A stretch of DNA of 64,000 nucleotides from positions 11,629,495 to 11,693,494 of the forward strand of contig CM073328.1 of NCBI GenBank assembly GCA_037043015.1. Reading direction: 5' to 3'. The notes beneath the pieces were generated by a model. The model did no database searches. It saw only the letters and a program-made list of their open reading frames with translations, and was not told where the DNA came from. Of this stretch, positions 1-64,000 are shown in pieces (the stretch's first letter is position 1; each line of letters opens with the position of its first letter). Both the position numbers and the translations under genes were made by a program. Source of the stretch: Bryum argenteum. Taxonomy: Eukaryota > Streptophyta > Bryopsida > Bryales > Bryaceae.

Positions 1-892
1 AATTAACAATTTAAATGAAGCAACTCAATTAAGGCTTGGTTTTTCATAGTCTATGAAAAATTACTATAAATAAGTTGTAATGTGCCAAGTGATATACAAG
101 CATTATAAAACCTTATGAATTTGGTTCATTGTGAAAATCTCTTGATTTTTGGATTTTAAAAGTAATAATAATTTGTACAGTGAGCTTATATGTCTTTGAA
201 ACGTGACTATCTTAGTCATATTGGTCTTGAATAAGTTATGTTTTGCGTCGTTTTTTCAAGTAGTTTCTTTTGGAGTTAGTTTGTTTTCAGAAATAGGTGT
301 AGATAAAGTCATTGTATTATTTTTTTCATGTTGCACACTTAATGGGATTCTATAATGCGATGCTCAATGATGCTCAATAATCATCAGAGAATCAATCTTT
401 TCACCTTGACAAATCTTCAGTCACAAGAATTATCAACAAAATTTTATATAATGTGGTTCTATCCTATACAAAGCTCTTGAAGTTACTTGTTTTCACTTTT
501 ATTATCGTACCTGTCATTGGACAACGATTTGAATTTACAAAAAAAATACAAGTAGTTCCATTTACTCCGGGTACTTGACCTTGGAAACAAATCATTGGAG
601 GTTGGTACAATTTACCAAACCTTGTAGTCCTTTACTAGAGCATTTTATTGTTCTTTCAAAGCCACAAAATATCATGATAAAATGAAATATTAAGAAACTC
701 CTCGTGTGTAATCTTTGCGTACAACTTGCAACAATACAAACACTAATAGTAATGAACTTTGAAATAGATTAGCCACTCTTGTAACAATACAAACACTGAT
801 AGTAATGAACTTTGAAATAGATTAGCCACTCGAGAACAAAGTAAATACTAATTATAAGGTATGAATGTACATAAGGTGATTGTAAAGAACAA
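1..892. other. AT-rich intergenic stretch with a short tandem duplication
   Basis: I see no gene here. It lies downstream of the BPI/LBP-like gene. A roughly 53-bp segment occurs twice in tandem at about 729-777 and 782-830, differing at one or two bases. Short open frames have no recognisable product. Confidence 0.6.
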
Positions 893-3800
893 TCACCTCT
901 TTGGTGCAAGACGGGGGTTACTCTCATCCTTGTAATATACATCACTACATATGAAGATGAAGCCATCTTCATACTTAATATCCGCATTTTCAAGGTCCAC
1001 CGATGGTAACATTGTTAAGGGAAATCCTTTCTTCAACTTACTATTCAATAAAGGAAGAATCATTCTTGAGATGATTGTACGCAATGTGGGCTGTAAAAAA
1101 ATAAATTACACCATATTAGTAATTGTACACAACTCAAAAATTGCATGTAAAAAAACGGAATGAAATTCACAACTCAAAAAAATTATATATTATTATAAAA
1201 ATCCCTCTTTCAACACCATATAGGTAGACCATTTTCTAACAATCAAAATAATTTTCTCATGAAATGAATTAAGGGACGCTTTACATGGGGAGGCAAGCCT
1301 TACATGGGGCTGATGGAGAGCAAAAATCCTCTCAACGTGATTGGTTCATTTTTTGAATTACAAGTAATGAACCAATCACATTTGCTCTCTTTCAGTCCCA
1401 TGCTCAGCTTGACTCCCCATGTAAGCATCCCTAAGATGCCTAAAACTCTTCCAATACTTGCATTTATCTCCATTTTTTCAAAGTAGCAAAAATGCATACC
1501 ATACAAGAATTTACTCAATTTTTTTTTTTTTTTTTTTTTTTAAATAAAAATAAATTTATGCCCAACAATGATATATTCTCAACTTCCAAAATTTAATAGT
1601 CATACATAAAGTTATGAATGAACCCACCTGAAGGAGAGCGACTGGAAATTTGCCAACTTCACTCCACTTTAGTTCAAGCTTGAGCTCATTTAGTGAAACT
1701 TCAGCTGTAATATTATTTGCAGCCACATTTACAATTGCATCCATGGATAACTCCTGCAACAAGTTTCAAATAAGTGAATAAAAAAACAAAAAAAAAAAAA
1801 GGTAAAAATAATGGCACAAATTTCATGGCCATTTCCTCATGAAAGCAAGGAAAGTAAATGATGATTCAAGCGAGTTCAATCTTTTACGTTCGGACGCTTC
1901 TACATTTGTTATGAGTTTTTGAAGTTAGACTTGTAGGTGTTTCTGAAAAGGCGAATTCTAGAATATTTACTTGAATACATTGAAAATGTATGTATCTTTG
2001 CAAAGTTCACCCATTTTTGGTATTGCGCCATTATCAAGCATGCTACCTTAGGATCTTTGAAAAAATGGATTGTTGAACTTACCAAAGATATGCAAGCTAC
2101 ACGTAGGTCCTCTCCATCGGATTTAACCAACAGCGTTAGCTCGGCTGCAGCGTTAGTTGTGACACCATCCTGCTGAAGTTGGACAGAGGGTGCGTTTGAA
2201 CTACCAAAGTCCAATGCCATATCCATGTTGGGATACTTTTTGTACAAATGTGGGATAAGGAATCGCCAAAAGTGCGTATTCAACCATGCCTCTTTTGGAG
2301 CCTCGTCTATTCGCCACTCCAAGAGTCCCGCCTACAAAAAAGTGAAGAAAATGTCATTCAAGAAGTTATTATTCACCTTTGTTAACCATTCATAACCCCT
2401 TGATTGGCTATTTCAGCAACCACAAAGAATTATATTTTAGTTTTGGGATTGGTACAAAAGATGAAAAGAGTACCTACCTCATAATAAACAGTTGCGGCCG
2501 AGTTGACGACGTAGTCGCAAAGAGCAATAGTGACCATCTTAGATGAATCACTACATGACAATCCAGGTTGTAGTCCATGCTCGGGGAATGTGAAGTTAGA
2601 GAGCGGTTTTCCAAGCCTAGGACCAAACTCCCCATGCACGCCCACACTCAAAAAGGATGAGCTTACCATAGGATTATCCACTATGGTCACATCAATAGCT
2701 GAGACGTCGTCAATGGGTAGGAATCTTGGAAGAGCTTGTAGGAATGTATCAAGCTTTTCTGCACCAGCTTCGACTTGCTTTGAAATTGTAGATTCAATTG
2801 CCGTTCGGATCTGTTCTTCAAATGCATCCACCAAACTGTAAAAAATAATAGTATTAGAGTATAGAAGGAAACAAAACAAAGTATCATAACCCCAATTCAA
2901 AACAATAAATTGAAGTGTTAGTTCTCTACGACTAAAAATCTGTTAGTAGTTGAGTTGTTTAACTAAGTAGATAAAGAATCCGTTGTGGTAGACATGCAGT
3001 CAAGAGATTGAAAAATTGAAGTCCAAGTCATACTGTAAAACTAAACCTAAGGCTTAGATTTTCATACTGATGATGCTATTGTACTGAAAGCATTACATTT
3101 GTAAATCAAAATGAATTGGAGACTCATCTTATCCCCTACAGATCCAAGAAAGCCGAGATGGCTTTTAGGGGATCTCGTAGGAAGTGAAATTGACCATTAT
3201 AATGTCACAAATGAAAAAGAATCAACAGTTCAAATTATACATGCAAGTAATAAGGCAAGTTCACTTTAGGATCCTACGGTTGGATTTTCTAGTTGATACT
3301 TTGATTGAGCTTCTTTTGGCCTGCAGTAAGCAAAGGTCATTTTCTGTAATTTAAGCAATTCTGTATCAAGTATCCTTCGGGGTTAAAAAGAAAACTGATG
3401 GTGATGTACTTACAATTGATAAAGCCATGGAAGTACACCTCCTTGTGATTCAATGTTCAAATCATCAATGTGAGCTCCACATTCCAAAACTTTAAGCCGT
3501 AGTTTTCCATTGTGTGTTGTGAGAGTGAACATCACAGCTGCTTGCATGCCTTTTACCTGTCCACAAAAATAACAATTTCATTAGCTTAATCAAATAGTAG
3601 CATTTACACGTCAATTGTAGGCTATGTTTAAAATATCTCCTCCCTTACAATCAACAAAGATTCATGTCCTCCAACAAGACCACTATGATCTCACTCACAA
3701 TCAAGAAGAATTAGCAATTCAAATCCGACATGTGCAAATTGGATTCTAAGGGTTCTCGCAGTAAAAAGTATTCACCCAACTTTGACCATTATGATCTCAC

Positions 3801-4532
3801 TCACAAACAAAGAAGAATTAGCAATTCAAATCCGACATATGCAAATTGGGTTCTAAGGGTTCTCGCAAGAAAAACATTCACCCAACTATGATCTCACTCA
3901 CAAATGAAAAAGAATCAGTTAGTGTGCATAAATAGTTAGGTTAACTTTAAGATTCTACGATTGAATCATCGAGACAATACTTAGATTGAGTTTTGTAAGG
4001 CCTGAATTAAAAAACGATAATTTTTGATAATTTAGACACTTTTGCATCAAGGACTTTCAGGGGATAAATGATGTTTTTTTATGAACCATTCAAGCAATGC
4101 AGACGCAGACAGACGCACCTGGACGTCAGCCCAGCCGCTATCATTGACAGGATCCAAGAAGAAAGCGGCAGTATACTGATACGCCCAGTGGAACCGAACG
4201 CTCGCTCGCACATCCCCAACGAAAACCGTCACGGGCCCCGTGGACGCAAGCTCGATCTCGCTGTAGGAGATATTCGCACGCGAGAGCTCGATGTGGGACA
4301 TCTGCGCGTCCACTCGCCCAATCGCCCCTTCCACATGCGTGCTCACGTCCGGGAGCAGCGTCGGCGTCGTCACCGCCTTCACCAGCTCGCCAACCAGCAC
4401 TTCCTTGGCGTAGTTCAACCCGGACTCTGATACCGTCACCATTATGCCCGCCACCCCATCGCCACCATCATCCCCCTTCGCTCCCACGATCAAAACAAAA
4501 AAGAGCACCGCCAGTACCCTTAGACGCTCCAT
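893..4532 (-). CDS. BPI/LBP/PLUNC-like lipid-binding secreted protein, six exons
   Basis: Exons on the minus strand are 4532-4119, 3556-3414, 2835-2478, 2331-2083, 1753-1628 and 1090-893. All introns are GT-AG, and the exons sum to 1,488 nt with no internal stop, giving 495 aa. Start is the ATG at 4532; an upstream GTG also opens the frame but is not a plant start. Residues 1 to about 20 form a hydrophobic signal peptide (LAVLFFVLIVGA). Next come IMVTVSESGLNYAKEVL, typical of the N-terminal BPI barrel, and ECGAHIDDLNIESQGG with WLYQ, typical of plant BPI/LBP proteins. The C-terminal barrel follows in exons 3-6. The family binds lipids such as lipopolysaccharide outside the cell or in the secretory path; plant members are linked to immune signalling. 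The exact ligand here is unknown. Intron 5 carries a MITE (1272-1432) and intron 1 holds tandem copies of about 110 bp. Confidence 0.88.
1272..1432. mobile_element. Small MITE inside intron 5 of the BPI/LBP-like gene
   Basis: The ends are inverted copies: left GGGACGCTTTACATGGGGAG and, read from the right on the other strand, GGGATGCTTACATGGGGAG. Both sides are flanked by TAA, which fits a 3-bp target duplication of PIF/Harbinger type. The inner parts (GTGATTGGTTCATT and its inverse) also pair, so the element can fold as a hairpin. It codes for nothing. A diverged relative appears near 23231-23372. Confidence 0.7.
3660..3930. repeat. Tandem repeat of about 110 bp in intron 1
   Basis: The phrase TATGATCTCACTCACAA recurs near 3678, 3789 and 3895, followed each time by similar sequence (AGAAGAATTAGCAATTCAAA in the first two). 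This gives two full copies and part of a third in the first intron of the BPI/LBP-like gene. Confidence 0.6.
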
Positions 4533-4559
4533 TTCCACTGCTCACAGCCACCCAATCAT

Positions 4560-5690
4560 TCGGAACATGCTATCTGAATCGCTGCAAAAAGAGAAGCAAT
4601 GGTGAGTGGGTTCAGGCTCCACTAATACTTCGATTACGCGAGCAATGCAAGGGAGCTTCAATCACTAACTCTCACAGGCTGCTAAATTCGAGTTCAATTT
4701 GCATAGTGTATCTGAACCACTGTCAGTAAGAGGAGCTATAGTTGCGATGGCGAGAGGGTTTCGCTCGAGGACCATGCGACAAATTCAAGGAGCTTTCGAT
4801 CAGTAACACTCACAGGCTAGTGTTTCTTGGTTCCCATTCTCTAGCGTGTGTATGAATCACTGTCAGCAAGAGGAGCAATGGCGAGAGGATGCTAGTATCC
4901 AGGACAGACAGGGCTTCGATGATAGTTCAAAGAGCTTCGATGATAGTTCAAAGAGCTTCGATCACTAACACTCACAAGATAGTAAGTTTCGGTTCCAAGT
5001 TGTTAGCGTGTATCTGAAGCACCGCAAGGAAGAGGAGCAATGGTTGCTATGGCGAATGGTTCAGTTCTAGAATTTCAGGGCTATTGTAGTCCCAATTCTC
5101 TGTAACATCGCTTGAACAAGTTTCGCATCGAACAGTGCTATTATCGATCACAGACAGAGCTCTAGTGACAACCAATTCAAGGAGCTTTTCCAGGAATCGA
5201 ACTAACAAGGATTCGATAAGTTTCCAATTTGCGTAGCGATCATCTGTCAGTGATAGTGGCGATGGCGACTACAATTCTAGGGCTAGTGTAGATTATAGAC
5301 AGAGCTTTCTTTACGCAACCAACTGAAGGAGGTTCGCAAGAGGAATAAGGCTACAAGCTGAATGATTGGGGTGAACGAATTGGTCATACACTTAAAACCC
5401 AGGATGTGAGCGGTAATTGCTATGGCGAGAGGGTCAGTTCATCGATTATAGACAGAGGTGACCAATTCGATCAGTAACACTCACAGGCTAGTAAATTGCG
5501 GTTTCAATTCGCACATCTGAATCACTATCAGTACGAGAAGCAGTAAGCTCTAGCGCTTTGAAAGACAGAGCTACTACAAGACTGCAATCACACGACCAAT
5601 TCAAGAAACTTTCGATCAGTAGGTAACACTTACAGGCTAGTAACTTGTTCCGGTTCCAATATTCATCGCGAAGGACTCCAATCCCGCAAC
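4560..5690. repeat. Degenerate tandem repeats upstream of the BPI/LBP-like gene
   Basis: About seven diverged copies of a 120-190 bp unit follow one another. Shared phrases are CACTAACACTCACAGGCTAG, ATCTGAATCACTGTCAG, AAGAGGAGCAATGGCGAGAGG and GACAGAGCTT. The block starts immediately upstream of the start codon of the minus-strand gene, so it may hold leader or promoter sequence. No coding content is seen. Confidence 0.55.
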
Positions 5691-6650
5691 TTGTTCAAAG
5701 GGAGTTCGAGCAGCGGAAGCTACAAACTGGATGGTTGCGGTGAAACAAGGACTGTGAGGAGGCTATGCGGCTCGGTGTTCGAGGCGGTGGGACTGCAGAC
5801 ACGTTACTCGTGCACGCATATTCCCTTTACGAGCTTGAAAGAGCCTGATTCTGGAAAGGGCCTGATTCTGGAAAGGGCCTGATTCTGAGAGGATTGGTAG
5901 CTCCCACAAGCTACAATCAGATTTTGCTTTGAACCCTAATTGATTCATGGGTGATTGAAGATGACGATGTGGGAGATGTGATGAAAGCAAATTGAGGAAG
6001 TGTGCTGTTACGTGGAAAGCATGGCAACCTCACCTGAAGCAACAACATCCTTGCACGACAACTGAATTGTGCCGTGGCCACTTATTCTTTTCAAACTGAC
6101 GGTTGCTTTCAGATTGGGAAAATCTGTGATGTTAGTATTTTTTTGTGAAAATGGAAAGTAAGTGAAAGATTAGAGTAAGTGGAATCATCAATTTTGGACT
6201 TTCTACAATTAGCTATGAATTTTTGAAGTTGGACTTACTAGCTTCCTAAAATGGTGCACTAAAGTGACACCTTGAGATCTTTGCTCTTTTGACCTTCAAC
6301 GCTATAATGTACTTGTGGGTTAAATGCACTAGTGAGCCATTTCCGGCACTGTTTTCATATTTTCCTCTCTCTAAGTTTGCACGATAAGGAATGAGGCTTT
6401 CATTTGTGAGATTTACTATGGAGGTCTTAGAGCATCGTCACCCATCAATTCAATCCTTGACTTTATATAATAAAAAAATTGGGCATGTTTAGGTTGTTCT
6501 AGTCCACCCATGTCCGCAAGGTTACCCCTCACATGTTGGCAATGTTGTGTGCTCGAAATTTAGCCCCTAGTGTGACCACTAAGAGTTCGAGAGTGTGTAT
6601 TTCATGTGTGCCAAGATTGCTAGTGGTGGTTGATTTGAGCGGTGTGGAGG
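5691..6650. other. Intergenic stretch without recognised genes
   Basis: No gene is supported. A 15-bp word (GGGCCTGATTCTGGAAA) is repeated two to three times at about 5845-5890. The rest is AT-rich unique-looking sequence. Confidence 0.5.
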
Positions 6651-6654
6651 TTAA

Positions 6655-7012
6655 CCCTTAAACGCCCAAGCAAGCCCGAGGGGCTTGATTCCAACATAAT
6701 CTTCCCTGTAGCTCTCACTGTACTCAACTTTTCACTTATATTTTGATGTCAAACTGGTCACCTTCGTCTGATGCATTCAAAAAGTGAGATTTGACAATTC
6801 AAATCACAATTTGTATGAGTGATTTTGTGCTTTGAAAGAATTATGGTAGGTAGGTTGGGGTGGTACATAACCTTGTAGGAGGTTGCAAGCTCATCATTGA
6901 TTGGTTCATTCACAATGCCCAAGTTCAAAAAGTGCACTATTCATGATGCCCAAGTCCAAAAGATGTTATGATCCAATTTTGGGCTGCCCATTTCAGACCC
7001 CAAGGGCAAGGG
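6655..7012. mobile_element. TTAA-flanked MITE, piggyBac-like ends, copy 1
   Basis: The element starts CCCTTAAACGCCCAAGC after TTAA (6651-6654) and ends before TTAA (7013-7016). Its right terminal repeat has lost a few bases. The interior matches copies at 27177, 27652 and 32372 closely. No coding content. TTAA duplication with CCC-starting ends is the piggyBac pattern. Confidence 0.7.
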
Positions 7013-7016
7013 TTAA

Positions 7017-8168
7017 GAGCACTGTGAGGGTAAAGAACTTGCACACGTCGAGACAAGCTACTCTTACATTCAAGGGCACCTAGAGGCCCAAAACCACCTC
7101 ACAACTATTCTTTATAATACCAATGAGTTAATTATATTGGAACTTCTTTTGAAAATCTTGAAGGAAGGATCTTGGTCAACTATCAATTTGGTCTTTCTTC
7201 CCGATTTTAGATCGATCTGACCATATGGATCTTGAAATGTATACATTCGAAATTCACAAAAACAACAAACTACTATTAGTCTCACTCTAGTAGTTGGAAT
7301 TTCAGAAGTCACAATCAACTTTTTCTTGTCACATGGAATCAAACCAAACCATCCTATCATTTTGGACAAATTTTTTAACATTATTTTTACCAGTGAGATT
7401 TAGGGATTAATCACATGAAATAGAAGTAATTGACACTCCAAATATGAGAAAAGTGGGTAGATCCTTCACAAAAGGGACCACCGTGCCACTTGTAGTGCAC
7501 CTCATATCTAGTCATTTCATTAATCACACATGACTCAACCACTCACTCCATAATCACTAAATGTCAAAAATGTGCAATTTTAGAACCTTCGTGAGAGTAA
7601 CCCCTCTTAATTGCCTCAAAATTGCACATGGCCCAGGTCACACATAAATTGGATCGGCAGTAACATGTCCATACTCTTCAATTTCAGAAACGTAAAACAG
7701 GCATAAAGAATGTTACCATCAGGAAATGGTGAGAATCTGAGAGTTGCAGGGCAAAGGTCTTTTTTTTTTATTGTGAAGAGCGGTCAAAGAATCAATCAAT
7801 ATTTTGGGTTTGCATTTGTCACCACGATCCTACCATCACCACAAAGAGATCACCTACACTATTTGTTCAGCAACAACAACCTCTGTCTGTCTCCTCCAAC
7901 CTCCAAAACACCACCATGAGTATAAACAAGACCTAGTAGTACGCTTCTGAAACCTCGAATTCAAAGGGAATCATAACATGCTACACCTGATTGCCACCAC
8001 TCTACAACAACTGGTGAAGAATGTTATGAACCACTCACTCACTCACTCACTGTAAAAGAAGTTTGAATGATTGACAAGAAAAGAGTCCGATCGAGACTCG
8101 ATCCCACTATGAAGAGAATAATAAAAGCACAACCCGAATAGGGGTTCGGACGAATCATCAAGTTATCA
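7017..8168. other. Intergenic stretch downstream of the LBD gene
   Basis: No gene is supported. The segment from about 7700 to 8168 probably includes the 3' untranslated part of the minus-strand LBD gene, but no polyadenylation signal was assigned. Short frames are not convincing. Confidence 0.45.
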
Positions 8169-9487
8169 TCAGTGCTGGTTTGTCAAGCTGAGGTAAACGC
8201 CTGCACGTCGAAGCTCATGGTCCGAGAGATGACCAAGAAGGAAACTGTTGTTATTGTTGTTGTTGTTCCCTCGTTGATGTTTCATGTCGTTGTAGTTGTA
8301 GCTTCGGAGATGAAACGAGGGGTCGTGGTCGAGTGCGGCCATGGTGTGCATCTGGTGGTGGCTCACCGGGCTCTCGTCGTACGACGAGTCCATGTTCCCG
8401 AAGTAGCTTCCTGCTCGACGGAGCTGCTCCGCTTGATCTGCTTTCGTCGTTACTTGATTCGACAGCATGTTTGTGTCGAAGTCGAGCGGGAGGATCGAAA
8501 GCTTGGGATCGAAATCCTCGTCGAATGGACCACCTCCGTGATTTTGAAATGGATTTAGTTGTTGCTGTGCTTGTTGTTGTGCGGCGAGTGCTTGTTGGTG
8601 CTCGATTAGGTAGAGTTGCTCTCGTGCTTGCTGGAGTTCCTCCTTTAACTTCGCCACCTGAATCAAAAAAAGACAGTAGTACGTGAGCTCGAACTCCTTT
8701 TCCTGAAGCTGGGTAATCAAAACTACACTCAGGATTGCCGAGTAATTACATCACAATCTCTGTAACCGAGTATCAAGGGCTAATCGTGTACGAAGCAAGA
8801 AACGCTCCTCGCGAGTCAATAGAATCGTTCAAAACTCAAAAGCAGATGCCCACTCCAAAAAGGCTGAAGGCAGACTTTGGTATTCTTTCTTGTATTTCTG
8901 AGTTGTGTTAGTAAGCTGATGCAGTTGGTACCCTCAAAGTTTTTTGGAATGGCGAGTGCCTAATCTCTTACGCAACACTACGTGGTAATGATTAGGTAGG
9001 AGTTTGCGTTCATGCAGAGAGGGGTGAGGGGGAATGAATGTTCGGACAAATATTCTAGTCCCTCCAGCCTCAGGACAAGCTTATAGTCTTTCTTTACTTC
9101 AAGCAGTTAGTAATTGTGAGAATCGACTAGTGAGTAAATCCGTGGGAGCCTGACCTGATTCTGGAGCACGGTGATGACGCCGAGGCAACCATGAACAGGG
9201 TCCTTCTCGCGAGTATCAGCCTCGTACGCAATGGACTTGACAGTATCTTCACGCTTGCTAGGCTCGACGTGCTTGAGGATACGAAGAATATTAGAAACGC
9301 CGAACAGCTTATGCACATTCGCGAATCGTTTGGGTTGGTCCGGCGGGAAGTAGGGCGACAGCGGACAGTCGGCCGAGCACTTCCGCCGCTGGTACTTGCA
9401 CGCCGCGCACGCCGTGCTCGTGTTGCTACTACTGCTAGTTGTTGTCATTGTGGTCGTCGTGGTCGGTGTTCCACTTGCCCCTGCCAT
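8169..9487 (-). CDS. LOB-domain (LBD) transcription factor, class I, two exons
   Basis: Exon 1 is 9487-9155 and exon 2 is 8657-8169, with a 497-bp GT-AG intron. They encode 273 aa. Residues 1-26 are rich in Thr/Ser. The zinc-finger-like block CX2CX6CX3C is at Cys27, 30, 37 and 41 (CAACKYQRRKCSADC). The GAS block follows (FANVHKLFGVSNILRIL), then the coiled coil LX6LX3LX6L, built exactly across the splice junction with Leu108 and Leu115. The zipper makes it class I. The C-terminal half is rich in Gln, Asn and His. LBD proteins are nuclear, plant-specific DNA-binding regulators of organ boundaries and other development. The family is certain from the motifs, the target genes are not known. The ATG at 9487 gives the usual short leader before the Cys block. 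Confidence 0.93.
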
Positions 9488-11100
9488 CGTTCTCAGTCTC
9501 CGACTACTTCCCTCCAGCTACTACCTGCCAAACACACAAACCGCCATCAAAACCCAAATCATGCACCCACTCGTGTAGATCTGAGGCACTGGTACCGCCA
9601 ATTGACGAAAGTGATCCTACTACGGCTCAGATTAGACTTGAGATGGTTCAATGCTATCTTGTTCAAGTTTAAATCTGCAGGATTCTCAACGTAACACCGT
9701 AATAGACCTGCAGACGTAAATGGTTCGACGTGAATCTTTCGGATTCCGAAGAGTCATTATCAAGTCCACAATTAAGCCGACAACTGCAAGAACCGACGTA
9801 GATCTGAGGGGGCCTATAATCTGCCGTAAGCTATTATTGTAAAAGTAGTGTCTACGCTAGGAAGTCTAATGCGAGCAACGCCGTGGTCGAGAGACGGATA
9901 ACGTCAAGTGTACAGTAGGACTCTCAAGTTGCACAGACAAAACCATGAGATTTCAAGTAGAGTGTGGTGGTGCCGGGACTCACTGTTGGTTTGCCAGAAG
10001 ATGGAGAAGAATGACGGCTTAATGCTATAGCTGCTGAATCAACAACCCCGCCGAACCCTTCTTCACTGAATCTCTTGCTCTCAAACTCTTCAAACTTCCA
10101 TCCACCACCTCGCCACCAACCTCCATAGAGCTAACTTTCCGACTAAATTCTCTCCCCCAGTCCTCCAGATCCAACTAGAACCGACTTATCACCATACCAC
10201 AACTGCTTGAATTCGCGAACCTCAACCAACACGAGTAACCGCCGTTACAGAACCAGACACCACCGAAGCTTTGATAGTTACCACTACTGCAACTGAAACC
10301 TGCACCAATGATCGATATCGCTACAACTAGAACGATCCGAGTCTAGAAACCGCCACAAACTTGATCGAACAGTAAAACTACAGACTGATCGACAACACCT
10401 GAGGATTGCAGGCTGTAAGACCGACTGGAGCCTGTTCGATATCCAAATCGTCGGAGCTACGACTATGGATTGAAACTAGAAACCCCACAGCAAGCAATCA
10501 AGAGAAACTAGAACCGATAGATTGCTAGAGCTACTACTACTGGGAACCTGAAGAGAGTGAACTGCGGCAAGTTCCAAATCGAGAAACGTCGTCAGTGACA
10601 GAAAGCGCTAGAGCTAGAACAACCTGGAGTACGTACACTGGACTAGCTACACTGGTCGATAATCTCGGCAATCCCGTATCGATGGCGAGGGCCTCGGAGT
10701 GGGAGAGAGCCAGAAAGAGAATGATGGGGAGTTTTAGATCGATTGTTGTTGTTTGAGGAGGGGAAGAGGAGGGAGTGATGGGCGGGGGGGCATGGTGGTG
10801 GTGGCCTTGAGAGGGGGACGGTGGGTTGTGATCCCCAGGCCAGGCCAGGCCAGAGTGACGGATGCTTTTCCTCGTCACCTTCGACGTCATCCTTACTTTC
10901 CAAAGTCAACCTGATGAATGGGGGGGATGAATGTTCTTAGTATTTCTGGAGGAGTAAGTTACCATTCTCTCTCTCTCTCGCCTGGTGGTGCCAGCTTGAT
11001 TCCCCCACTATTTTATTTTATTCAAGTGGCAGTTGGAGGATTTTATCAACTGTAATTTTGCTTTTCTGTGTCTTTTTATCAATTTGGCATCATTAGCTTT
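9488..11100. other. Upstream region of the LBD gene
   Basis: No second gene is supported. The stretch probably holds the promoter and 5' leader of the LBD gene. It contains short GC-rich and CT/AG-rich tracts near 10700-10980. Open frames here have biased composition and no recognisable domain. Confidence 0.4.
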
Positions 11101-11612
11101 GTGTGTGTAGTCACCAGTGGAAGGGAGAGGGAGCAAAAGAGTCCAGGGGGTTGAGGATTGAGGCACTCTGGAGCAAGTTCTTACCTACTACACTAAATAG
11201 GTAGATTAGTGTTATCACTGTGTGTAGTAACGAGAGGAAGGGAGAGGGAGTCTTTAGGTGAAAGAGTTCAAGGGGGGTTGAGGATTGAGCCACTCTAGAG
11301 CATGTTCTTACCTACTACACTAAATAGGTAGATTAGTGTTACTGCTGTGTGTATAGTAAGGAGAGGAAGGGACAGGGAGTCTGTAGGCAAAAGAGTTCAA
11401 GGGGGGTTGAGGATTGAGCCACTCTAGAGGAAGCTCTAACCTACTACACTAAATAGGTAGATTAGTGTTACTATTGTGTGTGTAATAACGAGAGGAAGGG
11501 AAAGGGAGTCTTTGGGGGAAAGAGTTCAAGTGGGGTTGAGGACTGAGTCACTCTAGAGCAAGTTCTAACTTACTACAATAAATAGGTAGATTAATGTGAG
11601 ATTATTGTAAGA
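11101..11612. repeat. Tandem repeat, about four copies of 120-130 bp
   Basis: Each unit reads GAGAGGAAGGGA..., then CAAGGGGGGTTGAGGATTGA, then CTACACTAAATAGGTAGATT. The last phrase recurs near 11188, 11313, 11444 and 11573. That phrase is also the terminal repeat of the MITEs at 11572, 15454 and 21474, so the tandem block seems to have grown from a MITE end. Confidence 0.75.
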
Positions 11613-11784
11613 TTTGAAATGTTTAGGGTTTAGGCAAGAAAATAAATTACTAAGAGTATTGATTCTAGTACTATGTAAGAATTCCCATTTGGGCTAATGT
11701 AGTGGGTGAAAATACTGACTAACAGTATAAATTTAATGCATGTTCATAATAATTAGTGTATCTTACACTAGTTTACCTATTTAG
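11572..11784. mobile_element. MITE with TACACTAAATAGGTA-type ends
   Basis: The left end ACTACAATAAATAGGTAGA is inverted at the right (CTAGTTTACCTATTTAGT). The interior resembles the copies at 15454-15694 and 21474-21675: a GTAAGGATC-like word, then GATGTAGAGGGT. It abuts the tandem repeat. Boundaries are approximate. Confidence 0.55.
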
Positions 11785-14205
11785 TCCGTTGGTAGGCTAT
11801 TGCAAGAGTATCACAAATATGCAATCATTTTGGAAAACAATGAACCCGTACATACTAGGTTATTAATGATTAGAAATCAAAGAAGTTTGGACCGTCCTTG
11901 CACTTGCTCTAACAATGTCTCAATCTCAAATCTATGATGTTTAAAATAACTTTGCTCACCAAAATAATAACATTGTTTATTTTATTGAACACATAGTGAG
12001 AGCAAGTACTAAAACATAACTTCCCTTTCTACTACAGTTGACAAAAAATGGTATTGTAATCCTAGTTTACAGTAGCCATGAACCCCAAATCGGAAATAAA
12101 AAGATTGCCTCTACAAAACCTCAAACGCCTAGTGGATATATCTTATTAAAAATGTGCATCATCAAATTTAACCACACTTTGTTGGTAAACAATCTTAAAC
12201 AAGATCGCATAATTAAATCCTCAAATTCAAGTTTTAAAAAACATTGCACATTGATTTCGTATAGACCATATAGATTTGGCTAGAGAGTTCAACCTCAATC
12301 TCAAAATCAACACTATTTAAAATAAAAATGAATCAATTCACACACTAAGAACCTAAAATACCAAACATTACCCTACTAATTACGCACCTACATAGCTGTT
12401 TAGTTATTTCAAAAAAGATGATTAGTGGAGGGTTAATTAGGGCCACACCCAAGAATAAAATCTAGTCCCCTACCAAGATTATAGGCTCAATTTGGGGAAA
12501 CCCCTTTCCTTGTTTCCTCTTCCACAAAATAGGGCACACCCTCCCCTCATGGATTCATGATTGAAAGTACCGGCACATTCTTGTTTTTGGCTACTATGAT
12601 TCAATTTGGATAAGTATGCTTAATCTCACCAAATAATCAAGTGTTTATTTACCACCCGGATTATTTATTTATTTATGGTAACATGTGAACGGGTTGGGGT
12701 TCTTATTATAATGCTCCAGGGCGTGGGCATATTGCTTTATATGATACTATTGAATAGAATTGAATTTGGATTAGAAATTGAATTAATTTCAACAGTTGGG
12801 TGTTGTATTGCTGACCTAATGAAACATATTAAATAGAGGGAGGTTGAATTTGGAGGAAAATAGAAGGAATTTGAGAGGTTTTTTTTTTTTTTTTTTGATT
12901 TTTTATTTTTTTTACCAATCGATGAAGGGAGGTGCATATTTGAAGATAACAATTGCAATATAACTCACCTTGTTCTTTTACTTATTAACCCCTACATATC
13001 CTTGATGCAAAATTGTTCAAAAACGATTTTTTTTTGGGCTTAAAAAAGTTCAAATTAAATATTATTTAGAAGATTCAACTATAATATCTTAAAGTTGTCT
13101 TGAATTTTTATTCACTTGTTAAGTTTGAATCGATAATACTTCTTCATTTGTGAAATTGGAATGGTCAAAGTTGGTTGAATTTTGTTTCTGCTAGAAAGCC
13201 CAGAAAGCCATTTTGGGTTTCTTGAATATTTAGGGGGATCTAAATCATTGATTTAGATTCTAAAATGAAGAATTGCAATGTGAACAATTCCACTCTATGT
13301 TTCAAGAGTTGGTGCATGTGTCCTAGGTGATCTAAAGACCTTCGGTGTGTGGAGTGAACATTTTACTAATGTGCGGATTTGGTCACATATACATCTAAGA
13401 CTCCTAAGAGCCCTTTCAACCAATTTATGGTCAATTCCAAATTTTGAGGAGTTGTACTTGGCTAAAAAAGATTTTTGGAATTCTTTTTACTTGTCACACG
13501 TTTGGTGAGTTGGGAATCACATTGATGGGCCAAACTTTGCTTAGTGTTAGAATTTACTATTAGTATTCTTATATATTTATTAGTGGCTTATTTTTGTGTT
13601 ATCATATGACACTAGTACGCCCATGAAGCGTTGCCTTGCTCATACAAATAACTTCCAATATTTATGGGGCCACAAATACTTGGAAATTCAATACCTCGAG
13701 ATTTGTCGGCCGGAATCATTATCCACATTGTTGCCTCTACTTCTACAAAATTCCGGCTTTCAATGACACCTCATGCACCCCGATACGACCGACCGTCCCT
13801 CAGATCATAATGTCACTTACAAAACAAACTACCTATCTACCTTATATGATAGATATAATTTCAGCCACTCATATAAAATCTCAAGTACTAATAATTAAAA
13901 TTTTAAATTTTATAGATTTTCAAATTTTAAATTTTCTGATTAACTACAAATTAAATAGTTACTATTATAAGTTATTAAATTGTATCGATCTAATCTAAGC
14001 ATCAAGGTCTTCATATTGTTTTTACATAAAAACTTCATAGGAGTTAGGAAACTCACAATTTATAAACATTTACTTTGGTCTCCAAGCCTATTGGAAGTTA
14101 AGGAGTTAACCTCTTGACCCTTGAACATCTTGGTCTACAAATGTCATTTCTTTAAAAGTATCACGAAATAAATTAGGGAGAGCTATTCAGTTGTACACAC
14201 ATACT
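11785..14205. other. AT-rich intergenic stretch
   Basis: No gene is supported. Short poly-T and TTTA runs occur near 12658-12910. The 120-residue frame at 13636-13998 has no recognisable domain and AT-rich composition. Confidence 0.5.
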
Positions 14206-14564
14206 TGATAGATAGAAACTTTGGTCCTTTCTAAGGGGTTGGCGTGAATGAAGTGTCCGTTTGTAATGCTAACATCTCAATGGCCACCGGACAAGGAGAA
14301 ATTGGAACAATACTATTTCCCCATCTCGAGGGTGAACACTATAACTACGCTAATTTGTAGCAAGTTACTACTGCTTTGAAGATACTTGACATAGTATCTC
14401 CCCACACGGCTTTGAGATTCCCATACAATAAGGACCAAGGACCCTCCACAATAATTGGGTGGACTATAGTGGTGAGCCCCGCGCCGGCACGGAGAATAGA
14501 ACCCCACGACTTCCTCATTAGGGGTCATGAGCCCTAACCACCAAGCCAAGGCTTGTCGTGCTTG
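14206..14564 (-). mobile_element. tRNA-headed SINE, minus-strand copy
   Basis: This is an inverted copy of the 19273-19632 element. The minus strand begins with a tRNA-like head: A-box-like TGGCTTGGTGGTTAGGG and a B-box-like segment ending GGTTCTATTCTCC. It then runs through the CGGACACTTCATTCACGCC tail into TCTATC repeats. Confidence 0.7.
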
Positions 14565-15453
14565 TTAAACTTCATACTACTATAAGTTGTGCAACTAAAG
14601 AAAAATCTTCAATTTTCTTAAATATAAGATTCATCAATGCATAATCACCTAAGAACTTGCACTTTCAATGTTTTCAAAAATACTTACACCTTAAATTAAA
14701 CATACTCTTTGCACTTAAAAAAATACCCCCAAACAAAATACTTCAAAAACGTTAAAAGTATAAGGTAAAACGTCATCCCTAATACAAGTACTCTAATCAT
14801 GCTTGTATGTACAGACAACCGTACTCTAGGAACATGTTGCATTATTTTTTACATTACTCTATAAATTATGCCTAAAGAGTTTAATACATGAAAAGCAATC
14901 CGCCAATTCCTTTGAATATTCCTGACGTAGTTTTAAAAAGTTTAATGGGGAATTGTGGGGATGAAGAGAATGTAGTTCATAAACTTTATACTAATATATC
15001 ATAAATTGCATGCAATCAATTATTACATCAATTGGTTGTATATTATAAATCAATATCATGTATATATAAAATTAATTCAATACTAGGCTATGATGTATGA
15101 GTGGGCGCATGACCATGCTTTGAATGTTGCCATTGATCCATTTGGCTAGTGTGCATGAGTGGAATTAAAGTTTTGAGTCTTTTGTGCATGTGCAAAAGGT
15201 CATTTTGGATAGAAGGTCAATTTACTACCTCTATGTAGTGGGGGGGTGTGAACCAATCTTTCTTTTTTCTAAAAAAGTTTAACCAAAACCTTATATTTAG
15301 TTGTTGTTTCAAAAATTGAGCGTTGGATGTTTACTATTTGAGAAATTAAAACATTCAAAGTTTATCTCCGGAATTTTTTAGGGTACTGTGAAGATTGTTT
15401 TTGAATTTTTTGGATGGTGTCCTTGTAAGATTGGTAAACTTTTTGACTTGGAT
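14565..15453. other. AT-rich intergenic stretch
   Basis: No gene or repeat is confidently supported here. Confidence 0.4.
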
Positions 15454-15694
15454 CACTGTAGAATTTAGGTACACTGAATAGGTAGATTAGTGTTAGATAC
15501 ACTAATTTATATAAACATGTTATAAGTTTTTACTGTTGGTCAATATGTTTACCCTCTACATTCGTCAAGATGGGGATCCTTCCACAGTATTGGAATCAAT
15601 ACTCTTGGTAAATTTTTTTTATCAAAAGTAAAAACTTACAGCATTTTCAAATCTTATAAAATTTTTATCACTAATCTACCTATTCAGTACAGTG
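15454..15694. mobile_element. MITE with CACTGTA ends
   Basis: Both ends read CACTGTA followed after a few bases by CTGAATAGGTAGATTAGTG in inverted orientation. The 241-bp element has no coding content. Its inner sequence matches 11572-11784 and 21474-21675. Confidence 0.7.
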
Positions 15695-15994
15695 ATTTGG
15701 TGATAGAAATCTTTTTGAATCATTTTAATAATAAAAAAATTTACTCTTTTAAGCTGTCCTTTTTGGATTTGAAACCTAAAATTTCTAAATGAAGGTTCTA
15801 AAACTTGAATTTGGCTTTGCAAAATTTACCACATACACTTCGCAATATAGGGAGCACCCTGTAAAAATCCTAGGCATGAATACTACTTTTTTACTCCTTT
15901 ATCTAGGCTTCCAAAAATCGCAAAAAGTCGTTTCGGCTTTAAAGGAACCTTAGGGATTAGGAAGAAGAAGAACTCCAACTCTATTTTAGGCCGA

Positions 15995-16302
15995 CGTCAA
16001 TAGAGAATATGTTCGAGCTATCCTTGGGATGCATGCCCAAAGGTTAGATCACTATAGGCGGGACTACTACCTCCTCTCGAAGTCCACCCGATGTTAGTTC
16101 CTAGCTACTGATGCTTTAGAGATACCCGACATGGTATTCCTCAAAAAGGTCTTGAAGTACCCATACAACGAGGTCCAAGAACCTCCGACCATACTTAGGT
16201 GGATTATGGTGGTGAGCACTAGGTCAACATTGGGAGTAGAATCTAGAACCTCCTCATCAGAAGCCGTGAGTCCTAACCACTAAGCCAAGGCTCGTGGTGC
16301 CG
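15995..16302 (-). mobile_element. Diverged SINE copy, minus strand
   Basis: Matches the same SINE family as 14206-14564 but with many substitutions. Shared words on the plus strand are GGTGGATTATGGTGGTGAGC and CCTAACCACTAAGCCAAGG. Partial tails of the same family lie near 16864-16920. Confidence 0.55.
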
Positions 16303-17640
16303 AAGGTGTTTTTAACAATGAATAAGGTATATGGAATTTAATTAGTACCTCTTTTGCATGTACAAGAAACAAAACTTGAAAGAAGAAATCTCACTTCCTA
16401 GAGAATTTTTGCTGCAACCTAAATGGTTTTGGGCACAATTTGAGAATAAATTACGATTTTGGGCAAATTCAACATGCCTTGAATGCAATTTTGAACTTTG
16501 ATATGTATGTAAAACTCTAAAAGTATAGATTTTTGAAGCATGAATGGTCATGTTTGAAAGACTAAACAAATAATTATGGAGGAGGAGTCAAAGAGGAGCC
16601 TAACCATTGAACATCATAGACTACATTTGCCAACGTTTAGAAAGTACAAGAGATTATATTTTTATTTTTATTTTTTCTCCGACGGAATATCATTGCTTCC
16701 AAAAGAAAAAAAGAAGAAAAAAAATAAGAACTCAATATCATAGTCCTCAAAAAGAAGTCGGGTTTCTCTAAGGTAATAGTGGCTAGGTAGGAACTAGCAG
16801 AGTGTCCAATCCAAGAGGAGATACTAGTCCCACCATTGACATTATGATCTCCAAGCATGCATCATAGGATAGGTGGAACGAATACTCTATTCACGCCAGC
16901 CTCTAAATAGGTCCAACTTCTTCTTCTTCTTCTTCTTCTCATTGCTTCCAAAAGAAAAAAAGAAAGTCAAATTTGAATACTTTGCTTACAAACTCCTCAA
17001 AACTCCCGCCCAATAGCTCCCACCTCGAGGCTCACTCACATTCTTAACGCCATTGCACATTCTTGTCTTACCTAATGGACTTTGAATATAGGCACCTCAA
17101 GTATATTTTTGAAACACACACAAAAAACCCACCATTGATACCTAAAAATAAACCTTGAGAAACCCGCCCATTTTGTTAATTTTAAATTTAAGATGATTCT
17201 TGGAATCAACTCCCTAGGGGGGAACCAGTTTGTTGCACCTATTTTCAGTTGGCACCGATGATTAATGGGTTTTTCAGCTCCTCTTTTTTTAAAAATAAAA
17301 AGGACATATGGAATATTCTTATTCCCTCTATTGATACAAATGGAATATATTTCATATTCTATTTGCTATTTTTTAAGATAAAATGTGATCTCTTGAGATT
17401 CACCACTTTGACCTGAACGAATAGTGTCTACATATTCCATTTGCTCATGTTTTTGCATGCTTGAAAATTTGACTAGAAGTTTTATTTATTTATTTTTGTC
17501 TTAAGGGGAACCATTATTTGGGGGACTAGAGGTTTTTTTATTTTTGTCTTAAAGGGAACCATTATTTGGGGGACTAGAGGTTTTTTGAAAAGTAATTTTT
17601 GTGAGGTGAAAGAACATTGAACTAGGTCATTGGTGTCATG
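16303..17640. other. Intergenic stretch with a TTC microsatellite
   Basis: No gene is supported. A (TTC)n run is at about 16918-16938. A TTTTTGTCTTAAGGGGAACC word is duplicated near 17494 and 17548. Confidence 0.45.
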
Positions 17641-18160
17641 TATCATATTGTTTCATGTATCTCAATTTCCCTTGTCTTGTAGCCATTGGGTAATTAGCAT
17701 TATGAACGGACATTTTATTCACGTCGGCCCCTTAGAAAGGGACATGAGTTTCTATCTATCAGTGTTACATGTACTAGATGGTAAGTTTGAAGCAAGGAAC
17801 ATGTAACTAACATTTGCAATTTTCTGAAGTTCATCTGGTGTTTTTTTTCCCCATAAGCATTTAAACAAAAGTATGTCAAGATTTGTTTCAAGGGTTGTTT
17901 GCGAGGCATATTCTAAACCAATTGGATATCGTATCGGGTGGGTAGTAGGCAACAAAAGAAGAAGAAGAACTTCAAATCCACTTGAGGTTAGTGTGAATAG
18001 AGTGTTTGTTCAATTTATTCTTGGACGTCATGAGAGCAATGGTGAGAATATTATCACCTCAGGAGGTGAATACTATGTTAGTTTCTACCTAGCGACTAGT
18101 GCGTGAGGGATACCTAACATGGTATCCCTCCAAAGGCAACTTCAATATCCACCATTAGAG
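17640..18160. mobile_element. Fragments of the SINE family in both orientations
   Basis: At 17680-17762 there is a plus-strand SINE tail (AACGGACA, CCCTTAGAAAGGGACA, TCTATC). At about 17990-18150 there is a minus-strand fragment (GAGGTGAATACTATGTTAGT, CTAACATGGTATCCCTCCAA). Both are diverged. Confidence 0.4.
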
Positions 18161-19260
18161 ATTTTTTTAAAGAGCGAGGACTCTTTGCTTACTCCTTGAA
18201 GTGATTCTTACTCTTAGGGAGAATAAAGGTGCACTAGCAAAGCCACAACAACTCAAAATTTGTTTTATGGTTTAGTTTGTTTGTAATATTTGTCTCCTTA
18301 AAACCCTAAGTTTTTGCTTGTTCTTAGTAATTTAGGAAGAGAGTTTAGGTGCATAGAGTCTGCTCTCATCAATTATTTTGTTGTTTCATTTGAGTTTCCG
18401 TTGGTCTAGGTTTCTTTGTCAAGGAGGTTGTGATAGAGCATACTTGAGGTTTCTCATTCACACGGGTTTGGCTTAAGTTCGAGGAACTTGTAGTATAGAA
18501 AAAAAAACCTCCCAAGGCAATAAAGTTATAGTAACTCTTCTAATTGGGGTTCTTCCCTTGAAGAAAGTCAAATAAGACTATCATGAATGCAACTAAGATC
18601 ACATCTAAAAAGTTCAAATTAGAAAAATGAAATTGTAAGAGTCGTGTCATTCTATAATAATACTAAACATAAAAGATTTCTATCCACAATCGCAATAAAT
18701 TGAACTTTGGAATTACTATCTAATTCCAATCTCACAAAATTGACACTTCTAATATTCTATGAATATATTTATCATCAATGTAGCAACCAGTTGCTACAAG
18801 CTCAAAACAAAACATGCCCCATGTTTGAAAACCCAAAATCAAGAGCTGCCTTCACTAAAATGCATGCCTCAAATCCATGCTTTCTTTTATGAGTCTCCAA
18901 TTTCTACCAGACAAACTAGACTTGATTCGGAACCCAACCCAAGTAATTTCCATCCAAAAGAGACCCCGCATGAAGAAGTTATGGTTCTTCAAAGTTTCTC
19001 CATTCCATCCACAATGTTGATTTTTGACATTCGGCCCACTTCTTATCTTGAACATGATTACACCCATATTTATCATTTTAAATCTCAACCATTGCACCAA
19101 TTATATGATCATAAAGCTAAAATTCCATATAGAACTCTTTGGCTTTCTTCGGCTTGCAAGGGTTCATAATATTTGTAATAAGTTCTTGTTACATTTCTTG
19201 ATTGACTTTGTGGAAGTTTTTAAATCAATCCAAATCTGCCATCAACGTATCAATATGTGT
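18161..19260. other. Intergenic stretch with a diverged dispersed repeat
   Basis: No gene is supported. The part from about 18660 to 18960 resembles 25640-25900, with shared phrases such as CCTTCACTAAA...ATGC and CAAA.TAGACTTGATT. It may be an old unclassified repeat. The 136-residue frame at 18759-19169 has no recognisable domain. Confidence 0.35.
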
Positions 19261-19272
19261 TTGTAAGAAAAA

Positions 19273-19632
19273 GGCACCACAAGCCTTGGCTTGGTGGTTA
19301 GGGCTTAAGCCCCCAATGAGGAGGTCTTGGGTTTTATTCCCCATGCCGGCATGGTGCTCACCACTATAGTCCACCCAACTATTGTCGGGGGTCCTTGGAC
19401 CTTGTTGTATGGGTACCTCAAAGCCCTTTGGGGGGATACTATGTCAAGTATCTTCAAGGCACATGTAACTAGGCTGGAAACTAGCGTAGTTATAGTGTCC
19501 ACCCTCGAGAGGGGGAAGTAGTATTGTTCCAATTTCCCCTTGTCCGGTGGCCATCGGGATATTAGCATTACGAACGGACACTTCATTCACGCCCGCCCCT
19601 TAGAAAGGGACCGGAGTTTCTATCTATCTATC
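19273..19632 (+). mobile_element. tRNA-headed SINE, best-preserved copy
   Basis: The 360-bp element is flanked by the 12-bp direct repeat TTGTAAGAAAAA (19261-19272 and 19633-19644). The head has an A-box-like TGGCTTGGTGGTTAGG near 19287 and, about 40 bp on, a B-box-like GGGTTTTATTCC. The 3' end is a TATC repeat. This structure is typical of an RNA polymerase III-transcribed SINE mobilised by a LINE. It encodes no protein. Confidence 0.82.
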
Positions 19633-19893
19633 TTGTAAGAAAAAACCCTAAAATGAGTTTCCCAAGTTTTCTTTACAAATATTACCTTGTCTTCAACCAT
19701 GTAAGAGAGAGTGCTCATGGAGCGGAACTAATAATGGACCACTAGGTTTCTTCACCCAAAGGTACACAATAGCTTTTTCACTCAACACTAGCATGTAGTC
19801 AAAACAAACATTACGGGGTACAAAATTAGGGCATCATTTTAGAAACACCTATGAGACCACCTTTCAAAATTCATAGCAAAGATTATAGAAGAG

Positions 19894-20154
19894 GCCGGAC
19901 ACTAAATCCAATCCATGTTCCCCCTTGGAATTTCCAAATATGGAGGGAGGCTAATAAAAGGCTGCCCGGTATTTTTTTGTGTTTAAGGCCTTAAAATTCC
20001 AAGAAGGGGCCCCCTAGGGCAAAGTGGGGGTGCAGACCCCAAATTTCAAAAAAAAAAAAATTCCAAAAAATGACCTTAAGGGAGTCAAAAATGGAAAATA
20101 AAAAAACTGGGGCGCCCCCCAAGTGGGGAACATGGATTGGATTTAGTGAGCGGC
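19894..20154. mobile_element. Mutator-type MITE with 9-bp target duplication
   Basis: The terminal repeats are inverted: CACTAAATCCAATCCATGTT appears near both ends, preceded by GCCGGA or GCCGCT. The element is flanked by the 9-bp direct repeat ATAGAAGAG (19885-19893, 20155-20163). A 9-bp duplication is the hallmark of Mutator-like elements. The interior is non-coding. Confidence 0.8.
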
Positions 20155-20286
20155 ATAGAAGAGTATGAAATTCATGAGTCCACATTGACTATCCTTCTAC
20201 TTACTTTCCCCATGCACGAAAATTGCTTACAATGGTTAATACTACATAATTATGAAATTTAGGTCATTATTGAGCACTCTCCCTTA

Positions 20287-20812
20287 GGGTCGTTTTACAC
20301 TATGGACCATGAAAATTGACCATGGTCTTCTAAAATTTGTGATTGGAGAGTGAAGTGCTCTTCGTCCCATTTGACTTTTACACTACCTTGAAAAAAAAGG
20401 AGAATGACCACTATTCCTTAGGACCCCAAAGTATGCTAAAACTTTGCATAGTGGATAATTTTCTCATTGTCTACTTGATTATAGTTGAGTCGAAGCAAAT
20501 ACCTCGACTCAACTACAATCAAGGAGACCATGAGGCTCAAAAATCATTGATTGGCTAGTGTTTAATTATCAAAAAAACAATTAGGGAAGGGGAAGGTAAG
20601 AGATAGAATACCGTAATGAAGATCTATATCATAATATTGAGCTTAAACTTCTCCGGGTCGAGATCCACTTTACACTACAAGAGTGACCAAGCCACTCACA
20701 AATTCATTTTTGATATATCATGGTCAGAGAGAGCTCTTGGCTAAAAGCCATGATCGTGAATGATCTTGATTTTCTTGATCATGGCTCTTGGTCCATAGTG
20801 TAAAGGGACCCT
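20287..20812. mobile_element. MITE with terminal repeats resembling GGGTCCCTTTACACTATGG
   Basis: The left end GGGTCGTTTTACACTATGGA is inverted at the right end (CCATAGTGTAAAGGGACC). The 526-bp interior is non-coding. It holds the inverted pair CTCGACTCAACTACAATCAA and its partner near 20482-20520. TA lies on both sides. The flanking duplication is not certain. Confidence 0.65.
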
Positions 20813-21473
20813 ACATCAAAGTTGACCATGACATGAGCACACAAGTAAAATTTCTTCACCCAAAAGCAATCCTACAAAAACAACTTTTCCCCTTTACAAT
20901 ATCAAATTAAAAAATTTTAAAATTAAAAAAAAAAAATGATTCAACTGCCAACACATGGGTTGGGAGCCAAATTTGGAAAGAATCCAAAATATATTCAACT
21001 TGTTAGGCAGTTTTAGGGAGGGATAATTTCCAATGACCCCTGGACCATAAGAAGCCACACCATGAAGTAATTAATTAATTAGTTGCCAAGCCTAATTTGG
21101 CTTCTAGGACCCACGGCTCGGAGTTAAGTTATGCCTTTATGCCCCCTCCTACTAACTTTAATTATATTTGCCTATATAGGCTAGTGGACCCATTTATTTT
21201 TAGCCCCTCCGTGGCCCCCTCTTGGATGACACAAAAGGCCATTAGCTTGGGGGCCCCTCCATTTGGATCCTAGAATATCAAAAAGTTCCCATTATCTAAT
21301 CCATTTGGTTGGTATAATAGCCCTTTGTGTATGTGGCATTGTCATGGAGCATGACGCTTTGGTGATTTTTATACTTTAGTTTTTGTGGGTTTTTTATTGA
21401 GCATTTTTTTAGAATTTGAGAACTTGAGTATTGTAGTTTATGGAAAGGGTGTCTTCTCATGAAGGGGAGCAAT
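20813..21473. other. AT-rich intergenic stretch
   Basis: No gene or classifiable repeat is supported. Confidence 0.4.
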
Positions 21474-21675
21474 AGCTACACTAAATAGATAGATTAGCGT
21501 TAGACTTTGATGAGATTTGAAATTGCTATAAGTTTTTGCTTTTGATAAAGAGCATTGATATTAATACTATGTAAGGATCGCCATCTTGGTCGATGTAGAG
21601 GGTAAAAATATTGACCAACAATGAAACTTATAACATGTTTATGTAAATTAGTATGTCTATTTATTTAGTGTAGCT
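21474..21675. mobile_element. MITE with AGCTACACTAAATA ends
   Basis: AGCTACACTAAATA at the left is perfectly inverted at the right (TATTTAGTGTAGCT). The interior resembles those of 11572-11784 and 15454-15694. No coding content. Confidence 0.7.
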
Positions 21676-24436
21676 CTTTCATTTTTATTGAGGGTGTTTT
21701 TTCCTTTTTTTTCTCATGGATAAAAGTGATTGTTTCTAGTTGGAATGAAGATGGTGGCAAGATGAGGTTTTAAAGCACAAATTGGAAATATTCTTTGTTG
21801 TTTTATGTTAGTGAAGTTGACTTTTAAATAAGTATGTCAAAAGACTTCTTCATGTTGCTCCTCTCGGTTGTAAGCCCATGTGGGTGGAATCGCATAAAAA
21901 TGGAGCAATGATAGGAATAGAAGATAGGATTTTGACCACTCTCTATGTGAAGAACTCTAAATCTATAAGGTGAGAGGAACTCTACTTAAAATCCAAGTAT
22001 TTTTTTATATCAAAATCTTGTATTTTTTTGGTATCATAATCTTGCAATCTATATGACCTTATAACTCCTATTTGGGTCACATTACTTACAACATGTTATT
22101 TACAAGATCAAGCAATAAGACATGAATAGCTTACATTCATTTCATTTTTTTGAATTTTTTTTAAATTTTAGATTTTGTTGTTCCTTAACTAAAAATAGGT
22201 GGAAGTTTGGGAAATTAAGAGCATAGTCCCCCACTAACTATAGCCAAAGTCTTGGGGCATCCATTTTTCATTCGCACTTCTATGATCACCGTCTTTTGTC
22301 CATCCATAGACGCATTAAAGCGCTCCAACAACTAGTCAAGGTGATGACATAAGCAAGTGAAATGGGAGATCAAGGCAGAAAGAAAGGTTTTTAGTTTACA
22401 AAACAATAAAAAACAATTAGTTTTGAGCAAGCATTGATGAATTTTGCGTTTTCAAGGTGAGTGGGTACCTAAGGTACATACATGCGCTACGCAATTTTGG
22501 CCTTTGTGGGAGCCGGTGCCTATGCTCTAAGAACTTGGGGTAAGGTTTACAAGAGCGGTACCTAGTCCAACCAACTCAACCAGAGTGATGCACGTCTTCC
22601 TCCCTCCAAATACTAAGCCCTTGCCACTTCAAGCCCAATCTTGGCATAGAGACCATTGAGATATGTTGCTCATGTTGAAAACATCAAGGAAGCTCAAGTT
22701 GAAATTGTGTGTAATTTTGGAGACGCACCACACACTACCATGTTATGGTAGATCACAGTGTAGAAAAGCCATAGACCACCTTGCTATAAGCGCTTGAAAC
22801 AATTTTTCATCTGTGCAAGTAGCGTGACTCATCCACGCTCTCTTCTATTTGCATTTGTAGGGCCTTCGTAGCGTAAACAATGTGGGGTCGCTTCACACGA
22901 GGGGCCAAGCCATTGATGGGGCCAATTCATTGCCAAAATCGCTCTTGTGATTGGTCGAATACTTGAAATTAGCCCTAGGGGCATGACATAGGAAGTCAAT
23001 GCCAGTTTTCTGAAATTGTATTATAATGGGTGAAGGACAAGTTATGACACGGCTCGCGCTCCAAAAGTTGGGAGATGCAAGAATGAAAGGCCAATTCATG
23101 GCCTATAGGCTATTGCTTGATTCAATACAAAATCATTATTTCACTAAAATACTTCAATGTGAACAAATCAAAAGCATGCAATGTAGATAATAATACGAAT
23201 TAGCCCTGTTTCACCTACTACAAATCAACCCTAAGGACTTTACACATGGGGGAATTGGCCCCCACTTCATTAATGTGTTCTCCAAGTGACCCACGGAAAC
23301 AATTGGGCTCAAAATGCGAATAAATTGGCTTAGAGATTTACAGGCCTTGACTCCCCATGTAAAGCATCCCATTAGATATTCCACCTAGGTCTAAGAATCC
23401 CATTGATAGGAAGGTTCCACCTGAGCGGGTGTAGGCCCCTCATCTTTCACTAGTAAAACCTCCACTAGACAAACCTGCTAAAGGGGGAGGGAGATGACCC
23501 CGGGGTAGGGTCGGGAATGAGGACTACACCAAATACAATTAAAAATTCCCCTCCCACAAAATACATTATAAAACAAAATGCACATGATTAGAAAGGAATA
23601 TACACTATAATTTACTTAGTTTTTCGTATTCAACAAGAAAAAAACAATGCTTGGAATCCACTCATGAATGTATTAATTCATTTACTCACTCTATTTATTT
23701 ACCCACTCTAAAATAACCTACATTTGTTAAATTTGGTTAGAAGTCATAAGCAAGTTTTATACACATTTTTGAGGTTTTTTAAAAGCCTTGTGCCACTCTA
23801 GCAATCGAGCCAAATTTAAATAATGACGATATGGGGTCCCTTATAATAGGAGGAAGATTATAAAATACTCCAGGGGAATATAGAGATCATTTGCACATCT
23901 TTATAGCCAATGAAGTGCTATTACTGTTGAATATGACGACCTTTGATTGGGTGGAATGGTATTTTGAGTTGACTATTCGGAATATTAGGAATAAGGGAAC
24001 ATACCTTTTTCTATATAATTTCTAGTACCAAGGTTTTGAAGAATTCAATTTTTTTTGAGTTTCTCTACATTTACAATGATTCTAGGAATAAAAAAAAAAT
24101 TACACTATTATTCATGGATAGAGCAAATCGTAACCGTATGATCTTTTAACTTTTTAGAATGATTCCAGGCTTTGAAAGAAAATTCACTATTATTCATGGA
24201 TACAGAAAATCGTAACCGTACGATCTTTTCATTTTTTAAAATTATCATGGAGGAAATGGAGGTAAGCTATTTAGATCTTAATCATACTATCTTGTGTTCC
24301 TTGCTATGGCTCAGTCCGTCTTTTAGAAAGTCATAGGCTTAGAGCCTTGTGGCTGGGGTTGTATTCTTTCTCATGCAATGAAAGTACTTTCATTTGTGTC
24401 AAAATAAAAATAAAAATACTATCTTGTGTTGAATTT
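21676..24436. other. AT-rich intergenic stretch with a possible diverged MITE
   Basis: No gene is supported. At about 23231-23372, a left word GGACTTTACACATGGGGG faces a right word GACTCCCCATGTAAAGCATC. This suggests a decayed relative of the MITE at 1272-1432. The rest is unclassified. Confidence 0.4.
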
Positions 24437-24576
24437 AGGGCATGTTTGCACTATGCTGGAGAAGTCCAATGATCAAGGAGAAATCTCACATGTGATTGGT
24501 TGAATTGAGGCTCTTGAAGTGTGATTGGTTGGAAGTGTGACTGTTAGCCTTCTAGAGCTTAGTGTAAACCGGCCCT
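24437..24576. mobile_element. Short MITE, 140 bp
   Basis: The left end AGGGCATGTTTGCACTATGCT-type word is inverted at the right end (AGCTTAGTGTAAACCGGCCC). Inside, TGTGATTGGTTG occurs twice. The ends resemble those of the element at 20287-20812. No coding content. Confidence 0.5.
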
Positions 24577-26674
24577 TTTTGTAGGTTATACAAAACAAAA
24601 TTTGAGCAATGGGGCCTCACATTGTGCAGATTCATAATGCATTAGTACTCAAACCAATCATCAAAGTTCATTATTTTGTGTTTAGAGGGGAAATGCAATC
24701 AACAAACTTAATGAAAAAGAATTTAACTAGAAAGTTGTTCACCTCTATCTTGATATTATCCTTGTGGGAATAAATTATCAAAGAAATCTTTACTCAAATA
24801 CTGATAAGTCTTGCAATGATGAAATTGCCAAAAAAATTACAGAGTAAATAGTACAAAAAACTAGACTCCTTGCACTTAAATGAATGCCATATTTTCAAGA
24901 AATCTTGGATTGAGCAAAGATTCTTAGAACTTGACCTATAACTATCCTTGAAGACCAAAATAGTCTTTCGTCTATTCGGGCAATCTCCATTTTTGGGTTC
25001 AAATTTATATTTTGACTAGGAATTTACTGGGTGTTCACTATGCTACAAGATGTGGGTGCAACAAATTGCAAAGTCAAATGCCATATTATAATTTTAAATC
25101 TCAAATTTTAGTTTTCAAGCTCTTAGAGGCAAACAAAAATTTAATTTAAAAATTTTCAATTTTTTTCTTTGGTAATATGTTCATAACCAAATTCCTACTC
25201 ATTTTAAGTGACCCAAGTCAAAACTTTATAAAGTTTTACAAGTGCACTCTTCACGATTTATAAGAGCAAGCTTAAAAGTTTAGAGAAATTTTAGTAACAA
25301 CTTTTGCACAAGCTTTGAATGTTACGTTCTTGCAAATGATAATCATTCAACAATCAATTTTTGAAATAGTAGTATAAATTAGGCTGAGTTACAGGATCTC
25401 ACCATTGGAAATTAAAAGAAAAAGTACAAAAAATTCATTTCCACACGTGGGAGTGCATAGAGATAGAAAATCACACTTTCAAGCTTCCAAAATACACAAG
25501 GAGATTCAACGGTTGAACCAAATTCAAATTGAAAAACTCCAATGAAAGTTGGAGTATAAAAGTGAATGAAGGAGATAAACTCCTCATACACTTAAGTAAT
25601 TTTCCAAACTTTTTACATATAGGAACATCATTGCAAATCCAATACCAAGATGAATTAGATCAAAAGAAAGATGTTTGATTCTACAATCATACTTATGTGC
25701 AAATTAATAACTCTGATTTCACACAATTGGCTTGTAATGGTAGAACATGGCCCACATTCTTAAAAACCAAAATTACCTTCACTAAACTCCATGCCATTAC
25801 TCTTTTCCATCCTTGATGAACATTTGTTTTTCACCGCACAAAGTAGACTTGATTTGTCATATAATTCAACAAATTTCGTCAAAAATGTCTTTCAAAAGGC
25901 TCTTCAATAAAATCAACTTATCATCCAAATAGCCAAATTTTTCCACCTAAGACGTCTAGTAAATGACAATACATTACCTTAATAATTCTTTCTACTCAAT
26001 GTAGAGTAAAAACCTACTCTTTTTGAGACCTCCTTATTGGTTTCTTCTCAACAAAATGGCACCAATGAAGAATCTCCATCTCCACCTAACATAAACTTAA
26101 GTACTCAATTTTGATTTATGTGTAATTTTAAAATAATCATTTAAAAAACACTATTTGGAGGACTCATAGTTCGAATAAAATTGACCCAAAATAAGTGGTT
26201 CCTCCCCGAAAGAGCAGCTACTTAGTAGTGTCATTAATTAAGCAAAGGTCCTAATTAGGAGTAAAGGATGAGGTTGGTTGAATTGAGTTAAATGTTGTCA
26301 AATTTAAGCACACAAGCCAAAATGTCAAGTGCCCTATCAGCCATACAGAAAAAGAGTGGGACGTGTTTGTAGGGCACCCCCTCTAGAGAATAATCATGAT
26401 GCATGTGGGTTTGTTGCCAATTGTCTTTATTAAATTATCATGTAATATTGGATATTTAAATAGGAGGGTACTTGAGAGCTACCTAGATTTTTGAGAGCCC
26501 AATTTGATGAGCCAAGTCCACGTGGCATTTCATAACATGCAGGAAATTTTGTGGTTGTGGATTTGTTGGTAGGGAAACATGTTTGGAAGATTCTTATATG
26601 GAAACTAGGGTGAAATCCCCCTTGGGTTTTTTTGCCTAAATGCTACCTCTACCTCTCATTCTCTAGTTAATAGA
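24577..26674. other. Intergenic stretch with a remnant related to the 48.4-49.3 kb element
   Basis: No gene is supported. Between about 24990 and 25480 the sequence is related to the interior of the TTAA element at 48368-49290. Shared phrases include ATTGCAAAGTCAAA, AAGTGACCCAAGTCAAAACT and ACAAG.GCAC.CTTCA. From 25640 to 25900 it resembles 18660-18960. Confidence 0.4.
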
Positions 26675-27030
26675 GATAGATAGATAGAAACTTTGGTCCC
26701 TTTCTAAGGGGCCAGCGTGAATGAAGTGTCTGTTTGTAATGCTGATAACACAATGCCCACTAGATAAGTGGAAAATTGGAACAATACTACTTCCCCCTTT
26801 CGAGGGTGGACTCTGTAATTACGCTAGTTTTAGCTAGTTACTAGTGCCTTGAAAATACTTGACATAGTATCCCCCTGAAGGGCTTTGAGGTACCCATACA
26901 AAAAGGTCCAAGGACACCCCCACCATAGTTGGGTGGACTGTGGTCGTGAGCACCACGCCGGCATGGGGAGTAGAACCGACGACCTTCTCATTGGGGGCCT
27001 TGAGCCCTAACCACCAAGCGAAGGCCTTTA
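26675..27030 (-). mobile_element. tRNA-headed SINE, minus-strand copy
   Basis: Inverted copy of the 19273-19632 SINE. The plus strand starts with GATAGATAGATAGAAACTTT and ends with AACCACCAAGCGAAGGCC. On the minus strand the B-box-like word is GGTTCTACTCCCC. No clear flanking duplication was found. Confidence 0.7.
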
Positions 27031-27176
27031 GTGCCCTCTAGGTACTACACACATAACTACTTGCATTTGATTCTCTACAGAGATTGACTCCCATGGTACA
27101 TATGTATATTTCAATTGATAATACAATAGTTGTTATCATTTTTATTTCTTTTTAAAACAAAGCAACTAGGGTTTAA

Positions 27177-27538
27177 CCCTTAAACGCCCAAGCAAGCCCG
27201 AGGGGCTTGATTCCAACAGTATCTTCCCTGTAGCTCTCACTGTACTCAACTTTTCACTTATATTTTGATGTCAAACTGGTCACCATCTTATGATGCATTC
27301 AAAAAGTGAATTTTTACAATTCAAATCACAATTTGTATGAAGGATTTTGTGCTTTGAAAGGATTGTGGTAGGTAGGTTGGGGTGGTACATAACCTTGTAG
27401 GAGGTTGCAAGCTCATCATTGATTGGTCCATTCATGATGCCCAAGTTCAAAAAGTGCACTATTCATGATGCCCAAGTCCAAAAGATGTTGTGATCCAATT
27501 TTGGGCTGCCCGTTTTAGACCCCAAGGGCGTTTAAGGG
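27177..27538. mobile_element. TTAA-flanked MITE, piggyBac-like ends, copy 2
   Basis: Begins CCCTTAAACGCCCAAGC and ends GGGCGTTTAAGGG, perfect inverted 13-bp ends, with TTAA on both sides (27173-27176, 27539-27542). The 362-bp interior is non-coding and matches copies 1, 3 and 4. Confidence 0.82.
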
Positions 27539-27651
27539 TTAATAAGAGTATGTTTGCTATTTTGCAAGATAAAGAGGTGCTAATAATCAAGATAGGGAGC
27601 AATTCAAGCGGAGAGTACAAGGTTGAACTTCGTGAGTCCTATCTGTGTTAA

Positions 27652-30600
27652 CCCTTAAACGTCTGAGCGGCCCCGAGGGGGCCGTTTCCAACAGAATCTC
27701 CTCTTTAGCTCTCAATGTACTCAACTTTTCACTCATATTTTAATGTCAATCTGGTTACCTTCTTGTGATGCATTCAAAAAGGGAAATTTTAGAATTCAAA
27801 TCACAATTTGTATGAGTGATTTGTGCTTTGAAAGGATTGTAGTAGGTAGGTTGGGGTTGTATATAACCTTGTAGGAGGTTGCAAGCTCATCATTGATTGG
27901 ATCATTCATGATGCCCAAGTCCAAAAGATGTTGTGATCCAATTTTTAACATGACCGAAGATGCTGAAGATCGCTCGGTCGGCTACCACAACCGCAATGTG
28001 GGCCGCCGTGAAACTGCAGCATGGGGCAGGTTCACATTACACCTCGGAATCCACGACGTGTTCTACTCGGATGAATATCGCCGACTGGGCAACAAGCGAC
28101 ACACATGGCGTCGTCAGAAGCCACAGCCGACCTGGTCAAGGCTGGACCGCTTCTACACAACATCTAATTTACGCCGCCGGGGAGGGCGCCACGGAATCTG
28201 GACGCACTTGACCCACCTCTCCGATCACGCTGCAGCCTTCCTACAGATCCTGTTTGACCAACAACGGGCACCAAAACGGCCATGATTCAACCGGCACTTA
28301 GTCCACGACGAGACTGCACAAGAGAAGTTCAAAACAGCATAGTCGTCAGCGATGCTTGAACCGAGCAAACACACCACCGGCACCCGCATACTCATGGCGA
28401 TGGAGCATATCCGCTGCACTAGCGAGAACATCACCCTGGAAAGAAAAAAGAAGAGCCAGGAAACCTATCAGAAGCAGTTTATGGAAACTGAAGAGGCACA
28501 GACCATCCTGGAGCAGGATTGGACCAACCTAGAGGTCTGGTCGAAACTCAATGCCGCGCAAGCAACGTTGGAAAATCTCCGCCTAGCAAAGCTCGAAATC
28601 ACCAGAAACAAGTCAGCGGCTGCTTGGAGCTTTGTCGGCAATTGATGCTCCCGAGAGTTTTTCGAGTTCCACAAGGAACTCTCAAACAAGGCCAGAATCA
28701 TTGAGCTGGTAGAGAACGGTAGAGTACACCGTACCCCGGAGGCCTTGGCAAACTACGTGAGGCAATTCTACAAAGACCTCTATACCAACGACCTCGAAGT
28801 GGAACAGAACGCCGCCGCTAGGGCCGAATGCCTGATTAGCGTGCCCAGGCGAGTCATGCAGGCCATGAACGACGCGCTGACGGTCCCACTCACTCTGCAA
28901 GACCTGAAACAGGCGCTGAGAGACATTCCGCCTCACAAGGCCCCGGGCCATGACTCCATCCCCCCAGAACTCCTTCTTGAGCTGTGGAGCCATATAGGCG
29001 AAGACCTTCTCCAGTTCGTAATCGGAGCCCTGGCAGACGGGAAGCTCGAGGATTCCATTAAATACGGTATAACCTCCTTAATACCCAAAGGTGGCTCTCT
29101 GTCGCAGATCAAGAACCTTCGCCCAATCTCTGTACTCACAGCCTTGTACAAGTTGGTAGCAAAGACCCTCGCCAACCGCATCCAACCAATCCTTCCAGAT
29201 TGCGTGTTGCCCACTCAAACCGCCTTCGTCAAGAACAGGTGCATCTTGGACAACGTGTTCCTGGCCAGAGAAGCTATCGATTGGGCATCGGAAAGTGGAC
29301 AGGAGGTCGTCATCTTGCTCCTTGATTTCGAAAAAGCTTACGATCGCGTCAACTGGACCTTCCTGGAAGAATCCATGCGCAAACTAGGCTTTTCAGAAAC
29401 ATGGATCACCTGGACTTCGTCACTCTACCGCGATGCATCCACATCCATACTTCTCAACGGGAAGCGTCTTGAGAAGTTTACATTGGAACGCTCGGTCCGC
29501 CAAGGATGCCCAATTGCACCTTATCTATACTTATTCATCTCAGATGTCATGTCCTATATTCATGATAAACGATCCAAAGTACCAGGTTGAAGGAATGGAG
29601 CTCCCTGATGGCACCAAAGTCCGCATTCAATGCTTTGCGGATGACACGGCCTTGTACCTTCATGGAACAGCGGAGAACATGCAAAGGGCCTACGAAGTGA
29701 TAGACAAATTCTGCAAAGCCTCAGGGGCAAAGTTGAATTGGGACAAATCTAGAGCAATCTGGGCATCTGATTCGCCCCGCACCTGGAACTGGGGCACCAA
29801 AATAGGGCTGATTTGGTTGCCAGAGGGCACTTCAACCAAGTACCTCGGCTTCCCCTTCGGCAAGGGAGTCTCCCAACAGGAGCGCGATGACAAGATCTTG
29901 CACCAGGTTCGAGGCCACATGAACACATGGCACACACGAAACTTGTCCTTAGCCGGTAGAATCCTGATAGCCAACCAGGTGATACTAGCAAGCATCTGGT
30001 ACTTCGCCTCTTGCTGCGACATTACCAAAGGAACTTTACTGAAAGTCCGAACTCTCGTTAGAAACTTCATCTGGGGTGGCGATCCCAATCGCAAGACCCG
30101 GGCCCGTGTCGCCTGGGATACAGCAGTGATTCCTCTAGCTCGTGGTGGAATCAAAATCTTTGACCCTCAAGCGCAGACGAAAGCTCTACTGTCGAAGATG
30201 CTTGTCCGGACCCTGGTGCCTGGAGGAGAACCATGGAAATCCTTCATCCGCCACAGGTTGACCAAACTCGCTCCCAGGCGCGATGGTGACTGGGGTGCAT
30301 CCCCTAGTTGGATGTGCTCCGCCCCCCGTGCTGTACCGCAAGGATCAGGCCTCTGGAGGGCGATTTGGAATGCATGGGAGCCAATCCGTAAAGGCCTCAT
30401 CAAAACAGAACCGGCCACTCACGGAGAGCAACTAAGACAGCCTCTCTTCCTAAACCCGCACATCACGAACGATCGAGGCCGCCCACTGGGAGTGGAAAGA
30501 CGATCAAAGTACCGGAACTGGACACGAAAAGGAATCTTTACCGTAGGTGACATCTGGATTGAAGAGAATTACGAGTTCTTGACGGAAAAAGCATTGCACA

Positions 30601-32261
30601 CTAGGACCAGGTCCCACCACATAACAGAGCTCTACGAAGAGGTCACCAGAGCATGCACGCCGCTCAACCTCGGTGCCCAACAAACCAGCCACGCCGGTAC
30701 ATGGCTGGCCTCGGAAGCTGACAATGAGGAACGAGATTTCTACCTACTCAACACGCTGGCTGACGAAAAATGGTCGGCATGGACATACCGGCGCATACCA
30801 GGATCAGACAGGCTGACCCTCATATCCGCAGGCCCAGCCCCCCTCCCAATGCGACATCTCACGGATGCGCGAGTCATCACCATGAGCGCAACCGGTGATG
30901 CTCTGAAATGCAACCCTCCGAACTTCGACAAGGGGAGCATCATTTGGGCGTACGGCACTGGACGCACAAGAGAACTCCCATTCGACCCCAGCGAATGGAC
31001 TTGGAAACGGCAAGGCTCCCTCGCCAAAACTCATTTCCTGAACTACACAACCAAACGCGGGTATCGGATTCTGAACCGCCAACAAGGGAAGCAACTGAGG
31101 CTTGATGCATGGCTGGAACATGAAGGCTACTCAATGCAGCAACACAATCACGTGTTCAAGAGTCTCTGGCATCAGTGGATACCTCGAAAAATCAGCGCCA
31201 CAGTCTGGCTCGCAGCAGCAGAAGGACTCCCTGTAGGAGCATGGAGACGCAGGATGGGATATGCAGGGTTCTGCCCATTCTGCCCGAACGTCACCCAGAC
31301 GGCAGCCCACGCTCTATTCGAGTGCCAAGAGGTGGCACCCGCATGGGATCAAGTGCGACACATTAGAAGGATTGTTGCGCTTGACCCCGGATACCAGGAT
31401 TGGAAGGCGGTGATCCTCGGGGAGCTAACCGGCGTAGCGAATGCATCTTCAGAAGATGAGGATGTTCAATGGGATGCTGGCTCCAAATGCATCATTAACA
31501 ACGAAACCCCATGGCTCGTCATGTGTTCCACACTTCTTTGGTGCTTATGGTGTCAACATTGTGAGTACGATCTCCGTTCCGGTATTTTCCATCTTGGTGT
31601 GGCATTGTACAGGACTTGGAAGATTACTGTCCAAGTCGGAATGGGAGCTTGGAGGGAACTCCAGCGGCATCGCAAGAAACGCAAAGCCGAACGTCATGCC
31701 ATGATGGAACAACAATTTCTGGCAATCTGGACACAAGGTGAGTTATTTTGTAGCGACACGGGAGGACCGCAATGGCACCCCGCCCCCAGTCCCGAATTCC
31801 TGCCGCATGAGTTCAGCACCCACATGGCCTCCACGCGCATTGACCGCGCAACCAACAGGGGCGCCACCGCTGACAATCAACAACCAGCTCATTCAGATTC
31901 CGCTCACAACGGTTCTGGTATCTCTCCACCTCCCACTCCACGGGAATGGGCCATACCGGCCACCCCCATGGCCGCGAGACAGCTCGATGAAATTGAGCTC
32001 CTGGCAGATGACATCCTGAACCAGATAGTAGTTACGGTCCTCGATGAGGAGGAGCGAGGCCCGGACCTGCCCGAGGACCTCCAATCCATAGCCGACTTAG
32101 ACAACCAAGCGGCCTTCTAGGCCAACCAAAGTCAGGAAGTTCCCTCTCCTGACTAGGCTCAAGCCTTGTAATCAATTTTTCACTAATTTTTCCGAAAAGG
32201 GCCTTCAATGTTGTGATCCAATTTTGGGCTGGCCCAATCCGTATATCTAGACGTTTAAGTG
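27652..32261. mobile_element. TTAA-flanked MITE, copy 3, interrupted by a LINE
   Basis: The left part is 27652-27945 (CCCTTAAACGTCTGAGC end, TTAA at 27648-27651). The right part is 32208-32261 (end AGACGTTTAAGTG, TTAA at 32262-32265). The LINE at 27946-32207 sits inside, with the MITE word around the insertion duplicated. Confidence 0.8.
27946..32207 (+). pseudogene. LINE retrotransposon, 5'-truncated and mutated
   Basis: The insertion is bounded by an 18-bp direct repeat, ATGTTGTGATCCAATTTT (27928-27945 and 32208-32225). The reading frame starts inside the C-terminal part of an APE-type endonuclease (SRLDRFYTT, LSDHAA at 28130-28240), so the 5' end is missing. Reverse transcriptase follows (KAPGHDSIPPELL near 28940, LDFEKAYDRVNW near 29325, FADDTALYL near 29635). 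The C-terminus carries a zf-RVT-like domain (CPFCPNVTQTAAHALFEC near 31275), and the frame stops at 32120. It has in-frame stops at 28283-28285, 28340-28342 and 28643-28645, and a frameshift caused by one extra base near 29561, so it is inactive. There is no poly-A tail; the 3' end is CCGAAAAGGGCCTTCA. Confidence 0.9.
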
Positions 32262-32371
32262 TTAAACCAAATCATGCATACCCTCTTACCTCCCTACAAA
32301 CAACTTGGAGAGTCTAAGCAACTTCTTTGCAGTTTTTAGTCAAGGAGGATAGCAATTATAAGGGGTCTTAA

Positions 32372-32733
32372 CCCTTAAACGCTCAAGCAAGCCGGAGGGG
32401 CATGATTCCAACAGAATCTTCCTCGTAGCTCTCACTGTACTCAACATTTCACTTATATTTTGATGTCAAACTGGTCACCTTCTTCTGATGCATTCGAAAA
32501 GTGAAATTTCCCAATTCAAATCACAATTTGTATGAATAATTTTGTGCTTTGAAAGGATTGTGGTAGGTAGGTTGGGGTTGTACATAACCTCGTAGGAGGT
32601 TGCAAGCTCATCATTGATTGGTCTATTCGTGATGCCCAAGTTCAAAAAGTGCACTATTCATGATGCCCAAGTCCAAAAGATGCTGTGATCCAATTTTGGG
32701 CTGCCCGTTTCAGACCCCATAGGCGTTTAAAGG
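32372..32733. mobile_element. TTAA-flanked MITE, copy 4
   Basis: Begins CCCTTAAACGCTCAAGC, ends AGGCGTTTAAAGG, TTAA on both sides (32368-32371, 32734-32737). Same non-coding interior as the other copies, 362 bp. Confidence 0.8.
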
Positions 32734-32737
32734 TTAA

Positions 32738-34177
32738 GGCATTCCTAAAACGTCTATTGTAAGAAAAAGATGTTGAACGAGCTTCTAAATGAAGACCTCG
32801 GTGGTTAGTATGGCAGGGTGCTCTTCACCGGCACCGAGTCAATATAAATTCTTCCTCCTCCAACTTTTCAGCTTTTTTGGTCTTGTTCTTGACACCTTCC
32901 TTGTGTTAGAGGGCTTTATCTCTCAAGTAGTTAATAGCGAGAGTATGGTAGGCAGTCCTAAAAGCGCCACAGGACCCAAAAGCGCACTGCACCTCATTTG
33001 AAGATTGTGAAAATACAGATGTACCTCATTTGTATATAACGCAATTGGGTCAAATCTTACTTAGCACTTTGGAATTTTGTATAAAATTCACAAATGCGAA
33101 TTACATGTTGCAAATTTTTGCAATCCTCCCGAAAACCTATTTCGAATGTGGTCATAGTTTTATTTTGAATTTACTAGTGCTAAAAATAGGTCAGATCTCT
33201 TAAGGTGGCGGTTTTAGGACACTCTACCTTAGCATAAGTGAGCAATTGTTATTTGTGGTGTCGGGGAGGTTGAGAATATCGTGCTTTAAAAATTTCAACT
33301 TAGACCCTTACAACGGCCAGAGTTGGGGCCCAAGTCTATGGAAATGCGGTGTCTCATCCTGTAGCCCATTAGCTCAATTTTTTTGACCCTTCGTGGAATA
33401 GACTCCTTCATAGGCTTGTTTCAACGCTCATTCGTGATGCTCTTCTAATGCACACTACATCCCTATTAAAAGTCCAAGAAATCCAAGATAAAAAAGAAAG
33501 AATCACATTCTAAGGCTCACTTTATACACATGCTAGGGCCAACGAGAGAGCGGGCTGGATTCAACGGCTAGAGTTCGGGCCCAAGTTGGAAAGTTCAGGC
33601 CAAGGTAAACCTTGTCCTAATTGCATCACTAAGGTCCGAACATTTTGGCGCGAAACTGTGCCACGTAGGATGCCACATAACATTTTGGCGCGAAAACTGT
33701 GCCACGTAGGATACCACATACGAAAAATTGAAGTTCCGGTCGGGCCCTAGTATAAAGCCCTTGGGCCACATTTGAAAGAATCGAGCCATCCTATTGATCG
33801 AAATTTGAAGAATTCGGGCCGGCCCTTAATCTGGCCCCAAGTATAAAGTGGCCATATGAATATGCATATAGTTGTGAGAAACAAACGGGGAAATAGTACG
33901 AAGCAAATTGATGAACGTGCTAGATTATTCAATGGATGAAAACTCAAACGCGGTCATGGGCCTCTCGCAGTGGTCGGTCATAGGATCCCTACACCTGGGA
34001 CCGCGTCCAGTTGCTTAGCCATGCAATTCGGTTTCGCCGTCCGTCTTTCCCCGACTAGCTCTGCATGTTCGATTTTGCTATCTATGGATTTTGTTAACAT
34101 TATGAACAAGCTTTTGATAGAACGGAGCTCCGGGCCCTATAAGTCTATTTTCTCTTTTCAATTTTGACCTAATCAAG
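32738..34177. other. Intergenic stretch with a 40-bp tandem duplication
   Basis: No gene is supported. At about 33637-33720 a 40-bp unit containing ACATTTTGGCGCGAAA and TGTGCCACGTAGGAT occurs twice in tandem. Confidence 0.45.
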
Positions 34178-34877
34178 AGTACAGTAGAAGCTATCGAACA
34201 TTGCATGTACGTGGTCATCAATCGCCAGAGGAATGTTTAATGGAAAGAAACAGCAAATGCTGTATCAAGTCATCAACCTTCGAATCATATTAGAAGAGCT
34301 AGCAAGTTAGAGCAATTATAATAACGGTGTAGAATTACGCGGCGGCACTGCAATAGCTAATTACTGCAGTTTTTCTTCTTCGAAATACTGTAGAAAATCT
34401 CAACTGTGTCGAAGAGATCGATTTGGAGGACGAAACGAGGGAATTGTTTCGAAGAACTAATTAGAAGATTGACGATGTCTAATTGTTGTTTCTTTAGGAG
34501 TTACTGTCAAGAATCTGCAAACTCTTGACTTCTAGTGGCAATATGAGCCGTTATGCTACGTAAAATCCTTAATGATTGGAGCTGCTCTGCAGCTTCAGAA
34601 GAAAATTAGTTGTTACAGAGTCTCTGTGCAATTAGGTTTAGCAGGTGGACATCGCTGGAATGCGGTCACCTTGTTGCGGTTTCGTGTTTTTATGATCGTT
34701 GGGAGTCATTGTCATCACCTTTGGAGAACGGCAGCATGAGATGCGTTAACAGCAACATTTGAAGTTGCTTCATTGCAATTGGAAAAGACAGTATATTCAC
34801 GTGATTGCGATTCTTCTTCGGGGTTTTACAGCAAGATTACAGCAACAAGGCGACCTTCGTGATTGCAGTTTTGAATT
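34178..34877 (+). promoter_or_regulatory. Probable promoter and 5' leader of the OSCA/CSC1-like gene
   Basis: This stretch lies directly upstream of the start codon and has no long frame or repeat. No TATA box or start site could be fixed with confidence. Confidence 0.35.
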
Positions 34878-37800
34878 ATGGCGGGAAATGTACTGGATGT
34901 GGTGACAGCTGCTTGGATCAACATCGTGACCTCCATCATTCTCTTGCTAGCGTTTGCGGTTCTGAAGAACCAGCCTATGAACGCACGCGTGTATTTTCCG
35001 AAATGGTTTCTTAACGGGCAGAAACAAAGAGCTGGTGCAGTTGGAAGGTTTGAGCCTCATAACAGCAGCAACAATCCCATTGGAAGATTTGTGAATTTGA
35101 ATGTTCAAAGCTATGCTCATGTCATGGATTGGATCTGGACCACTCTTCGTATGCCAGAAGCCGAATTGATCGAGCACGCTGGACTCGATGCTGCTGTTCT
35201 TCTCCGAGTGTTCCTACTCGGGTAAGACTCCTGATAATGCTTGAAGGTTTTTTTTTTGCAGCCCTGGAGGATATTTCAACCTCACTTCCAATAACTTTTG
35301 CTGTGCCATTATGCATGGAGAAACTCGCTTAGGTTTATTTTGTTTCTTAATTTTTGTTGTGACAAATCTCAATATTCACCTACTCTATCTTGCCTATTTA
35401 TAGTAGTTTTTCTTCCCTCTAGAATCCACCAACTTTCTTTCTTTTCAACTGTGCCAACTTGCATTCTCAACTACACCATTTTGCAGCATAACAGCCAATT
35501 TAAATGAACTGAGGTTTTGTAGAGTTAGTCCACTATGGTTTGAGATTTAAGTTTGAGACTTGACTCTGAGCAGGTTGAAGATATTCTCACCAATGTTGAT
35601 CTGGGGATGTTTTGTGCTGATTCCCCTTAGCAAGACCGACAATGAGCTTATGTCTTACCAGACAGCGAATCCTAACTTCTCCTACAGTACTGTCGACACA
35701 ATCTCCATAGCGAACGTGCACGACAAATCAAGACGGTTAGTTTCTTAACCAGTGATTGTTTTTATAGTAATATTTTGCGGTAGTAATAAATTGTTCCTCA
35801 CGCGCAGGGCAGACTTTGGGCTCATTTGTTGGCAGCTTATATGTACACTGCTTGGACTTGCCTCATTCTCTTCAAAGAATATGAGATTGTGGAAAACTTA
35901 CGATTTAACTTTCTTGCTGCTCAGAAACGACGTCCTGATCAATTCACTGTAATCTCTCTTCTCTGCATTCAACCATCAGGCTGGTCTTCAGTTCCTCCGC
36001 CAAGATGTAACTTGACCCAAAGCGAGTGGAACATATTCTTATTTGATCATGAATGAAATTTGTTGCATGGTCTTTGAAGGTGACATGTGAGGCTGTACTG
36101 CATTTTTATGAGTTGCTAACGTTCTGCAGATTTTGGTAAGGCAAGTCCCGAAGGAGCGACAGATCAAAGTAAGTCAGCAGATAGAGAATTTCTTCAAGGA
36201 GAATCACTCGGAGCATTATTGCGGCCACCAGGTTCTTCCATTGTCACATCTAGTGACTACCTTGTTTTGAGCAGCGTTTTTTCTTTGAATTGTCAATTGG
36301 CTCCACATGAGGATATGTTTCAATTTGTATACTTAGAATGCTCCCTATCAACGTTGGAACGTCCCTGTTATGCAGGTTGTTTACGATGCAAATTATTTAT
36401 CTCTACTCATCGAGGAAAAGGAAAAATGCTTAAACAAGATTGAATATCTTCAAAACCAGCAAGCCGCCAACCATAGTTCGAAGCGACCAACAACTCGAGT
36501 AACCTCTCTTAAACGTTTCTTACTGTAGATTTCTTTCTTGATGACGAGACGATAATATACTAATAACTTTGTGATTTTACTTACACGAGACTCTAACTGA
36601 GGACAATTTTAAAATCATACAGAAAGGATGCTTACGCCTGGTTGGAGAGAAAGTAGATGCGATTGAATTTTACACTTCCCAATTCAATCATATCACTGAA
36701 CAGGTAAGCACCCTAGCCTTCACATGTTCCTGAAACTCCAGCAATCCACATTGGTGTAGAAAATTTAACTCGAGGGCCGGCTCAAGTCAATAGCATATGT
36801 TGTTACCATAGTCCTTCGATAAGGTCTCTAACATAATAGCATGTGGCATTACGTAGGTTTGGAAGCATGGGCTCTTAATTATGTGTATTTGATAATGCAA
36901 GAAACGATCAGTTTTTTTATAAACAATATGCTTCTTTGACAGATAGAGACACTAAGGTGCCACATCTTGGCGAATGAAAGATGTGTGATGAAGGCTGGGT
37001 TTGTGTCGTTCGATTCGAGATGGGGAGCTGCAGTGTGCGCACAAACACAACAAAGCAAGGATTCAACATGTTGGTTGACAGACTGGGCTCCGGAAGCTCG
37101 CGATGTCTGTTGGGATAATCTATCTATACCTTACATGGAGCTGAATTCACGACGACTGCTCGTTGGCTTCATCATATTCTTCATCGCGTCTTTCTTTATG
37201 ATTCCAATTACCTTTGTCCAATCTTTGGCGAACCTGGACTCTTTAGACAAGAACTTCCACTTCCTCAAGCCTCTCATTGACCAGTAAGTGTCTGTCTCAT
37301 CCGCGACCTTGGAGGATGATTTCCTAAGTGCCTAAAAAAGTTGTAATAATAGAGAATTTGCAAAGTAGCCAATGGACATTGAAACTGACGTCGTGATATC
37401 GTTCGTACAGGAGATTCATAAGATCCGTGCTTCAAGGTTTCCTGCCAGGCCTTTCACTGAAGTTGTCGCTTACCTTTCTTCCCCAACTGATGATGTTCCT
37501 CTCTAAATTTGAAGGCGGCGTTTCATTATCGAAAATTGAGCGAAGTGCTGCTACGAAGTACTTTATTGTTATGGTCGTCAATGTGTTTTTTGGGAATGTT
37601 ATTATGGGTTCTGTGTTCGAGCAGCTGAAGCAGTACATCAACTCTCCGATCAGGTTCGCGAACTTGCTTCGCTTCATTATGATTTGCACTTCATCCATAT
37701 ATTTAGTCTAGCAGATTATGAAGCTCAAAGTCACTTTCCATATCGAGGTTGGACAGCTGCTAATTGATGGATTACAGATAAATATTGTAATTCGAACAAT

Positions 37801-39080
37801 TTTTTTTTTTTGTTGTTGCAGGGTTCCGAAGGCTTTCGGGAGTTCCATTCCAATGAAGTCGACTTTCTTCATTACGTACATAATGGTGGACGGATGGTCG
37901 ACTGTTGCAGCTGAAGCTCTCCGACTATGGGCCTTTCTGTGGTATCATCTGCAGAATATGGTGATTGTGAAGACGGAGAGAGATAGAAACAAGGCTATGG
38001 CATTCACAACGCCTCAATACCATGCACTTCTGCCAAAACTGGGGCTTTACTTTCTCGTTGGCCTTGTATATGCAGTCATTTCACCTCTCATCTTGCCGTT
38101 CATCATCGTCTTCTTTGCCTTCGGATACATCATTTATCGGAACCAGGTACCTAAGTTTGTTATATATAATTCATGTTCGCTTCATGTGCATTCAAGGCGA
38201 CGGTATTCAACTTCATGCCATGTTTTTGCTTAAGATTATCCGTTGAAAAGGAAGATCTGCAGTTCTGCACCATTAACTTCATTAGTTCGAATCTGCAGGT
38301 GATTAACGTCTACGAGCCCAAGTACGAGAGCTCCGCTGCATATTGGCCGCTTGTACACAGATTCATAGTAATGGCTCTTCTGATCACCCACGTCACCTTG
38401 ATTGGACTCTTTTCAATCAAACGGGCTGTAGCCTCGACGCCTCTTTTGCTACCCTTGCCCATCATGACAATATTCTTTCATATCTATTGCATGGAACGAT
38501 ATGGACCTGCATTCGATCAGTATCCCTTACAGGTTCGCTACACCCTTAAAATACTTCATTAGATCAAAGTGATCTAACCTCTCATTTTAGAGCCCACGAG
38601 TATCTTATTGATAGCATACATACAATACATCAGTCAGCTATCCTTGCCATGATAGCCTTCATGCAAGAAATGGTAGGATAGGTTTCGTATTATTCGGTGG
38701 ATCCCCATAATAAGAAGCAAGGTCTTGATCATGAGCCTCTTGTGGAAGCATCTTTGACTGGTAACAGCATTGTGAGTTTTTCAACTCATGGGGAAAGGGG
38801 CCTTATTTCACAGGAAGCTCGTGCCAAGGACAATCTCGAGAAGACTCTAGAGCCGAACCTAGATGTGAGAAGCTTCCTGGAAACAGCGTATCTGCATCCT
38901 GCGCTGAGAGCAGCATTGAGCGAGGACTGTACAAAGGAAAGCTTGGACAAAGGCGGCATTCGCAATCTCCTGGAGAGGAAAAATGCCGAATCATCAATAG
39001 GCACTCGCAAGAGTAGCACGCCTGACAGGCCTAACGACCAGGCCATCATCATCCTTCCCTTGTCTGAACCAAGGACATGA
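34878..39080 (+). CDS. OSCA/CSC1-like hyperosmolality- and stretch-gated calcium-permeable channel
   Basis: Eleven exons: 34878-35221, 35574-35735, 35813-35948, 36130-36231, 36376-36498, 36623-36703, 36943-37283, 37411-37653, 37822-38146, 38299-38532 and 38814-39080. All junctions are GT-AG, the total is 2,358 nt and the frame is open, giving 785 aa, a normal length for the family. Residues 6-28 form the first membrane helix. LLGLKIFSPMLIWG and LWAHLLAAYMYTAWTCLILFKEYE are the next helices of the RSN1_TM part. A soluble loop follows (exons 4-6), then the DUF221/RSN1_7TM pore part from AFVSFDS-like (GFVSFDSRWGAAVCAQ) to ERYGPAFDQYPLQ. The tail EARAKDNLEKTLEPNLDVRSFL matches plant family ends. 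The protein would sit in the plasma membrane and pass cations upon osmotic or mechanical stress. It converges with the RING-CH gene downstream. Confidence 0.92.
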
Positions 39081-39732
39081 GATTATATGCATGACTTGCA
39101 GGGACAGGAACACCACCAATCGCGTTACCGTATCCCATTTTGTCGTCATGTTTTTTGTATGCCAATCCTCCAAGGTAAGCTGTTGCTATCATGTTTTTCT
39201 AGCATGTCCATTTACGCTTTGTAGCATGTCCATTTACTAGCACTAAGCAGCACACGATCAAGCAGAATATGAAGTTCCACCTGAACCTGTTCATAGACTG
39301 AGATATAGATGTTACATAGACCTAGTGTTTGATTGTTTTCAGCAGTGTACTGGAACTGTGATGAAGTGGATGTGCATCATTTTGCAATGTTTTGCAGGTA
39401 CAGAATCTGTTCACTTGGGATATATAATTTCTGTGTGTACAGTTTGTGTGGCTCCAACTATTCTCGGGGTATAGGTAAGGTTTCGAGTACAAGAGTACTT
39501 TCTGAGTATGATTTTACACCCACCCAGACGTCTACTTTTAGTTGATTGACAAGATGTTGGCAAATACATGATAATCTGGTATTTCCTTGATGACAGAGCC
39601 AGTACAGTCCAACCAAAGAGGTAATGATTTTAAAAACCAAGTCTCGAAGAATTTACAATAGCAAAAACATGCTATACAAAAGTCTATATCTACATTACAG
39701 TCACGAAATGATGAACTCTGTTTTATATTAAT
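39081..39732. other. Convergent 3' region between the OSCA-like and RING-CH genes
   Basis: The stretch between the two stop codons presumably holds both 3' untranslated regions. A short word (TAGCATGTCCATTTAC) is duplicated near 39202-39238. No other gene is seen. Confidence 0.45.
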
Positions 39733-39829
39733 CTAGAAATAGGCGATGCGGAAGAACCAAGGGACCATGAAGACGACAATCATGGTTGCAAGTAGACAAT
39801 TTCTGATGAGTTGGTTTGCCCACAAGTAC
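39733..39829 (-). CDS. Alternative last exon of the RING-CH gene
   Basis: An acceptor-like TTAG precedes 39829, and the frame runs 97 nt to a TAG at 39733. Joined to the donor at 41144, it continues in phase and encodes YLWANQLIRNC, then a hydrophobic stretch with VPWFFRIAYF. This is clearly related to the read-through C-terminus (YCWQRQLVRNA, VPWFFRVVKFGM). The product would be 203 aa. The intron would span 39830-41143. Confidence 0.7.
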
Positions 39830-41040
39830 CTAACACCACAACAACGCATTACCAGCATGTGAGTTCCTGGATGAGATAAAAGAAAAGAAAATAGAAAAAA
39901 AACAAACAAACCTACTTCTAGAACCAATAGAAACATCGTTCAGTTATCAATAGAAACTTCGTTCAGTTATCAGCTCTACATGCTTGAACTTCAATTTTGA
40001 TAGAAAAAGAAAAGAAAAAAGAAACTGAAGTAACATGAAATTAGTGGCTTAGTCACATGAATCCAAACACCAAGTCCAACTACTGTTAGACCAAATCTTA
40101 TGACAAAGTACACAAAAGATTGTCACTCTGTACTTACACATCCAGAATGACAACTCAAATGTTTGCACGAATAAGCTTCCCCACCATGACAGCTTAAATA
40201 AAGGGGAACATTCATAGATAACCTCCACTAGAAGCAACTAAGCCACATTAGATTATATGCAATCACGAGGGTTTTGTTATACTAATGTCAAAACCCTAAA
40301 CTATAGACTATGTTCAGGGCTAATATACTAAATCTACACACACTAATTTTTGGGGTTATTGCACTAAACCTCTACACACACTAATTCTACACGCAGCCAT
40401 TAGAGAAATCACAACAGCACTGTACTAATCCAACGTTTTGAAATTATTCGTACTTCGCTAATGATTCAGACCACAGAAAAAAAACGAACTTCCTCCCTAA
40501 TTGAATGGATCTCTTTAACGGCAATTTGGCAGCAAACCATCTTTCATGCTCTTTGAACACACCCCTTGACACAAACTACGTACAAACTGCTTATTTTCAG
40601 ACCTCTACCACAGAATCATCATATTCAACGTACCATATCATATTCGGAGAAACTTGATGTCCTTATTTCGACCAGAATGTTCAATCTAAACATGATCAGA
40701 CCACATCTGAAGTAAAAGCTTTTAGAACGAAACCCAGAGGGTGAAGAAGCTAATGCCATTGTGCAGATTGTGGACCTTTGGAACATTGACTGTTTAAACA
40801 TACTCAGACCTCTTAATTCAAGCGCACCACGGAATCAATCAGATCCGTAAATCATCCTCAGAGAGGCGGAGATGAGGGTGGAGAGATTATTTCGATGGTA
40901 CAATTCATGACATGAATCATTGAACATACTCAGACAACAGAAACAGCATCACGATCATTCCTTCAGAAAGAGAGACAGAGATTGAAGAGGAAGGTTAATG
41001 TCATTATTTCGATCAAAAGAATGGTGAGGGGTTCTGTGAG

Positions 41041-41658
41041 CTACATGCCGAACTTGACAACACGGAAGAACCACGGCACAGTACAGACAACAACAAGTGA
41101 GACCAGAAGCGCATTCCGAACAAGCTGACGCTGCCAGCAATACCTAAGCCGATTCATGGTCGTCGTCGTCGTCGTAGTAGTAGTAGTCCCTCCACCACCA
41201 CCTCTCATTTGATGCTGCAAACCTCCTGTCGATGGCGCGCCTTCCGATCTATCCACAGTCGCAGGAAGGTCCACAATCTGCACATTCTTCGCGGTTTCCC
41301 CACAAATCTCGCACACAGTGTTGCCTCGGATCTTGAACCACTCCTCGGCACAGTCTTTGTGGGAGCGCGACAGGTCTTGCTTGCATGCGCATCCGAGTAC
41401 TATGCTCTCGCTGTTGCCGGACGACAGGCCTAAATGGCATACCCTGCACACTGTCTCCCCCTCTGCTGCATCGTCCTTGGATGCGTTCGGGCGAATTGGT
41501 CCTAGCTCCACATCGTCTGAGAGGGATCCGTACTTTGAGGGTTGTGCGGGTGGGGGTGGGGGATCGAGGTTTACTACTACGAACTCCCCTGCTGGTTCGG
41601 TTGAGGATGCTTCTACTACTTGCCCTTGCCCTTGCCCTTGTCCTTGTCCCCCATTCAT
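41041..41658 (-). CDS. RING-CH (RINGv, MARCH-type) membrane E3 ligase-like protein
   Basis: Reading straight through gives 205 aa from the ATG at 41658 to the stop at 41041. Residues 2-13 are Gly/Gln repeats. The RING-CH finger is C4HC3: CRVC, CAC, SHKDC and CEIC, spaced as in RINGv domains (residues about 69-120). A Thr/Gly-rich linker precedes one hydrophobic C-terminal helix (NALLVSLVVVCTVPWFF). The family are membrane-anchored ubiquitin ligases, but the substrate here is unknown. A splice donor (CTTAG then GTATTG) lies at 41144, exactly before the last 34 codons. It allows use of the alternative exon at 39733-39829. Which form is major cannot be told from sequence. Confidence 0.85.
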   Translation of the reverse strand: MNGGQGQGQGQGQVVEASSTEPAGEFVVVNLDPPPPPAQPSKYGSLSDDVELGPIRPNASKDDAAEGETVCRVCHLGLSSGNSESIVLGCACKQDLSRSHKDCAEEWFKIRGNTVCEICGETAKNVQIVDLPATVDRSEGAPSTGGLQHQMRGGGGGTTTTTTTTTTMNRLRYCWQRQLVRNALLVSLVVVCTVPWFFRVVKFGM

Positions 41659-42560
41659 TGTGCTGCTGTTCGTTGTTTTCCTGCTACCGTTGTTTTTGAG
41701 TCCAGGAACTGATTAGGGTACACATGGTTGCGAAACCTGCAAGAATCAGGTACAGAAGTTTCGTTAGAGCACTGGAAGAGAGAGTGGCTTCACTTCAAAG
41801 TAGTGGGATAGCTGCGAACATGGTTACAGAAAGTTCAGCTAATGTTTTCGAGAGTTCGCTTAAAAATGGTGAGAGATAGCTACAAGTGAGGTCGAAATTG
41901 AGAGACAGGCAATCGGAACCTACAAAATTTCTGTACTCAGGAAGAGCTAACGATTTGAAACAAATTGGGGATCCGTTAAAAATGGTATGAGATTAGCTAC
42001 AAGTGAATGTGAGAGGTCGAAATCGCATAAGGCGAGAGACAGACAAACGAAACCTGCAAGAATCACGTAACCCAAATGTTTCTACTCGAGGAGAAGAGCT
42101 CTCGATAGCTCACGATAAACCCAATTTTCTGTGCTCGAGAAGAAGAGTCCACGATTTGAGAGAAAGAAAGTAGAGGTGCGTTAAAAATGATATAAGATTA
42201 GCTAACAATCGAGTTAAACAGACAGACAGACAATCTAACAAACCTGCGAAAGAGCGACCCAACATCGGAAGAATTCGGAAGAGCTAACGATTTGAAAAGA
42301 AAAGTGGAGCTAACGACTTGAAAGAGAGTGGGGGGTGGGGGGGGGGGGAGCTTCTTCGTTCAAAGCTGGTGAGTAGGGAGGAAGGAAGTAAAGCTACACG
42401 TGACAGAGTGAGTGAGATTTCTCGCACGTTCCGAAATTGCATAACGCGGCAAACCAACCGACAACCAACACAAACAAACAAACAAAACCCTAAAACACTC
42501 ATTCGACGACGACGAGGCGAAGAATCTACAGTGTTCGGAGGAGAGATGGGGTGTTTTGCT
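41659..42560 (-). promoter_or_regulatory. 5' leader region of the RING-CH gene with degenerate repeats
   Basis: A TTCTTGCAG acceptor-like site at about 41740-41750 (minus strand) suggests an intron in the leader. Related words (GAAACCTGCAAGAATCA) recur near 41732 and 42048, and CAAACCTGCGAAAGAGC near 42238. The rest of the stretch is similarly repetitive. Confidence 0.4.
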
Positions 42561-43119
42561 CGTGACCTACCGAACCAAACCAAAGTCAGTCGCAGCCAAG
42601 AAAGTAAGAAGAATCGTCGCAACAGTCAAACGATCGAATGTAGCAACAACAACAGAAAACCAGCATCAACAAACAACACGCGGTGGCTATGGCTTTGGAT
42701 TTGCAATGGCGAAAAGGCGAAGGTTCGTTCGCAAGCACCTCTATTGCCACTGCAGCAAAAGCGCATGAAACTCAAAACAGAAGGAATCTCCTCGGCACCA
42801 CTGTATCATCGATCGATCAATCGATCCCCCGATTGTGCTACTGCACCAAATTGTGTGAGTGAAAACGTCGGTACGCATTCATTCCTTCCAGAGGAGGGGA
42901 TCGATTGACTGGCGATGTGAAAAAGTAGCGTAAAAGGTGTCAGAAAAAGGTCGGTGGTGCCGGTGGGGTCCTGTTCCCACCATGCTGGTCAATGAAAATT
43001 GCATGGTCAACTTTGTATTGAGAGAAAAAGTGTGCTTCTCATTTCGACATTCAAAATGTGTGCTAGAATGTCCGAGAAGTACCGGCAACTTGTTTGTTTA
43101 CAACATGTGCATTTATTGT
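42561..43119. other. Intergenic stretch
   Basis: No gene is supported. The 196-residue plus-strand frame at 42318-42908 is low-complexity and overlaps the leader of the RING-CH gene. Confidence 0.4.
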
Positions 43120-43560
43120 TTGTTTTTCCGGAGTAGGAAGATTTTTTTTGTATTTGTGTCAAGAATCTTTCACATTTTTGAATTTTTGGAAACTGATTTA
43201 TAGGTGTGTGAATTTTGAACTTTGAGGTTTGTGTACAATCATGGGTACCAAAGTGAGGATCATTTTGTACTTGTGTTAGGGATCTTCTACATTTGTATGT
43301 TTTTTGAACTTTTGGGAACTTACTTTTAGGTGTGTGAACTTTGAGGTTTGTGTACAATCGTGGGTACCAAAGTGAGGATCATTCTGTACTTGTGTTAGGG
43401 ATCTTCTACATTTGTATGTTTTTTTGAACATCTGGGAACTTACTTTTAGGTGTGTGAACTTTCAGGAGGTTTGTGTACAATCTTGGGTACCAAAGTGAGG
43501 ATCATTCTATACTTGTGCTAGGGATCTTCCACATACATATGTTTTTCTTCTTAGTTTGAA
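43120..43560. repeat. Tandem repeat of about 122 bp, three to four copies
   Basis: Each unit carries GGTGTGTGAACTTTGAGGTT, TGGGTACCAAAGTGAGGATC and TTAGGGATCTTCTACATTTG. Units start near 43202, 43329 and 43450, with partial copies at both ends. Confidence 0.75.
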
Positions 43561-43924
43561 AGTTTCGTTAGTGTGGGTGTTTGTCAGTATTGTGCTTTAA
43601 AAATGACTTTTGGGTGTGTGTGTGGTTGTAGGTATAAGTACATACTCGGACTTTCAAAGGACAAGTATATTCTTGTACTTTTGATAATTTGAGAAATGGA
43701 TTATAAGGAATCTTCTTGTATTCAAGTTAGTGTATTTGTTCAATACATTCCATGTCTGAAGATCTTTAATCTCTAAATGGTTTGACTCATTGATAGAAAA
43801 AAAAACACATTCTCGAAAAAAATGCCATAAATGAATACGAAAGTAAGTTATTTAGACCTTAAGTGTACAATCTTGTAGTAAACATACTATACATCATGTG
43901 AGTTAAATTTTGAGTCATGAGACC

Positions 43925-44291
43925 TGTCAGGAACCGGTCAGGTTCATGCTGGCACTCCGCCTCTACGTTCGAATCTCATGCGTTTATCTATGCAAAGTCA
44001 CAATTCATGAATATATGGTATCTTAAAAGATAATGCCATGTATTTACTTATGCAAGAAGTAACAATACTTTGTGATGTCAAGTCAGAAGGCGTGAATACG
44101 TAAACATTGTTACATTGATAAAATGTCGAGTGAGGGACAGACTCCCCTCACTGAGCTTATAAGCATGATAAAGATGTAACCGTTTAGAACTGACCTAACT
44201 CCTCATTCGTAATAACTACTTACTATCTTCTCTTCCCTTTCTATGGTTGTTTCTTGTAATCCAGTCCTGTTGATACGACGAAGTCGTAACA
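43925..44291 (-). repeat. 3' LTR of a Ty3/gypsy chromovirus
   Basis: On the minus strand the LTR starts TGTTACGACTTCG, directly after a purine-rich tract (CAGAAGGGGGATAA), and ends GGTTCCTGACA, so it has TGT...ACA ends. Length is 367 bp. The partner LTR is not in the window and should lie beyond 64000. Confidence 0.75.
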
Positions 44292-47200
44292 TTATCCCCC
44301 TTCTGTTGAGGAATTTTTTGCTTGTTTTAGTCCTGGTGCCGTAGGATGAAGTCGATGGAAACATCGGACCGCATCTGGAGCATTGAGCAGGTTACTAGGA
44401 GGTTCCCATGAATTCTCCTCGGGACCATATCCTTCCTACCGCACCATGTACTGGAGTGTTTTCCAGCGTCCCTTTAGTCAGGAGTCCAGCACGGAATGCA
44501 CCTCCCACTTTGTATGACCTTCAGGAGTGATCGTTGGTGGTGGTGGTAGTCGTTGACGGCCCGAAATGGTATCCCGACAATAAGGTTCAAGGAGGGATAT
44601 GTGAAAAACATCGTGAATACGCAATTGCTTGGGCAATTTCAATCGATACACCAGGTCTGAAAGTTTTGATATAACCGAGAAAGGGCCCAAAAATTTGGGA
44701 GCCAATTTCTTAGAAGGTGAGTCCGTTGCTATGTTGTCATGATGAAGCAAAACTTTGTCTCCAATTTGTAGAGTTGGTTGTTTGTGAACATTCCGATCAT
44801 AATTCCTTTTAGCTTGCTCTCCAGCAAGTTTTATCATTGTTTTAATTTCTTCATGTACTTCTTGCAAGCATTGAATCCTATCCTCGGTTGCTAGAACCTT
44901 CGAATCCATAGGGGTTGTGAATGATAGTGAGGGATGATAACCGTAAGTTGCATAAAAAGGGGAAAAACATGTTGCAGGGTGAAGGGAATTATTATACGTG
45001 AATTCAGCAAGTGGTAATACATGGCGCTTTGATGTAAACATCCGTAAAACTTGTTCCAATGTCTCGTTGACCCTCTCCGTTTGACCATCAGATTGCGGAT
45101 GAAAAGCTGTACTTGTAGCACGTTGAATGTGTAGGAGGTCACAAACCCGGCTCATAAACTTGGAAACAAAAACGGGGCCACGGTCTGATATTATTTTGTC
45201 AGGGACACCATGGTCTTTCCAGATATACTGAGATGTCGTTGCATAGTGACTTTCACTATGCAACAACATTAATTAATTAACCCAATGGTGTTTCTTGCCA
45301 CATGGACCCCCTTAAGGGGTGCCACATGTACCCATGAGTGCGCTTTAATTTGAAAGTTTTTTTCTGCGAGGCGAGCCCCCAACCTTTTTGTACATTTTCA
45401 AGGGAGGAAGTACCTACAGATGATATGGGATAAATCCCTCCCCCAAGACCCCTCGCCCTAAGACACCTGCTCCAAGACCCTTGCCCCAAGACCCCTTCTC
45501 CAAGATCCCTGCCCCAAGACCCCAACTCCCATACCCCTCCGCATTTTTAGTCGCACTGTGCGGCCCGCACTCCACAACCTTTCTGAGATTTTGAGAGATA
45601 GTGAAGGTACAAGGTAGCAACCCCTTTAGCATCAATACTCTGTTAGTTGGAATGAAATGGGCTAATTTGGTGTTTTTATCAACAACCACCATAATGGAAT
45701 AAAAACTACCACTTTTTGGTAATTTTACAATAAAGTCAGTCGTGACTTTTTTCCAAGGTGCTTCAGCTGCTCGTATTGGTTGTAATAATCCATATCTTTC
45801 ATAGCTTGGAGGTTTTGATCGTTGACATAAATCAGAGCCGTCAACGTAACGATGTACATATTTGCGTAAAGTAAGCGAATAAAAAGTTCGTGCAACCGAA
45901 TCGAGGGTTTTTGCTCGCCCCAATGTCCTGCAGCTGAAGCGTCATGGCGAGAGCGCAATATTTGACGACGTAATTCCTCATCATCTGGTACAACTATAGT
46001 ATCCCAAAAGCGCAAAATTCCATCACTAAAATCATAGTCAACAAATCGTCGTCGAAGATCTGATATGCTTTGATGAGAGCCATTTCTAAAGAATGCTAAT
46101 ATGGGCTGAAGTGAGATGTCGTTGGAAATAGCCGGTTTAATATATTTTATAATCCAAATGTCGTCCCAAATAGGCTTAGTTGATTCAATAACGGGTAAGC
46201 GTAATAATGGCCTTGGAATCTCGTCGAGGTCATCATTAAGGTCTGTTCGTCGTAATAGCATAACCGCTCGTTGATTGAGTGAACCCGGTCTGTGTTCAAT
46301 CTCAAAATTAAAGCTTGATAAGAATTCAGACCATCGAGCTTGTCGTCGATTGAATTGTTTAGTAGTTAAAAAATATTCTAAATTTTTATGACCTGATATT
46401 ACTTTAATTTTATGAGGTGAGCCTTCAAAATACACTCTCCAATCCAGATAAGCTAGGACAATGCTGAGTAATTCTTTATCATATATGTCATAATTTTGTT
46501 CGGATGGAGACATTTTGAGCTTCGATATGCGCAAGGATGTAAATATCCGTCTTCCCCATATTGAGATAAAATACCCCCAGTTGCCTTGTCAGATACGTCA
46601 ACTTCAACCACAAAAGGTTGATCAAAATTTGGGTGCACCAAGATTGGAGCTTGGGCAAATTGAGATTGAAGATCTTCAAATGCTTTTTGTGTCAAAGGAG
46701 TTCATAAAAATTGTTGATTTTTCCTTGTTAAAGACGTGAGAGGAAGGGTAATTTTTGAATAATCAATAATAAAGCGATGATAAAAATTTGCAAATACAAG
46801 AAACGCTTGAACTTCTTTAATGGTCTTTGGAATTGGCCATTCTTGAATTGCTTGCACTTTATCTTTACACATTTCCAATCCTTTGTCGGAGACTACCATG
46901 CCTAAAAATACGACAGATGTTCGATGAAACTCACATTTGGATTCTTTAGCATATAAACCATGTCTTTGTAATCGTCGAAGGACCTCGCGAACCACTAAAC
47001 GGTGGTCTTCCAGAGTCTTTGAATATATTAAGATATCATCCAAATAGATTACGACTGATATGTCTAATAGGTCGTGAAAAATACATTGCATGTGAGCTTG
47101 GAATTGGGCAGGAGCGTTAGTTAAACCGAAAGGCATTACAAGATATTCAAATAACCCATATCTAGTTTTGAAAGTTGTTTTAAACTCATGTCCTCGTGCC

Positions 47201-48363
47201 ATTCTTACACGGTGATAACCTTGCCTAACGTCCAACTTCGAGAAAATTTTAGCCCCACCAATCGATCCGTCAATTCAGGGATTAGAGGGAGTGGATAGCG
47301 ATTCCTTATTGTTACTCGATTGAAATTCCTGTAATTTACACACACGCGTAGGGATCCATCATTTTTATTTTTTGTTGCAAAAACAATTGGGGCTGAAACT
47401 GGGGACTTGGATCGCCGAATCCACCCCTTTCCCAAATTCCCTTCCAAATAACGTCGAAGCTCCTCCAATTCAATAGGAGACATGGCAGTATTGCGCGTTT
47501 CTTCTCTCTCTTTAAACTCGATTTTCATATGTGACAGGCCATGATCCGGAAGTTCGTTGGACGCTTGCTTGTTGAAAGCTCCTCGAAGATCTTGGTCTTC
47601 GTCTAGAATTTGTAGAGCAACTAATTCCTTGTTTTCTTGTACCTCAAGTACATTCGGTATTTCCACGGAAAAGATTTATGCTCCTTGTGCCGATAATTGA
47701 AAAGCAACTGCCAAGACTATGGTATGCTTCAGCGTCGGTAACTTAGTTGATAGGGTGCCTTTCAGTGCACTATTCAACCTCTTTCGTGACAGGGGATAAT
47801 CTCCACGGCGAGTGCACGAAACTTTTACGTCACCATCCAATTGTGACGAGCCTTTCAGTGGTGGAATTCGATCTTTCCCTATAACAAGGGCCGAGGCACA
47901 TGAGCTTCCCTCCCTTATGTGATCGTCAACTTGGTTGTGACCTTTAGCGCATGCTCCTGGTTTCAGGGGTATCTTTAAACACGTAGCCTCACAATATTTA
48001 GAATCAAATATTACCTCATTTCGTGACCACCGGATGGTAGGATCATGGTGACTCACCATGGTGTTCCAAAGATACAAGCGTAGCGTCGTGTATTGGTTAT
48101 ATCAGCTTTCAATTTTTCTTTGTGATTTCCCACTTGTAGATTGACTGTAACTTCTTGGGTAATAAGCCCGGAATTGATTGCTCGACCATCAATTAATCGA
48201 ACCTCTCGTGGTATCAATTTGGATCTCACCTCCGCGTTGCACTTTTGGACGAATGCTGGATGCATGAATATCCCAGCTGCTCCGGAATCAAGGAGTGTAC
48301 TTGCCTCCAATCCATTGATTTTTGCTTTAAGTGTTAAGTGAGCCTCAGGGTCTATCATAGCCC
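44292..48363 (-). pseudogene. Ty3/gypsy chromovirus pol (PR, RT, RNase H, IN, chromodomain), decayed
   Basis: From high to low coordinates: aspartic protease with LLDSGA near 48295; spacer 48077-47676; reverse transcriptase with YLDD near 47055; RNase H with its DIYDKELL motif near 46480; integrase with the first catalytic part near 45735 and SDRG...DGQTERVNE near 45190-45050; chromodomain-like end near 44540-44350. The frame is broken by several shifts (for example near 48060, 47220 and 46700) and stops, and by a 370-bp insertion (45228-45597) in the integrase. It is not functional. The upstream gag is found at 63220-64000, beyond a large insertion. Confidence 0.9.
45228..45597. mobile_element. 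Non-autonomous insertion in the integrase, with minisatellite and terminal hairpin
   Basis: The 370-bp insert is flanked by TAT on both sides (45225-45227, 45598-45600), and removal of it with one TAT leaves the integrase frame open. Inside, six or so units of about 14 bp (CCAAGACCCCT-type) lie at 45436-45530. Near one end there is a strong hairpin, GTTGCATAGTGA paired with TCACTATGCAAC, 10 bp from the junction. The class is uncertain. Confidence 0.65.
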
Positions 48364-48367
48364 TTAA

Positions 48368-49290
48368 CCCCTAAACGACCAAGGCCTCCGATTTGGCTGT
48401 TTTGCTATTTTGGGCAGCCGTGATGAAGAGGTTAGAATCAATATTTTTGCCTAAGATTTTTATTGGATGTTCCCTATACTACAAGGTATATGTGGGAAAA
48501 ATTGCAAAGTCAAACTCCACTTTTGGAGTCTTTAAACGCAAATTTTCGTTTTCGGCTTTGGGTGGGCAGAAAAAAACTTTTTATTTTAAACTTTTTTTTG
48601 AGATTTTTAAAAAAATTTCTTTTCTTGACTGATTTCCTACTTAGGTTTCCAAGTGACCCAAGTCAAAACTTTTACCAATTCTACAAGGGCACCCTTCAAA
48701 AATTTACAAGAACTAGATCCAAAGTTTCTGTTATATTACAATATTTTCTTTCGAAATTTGCTAAAATTTGAGATTTAGGAATTTTTTGAGTTTATTTTTT
48801 TTCAAAATTCACAAACTCATGAAGGCACCTATACACCGTTCATTTTCCCCCTAAACCAAATATGACAAATGTGGTGCATGTTTTACCGAATCCTTGATTT
48901 CTACCTTCTTCTAGTAAATAAATTGCATGAGGTTCAAAAAGCCAAATGAGTGTCTAAAATTTTGCATGGTAATGCTCAACTTAGTTACCTACACGGGAAA
49001 AAATATAAGCAAGATGTTTGAGGTATTGAGCATCCGTTATCCTTTGCACAAAGTAGACTATGTCTGCTGAAATAAAGTTTGCATCAACTTTGAATGTTGC
49101 GATCTTACAAATGGCAAAGATCTAACGGTTGAAAATTTGAACACTATCTTTGATGATAGTTATCTTCAAGATCCTACGGTTAAAAGTTTCAAAAAATTGT
49201 GAAAAAATTCTCATACACCAAATTTACAAGGTGGTATGAAATCGCAGTTTTGGAGTTTGGAGCTCTCAAAACACCATGGTCGTTTAGGGG
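48368..49290. mobile_element. TTAA-flanked element of 923 bp with piggyBac-like ends
   Basis: The ends are CCCCTAAACGACC and, inverted, GGTCGTTTAGGGG, with TTAA on both sides (48364-48367, 49291-49294). The interior has no convincing gene and is related to the remnant at 24990-25480. The right TTAA is also the left border of the 13.9-kb element. Confidence 0.8.
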
Positions 49291-49294
49291 TTAA

Positions 49295-49321
49295 AACGGG
49301 TATTTAACTAATTCTGGACAA
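49295..49321. repeat. Left terminal inverted repeat of the giant element
   Basis: Pairs with 63189-63215, 25 of 27 positions matching. Starts directly after TTAA. Confidence 0.8.
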
Positions 49322-49874
49322 TTTGACAGTCTAGAAATCAATCGGCTACCGTCCGACACACCTCAAAGGAGCAAAACAAGGCAAGGTAGAAAATGAGAAT
49401 GATTGACATTATTAGCAAGTCGGAGAAATTATAGATGAATACACTCTTAGAGTAGGAAACAAATCCGTTTCATTAAAAGAATAAACGGATATTCCAAACG
49501 AAGCTCGTCCCACTAGCATGTGGTATCGGCGTGCAGCCGACTGCACTAACTTCGTATCAATAAATATTACAACACCCTATACAATATACAGCAACACTAG
49601 GTATCGAAGCAGACAGAAATTTAACATAGGTGAACTGCAGCCGTGTCGGCTCGCAGCCGATAAGCAGCAACGCGACTCCATCAGCGACTTCCTCCTTTCT
49701 GGCGCTCCATATTCAACAATCCAGGATATTAATCCCGGGCAAATCTCGATTTGAAGACCGACAGTGACAAGTCGACGAGTGCGAGTGCTGACCGGCTCAT
49801 CGCAAGTTGTGCTACACCGGCTGATCGCCTGAAGTGTCGGCTCGCAGTCGATAGGCATGCAGACTAAGTAAAAC

Positions 49875-50552
49875 CTAGGAACACTGCGATCTGAGAGAAA
49901 CACCGTACTTGTACTTGAGGGAATGAGCAACTTCATAATGAAGTTGACCGGGTCTATTAGAAAGACTCATATATTGACTAACAGATTCGAACTGGTATAA
50001 GGGGTAGATGAACGGAAGAATATCTGTAGCTACATTCGGAATAGTAGTACTTGAAGACGTCAAATCACCTCGAAAAGGATAAGGCATGTAGTAGGGAGCA
50101 TCCGGCGCCAACCTTAATGCCAGTGGAGAAACATCAACGAGGAGAAGCTGGTCGGGCCTGCACACCTCACGGGAACAACGCTTGCAATAGAGAGTCTTCA
50201 AGAGCTTGTAACACCATGGAAAATTCATAGGACGATCACAAAATTCTCTACCATAAACAAAGGAAAGCCTGTCGATGACGCAAGAAGGTAGAATGTAAGA
50301 TAGGAGAGGCCTCAAGTCACGCATCGGCATCGTATACCAGAGACCAACATGGAAGCGCTCCAACAACATGGCAAATAACTTCGTTACACCTGGCCGCTTG
50401 ATTACATTACGGTGAGCATTCCAACGATCCGTCGGAATATTAGGGCTGATGTAGCATAGCAATCCAGATACGGATAGAATGATACATTTATTGGAGGAAG
50501 AAGTATCAACAATGTCATAATCCAAACGGCAGTCACCCTGAACATTACAAGC
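49875..50552 (-). pseudogene. FCP1/NIF-like phosphatase domain with lost catalytic residues
   Basis: A splice acceptor (TTATTTCAG) precedes 50552, and an open frame runs to the TAG at 49875. No first exon could be fixed. The fold signature is visible: a strand where the nucleophile should be (KCIILSVSGLLCYI), then RNVIKRPGVTKLFAMLLERF and VGLWYT, and finally LLLVDVSPLALRLAPD. Active family members have DxDGT or DLNGT in the first motif and DDSP in the last. Here the first Asp is Ser and DDSP is DVSP, so it should be inactive as a phosphatase. It may be a separate gene or a relict duplicate of the domain in the fusion gene just upstream. Confidence 0.55.
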
Positions 50553-51151
50553 CTGAAATAAGTCAGATCGATGGTTAGAAAAGCAATAGACAGCAATAGA
50601 ATGATAAGGGCAGGCATATCGGCCGGCAGCCGACAAGAAGACAAAACCAATATAAACATAGAAGTGTCGGCTGGCAGCTGACAAAAGAAGAAAACAAACT
50701 AGAGAGTCCATGAGTAAAGACGTCAAGGAGACAATGACAAGAAGAAGCCATGGATCCTAAAGCTAAAAGGAAAACAAAAGCAAACACCAAATATAAGAAC
50801 CGATACCAAGAAAGGGAATATGATAGAAAACTCTCCATGTTAAGATTAAGAGAGTCTTCAAAAATTAAACATCCTCAAAATATACAGTTAAGAAAAAGTC
50901 TCGAGTGGAACCCTAGAAAATTTACAGAACTAGAAGAAAATCTAAGTGATCTATAAATTCTAGCTCGCTAGATCATCGAATTGGATGATTGAAAAATCTA
51001 TACACCCATGCTAAGGACATGTATTCATATGGTAATCTATGTAGGGTAACAAGAGGTGTATTGGTCGGCAGCCGACAACTGGAGCATCTTGAACTTGCTC
51101 CACCATCTTGAACAACTCGAACGCCAAGGTCGAGAAGTAATCAATCCATGA
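50553..51151. other. Spacer between the fusion gene and the FCP1-like remnant
   Basis: Holds three palindromes (50617, 50665, 51062). A small ATG frame at about 50750 on the minus strand could be a first exon of the FCP1-like remnant, but no good donor joins them. No other gene is seen. Confidence 0.4.
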
Positions 51152-51927
51152 TCACTCCCTCCTACCAAAATCAAGCATCCTGTACTTCTCGTACAACGGA
51201 TTTCCCGGGAGCATACGGCGCTTCCCTAACCTTGCGTGCTCCAGCATAAACTCAGGAATATTTTTCTGAGAATTATAGAGCTCGAATAACAGAGGCTGCA
51301 GAATCCTCTGAAAGTAAGGCTGGCCACTCACATTCTGCTCCGAGGTCAAAGTGCAGGTGTGAGGGTGGAACGCATTGTAAGGATTGTTCAAAACGTTCTT
51401 GTAGGGGGAGTCGTCGATGAGAAGCATGTTATCGGGATTAGCACCACGAGCCCTGAGGTCAGCACTCATTTCCAGGAGATGCTCAATTGACTTAATAAAG
51501 AAGGGCCGGTCAGGATTATCAGGCTCCCGGTAGCAACTCCGGAAGCAATATCCCTGATCAAACTCCAAGCAGTTCCTAGGGAGCATGGGACAAACGGAGC
51601 GAATAAATTCGATCCTCGGAGTAAGGTTCTTCGCAGTGACCGAGGACCAGAAACAAATTTGCCAGTCTGCATCGACGCAGAACTGAATTACTGACTGAAG
51701 GCCAGGTCTTGCCCTTGCCTCCTGCTTCTGCCACCGGGGACGATCCCCACCAGAAATGATCCTACGAGGAACGAAGTGAATGAGAGTGCCATTCACGTCG
51801 AACAAAATAAAATATTTACGACGGGCTACCTGCCCTCCAGTTGAGAGAGGAGTCGAAATGGAGGTGCCCTGCCGCGATCCATGAGACGCGGAGTCCACGA
51901 ACTCCTCGTTCTCAGATTCACCTGACT
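51152..51927 (-). other. FCP1/NIF-type phosphatase domain (exon 6 of the fusion gene)
   Basis: The last exon adds 258 codons. Motif I is DVNGT with the nucleophilic Asp, motif II is FWSS and the acidic pair is in IDDSP. FCP1 relatives dephosphorylate Ser/Thr, often the RNA polymerase II tail. In a mobile element such a domain is unexpected. Confidence 0.75.
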
Positions 51928-54717
51928 CTGCAAGAGATTAGAGCATTTGTACAATAAGCAAAAGAGCAGCAAGAATTACGCAACAAAGTGAGAAACGAGC
52001 GATACAGAGGTGGGAGTGGATACAAATAACATCAAACACCATGATAGAAGGGAGAAGAATAGTGCAAAGAAAGGACATGATGACTTGTCGGCTGGCAGCC
52101 GATAAGCCGAAAAACACTGTTGAGAGAAATCGACATCGGAGACAAGGGATACAGGCGGAAACGTGAAACGATAATAGGGAGTCGGCTGGCAGCCGATACA
52201 GTCTTACAGGGGAAGGAACTGGCCGAGCACGTTGCAACCAGGAAATTCTAATAACAAAACCATTCTAGAACCTAAAATGCTTATGCAATGGTGAGAAGAG
52301 ACTATATACAAGAAACGCCGTCGTCTAGGACAAACCTTCAGGTAATTGTTGTTGCTGCGGGGAAACATGATCCGCCGCAGGTGGAGACAGAGCCTCGTTC
52401 GGGGCGTCGATGGCGAACACATTGTCGTCTACGAGGGCCGCCTTGTTTGGGGCGCTGATGTCGTACACGTCGTCCTCCTGGAGAGCCTCCTCATTTGTAG
52501 CGATGATGTCGTTTGCGTCGTCCTCCAGGAGGGCCGCCGAATCAACAGCAACTTCCCTTCGAGTATAGAACGCCTGCAATGCCGATTGAGCCCTCTGAAC
52601 TTCCCTACATGAAGGAGCGGGAGATGTCGGCTGCCGGCCGATAAGGGCAGGAACGGATTGCGAAGGACTCTGAGGGGCACGAGACGGAGGAACCTGCTCC
52701 ACAACGATCACCTCGTCCTCCGGGGCGTTTTGCAAATCAAGCTGCATCGTGGTCGCAGCACAAGAAGACAAATCTGCTGTAGTATCAGGAGGTGGTGCTG
52801 ACACGGTGATAATGTGTCGGCCGGCAGCCGATACAGGCGGAGGGATGAGTGTGGCAGTCGATTCAGGGGGAGCCGTCGGCGTGGTTGCAGGTGTGAGTGA
52901 CATAGGAGTAAGATCAATCTCCTCCAGCACTTCCTGAATCCTAACACCAGAGGCGGGACGTCGTCCAGGGTTGGCAGGCTCGCGGGACGAGACTGAGGGA
53001 CCAACGTCGGTCTCCATATCCTCGGAAGACGACGGTGGAAGCTCGATCCTATCCAGGTTGAGTCCCTTCGCACGTTGGACTGCCAACTTGACATGGTCCT
53101 GACTTCTGACGAACTCGATCACGGACCTCCCATTTCTCTGCAAGACCAAGAGTAAGAGACTCAAGGGAACCAAACAAGTACTGGAAAACGAATAAGGTGA
53201 AATAGACCAATATTAGAAGGTGTCGGCTGGCAGCCGATACAATGCAAAGGAGAGGATGCCTTACCAATCCAAGCTCGGTGACGTTTCCGCCACCCCAGAC
53301 GTTGATGACGGTGACCTTCTTCGCGGTGAGAGTTGGCTTCAACAACTTCTCGAGCGTGTCATGGTCGACACCGCAGAATCCCCCATTCCAATCGACAGCA
53401 CGTTCAGGAGATGCCTGGAACCAATCGACTGGCTTTACGATTCCAGTATACTTCCTGAAAGTCGTCCAACGATCATCATCCCGGCGTACCTTTGGGTACG
53501 TCATGTTTAGTATAACAAGCGGGGAAGATTTTGTCACCGTCTTCTTGAACCCCCTCCCCCCCGAAGACACGGCTTGTAATAGACCGTCTGAACATACCAT
53601 TCCGTATCTTCGGTTGTCCAGACAGCACAAAGAAGATCCCATTGCTTCGCGCTCGTTATGAACAACATCGGGATTGGGCTCAGAGGCCGAGTCGGAGTGA
53701 CGTCGTCACCGTCCATCGTGAGGTCCTCATCTGTGAGTGGGACCTTCGACCGTTCCGCGAGCGCACGAAGATCCGATCTACTGGTTGGAACCGAGACTCC
53801 GCCATAACTGTACCCGAAGTAGACGATAAGGAGTGGGTCCTTAGCAATGACGGTATGGCCAACAGCTGCGTCGATCTCGTGCAAGACATCTGCAACTGTG
53901 TCCGCGAATTTGCACTCGAAATGCGCCTTCCCGGCATCGACCTCCTCCGTCGTAACCTCGACCTGAGAATACGTCTGAAGGATGGTGCTGAATATGGGCG
54001 GCGCAACACCGTTCTTCGACTTGTCAGTCGTCGGATTCATTGCGCTGGCGCGACCATTGAGCCATTCATTCCCATCCGTATATTTCTTCAGGTCCGTCCA
54101 GATGTTGCGAACGACACTCGGGGTGAAATGGTGCTCCTTCGCCAACTTGTCCCAGTCTGAATCTGGGTATGGCGAACAGTTCGCATCCTTGCAGGGAAGC
54201 GGATACTTACTAAGCTGATACATAAGCTCGTTCATAATCACCCGGTTGAGCTTCTTGTCGCGGCACCAATCCGGCAGTGTGAGTCTGTCCTTCGTCCTGC
54301 TGTTGGCCTTGATGTAGACACGATTCGCGATGACCTCCGCTGCAAGCTCTTCAAGGTTGCAGTCACGGAGACCGAGTGTGGGGACAAGGTCAGTCTTCGT
54401 GATGTTCGAGATTGGAGTCCGCTTGATCAGTTCCGGCTCTTTGCCGTCGTCGCCAATGAGCTCACCTGCTTCCTAGGCATTGAAGACCTCAATCCAAGTA
54501 TTCCAGGCCTTGTCACCGACGAATATAAGGGGAGCTTCGTAGACACCTTCTCGTTCACGAAGTGCGCCATGACTTGTGCCTTCGCAGCCTGAAGAACAAC
54601 CATAAAGATTTAGATGTATGAAGGCAAGAAGAAGAGCTGTCGGCTGGCAGCCGATAGCTGTAGATTAATGAAATGTGTCGGCTGCCGGCCGATAGAAAAG
54701 GCAGAGGGTAACGATAC

Positions 54718-55215
54718 CTCGAAGGCCGGTGACGGCTTCCCGCCTCCCTTGTGTGGCTCAGGGCACCCGAGATGCTTCCATGCCGCCCTCCCGAGTTCCG
54801 CGCACGATCGGAAGTTTTCTTTCGCGACCTTCTCTGCGATATTGAGATTGAGAGCGTTCGACACCCTCACAAGATCGATGGGGTCCCTTGAGAACACTGG
54901 GATAATCTCGAATTCAAGAAGCTCCTTCTTGGCTTCCGATCCGTTTGGGAACTCATCTGCCAGCTCGCGGCAGGCTTTCACTGTATGCTGACCTCCGATG
55001 ATATACCAGTGGACGGTAGGGTGTTGCCACCAGGGGATTTTCGGGGTGGTGTCGGGGTCTGTGTCGTTTAGCATCCACATATCCAACTCCCCTGGCATGG
55101 AATCCATCACAGCCATCATCCCCATATCGGTTTCAAGTGGCTCCCGTTTTAGCGGAATACCATGGATCTCAGGCTTCTTCCGGATCGCCCCGTAGCCCTT
55201 GTAGATGGCCTTCAC
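54718..55215 (-). other. ParB/sulfiredoxin-like domain (exon 3 of the fusion gene)
   Basis: One exon of 166 codons holds nearly the whole domain. The motif IIGGQHTVKACRELA takes the place of the GxRR nucleotide-binding box of ParB, and a helix with SNALNLNIAEKVAKENF follows in the position of ParB's ALxEN helix. ParB family domains bind CTP or act as nucleases. Here Arg residues of the box are replaced by Gln-His, so the ligand cannot be predicted. Confidence 0.65.
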
Positions 55216-56260
55216 CTGCGAAGAACATAACAAATGAACAATCATGAATCAGAGATGATCAGAGGATGTATCGGCTGCCAGCCGATACATAGAGCAGTAC
55301 CTCATAAGAGCAGGTGAGAAAATAAAAATACCTGGCCCAGACGATCTTTCGCGATGCGTCTGTACTTGAGCTCGTCCGGAGCGATGTGTAGCTTCTCGCT
55401 AGGAATAACCCCCGGCAGCCTCCGCTTCTTGTAGGGGAACAGGTGACCAAGACCAGTCTCCAATGCCTTGTAGATTGCGTCGATCTCGACGTCCTTCATC
55501 TTCGAGGTCATTTGGTTGCCCTTAGTCAGGGCCTCGTCTAGGGAATACTCGATGGCATCCTTAGACAATTTTGCCCGTCTCTTGGGCTTGCTGGGATCTT
55601 GTGACCCCTGGACAATTTCATCGTCGTCATCGCCAAGATCAACCATTTCTGCTGCAGGTCGCTTCTTCTTCGAAGGAGTTGGCTTCCTCTTCGACGACGA
55701 TGGAGCCACAGCCGCTGCTGCATTGATGGCGTTGTTAATTGCCAACCTAGCGTAATCGATAGCGGCCCACGCGTCCATGAACTCCTCGATGGTCGTAGGC
55801 GCAGCTCCATTGAAGGTCATGCCCTGCTTAACCGCCGGCTCACCGCAAACCGCCTCAGTGCATGTTGCCCACGGCATTGATACGGCGATGTAGTCGGTCG
55901 GGGCAGAGGTATCCCTCAGGGCCGGTAGGCTTATGAGAATGTCGACGTGCTCCACATTCTCCAAAATTTCGAGCACATCACCATACCCAGGGATCATATT
56001 ACCCTTGTAGAGGTACGAGCAGGCAATCTCGATTCGCTGGCTGGGGAGGACTCTCCAGCATAGTCCCCACTGCTGGATGGTTGGATTAGCCGCCCATACT
56101 GCACGCGGGACGATGTCTCCATGCTTGACATCCGTGTGTGCAAGCTCAACACCAAGCAGTCTAGCTAGGACTGGTAGTTTTCTGCAGAATAAAGACATGT
56201 GAGAGTATATTAGTAAACGCCAGTAAACGTATACTACTGTATATCACTGAACGCATATCT

Positions 56261-56660
56261 TATCGGCTGCCAGCCGATAACAACCATGGTATCGGCTGCC
56301 AACCGATAGCGACAATGCACAAATATTCAGCGCTAACATGCATTAGTTACGATGATAGTCTAATGATCTATAGTAAATAGCATGCTATCGGCTGCCAGCC
56401 GACAGAATAGAAGCTATCGGCTGCCAGCCGATACACAAGGCAATGTAACGCGCTAAAGCAGAGGAGCTACTAACGGCCCGCGAGTACACTAAGCATTACA
56501 AGCGAACATGCTACAGCATAAGGGCTATCGGCTACCAGCCGACACACTAAGCACTATATTGTAAGTGAATACATCACTCGATCTGTCGGCTGCCAGCCGA
56601 TAGCTTGTGAGCTATCAGCTGCTAGCCGACGGCTCACAAGCTATCGGCTGACAGCCGACA
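56261..56660. repeat. Cluster of eight palindromes in intron 1 of the fusion gene
   Basis: Intron 1 (56182-56756, 575 bp) carries eight copies, the highest density in the element. It follows a 17-nt first exon that encodes only the start codon and five residues. Confidence 0.85.
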
Positions 56661-56773
56661 CACAAGGCACAAGAAGATGACGAAAAGCTGCAAATGAAAC
56701 GACGCCAATCGAAACGGCGCAAACTGAAACGTCACAAAAGAGCTAAATCGGCCTACCTCTTCGACGACGCCAT

Positions 56774-58015
56774 CGGAGCTGTATCGGCTGGCGAGTGCTC
56801 GGTGTCGGCTGGTGCGTAAATTGCCTCCGCTCCCGCGCAAAGCTGTCGGCTGGTGCGTAAGGAATGTCGGCTGCTGCCTCCGCTCCCGCGCAAGGCTGTC
56901 GGCTGGAGCGTAAGAAATTTCGGCCGGTGCTAGAAACCCTAAACCCTAAAACTAAACACTATCAGCTGCCAGCAGAGTAACGGCTAAGGCAAGAAAGCAG
57001 AGAGGAAAGGTAAGAGCATGAAAGCAGAGAGGAGAGAAACATCAAGGAAGGAGAGATGAGACAGCAAGTAGCGAATGAGAGGAGGAGTGAGCAAGTAGCA
57101 AATGAGAGGAGAGAAATAGAAGAGAGGAGAGAGCGCAAGTGTGGAGAGAGCAAAAGTGAGAGGAGAGCGCAAAAGTGAGAGAGGAGAGCAAATTACAAAT
57201 AAGGGCAAATGAGGGAGGGTGAACGGTTTACCCCCTCCGCGATTTTCGTAATGATGGCTATCGGCTGCCCGCCGATTTGCGCCTTGCCCGCTTTTCAATC
57301 GGCTTGCCCGCTCTCGCATCCGCTTGCCCGCCCGCCAAAATTTTCTGAAGCTCGCGCCGCCAAAACGTCATTTCAAATTTTTCATCCATTTCATCATGCT
57401 TTTCATCCTGCCTAGCAATTAGCCCTCCAAAAATTCAAAATCATTTGAAATTTGAGTTTGAAATCTTCTTGATTTGAGCGCCATCCACGCTCTGTCGTTT
57501 CAGATGGCTATCCATTCCCAACTGTTTCTGACATTTCATTTCATTTCTCGCGTGTTTCCTGACGCTCTGAGCGATTTGCTTTGCTGTTTTTGTAGTTTTC
57601 CCTGGCCAGAAATAGTCAAGAATTGCGTCATTGTGTTCCCCGTGTTAGTGCGCTTCTTTCTATATAGAGAGCGGTAGATAGCAGCCTTTTATTACTTCAA
57701 TTTGCACGATTTAATAGCTAGAGGCTCAATACCCTGGTATTAGACGCCAGCCGACATAGTGAATGACACCAGCCGATACGATTCCTTAGGAATCAGTCGG
57801 ATCTCCTTATATCGACTGCCAGCCGATATAGAACTATCACGTGTCCGTCATTGTCCTGTCTCCCGGGTTTTGCAGAACAAGGTATCGGCCGGCAGCCGAT
57901 ACCTCAGGTGGTTGTGTCTACTGCACCTGTCTCAATATTTCCTACGTCTCCTCAACCTTTTAGATTCGCAATTGTGTCGGCCGGCAGCCGATAGATCAAG
58001 AGATCATGCTCCATC
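56774..58015. promoter_or_regulatory. Divergent control region between the two element genes
   Basis: The two start codons at 56773 (minus) and 58016 (plus) point away from each other. The region has six half-palindromes (TGTCGGCTGGTGCG-type) at about 56782-56930, an AAACCCTAAACCCTAAA telomere-type word at 56935-56952, an AG-rich stretch at 56990-57200 and five or six full palindromes. A TATATAGA word is at 57660-57667. No start site can be fixed. Confidence 0.5.
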
Positions 58016-61000
58016 ATGCTGGAAACCGAACCGATTGACAACTTTCTCAAGAACGGCGGTTCCGGGAGATGGCGTATAGAAAAGGGCGCAGTTGTCGCTC
58101 TGTCATTCGCAAAATTTTATTATGCCGGTACTGCTTCTATCAACCGAATTATCTCGCGAAAGCCATTTCTTTTAGACGTCCACGTTATTGACGTCGCTCC
58201 AAATATTGAGATGATCATTCCGTTTCCCACTCCTAGCATTAAGTTTCTTAGTCAGTGTCCTGGTAACAACATTACATGGGACGTGAATGACGTGAGTCCC
58301 TTCGTTGATAACCTCGATGAATCATCCGAGCCTATCGGCTGCCAGCCGACACCGGGGCCATTAGATGAGAAGCCCATAAATCAGTTCCTCACTCTCTCTG
58401 TTAACATGGAGGTTGCTCTATTACATGTTGACGGGATCGATCATCACTGTGTCGGAGTGGGCGTCATCGTTGAGTGCTCGCCTAAGGGCACCTGGGAGGG
58501 TTTTCGCGTTCCTCATAGCTTCTTTGCAGTTGTCAAGCTCACTACGGTGTATAAGGACTTTGTTGGTCTAGTAGCGTACTGTGAGAATCCTTCTCTCACT
58601 CTGCTTGGCGAGTGCCTTGGGTACGAAATCCTTTGGAGCGGTTACAAACTTCGTCTCCTCGATGCTACGCCGCTGAATGGCAACTCTATCGGCCGGCAGC
58701 CGATACACCCCACGCTGAGGAGTGTCAAGGTTGAACCCCCCAGCGATGACGGTGGCAAAGACTCACCCTCTACTGACTGCTGTGGTAGTTCAGATAACCC
58801 GCATCATTCAACCGGTCTCTCTCATTTTGAGGGCAGCGACGACTGTGGGTCCGGGACGAATCCGCCAACCCGCGTCGATGTCCTCTCCTCTCAAGGAAAT
58901 GAATCTGCTAATGATCTTCATGCTACGCCGTTTGACAACGGTATCTTCTCGCAGCCCTCTTCGGATAGTTCTGGCGGCGATAGCGCTGTCAACTTTCGCC
59001 CCTCTGTCTCACGCGAAACTGAAGATTTGCGACCAGAACCTCAGGCGGTCCTGGATCGGCCCGACTGGAGGAACAAGTGCTGCGACCTACTGAACGAGGA
59101 TCTTACCTTTTTTGGCAGGCAATCATTCAAGTCTGTCTTCCGGATGAAGCCTGCGATGAGGATCTTCTTGGCAATACAGATGTGGGAGTAATGTTCATAT
59201 CAGAGCACGATACCCTACAGCTCACGACAATGAGATGGCCTCTTTCGCGGACTCGACTTAAAGGCGGTCAACTCCTGTCAGACATTGTCATGCTCTGCTC
59301 TGAGGCCGCTCAGAATTCCACCTTCGAACATCCGGGACTTCAGGGCGTGCCTCGGAATCCCTACAGGTCCGTTCGTCGTAGACTCTTGTCAAAGCAGCAG
59401 CCCGCTGGGTCTAGGCTTAAATCGAAGACCTCGGATGATGAAATTCGCAAGGTTAGTTCACAGTTGTGCTGCAAGAGTAGGTGCTGTCAGACGTTTCCGT
59501 AGGAGTCTACTCGAATCCTTCGTCGTAAGTACTATGCTTGCTCTTTTGAAATTAGAAGAGAGGCAGCGTATGCCGTTCAAAGTTAATTTCATGTACATGA
59601 ACCGGGAGGCAGGAAATTCATCACGCTTGAGAATGTTGAGGTCTGCGAGAACGCTTGGTATATCATTCACGGTGTCTCCAGATCAGCTTACCACGTCTAC
59701 AAGGCTGCAGCAATGGGTGGATCAGTGAGCGGATCGCATGGCAATTCTGGAGCTGTTCGTCCACGCCCGCATACGATTCAGGCCAGAGCAACCCTGCAGA
59801 AGATTATTGACGAGAATGCGGACCAGATGCCTAACGAGTTCAGGCTTGTTGGAAATAAGCGAGTTGACAATCTGAAGGTTGTTCCATCTGCGCTCAACTG
59901 GGACACCATGCGCGAGCAAGTGAATCAAGTAAGTCCCAATCATTCTTATTTCCTCTTCGTCCTCGATGTCGGCTGCCGGCCGATACACTAGGTTGTTATG
60001 TTTCCGTTGTTTCCAATTAGACCATTCTTCTTTTTCTTCTTCTGTCAATTCCGTCGTGGCTTATCTAGTCAATGTTGTGCTACTTGTCGGCTGGCAGCCG
60101 ATACTCCGTTAGCGATTAGTTCCTGCTTATGTCAGTGCACTCCTGTCGGCTACCGGCCGATAGGAGGCGTCGACCTGGATGTTAACATCCTTCTTTATCT
60201 CCTCCTTCCAGGTGAATATCAAATGCCACCATAAGCCGGTCTCTCAGTCCACCATCAGTCAACTTCGAAAGAACCACTTCAAGAACGTCGAGGTTAAAGC
60301 TGTTGGGAGCAGCTTCTCTAAGTGTACTGAGTGTGACTTCCTTGTGGAGTGCATATCCAAGTACCCAACGGGCTGTGATGAATGGCAGGCATTAGTCGAT
60401 AACCGGAATCGCCATCTCAATTATCGCGTGCTGCCGCCATATATATATGTGGCCGGAGTTCCCGATCTGCGAGAACCCCTCTGAGTTTCTATGTATAATC
60501 CATGACAAGATGGATACCACGAAGACGGCCATTCCCAGAATGCAGAGGATTACAAAAGCCACTGCTGGCCTTGGACAGATTCCGGTTTCTGTTACCGGCA
60601 TGTTGACACACGGCCACGGTGATGGTGCGACGCACACTACTCCACAACGCGCTCGGCCGGGGATTCCAACTTCACCATCTCTTCTTTGTGTGCGTCTCTG
60701 CGAGCGCTTGAGAAGCCACCGTGCGTGAATCCCGGGAGCTCTTTCCCACACCTCCACAGAACAGCTTCTTCCAAGCTTTGCTACATGGAAAGTCTAGGTG
60801 TTTCGCATCGATCCCACCCGCCACCGGGACTCAATTCGGTCCTTCACAACCTGGACGTCCGCTCGTTCCGCTTCCGCGAAAGCTATTCCTGCAACTTGAT
60901 AATTCCGCAAAGGACAATAAGAACAAATTTGTGATGGCCTTCTGCTCTTTGCTGACCGCTCGGCGCATTTTTAAGGAGGTCACTGTTGGGTTCCTCATTG

Positions 61001-62193
61001 TTGGCCACACTCACGAGGATATTGATGCCCATTTCAGTTACCTTTCCGAGCTCATCAAGCGGAAGAACACGTACGTTCTAGGCGATCTCATGAAGGCCTT
61101 TATGGACTCGCAGAAGACAGTCGCGTTCATTCCTGAATTCATTCAAGAGGTTGCGGATTTCAAATCCTACGTCAAGGACTTTCATCACGACGGTGTCAAC
61201 AAAATTGTTGGACTTGGTGATATGCATCTTTTCAAGTTTTGGGTCGAAGAGGACGGAGACGATCGCGGCTGGCCTGTCATGAGGTATAAGCGGAAATCCA
61301 CTGATTCTTCATGGCTCCCACCCGGTCCCCCCGTCAAGATGTGGACTTCTGACGAGCAAGGAAGACCTAGAATTCCATCTGGCGACCCACGTCCTGTTCC
61401 ATTTAAGCCGTTATGGGGCGTCACGGAGGTGAACCCCAACAAGTTGAACTCTGTGAAGGAGCAAGCTCGTGCCTCGGAGTGCAATGACAAACAGGGTTTC
61501 ATCAAGCACGGTATTTCTAAGTTCATTGAGTTCTGGAAGTTCGGTATGGCGCGTAACAGACGTTACTGCGAGGAGATGGCTGGACCTGTTGGCTACTGGG
61601 AGCGAATCAACCGAGAGATCAATTCACCATTACCGTCTACCCCTGACGTTCTTGTGGAAGGATTTTGGCCTATTTCAGACTGGACTCGTGATCATTCTCG
61701 TGCCTCCCAAGATTCTGGATCTAGCTCCTCTTTCTCACAGGACATTACGCTTGAGGATGATGCAGATGCTTATTCTTACTGTGGTCCTGCTAAAGACCGA
61801 CCGAGGCTTAACTTTAATCCATTCCGTGATGTTCTTCTTGGCGACTTCGTCTTATGCCGCCCCAGCGACGACCATTTCTTTCCTGTCTGGCTGGGGCGTG
61901 TCCTTGAGTGTGTTGATCTGACGCCTGGTCCTAACTATGGCAATTTCAAGATCGAATGGTGGACCCCTATGCGAGCTAAGAAGGAAGGAAAATCGATCAT
62001 CGCTAGGGAGTGCTGGACTCGCCGCTGGCATAAGGAGCCTTGTCTTCCTCAGATTGTGAATGTCAACATTGTTCTGTTCTCTCATAGGATGCCGTCACAT
62101 GCAAAGAAAGGTCCACCAACTACACATATCATTCCCGAGCAGGCCGCTGCAGCTGCAATGTCTAACCTTGAGGCCGCTGGAGCTGTTCTCTAA
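58016..62193 (+). pseudogene. DUF7869-like transposase-related gene, frameshifted
   Basis: The ATG at 58016 opens a frame to about 59110. The part with VALLHVDG, FRVPHSFFAVVKL and LLGECLGYEILW is not recognised with certainty. The frame then moves to others near 59110, 59500, 59610, 60440, 60625 and 60715. One intron is clear (59929-60211, GT-AG, three palindromes). A Cys-rich segment (SQLCCKSRCC) is followed by VCENAWYIIHGVS and CTECDFLVECI. The core then reads IIHDKMDTTKTAIPR, LTHGHGDGA, LQLDNSAKDNKN near 60890 and VGHTHEDIDAHF near 61000; these spaced Asp, His and Asp residues resemble an RNase H-type nuclease. The end has VWLGRVLECVD and WWTPMRAKK, and the stop is at 62191-62193. I assign the family from memory of its motifs. 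It is the best candidate for the transposase, but that is inference. Confidence 0.65.
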
Positions 62194-62904
62194 GCTGTTC
62201 CTCATACATTTGTATCGGCTTCCGGCCGACACGCTTCATGTGAGCCTCCCTCGCATCCTCCCACTCTATGACGGACCTGCTCTGCACTTGTCGGCTGCCG
62301 GTCAATACTGATCTCATATGCTTTCGCTCTATCAACTCCGTCCTTCTATCTGCTGCCGGCCGATACTGATCTCATATGCTTTCCCACCAGAAACTCCGAC
62401 CTCCTATCGGCTGCCGGCCGACACCACGCTCTAGCCGCTGGTTCTTATCTGACTCACCTCACTACTGCGTTTAATGTCTATAATCCGTGCATACCCGTTG
62501 TATTTTTGCTACGGCATACTCATCATTATCAATATGCTACAGCTCATTCCATTACTCTTGTTTTCGGTCTTTCCTATCCATGACAGTTGATTGGAGTATA
62601 TTCATCGTTTTCACGATTGTAGCGTTCATTGGTTGCTTTGTTGTACTTCCTCCTTCTCTCTAGTATATTGTTTCTCGGCTGGCGGCCGATAAGTGACTTT
62701 GCATTGTATCCATGTATCCCTCTCAATCATATTGAATTGATCTGTGTATGAATGAGTGTGCAACCTTTTGGATTCCTTTTCTGAGCTAAGTTCTGAAATT
62801 GTTACTACTACTTCGTCATATTCCTTGGGCTTCTATCGGCGGCCGTCCGATACAAAATTTCAGCTAATGTGGGTTGGGGACGGGAACTGTAGTCTACGGT
62901 CTAA
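62194..62904. other. 3' flank of the DUF7869-like gene inside the element
   Basis: Holds six palindromes (62213, 62289, 62347, 62405, 62673, 62834). The part from 62213 to 62423 has four within 210 bp. An ACTGATCTCATATGCTTTC word is duplicated near 62307 and 62365, so part arose by local duplication. No gene is seen. Confidence 0.55.
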
Positions 62905-63012
62905 GGTTCAGGGTTTAGGGTCTAGGGTTCAGGGTCTTTAGGGTTTAGGGTTTAGGGTTTAGGATTTAGGGTTTAGGGTTTGGGGTTTAGGGTTTAGGGT
63001 TTAGGGTTTAGC
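62905..63012. repeat. Interstitial telomere-type TTTAGGG array
   Basis: About fourteen units of TTTAGGG with several imperfect ones, roughly 105 bp, near the right end of the giant element. Sequence continues normally on both sides, so it is not a chromosome end. Confidence 0.9.
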
Positions 63013-63188
63013 GGTTTTAGTTGTATTGGCCTTCGGCCGATATAATTTAGATAGTTTTTTTTTTACATGCACTTTTCAATATATAGTGCTTGATTTTCAA
63101 TATATCTTGTTTGGTTTTCTGTTATTTATTAATCTGCCATACATTTTGATACTTATGTTTTTAGTGAAAATATCCATAAGTTCGGAAT

Positions 63189-63215
63189 TTGTCCATAATT
63201 AGTTAAATATCCGTT
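63189..63215. repeat. Right terminal inverted repeat of the giant element
   Basis: Inverted match to 49295-49321; ends directly before TTAA at 63216-63219. Confidence 0.8.
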
Positions 63216-63219
63216 TTAA

Positions 63220-64000
63220 GTAAATAGGAGCCTTAGACTTTTTTGATTGGACAATTAATTGAATTTCTTTCTCTTTTGAAGATTGGAATGGGTATTGGAT
63301 TCTCTTACATTTTTGGAAATGCAAAGAAGATGTTGCATACCCATCTCTGAGCTTCTTCTTTGCAATTGTTGTCTCAAATGTGGCTGGGTAGTGTGGTAAA
63401 GGCCTCAGTCCCGATTTCCTTTTTCCCAATTTCTCAATTTCCTCCTCTTCGTTATCCATGACTGCAAGGGATATGGCTTGCTCGGATTTTTTGAACAGTA
63501 GTTCGAATATGGTTATATGGCCAAGTTGACCAAACCCCAGCATCTTCCTTGCCGCTGGTATTCCAAGCGTTCGCGTTCAGCGGCTGTTTTGGCCATTGCT
63601 GTAGTTCCTCGAATTACATCCAATTCCATTGGAACTGGTCCGGAAGCCCTGGAATTTGTTGGAAACCGGCCCACCCGATCTTGTGTGGGAGCAGATGACG
63701 ACAAGGAAGGTCATCAATCTTAGCGTCGAGACCACAATCTCTCGTCAATCCTTGACGCCATTGCCATCCATTCATATAGTCGGAGTGGTTGCGTCTCGGC
63801 GGTTGCAATGGAGTCGAAGATCTCATATTTCAACCCTCCTCTAAACCGAGCCACTAAACTCGCCTCGTTCCAATCAACCTGCGCAACATGCTCATTAAAT
63901 GATGAGATGTATGAAGCTACTGCTCCGGTCTGGCGAATCCTTCCTAGTCCGTCTTCGGCATTTCTCCGGCGATCCATATCTCCATACACCGCGATCACTG
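63220..64000 (-). pseudogene. Chromovirus gag, upstream part of the split retrotransposon
   Basis: On the minus strand a retrotransposon gag domain is seen: SYISSFNEHVAQVDWNEAS and VARFRGGLKYEIFDS near 63915-63830. A stretch with PMELDVIRG follows, then a degenerate zinc knuckle (RCWG...GQLGHI) near 63540. A tail reaches KAPIYL near 63225, where the giant element interrupts it. Frame changes occur near 63720 and 63535. It continues past the end of the window. Orientation and order match the pol part at 44292-48363. Confidence 0.82.

Follow-up and report, generated by a model that had tools for sequence, protein, structure and literature searches.

A multicopy 14-kb cut-and-paste transposon of Bryum argenteum, probably of the Sola type, with an accessory gene and dispersed palindromes

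The segment 49295–63215 of the window—the whole stretch of 64,000 nucleotides of Bryum argenteum DNA analysed here—is a genuine multicopy cut-and-paste DNA transposon of about 14 kb. It is probably to be regarded as a giant transposon, most likely of the Sola type, the accessory protein of which would bind palindromes dispersed along the element and gather them into a nucleoprotein domain.

Results

The boundaries of the element were placed where the matches of other copies begin and stop, the features of its ends being as follows:

49291–49294, no strand: left target duplication, TTAA in the window copy
49295–63215, no strand: whole element, 13,921 bp
49295–49324, plus strand: left terminal inverted repeat, 27 of 30 positions pairing with the right end
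62895–63020, plus strand: telomere-like TTTAGGG tract, close to the right end
63186–63215, minus strand: right terminal inverted repeat, partner of the left one
63216–63219, no strand: right target duplication, TTAA in the window copy

The inverted ends claimed in an earlier note on this DNA were confirmed, the 27 of 30 paired positions being counted without the TTAA flanks; with these included, the two arms (49291–49324 and 63186–63219) are 34 nt long and 91% complementary. The termini AACGGG (49295) and CCGTT (63215) are common to other copies, and the genome does contain the proposed family sharing these ends, with at least 40 places scored for the left end and at least 40 for the right one, the window copy counted in. 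The ten full-length other copies measure 13,845–14,211 bp and exhibit pairwise identities of 92–97%. All 11 copies of the window's family have the telomere-like tract, as do elements A and E of a second family. On the left, the element lies beside retroelement sequence, as had been suggested, with Ty3/Gypsy Pfam matches (RVT_1, RT_RNaseH and integrase C-terminal; minus strand, 44.5–47.3 kb); in the right flank, where the supposed chromovirus had been said to resume, the 125-aa frame (63202–63576) has no Pfam match.

Concerning the target site, the window copy is indeed bordered by TTAA on either side. The earlier note had named borders lacking TTAA as evidence against its being the target, and such borders were found in all other copies with both ends paired (a subset of the pairable copies, paired by hand): perfect 4-bp duplications occur in 20 of 20 and TTAA in 0 of 20. 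Since all these copies carry duplications other than TTAA, targeting of TTAA is refuted. The second family has the 4-bp duplications TATA and TGAG in both of its testable elements, family C having contributed one true end only. Within the 23 duplications, window included, A or T occupies 74 of 92 positions (A 37, T 37), and at those frequencies about 0.6 TTAA would be expected by chance. The duplication is a free, AT-leaning 4 bp, and that the window copy is flanked by TTAA is a coincidence.

The two divergent, interrupted genes described from the letters alone were recovered as homology blocks on opposite strands, those on the plus strand belonging to the side of the transposase gene:

57995–59131, plus strand: conserved block 1, 49.6% identity in family C, under purifying selection
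59107–59499, plus strand: conserved block 2, 69% in family C, its borders being homology borders
59587–59958, plus strand: conserved block 3, 78% in family C
60209–60427, plus strand: conserved block 4, 72% in family C
60428–60721, plus strand: stretch with the putative first catalytic Asp motif IIHDKMD (60495–60515), frame broken in the window copy
60721–62190, plus strand: DUF7869, predicted transposase core, and tail (Pfam E 2.6e-35), 79% in family C

The DUF7869 core contains the motifs LQLDN (from 60889) and GHTHEDID (from 61003), and its structure model suggests a transposase of the RNase H type showing a D-D-E arrangement. Foldseek gave no match to this model at E ≤ 0.001, and structural comparison yielded Z < 8, a range possibly reflecting mere common arrangement. 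The Pfam entry DUF7869 bears neither a transposon name nor a named function, and no mention of it was found in the literature search. The gene content, earlier described as unfamiliar, is so only in part: the transposase belongs to a known Pfam family, and the plan of the element, with a transposase opposite a gene of the ParB/methyltransferase type, has been published for a brown alga.

The minus strand carries the accessory gene and a further frame:

55329–56183, minus strand: N-terminal block, 49% in family C
54715–55218, minus strand: tentatively ParB-like block with IIGGQHT (54982–55002), 69% in family C
53555–54469, minus strand: middle block, first part of the predicted methyltransferase fold, 50% in family C
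53235–53564, minus strand: predicted methyltransferase-fold part with TYPK (53490–53507) and WGGGN (53283–53300)
53030–53140, minus strand: next conserved block, the family C match being 28% over a longer stretch
51173–51895, minus strand: NIF/FCP1-like frame with the motif DVNGT (51785–51802), 44% in family C

The block 53235–53564 is out of frame with the preceding one in the window copy and in frame in family A. According to a weak structure model (pLDDT 71), for which Foldseek returned no match at E ≤ 0.001, the second half of the accessory gene may adopt a DNA N4/N6-methyltransferase fold without the catalytic motif. Active N4/N6 DNA methyltransferases carry the motif (D/N/S)PP(Y/F/W); it was found in 0 of the 19 relatives covering the stretch gap-free, 10 of 29 rows being gapped there and excluded. 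For the WGGGN stretch, 17 of 29 rows were gapped and excluded, one of which (P0128) departs from WGGGN. The absence of the catalytic motif from all 19 covering relatives suggests binding, not methylation, as the function kept. The ParB-like label is a tentative one, given by eye to a motif pattern: the ParB domain PF02195 has no match in the genome at E ≤ 1, and comparison of the block with Pfam, NCBIfam and PDB profiles gave no ParB match.

The similarity of the last frame to NIF/FCP1 (PF03031) reaches 23.2 bits against a cut-off of 21.8, and it may be a separate gene or the C-terminal part of the accessory gene. The active-site motif of NIF/FCP1-type HAD phosphatases, DxDx(T/V), is altered to DxN in all four frames read (the window, family C, L062 and L063).

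The transposase and accessory genes, the NIF-like frame included, are under purifying selection, family B being left out of this analysis and of the comparison of palindromes with coding blocks. The accessory parts recur in the same order and on the same strand in divergent lineages of the genome, as scored on contig C1, where fragment rows belonging to one copy were in part omitted; many of the deep-tier places have no partner among the matches listed. For lineage F, element ends and target duplication were not found.

The element is further marked by a repeated short sequence:

49340–63042, no strand: 41 dispersed palindromes TRTCGGCYGSCRGCCGAYA, at least 15 of 19 positions matching

The first of them starts at 49340 and the last at 63024, i.e. 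near both ends too, and they are scattered over introns and the central intergenic region without concentration at the ends. Outside the coding blocks lie 39 of the 41 (two are inside), and the same scan found none in the remaining 49 kb of the window. Their positions largely differ between diverged families, and in the distant lineage F a palindrome related by its half-site has a spacer of 6, as against 5 in the window's family. Among the 100 exact matches listed on contig C1, 83 have a transposase match no more than 15 kb away and, when the lists were compared by hand, 14 of the other 17 have a ParB-like place at a distance of 3.4 kb or less (the element places used being those of contig C1, less some rows for fragments of one copy); the palindromes thus hardly leave the elements. 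They are probably the binding sites of an element-encoded protein.

Discussion

According to the reading preferred here, the transposase would cut at AACGGG...CCGTT and insert the element at staggered 4-bp targets, and the accessory protein, with a methyltransferase fold devoid of the catalytic motif, would bind the palindromes. Once bound, these would form an element-specific nucleoprotein domain, which may control the expression of the genes, the way in which so long an element is assembled for transposition, or both.

A centromere-like marking system is a further idea to be held only tentatively: a ParB-like pseudo-methyltransferase would recognise dozens of lineage-specific palindromes over 14 kb and form a private nucleoprotein domain, protein and site would have diverged together into at least two forms, one with spacer 5 and one with spacer 6, and selection would have retained the methyltransferase and HAD phosphatase folds in versions that lack the usual catalytic residues. 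ParB/parS systems and the ParB-methyltransferase fusions of phages, as far as the available part of their description goes (PMC12704722), offer a possible analogy: here, many palindromes accompany the gene of a protein with a putative ParB-like portion and a predicted methyltransferase fold. Profiles, however, do not support the ParB assignment here.

It is also conceivable, if rather doubtful, that the palindromes are sites of the transposase itself and that the accessory genes serve otherwise. In CACTA/EnSpm elements, the subterminal repeats are protein-binding motifs of the transposase, and repeated motifs accompany both kinds of element, reaching close to both ends in the present one; here, however, they extend throughout, over introns and the central intergenic region, instead of being gathered at the ends.

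As to the classification, Sola elements have been described with 4-bp AT-leaning duplications, a DDD/E core, terminal inverted repeats of 11–1124 bp and sizes to more than 15 kb; they have been reported from a moss, and Sola2 elements take up extra genes (PMC10741241, PMC3627910). The window element agrees with the available description in its 4-bp duplication (20 of 20 other copies, and two of two in the second family) and in its 30-bp inverted repeat with 27 matches. That the comparison is one of described features, together with a DUF7869 without a transposon name in Pfam or a mention found in the literature, leaves some room, albeit not much, for a separate DDE superfamily sharing with Sola the 4-bp duplication alone; duplication length, repeat length, size and occurrence in a moss, however, all fit Sola, and an element filed as Sola1 has a corresponding accessory architecture.

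That element, the giant Sola1-1_Ec32 of Ectocarpus with terminal inverted repeats, classified as Sola1 by its authors, represents the closest published plan when compared by description, an accessory gene lying opposite the transposase in both (PMC12477816). In the alga, the gene is a ParB-like plus N4/N6 DNA methyltransferase one, the protein of which was proposed to bind the element that encodes it and to modify it (PMC12477816). The algal element is larger (21.5 kb versus 13.9 kb), whereas the window family lacks the methyltransferase catalytic motif, has a ParB-like part invisible to profiles, and possesses the NIF-like frame and the palindrome arrays, none of these four traits being mentioned in the available part of the algal account (PMC12477816). 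Ginger, with TG...CA termini, and CACTA/EnSpm—large plant transposons with terminal inverted repeats, CACTA/G ends and a 3-bp duplication (PMC10741241)—are both excluded by the ends AACGGG...CCGTT, the latter also by the 4-bp duplication.

The remaining explanations are improbable to various degrees. The palindromes are unlikely to be small selfish hairpins, spreading within elements, tolerated where there is no exon and bound by no protein: that the near-identical copies are numerous, mostly non-coding and largely placed differently from one diverged family to another would suit this, but not their neighbourhood on contig C1 (83 of 100 near a transposase match, 14 of the other 17 near a ParB-like place) or the related half-site with another spacer in lineage F. 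An endogenous virus or virus-derived element, suggested by large size and accessory genes, is very improbable, since neither the transposase core nor the ParB-like block has relatives in viral contigs (tblastn, E ≤ 1e-3) and the Pfam scan of ten window frames recognised no gene for structural or replication proteins. Kolobok elements duplicate TTAA and are excluded by the 20 of 20 other copies, as is piggyBac, which the earlier note had rightly doubted, its likeness being limited to the borders of the single window copy and DUF7869 standing in place of its transposase domain; in view also of the 0.6 TTAA expected by chance and of ten window frames without a piggyBac-type Pfam match, a TTAA-specific element of any such kind can practically be dismissed.

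Accessory genes of the ParB/methyltransferase type are known from giant eukaryotic transposons, and it has been proposed that they bind the element they belong to and mark it (PMC12477816); among the matches listed, judged by titles and the beginnings of abstracts, there is no report of such a gene in a land-plant transposon. The available part of the algal account names no binding site for such a protein, whereas a candidate site is visible here—nearly confined to the elements, mostly non-coding and different in a distant lineage—so that the published proposal of binding becomes testable. DUF7869, to which Pfam assigns no named function, gains a transposon context.

Ends, copies and target duplications

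The window element, a DNA transposon copy, is a member of a giant transposon family. The inverted ends claimed in the earlier note are present as 34-nt arms (49291-49324 and 63186-63219) that are 91% complementary; without the TTAA flanks, the terminal inverted repeats are identical at 27/30 positions. Further copies sharing these ends were found in the genome searched (259 Mb, 25 contigs; the window being C8:11629495-11693494), with at least 40 scored places for the left end and at least 40 wide places for the right one, the window counted in each case, and nearly all matches beginning at about 49295 and stopping at about 63215. Ten full-length copies measure 13,845-14,211 bp and, together with the window copy, exhibit pairwise identities of 92-97%.

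Concerning TTAA as the target, that proposal did not hold, as all 20 further copies with both ends paired carry a perfect 4-bp duplication and none of these is TTAA (TAAG, TAGT, ATAA, TTGG, CATT, CCTT, TAAT, ATAC, TCAA and ATTA in the first ten; CATA, ATTT, ACAA, TTGT, ATAA, ACTA, TAAT, TCAT, ATGT and AGAT in the others). In the second family (elements A, C and E among them), two members have TATA and TGAG, and for a third one only one end was found. Since 74 of the 92 bases over 23 duplications, window included, are A or T, a single TTAA among the 23 is unsurprising.

In 11/11 family copies, a distance of 211-333 bp separates the right end from a telomere-like TTTAGGG tract (62895-63020 in the window), with 5-12 GGTTTAG units per copy (a stray unit elsewhere being counted in two copies). 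Elements A (9 units) and E (12 units) of the second family have such a tract close to their right ends as well; element B has one unit and the distant lineage F none. Other features observed are:

41044-41712, minus strand: RING-variant domain gene left of the retroelement (PF12906, 36.2 bits)
43224-43579: 114-bp unit in three tandem copies
52392-52535: three 48-bp repeats, in frame, in the minus-strand frame after the methyltransferase-like part

Comparison with known transposons

The ends and duplications rule out membership in piggyBac, Kolobok, Ginger and CACTA, the first of them in agreement with the earlier note. Judged by the published description of such elements, the family is most likely Sola-like. 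Sola elements are described in a review (PMC10741241) as having a DDD transposase, 4-bp duplications and terminal inverted repeats of 11-1124 bp, as mostly measuring 2-9 kb, with lengths above 15 kb in some cases, and as known in the moss Physcomitrella and uncommon in flowering plants. Sola2-type elements with 4-bp AT-rich duplications are reported to be able to bear Fanzor1 genes (PMC3627910), and ParB folds fused to N6_N4 methyltransferases to be frequent in phages (PMC12704722). Compared by description, the window element agrees with the published giant-transposon plan of Ectocarpus Sola1-1_Ec32 (PMC12477816). Its missing catalytic motif, NIF-like frame and palindromes go unmentioned in the passages of that source dealing with Sola1-1_Ec32.

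Constancy of the gene plan

On contig C1, a transposase place lies within 15 kb of 31/65 ParB-like places (random expectation 1.9), head to head in 30 of the 31 pairs; a ParB-like place lies within 15 kb of 40/68 NIF places (expectation 2.8), NIF being downstream on the same strand in 39 of the 40. The deepest tier comprises transposases that are 42-49%, ParB-like parts that are about 35% and NIF frames that are about 30% identical; its counts come from lists of the best candidates only, in which most places lack a partner. At a limit of 30 kb, a deep-tier transposase accompanies 4/21 ParB-like places, on opposite strands in 4/4 pairs, and a ParB-like place accompanies 6/14 NIF places, on the same strand in 6/6. 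The accessory protein is conserved and probably non-catalytic. A DUF7869 protein (P0081) and an accessory-gene relative (P0162, 29% identical) share a longest contig of 184,697 bases in their records, a hint that the same pairing may exist in another organism.

Palindromes

Matches to TRTCGGCYGSCRGCCGAYA at 15/19 positions or more number 41 in the window element, with not a single one in the 49,290 bp on its left; 50 mononucleotide shuffles gave a mean of 0.1 sites (maximum 1). Eleven copies have 31-41 sites each, and element A has 49. Coding blocks cover 7,273 of the 13,921 bp, so that about 21 of the 41 palindromes would be expected there by area; they contain two. One exact form occurs 256 times genome-wide (127 + 129; reversed control 0), with a transposase match within 15 kb for 83 of the 100 places listed (3.9% of random places). 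For 14 of the other 17, a ParB-like place is no more than 3.4 kb away, the two lists being compared by hand; the last three (C1:911480, 7529198 and 23974151) have no listed transposase or ParB-like place near and may be fragments or independent sites.

The lineage-F locus on C5, with a transposase 47% identical (open frame of 646 aa) and a ParB-like part 35% identical, has no TRTCGGCYGSCRGCCGAYA-type palindromes; it has 38 matches to another one, CATCGGGCGATCSCCCGATR (up to 4 mismatches), which is matched nowhere in the window element and once in the rest of the window. Both forms have in common the half-sites RTCGGS...SCCGAY, with a spacer of 5 in 27/27 strict sites of the window element, 30/32 of A and 31/33 of C, and of 6 in 16/16 of lineage F. 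A third, deep lineage (L059-L063) is seen at:

C5:10190202-10235900 (in part) and C1:6926157-6931261: transposase frame open over 646 aa, palindrome of another form

On C5, the places matched by the transposase, the ParB-like part and NIF in this lineage are spread over about 42 kb, and its elements may therefore be far larger or hold nested insertions.

Nearly confined to the elements, lying mostly outside coding blocks and specific to lineages, the palindromes are distributed as expected of the binding site of an element-encoded protein, and are thus candidate sites for such a presumed binder. The chief novelty is the conserved accessory protein paired with dozens of element-specific palindromes, rather than TTAA.
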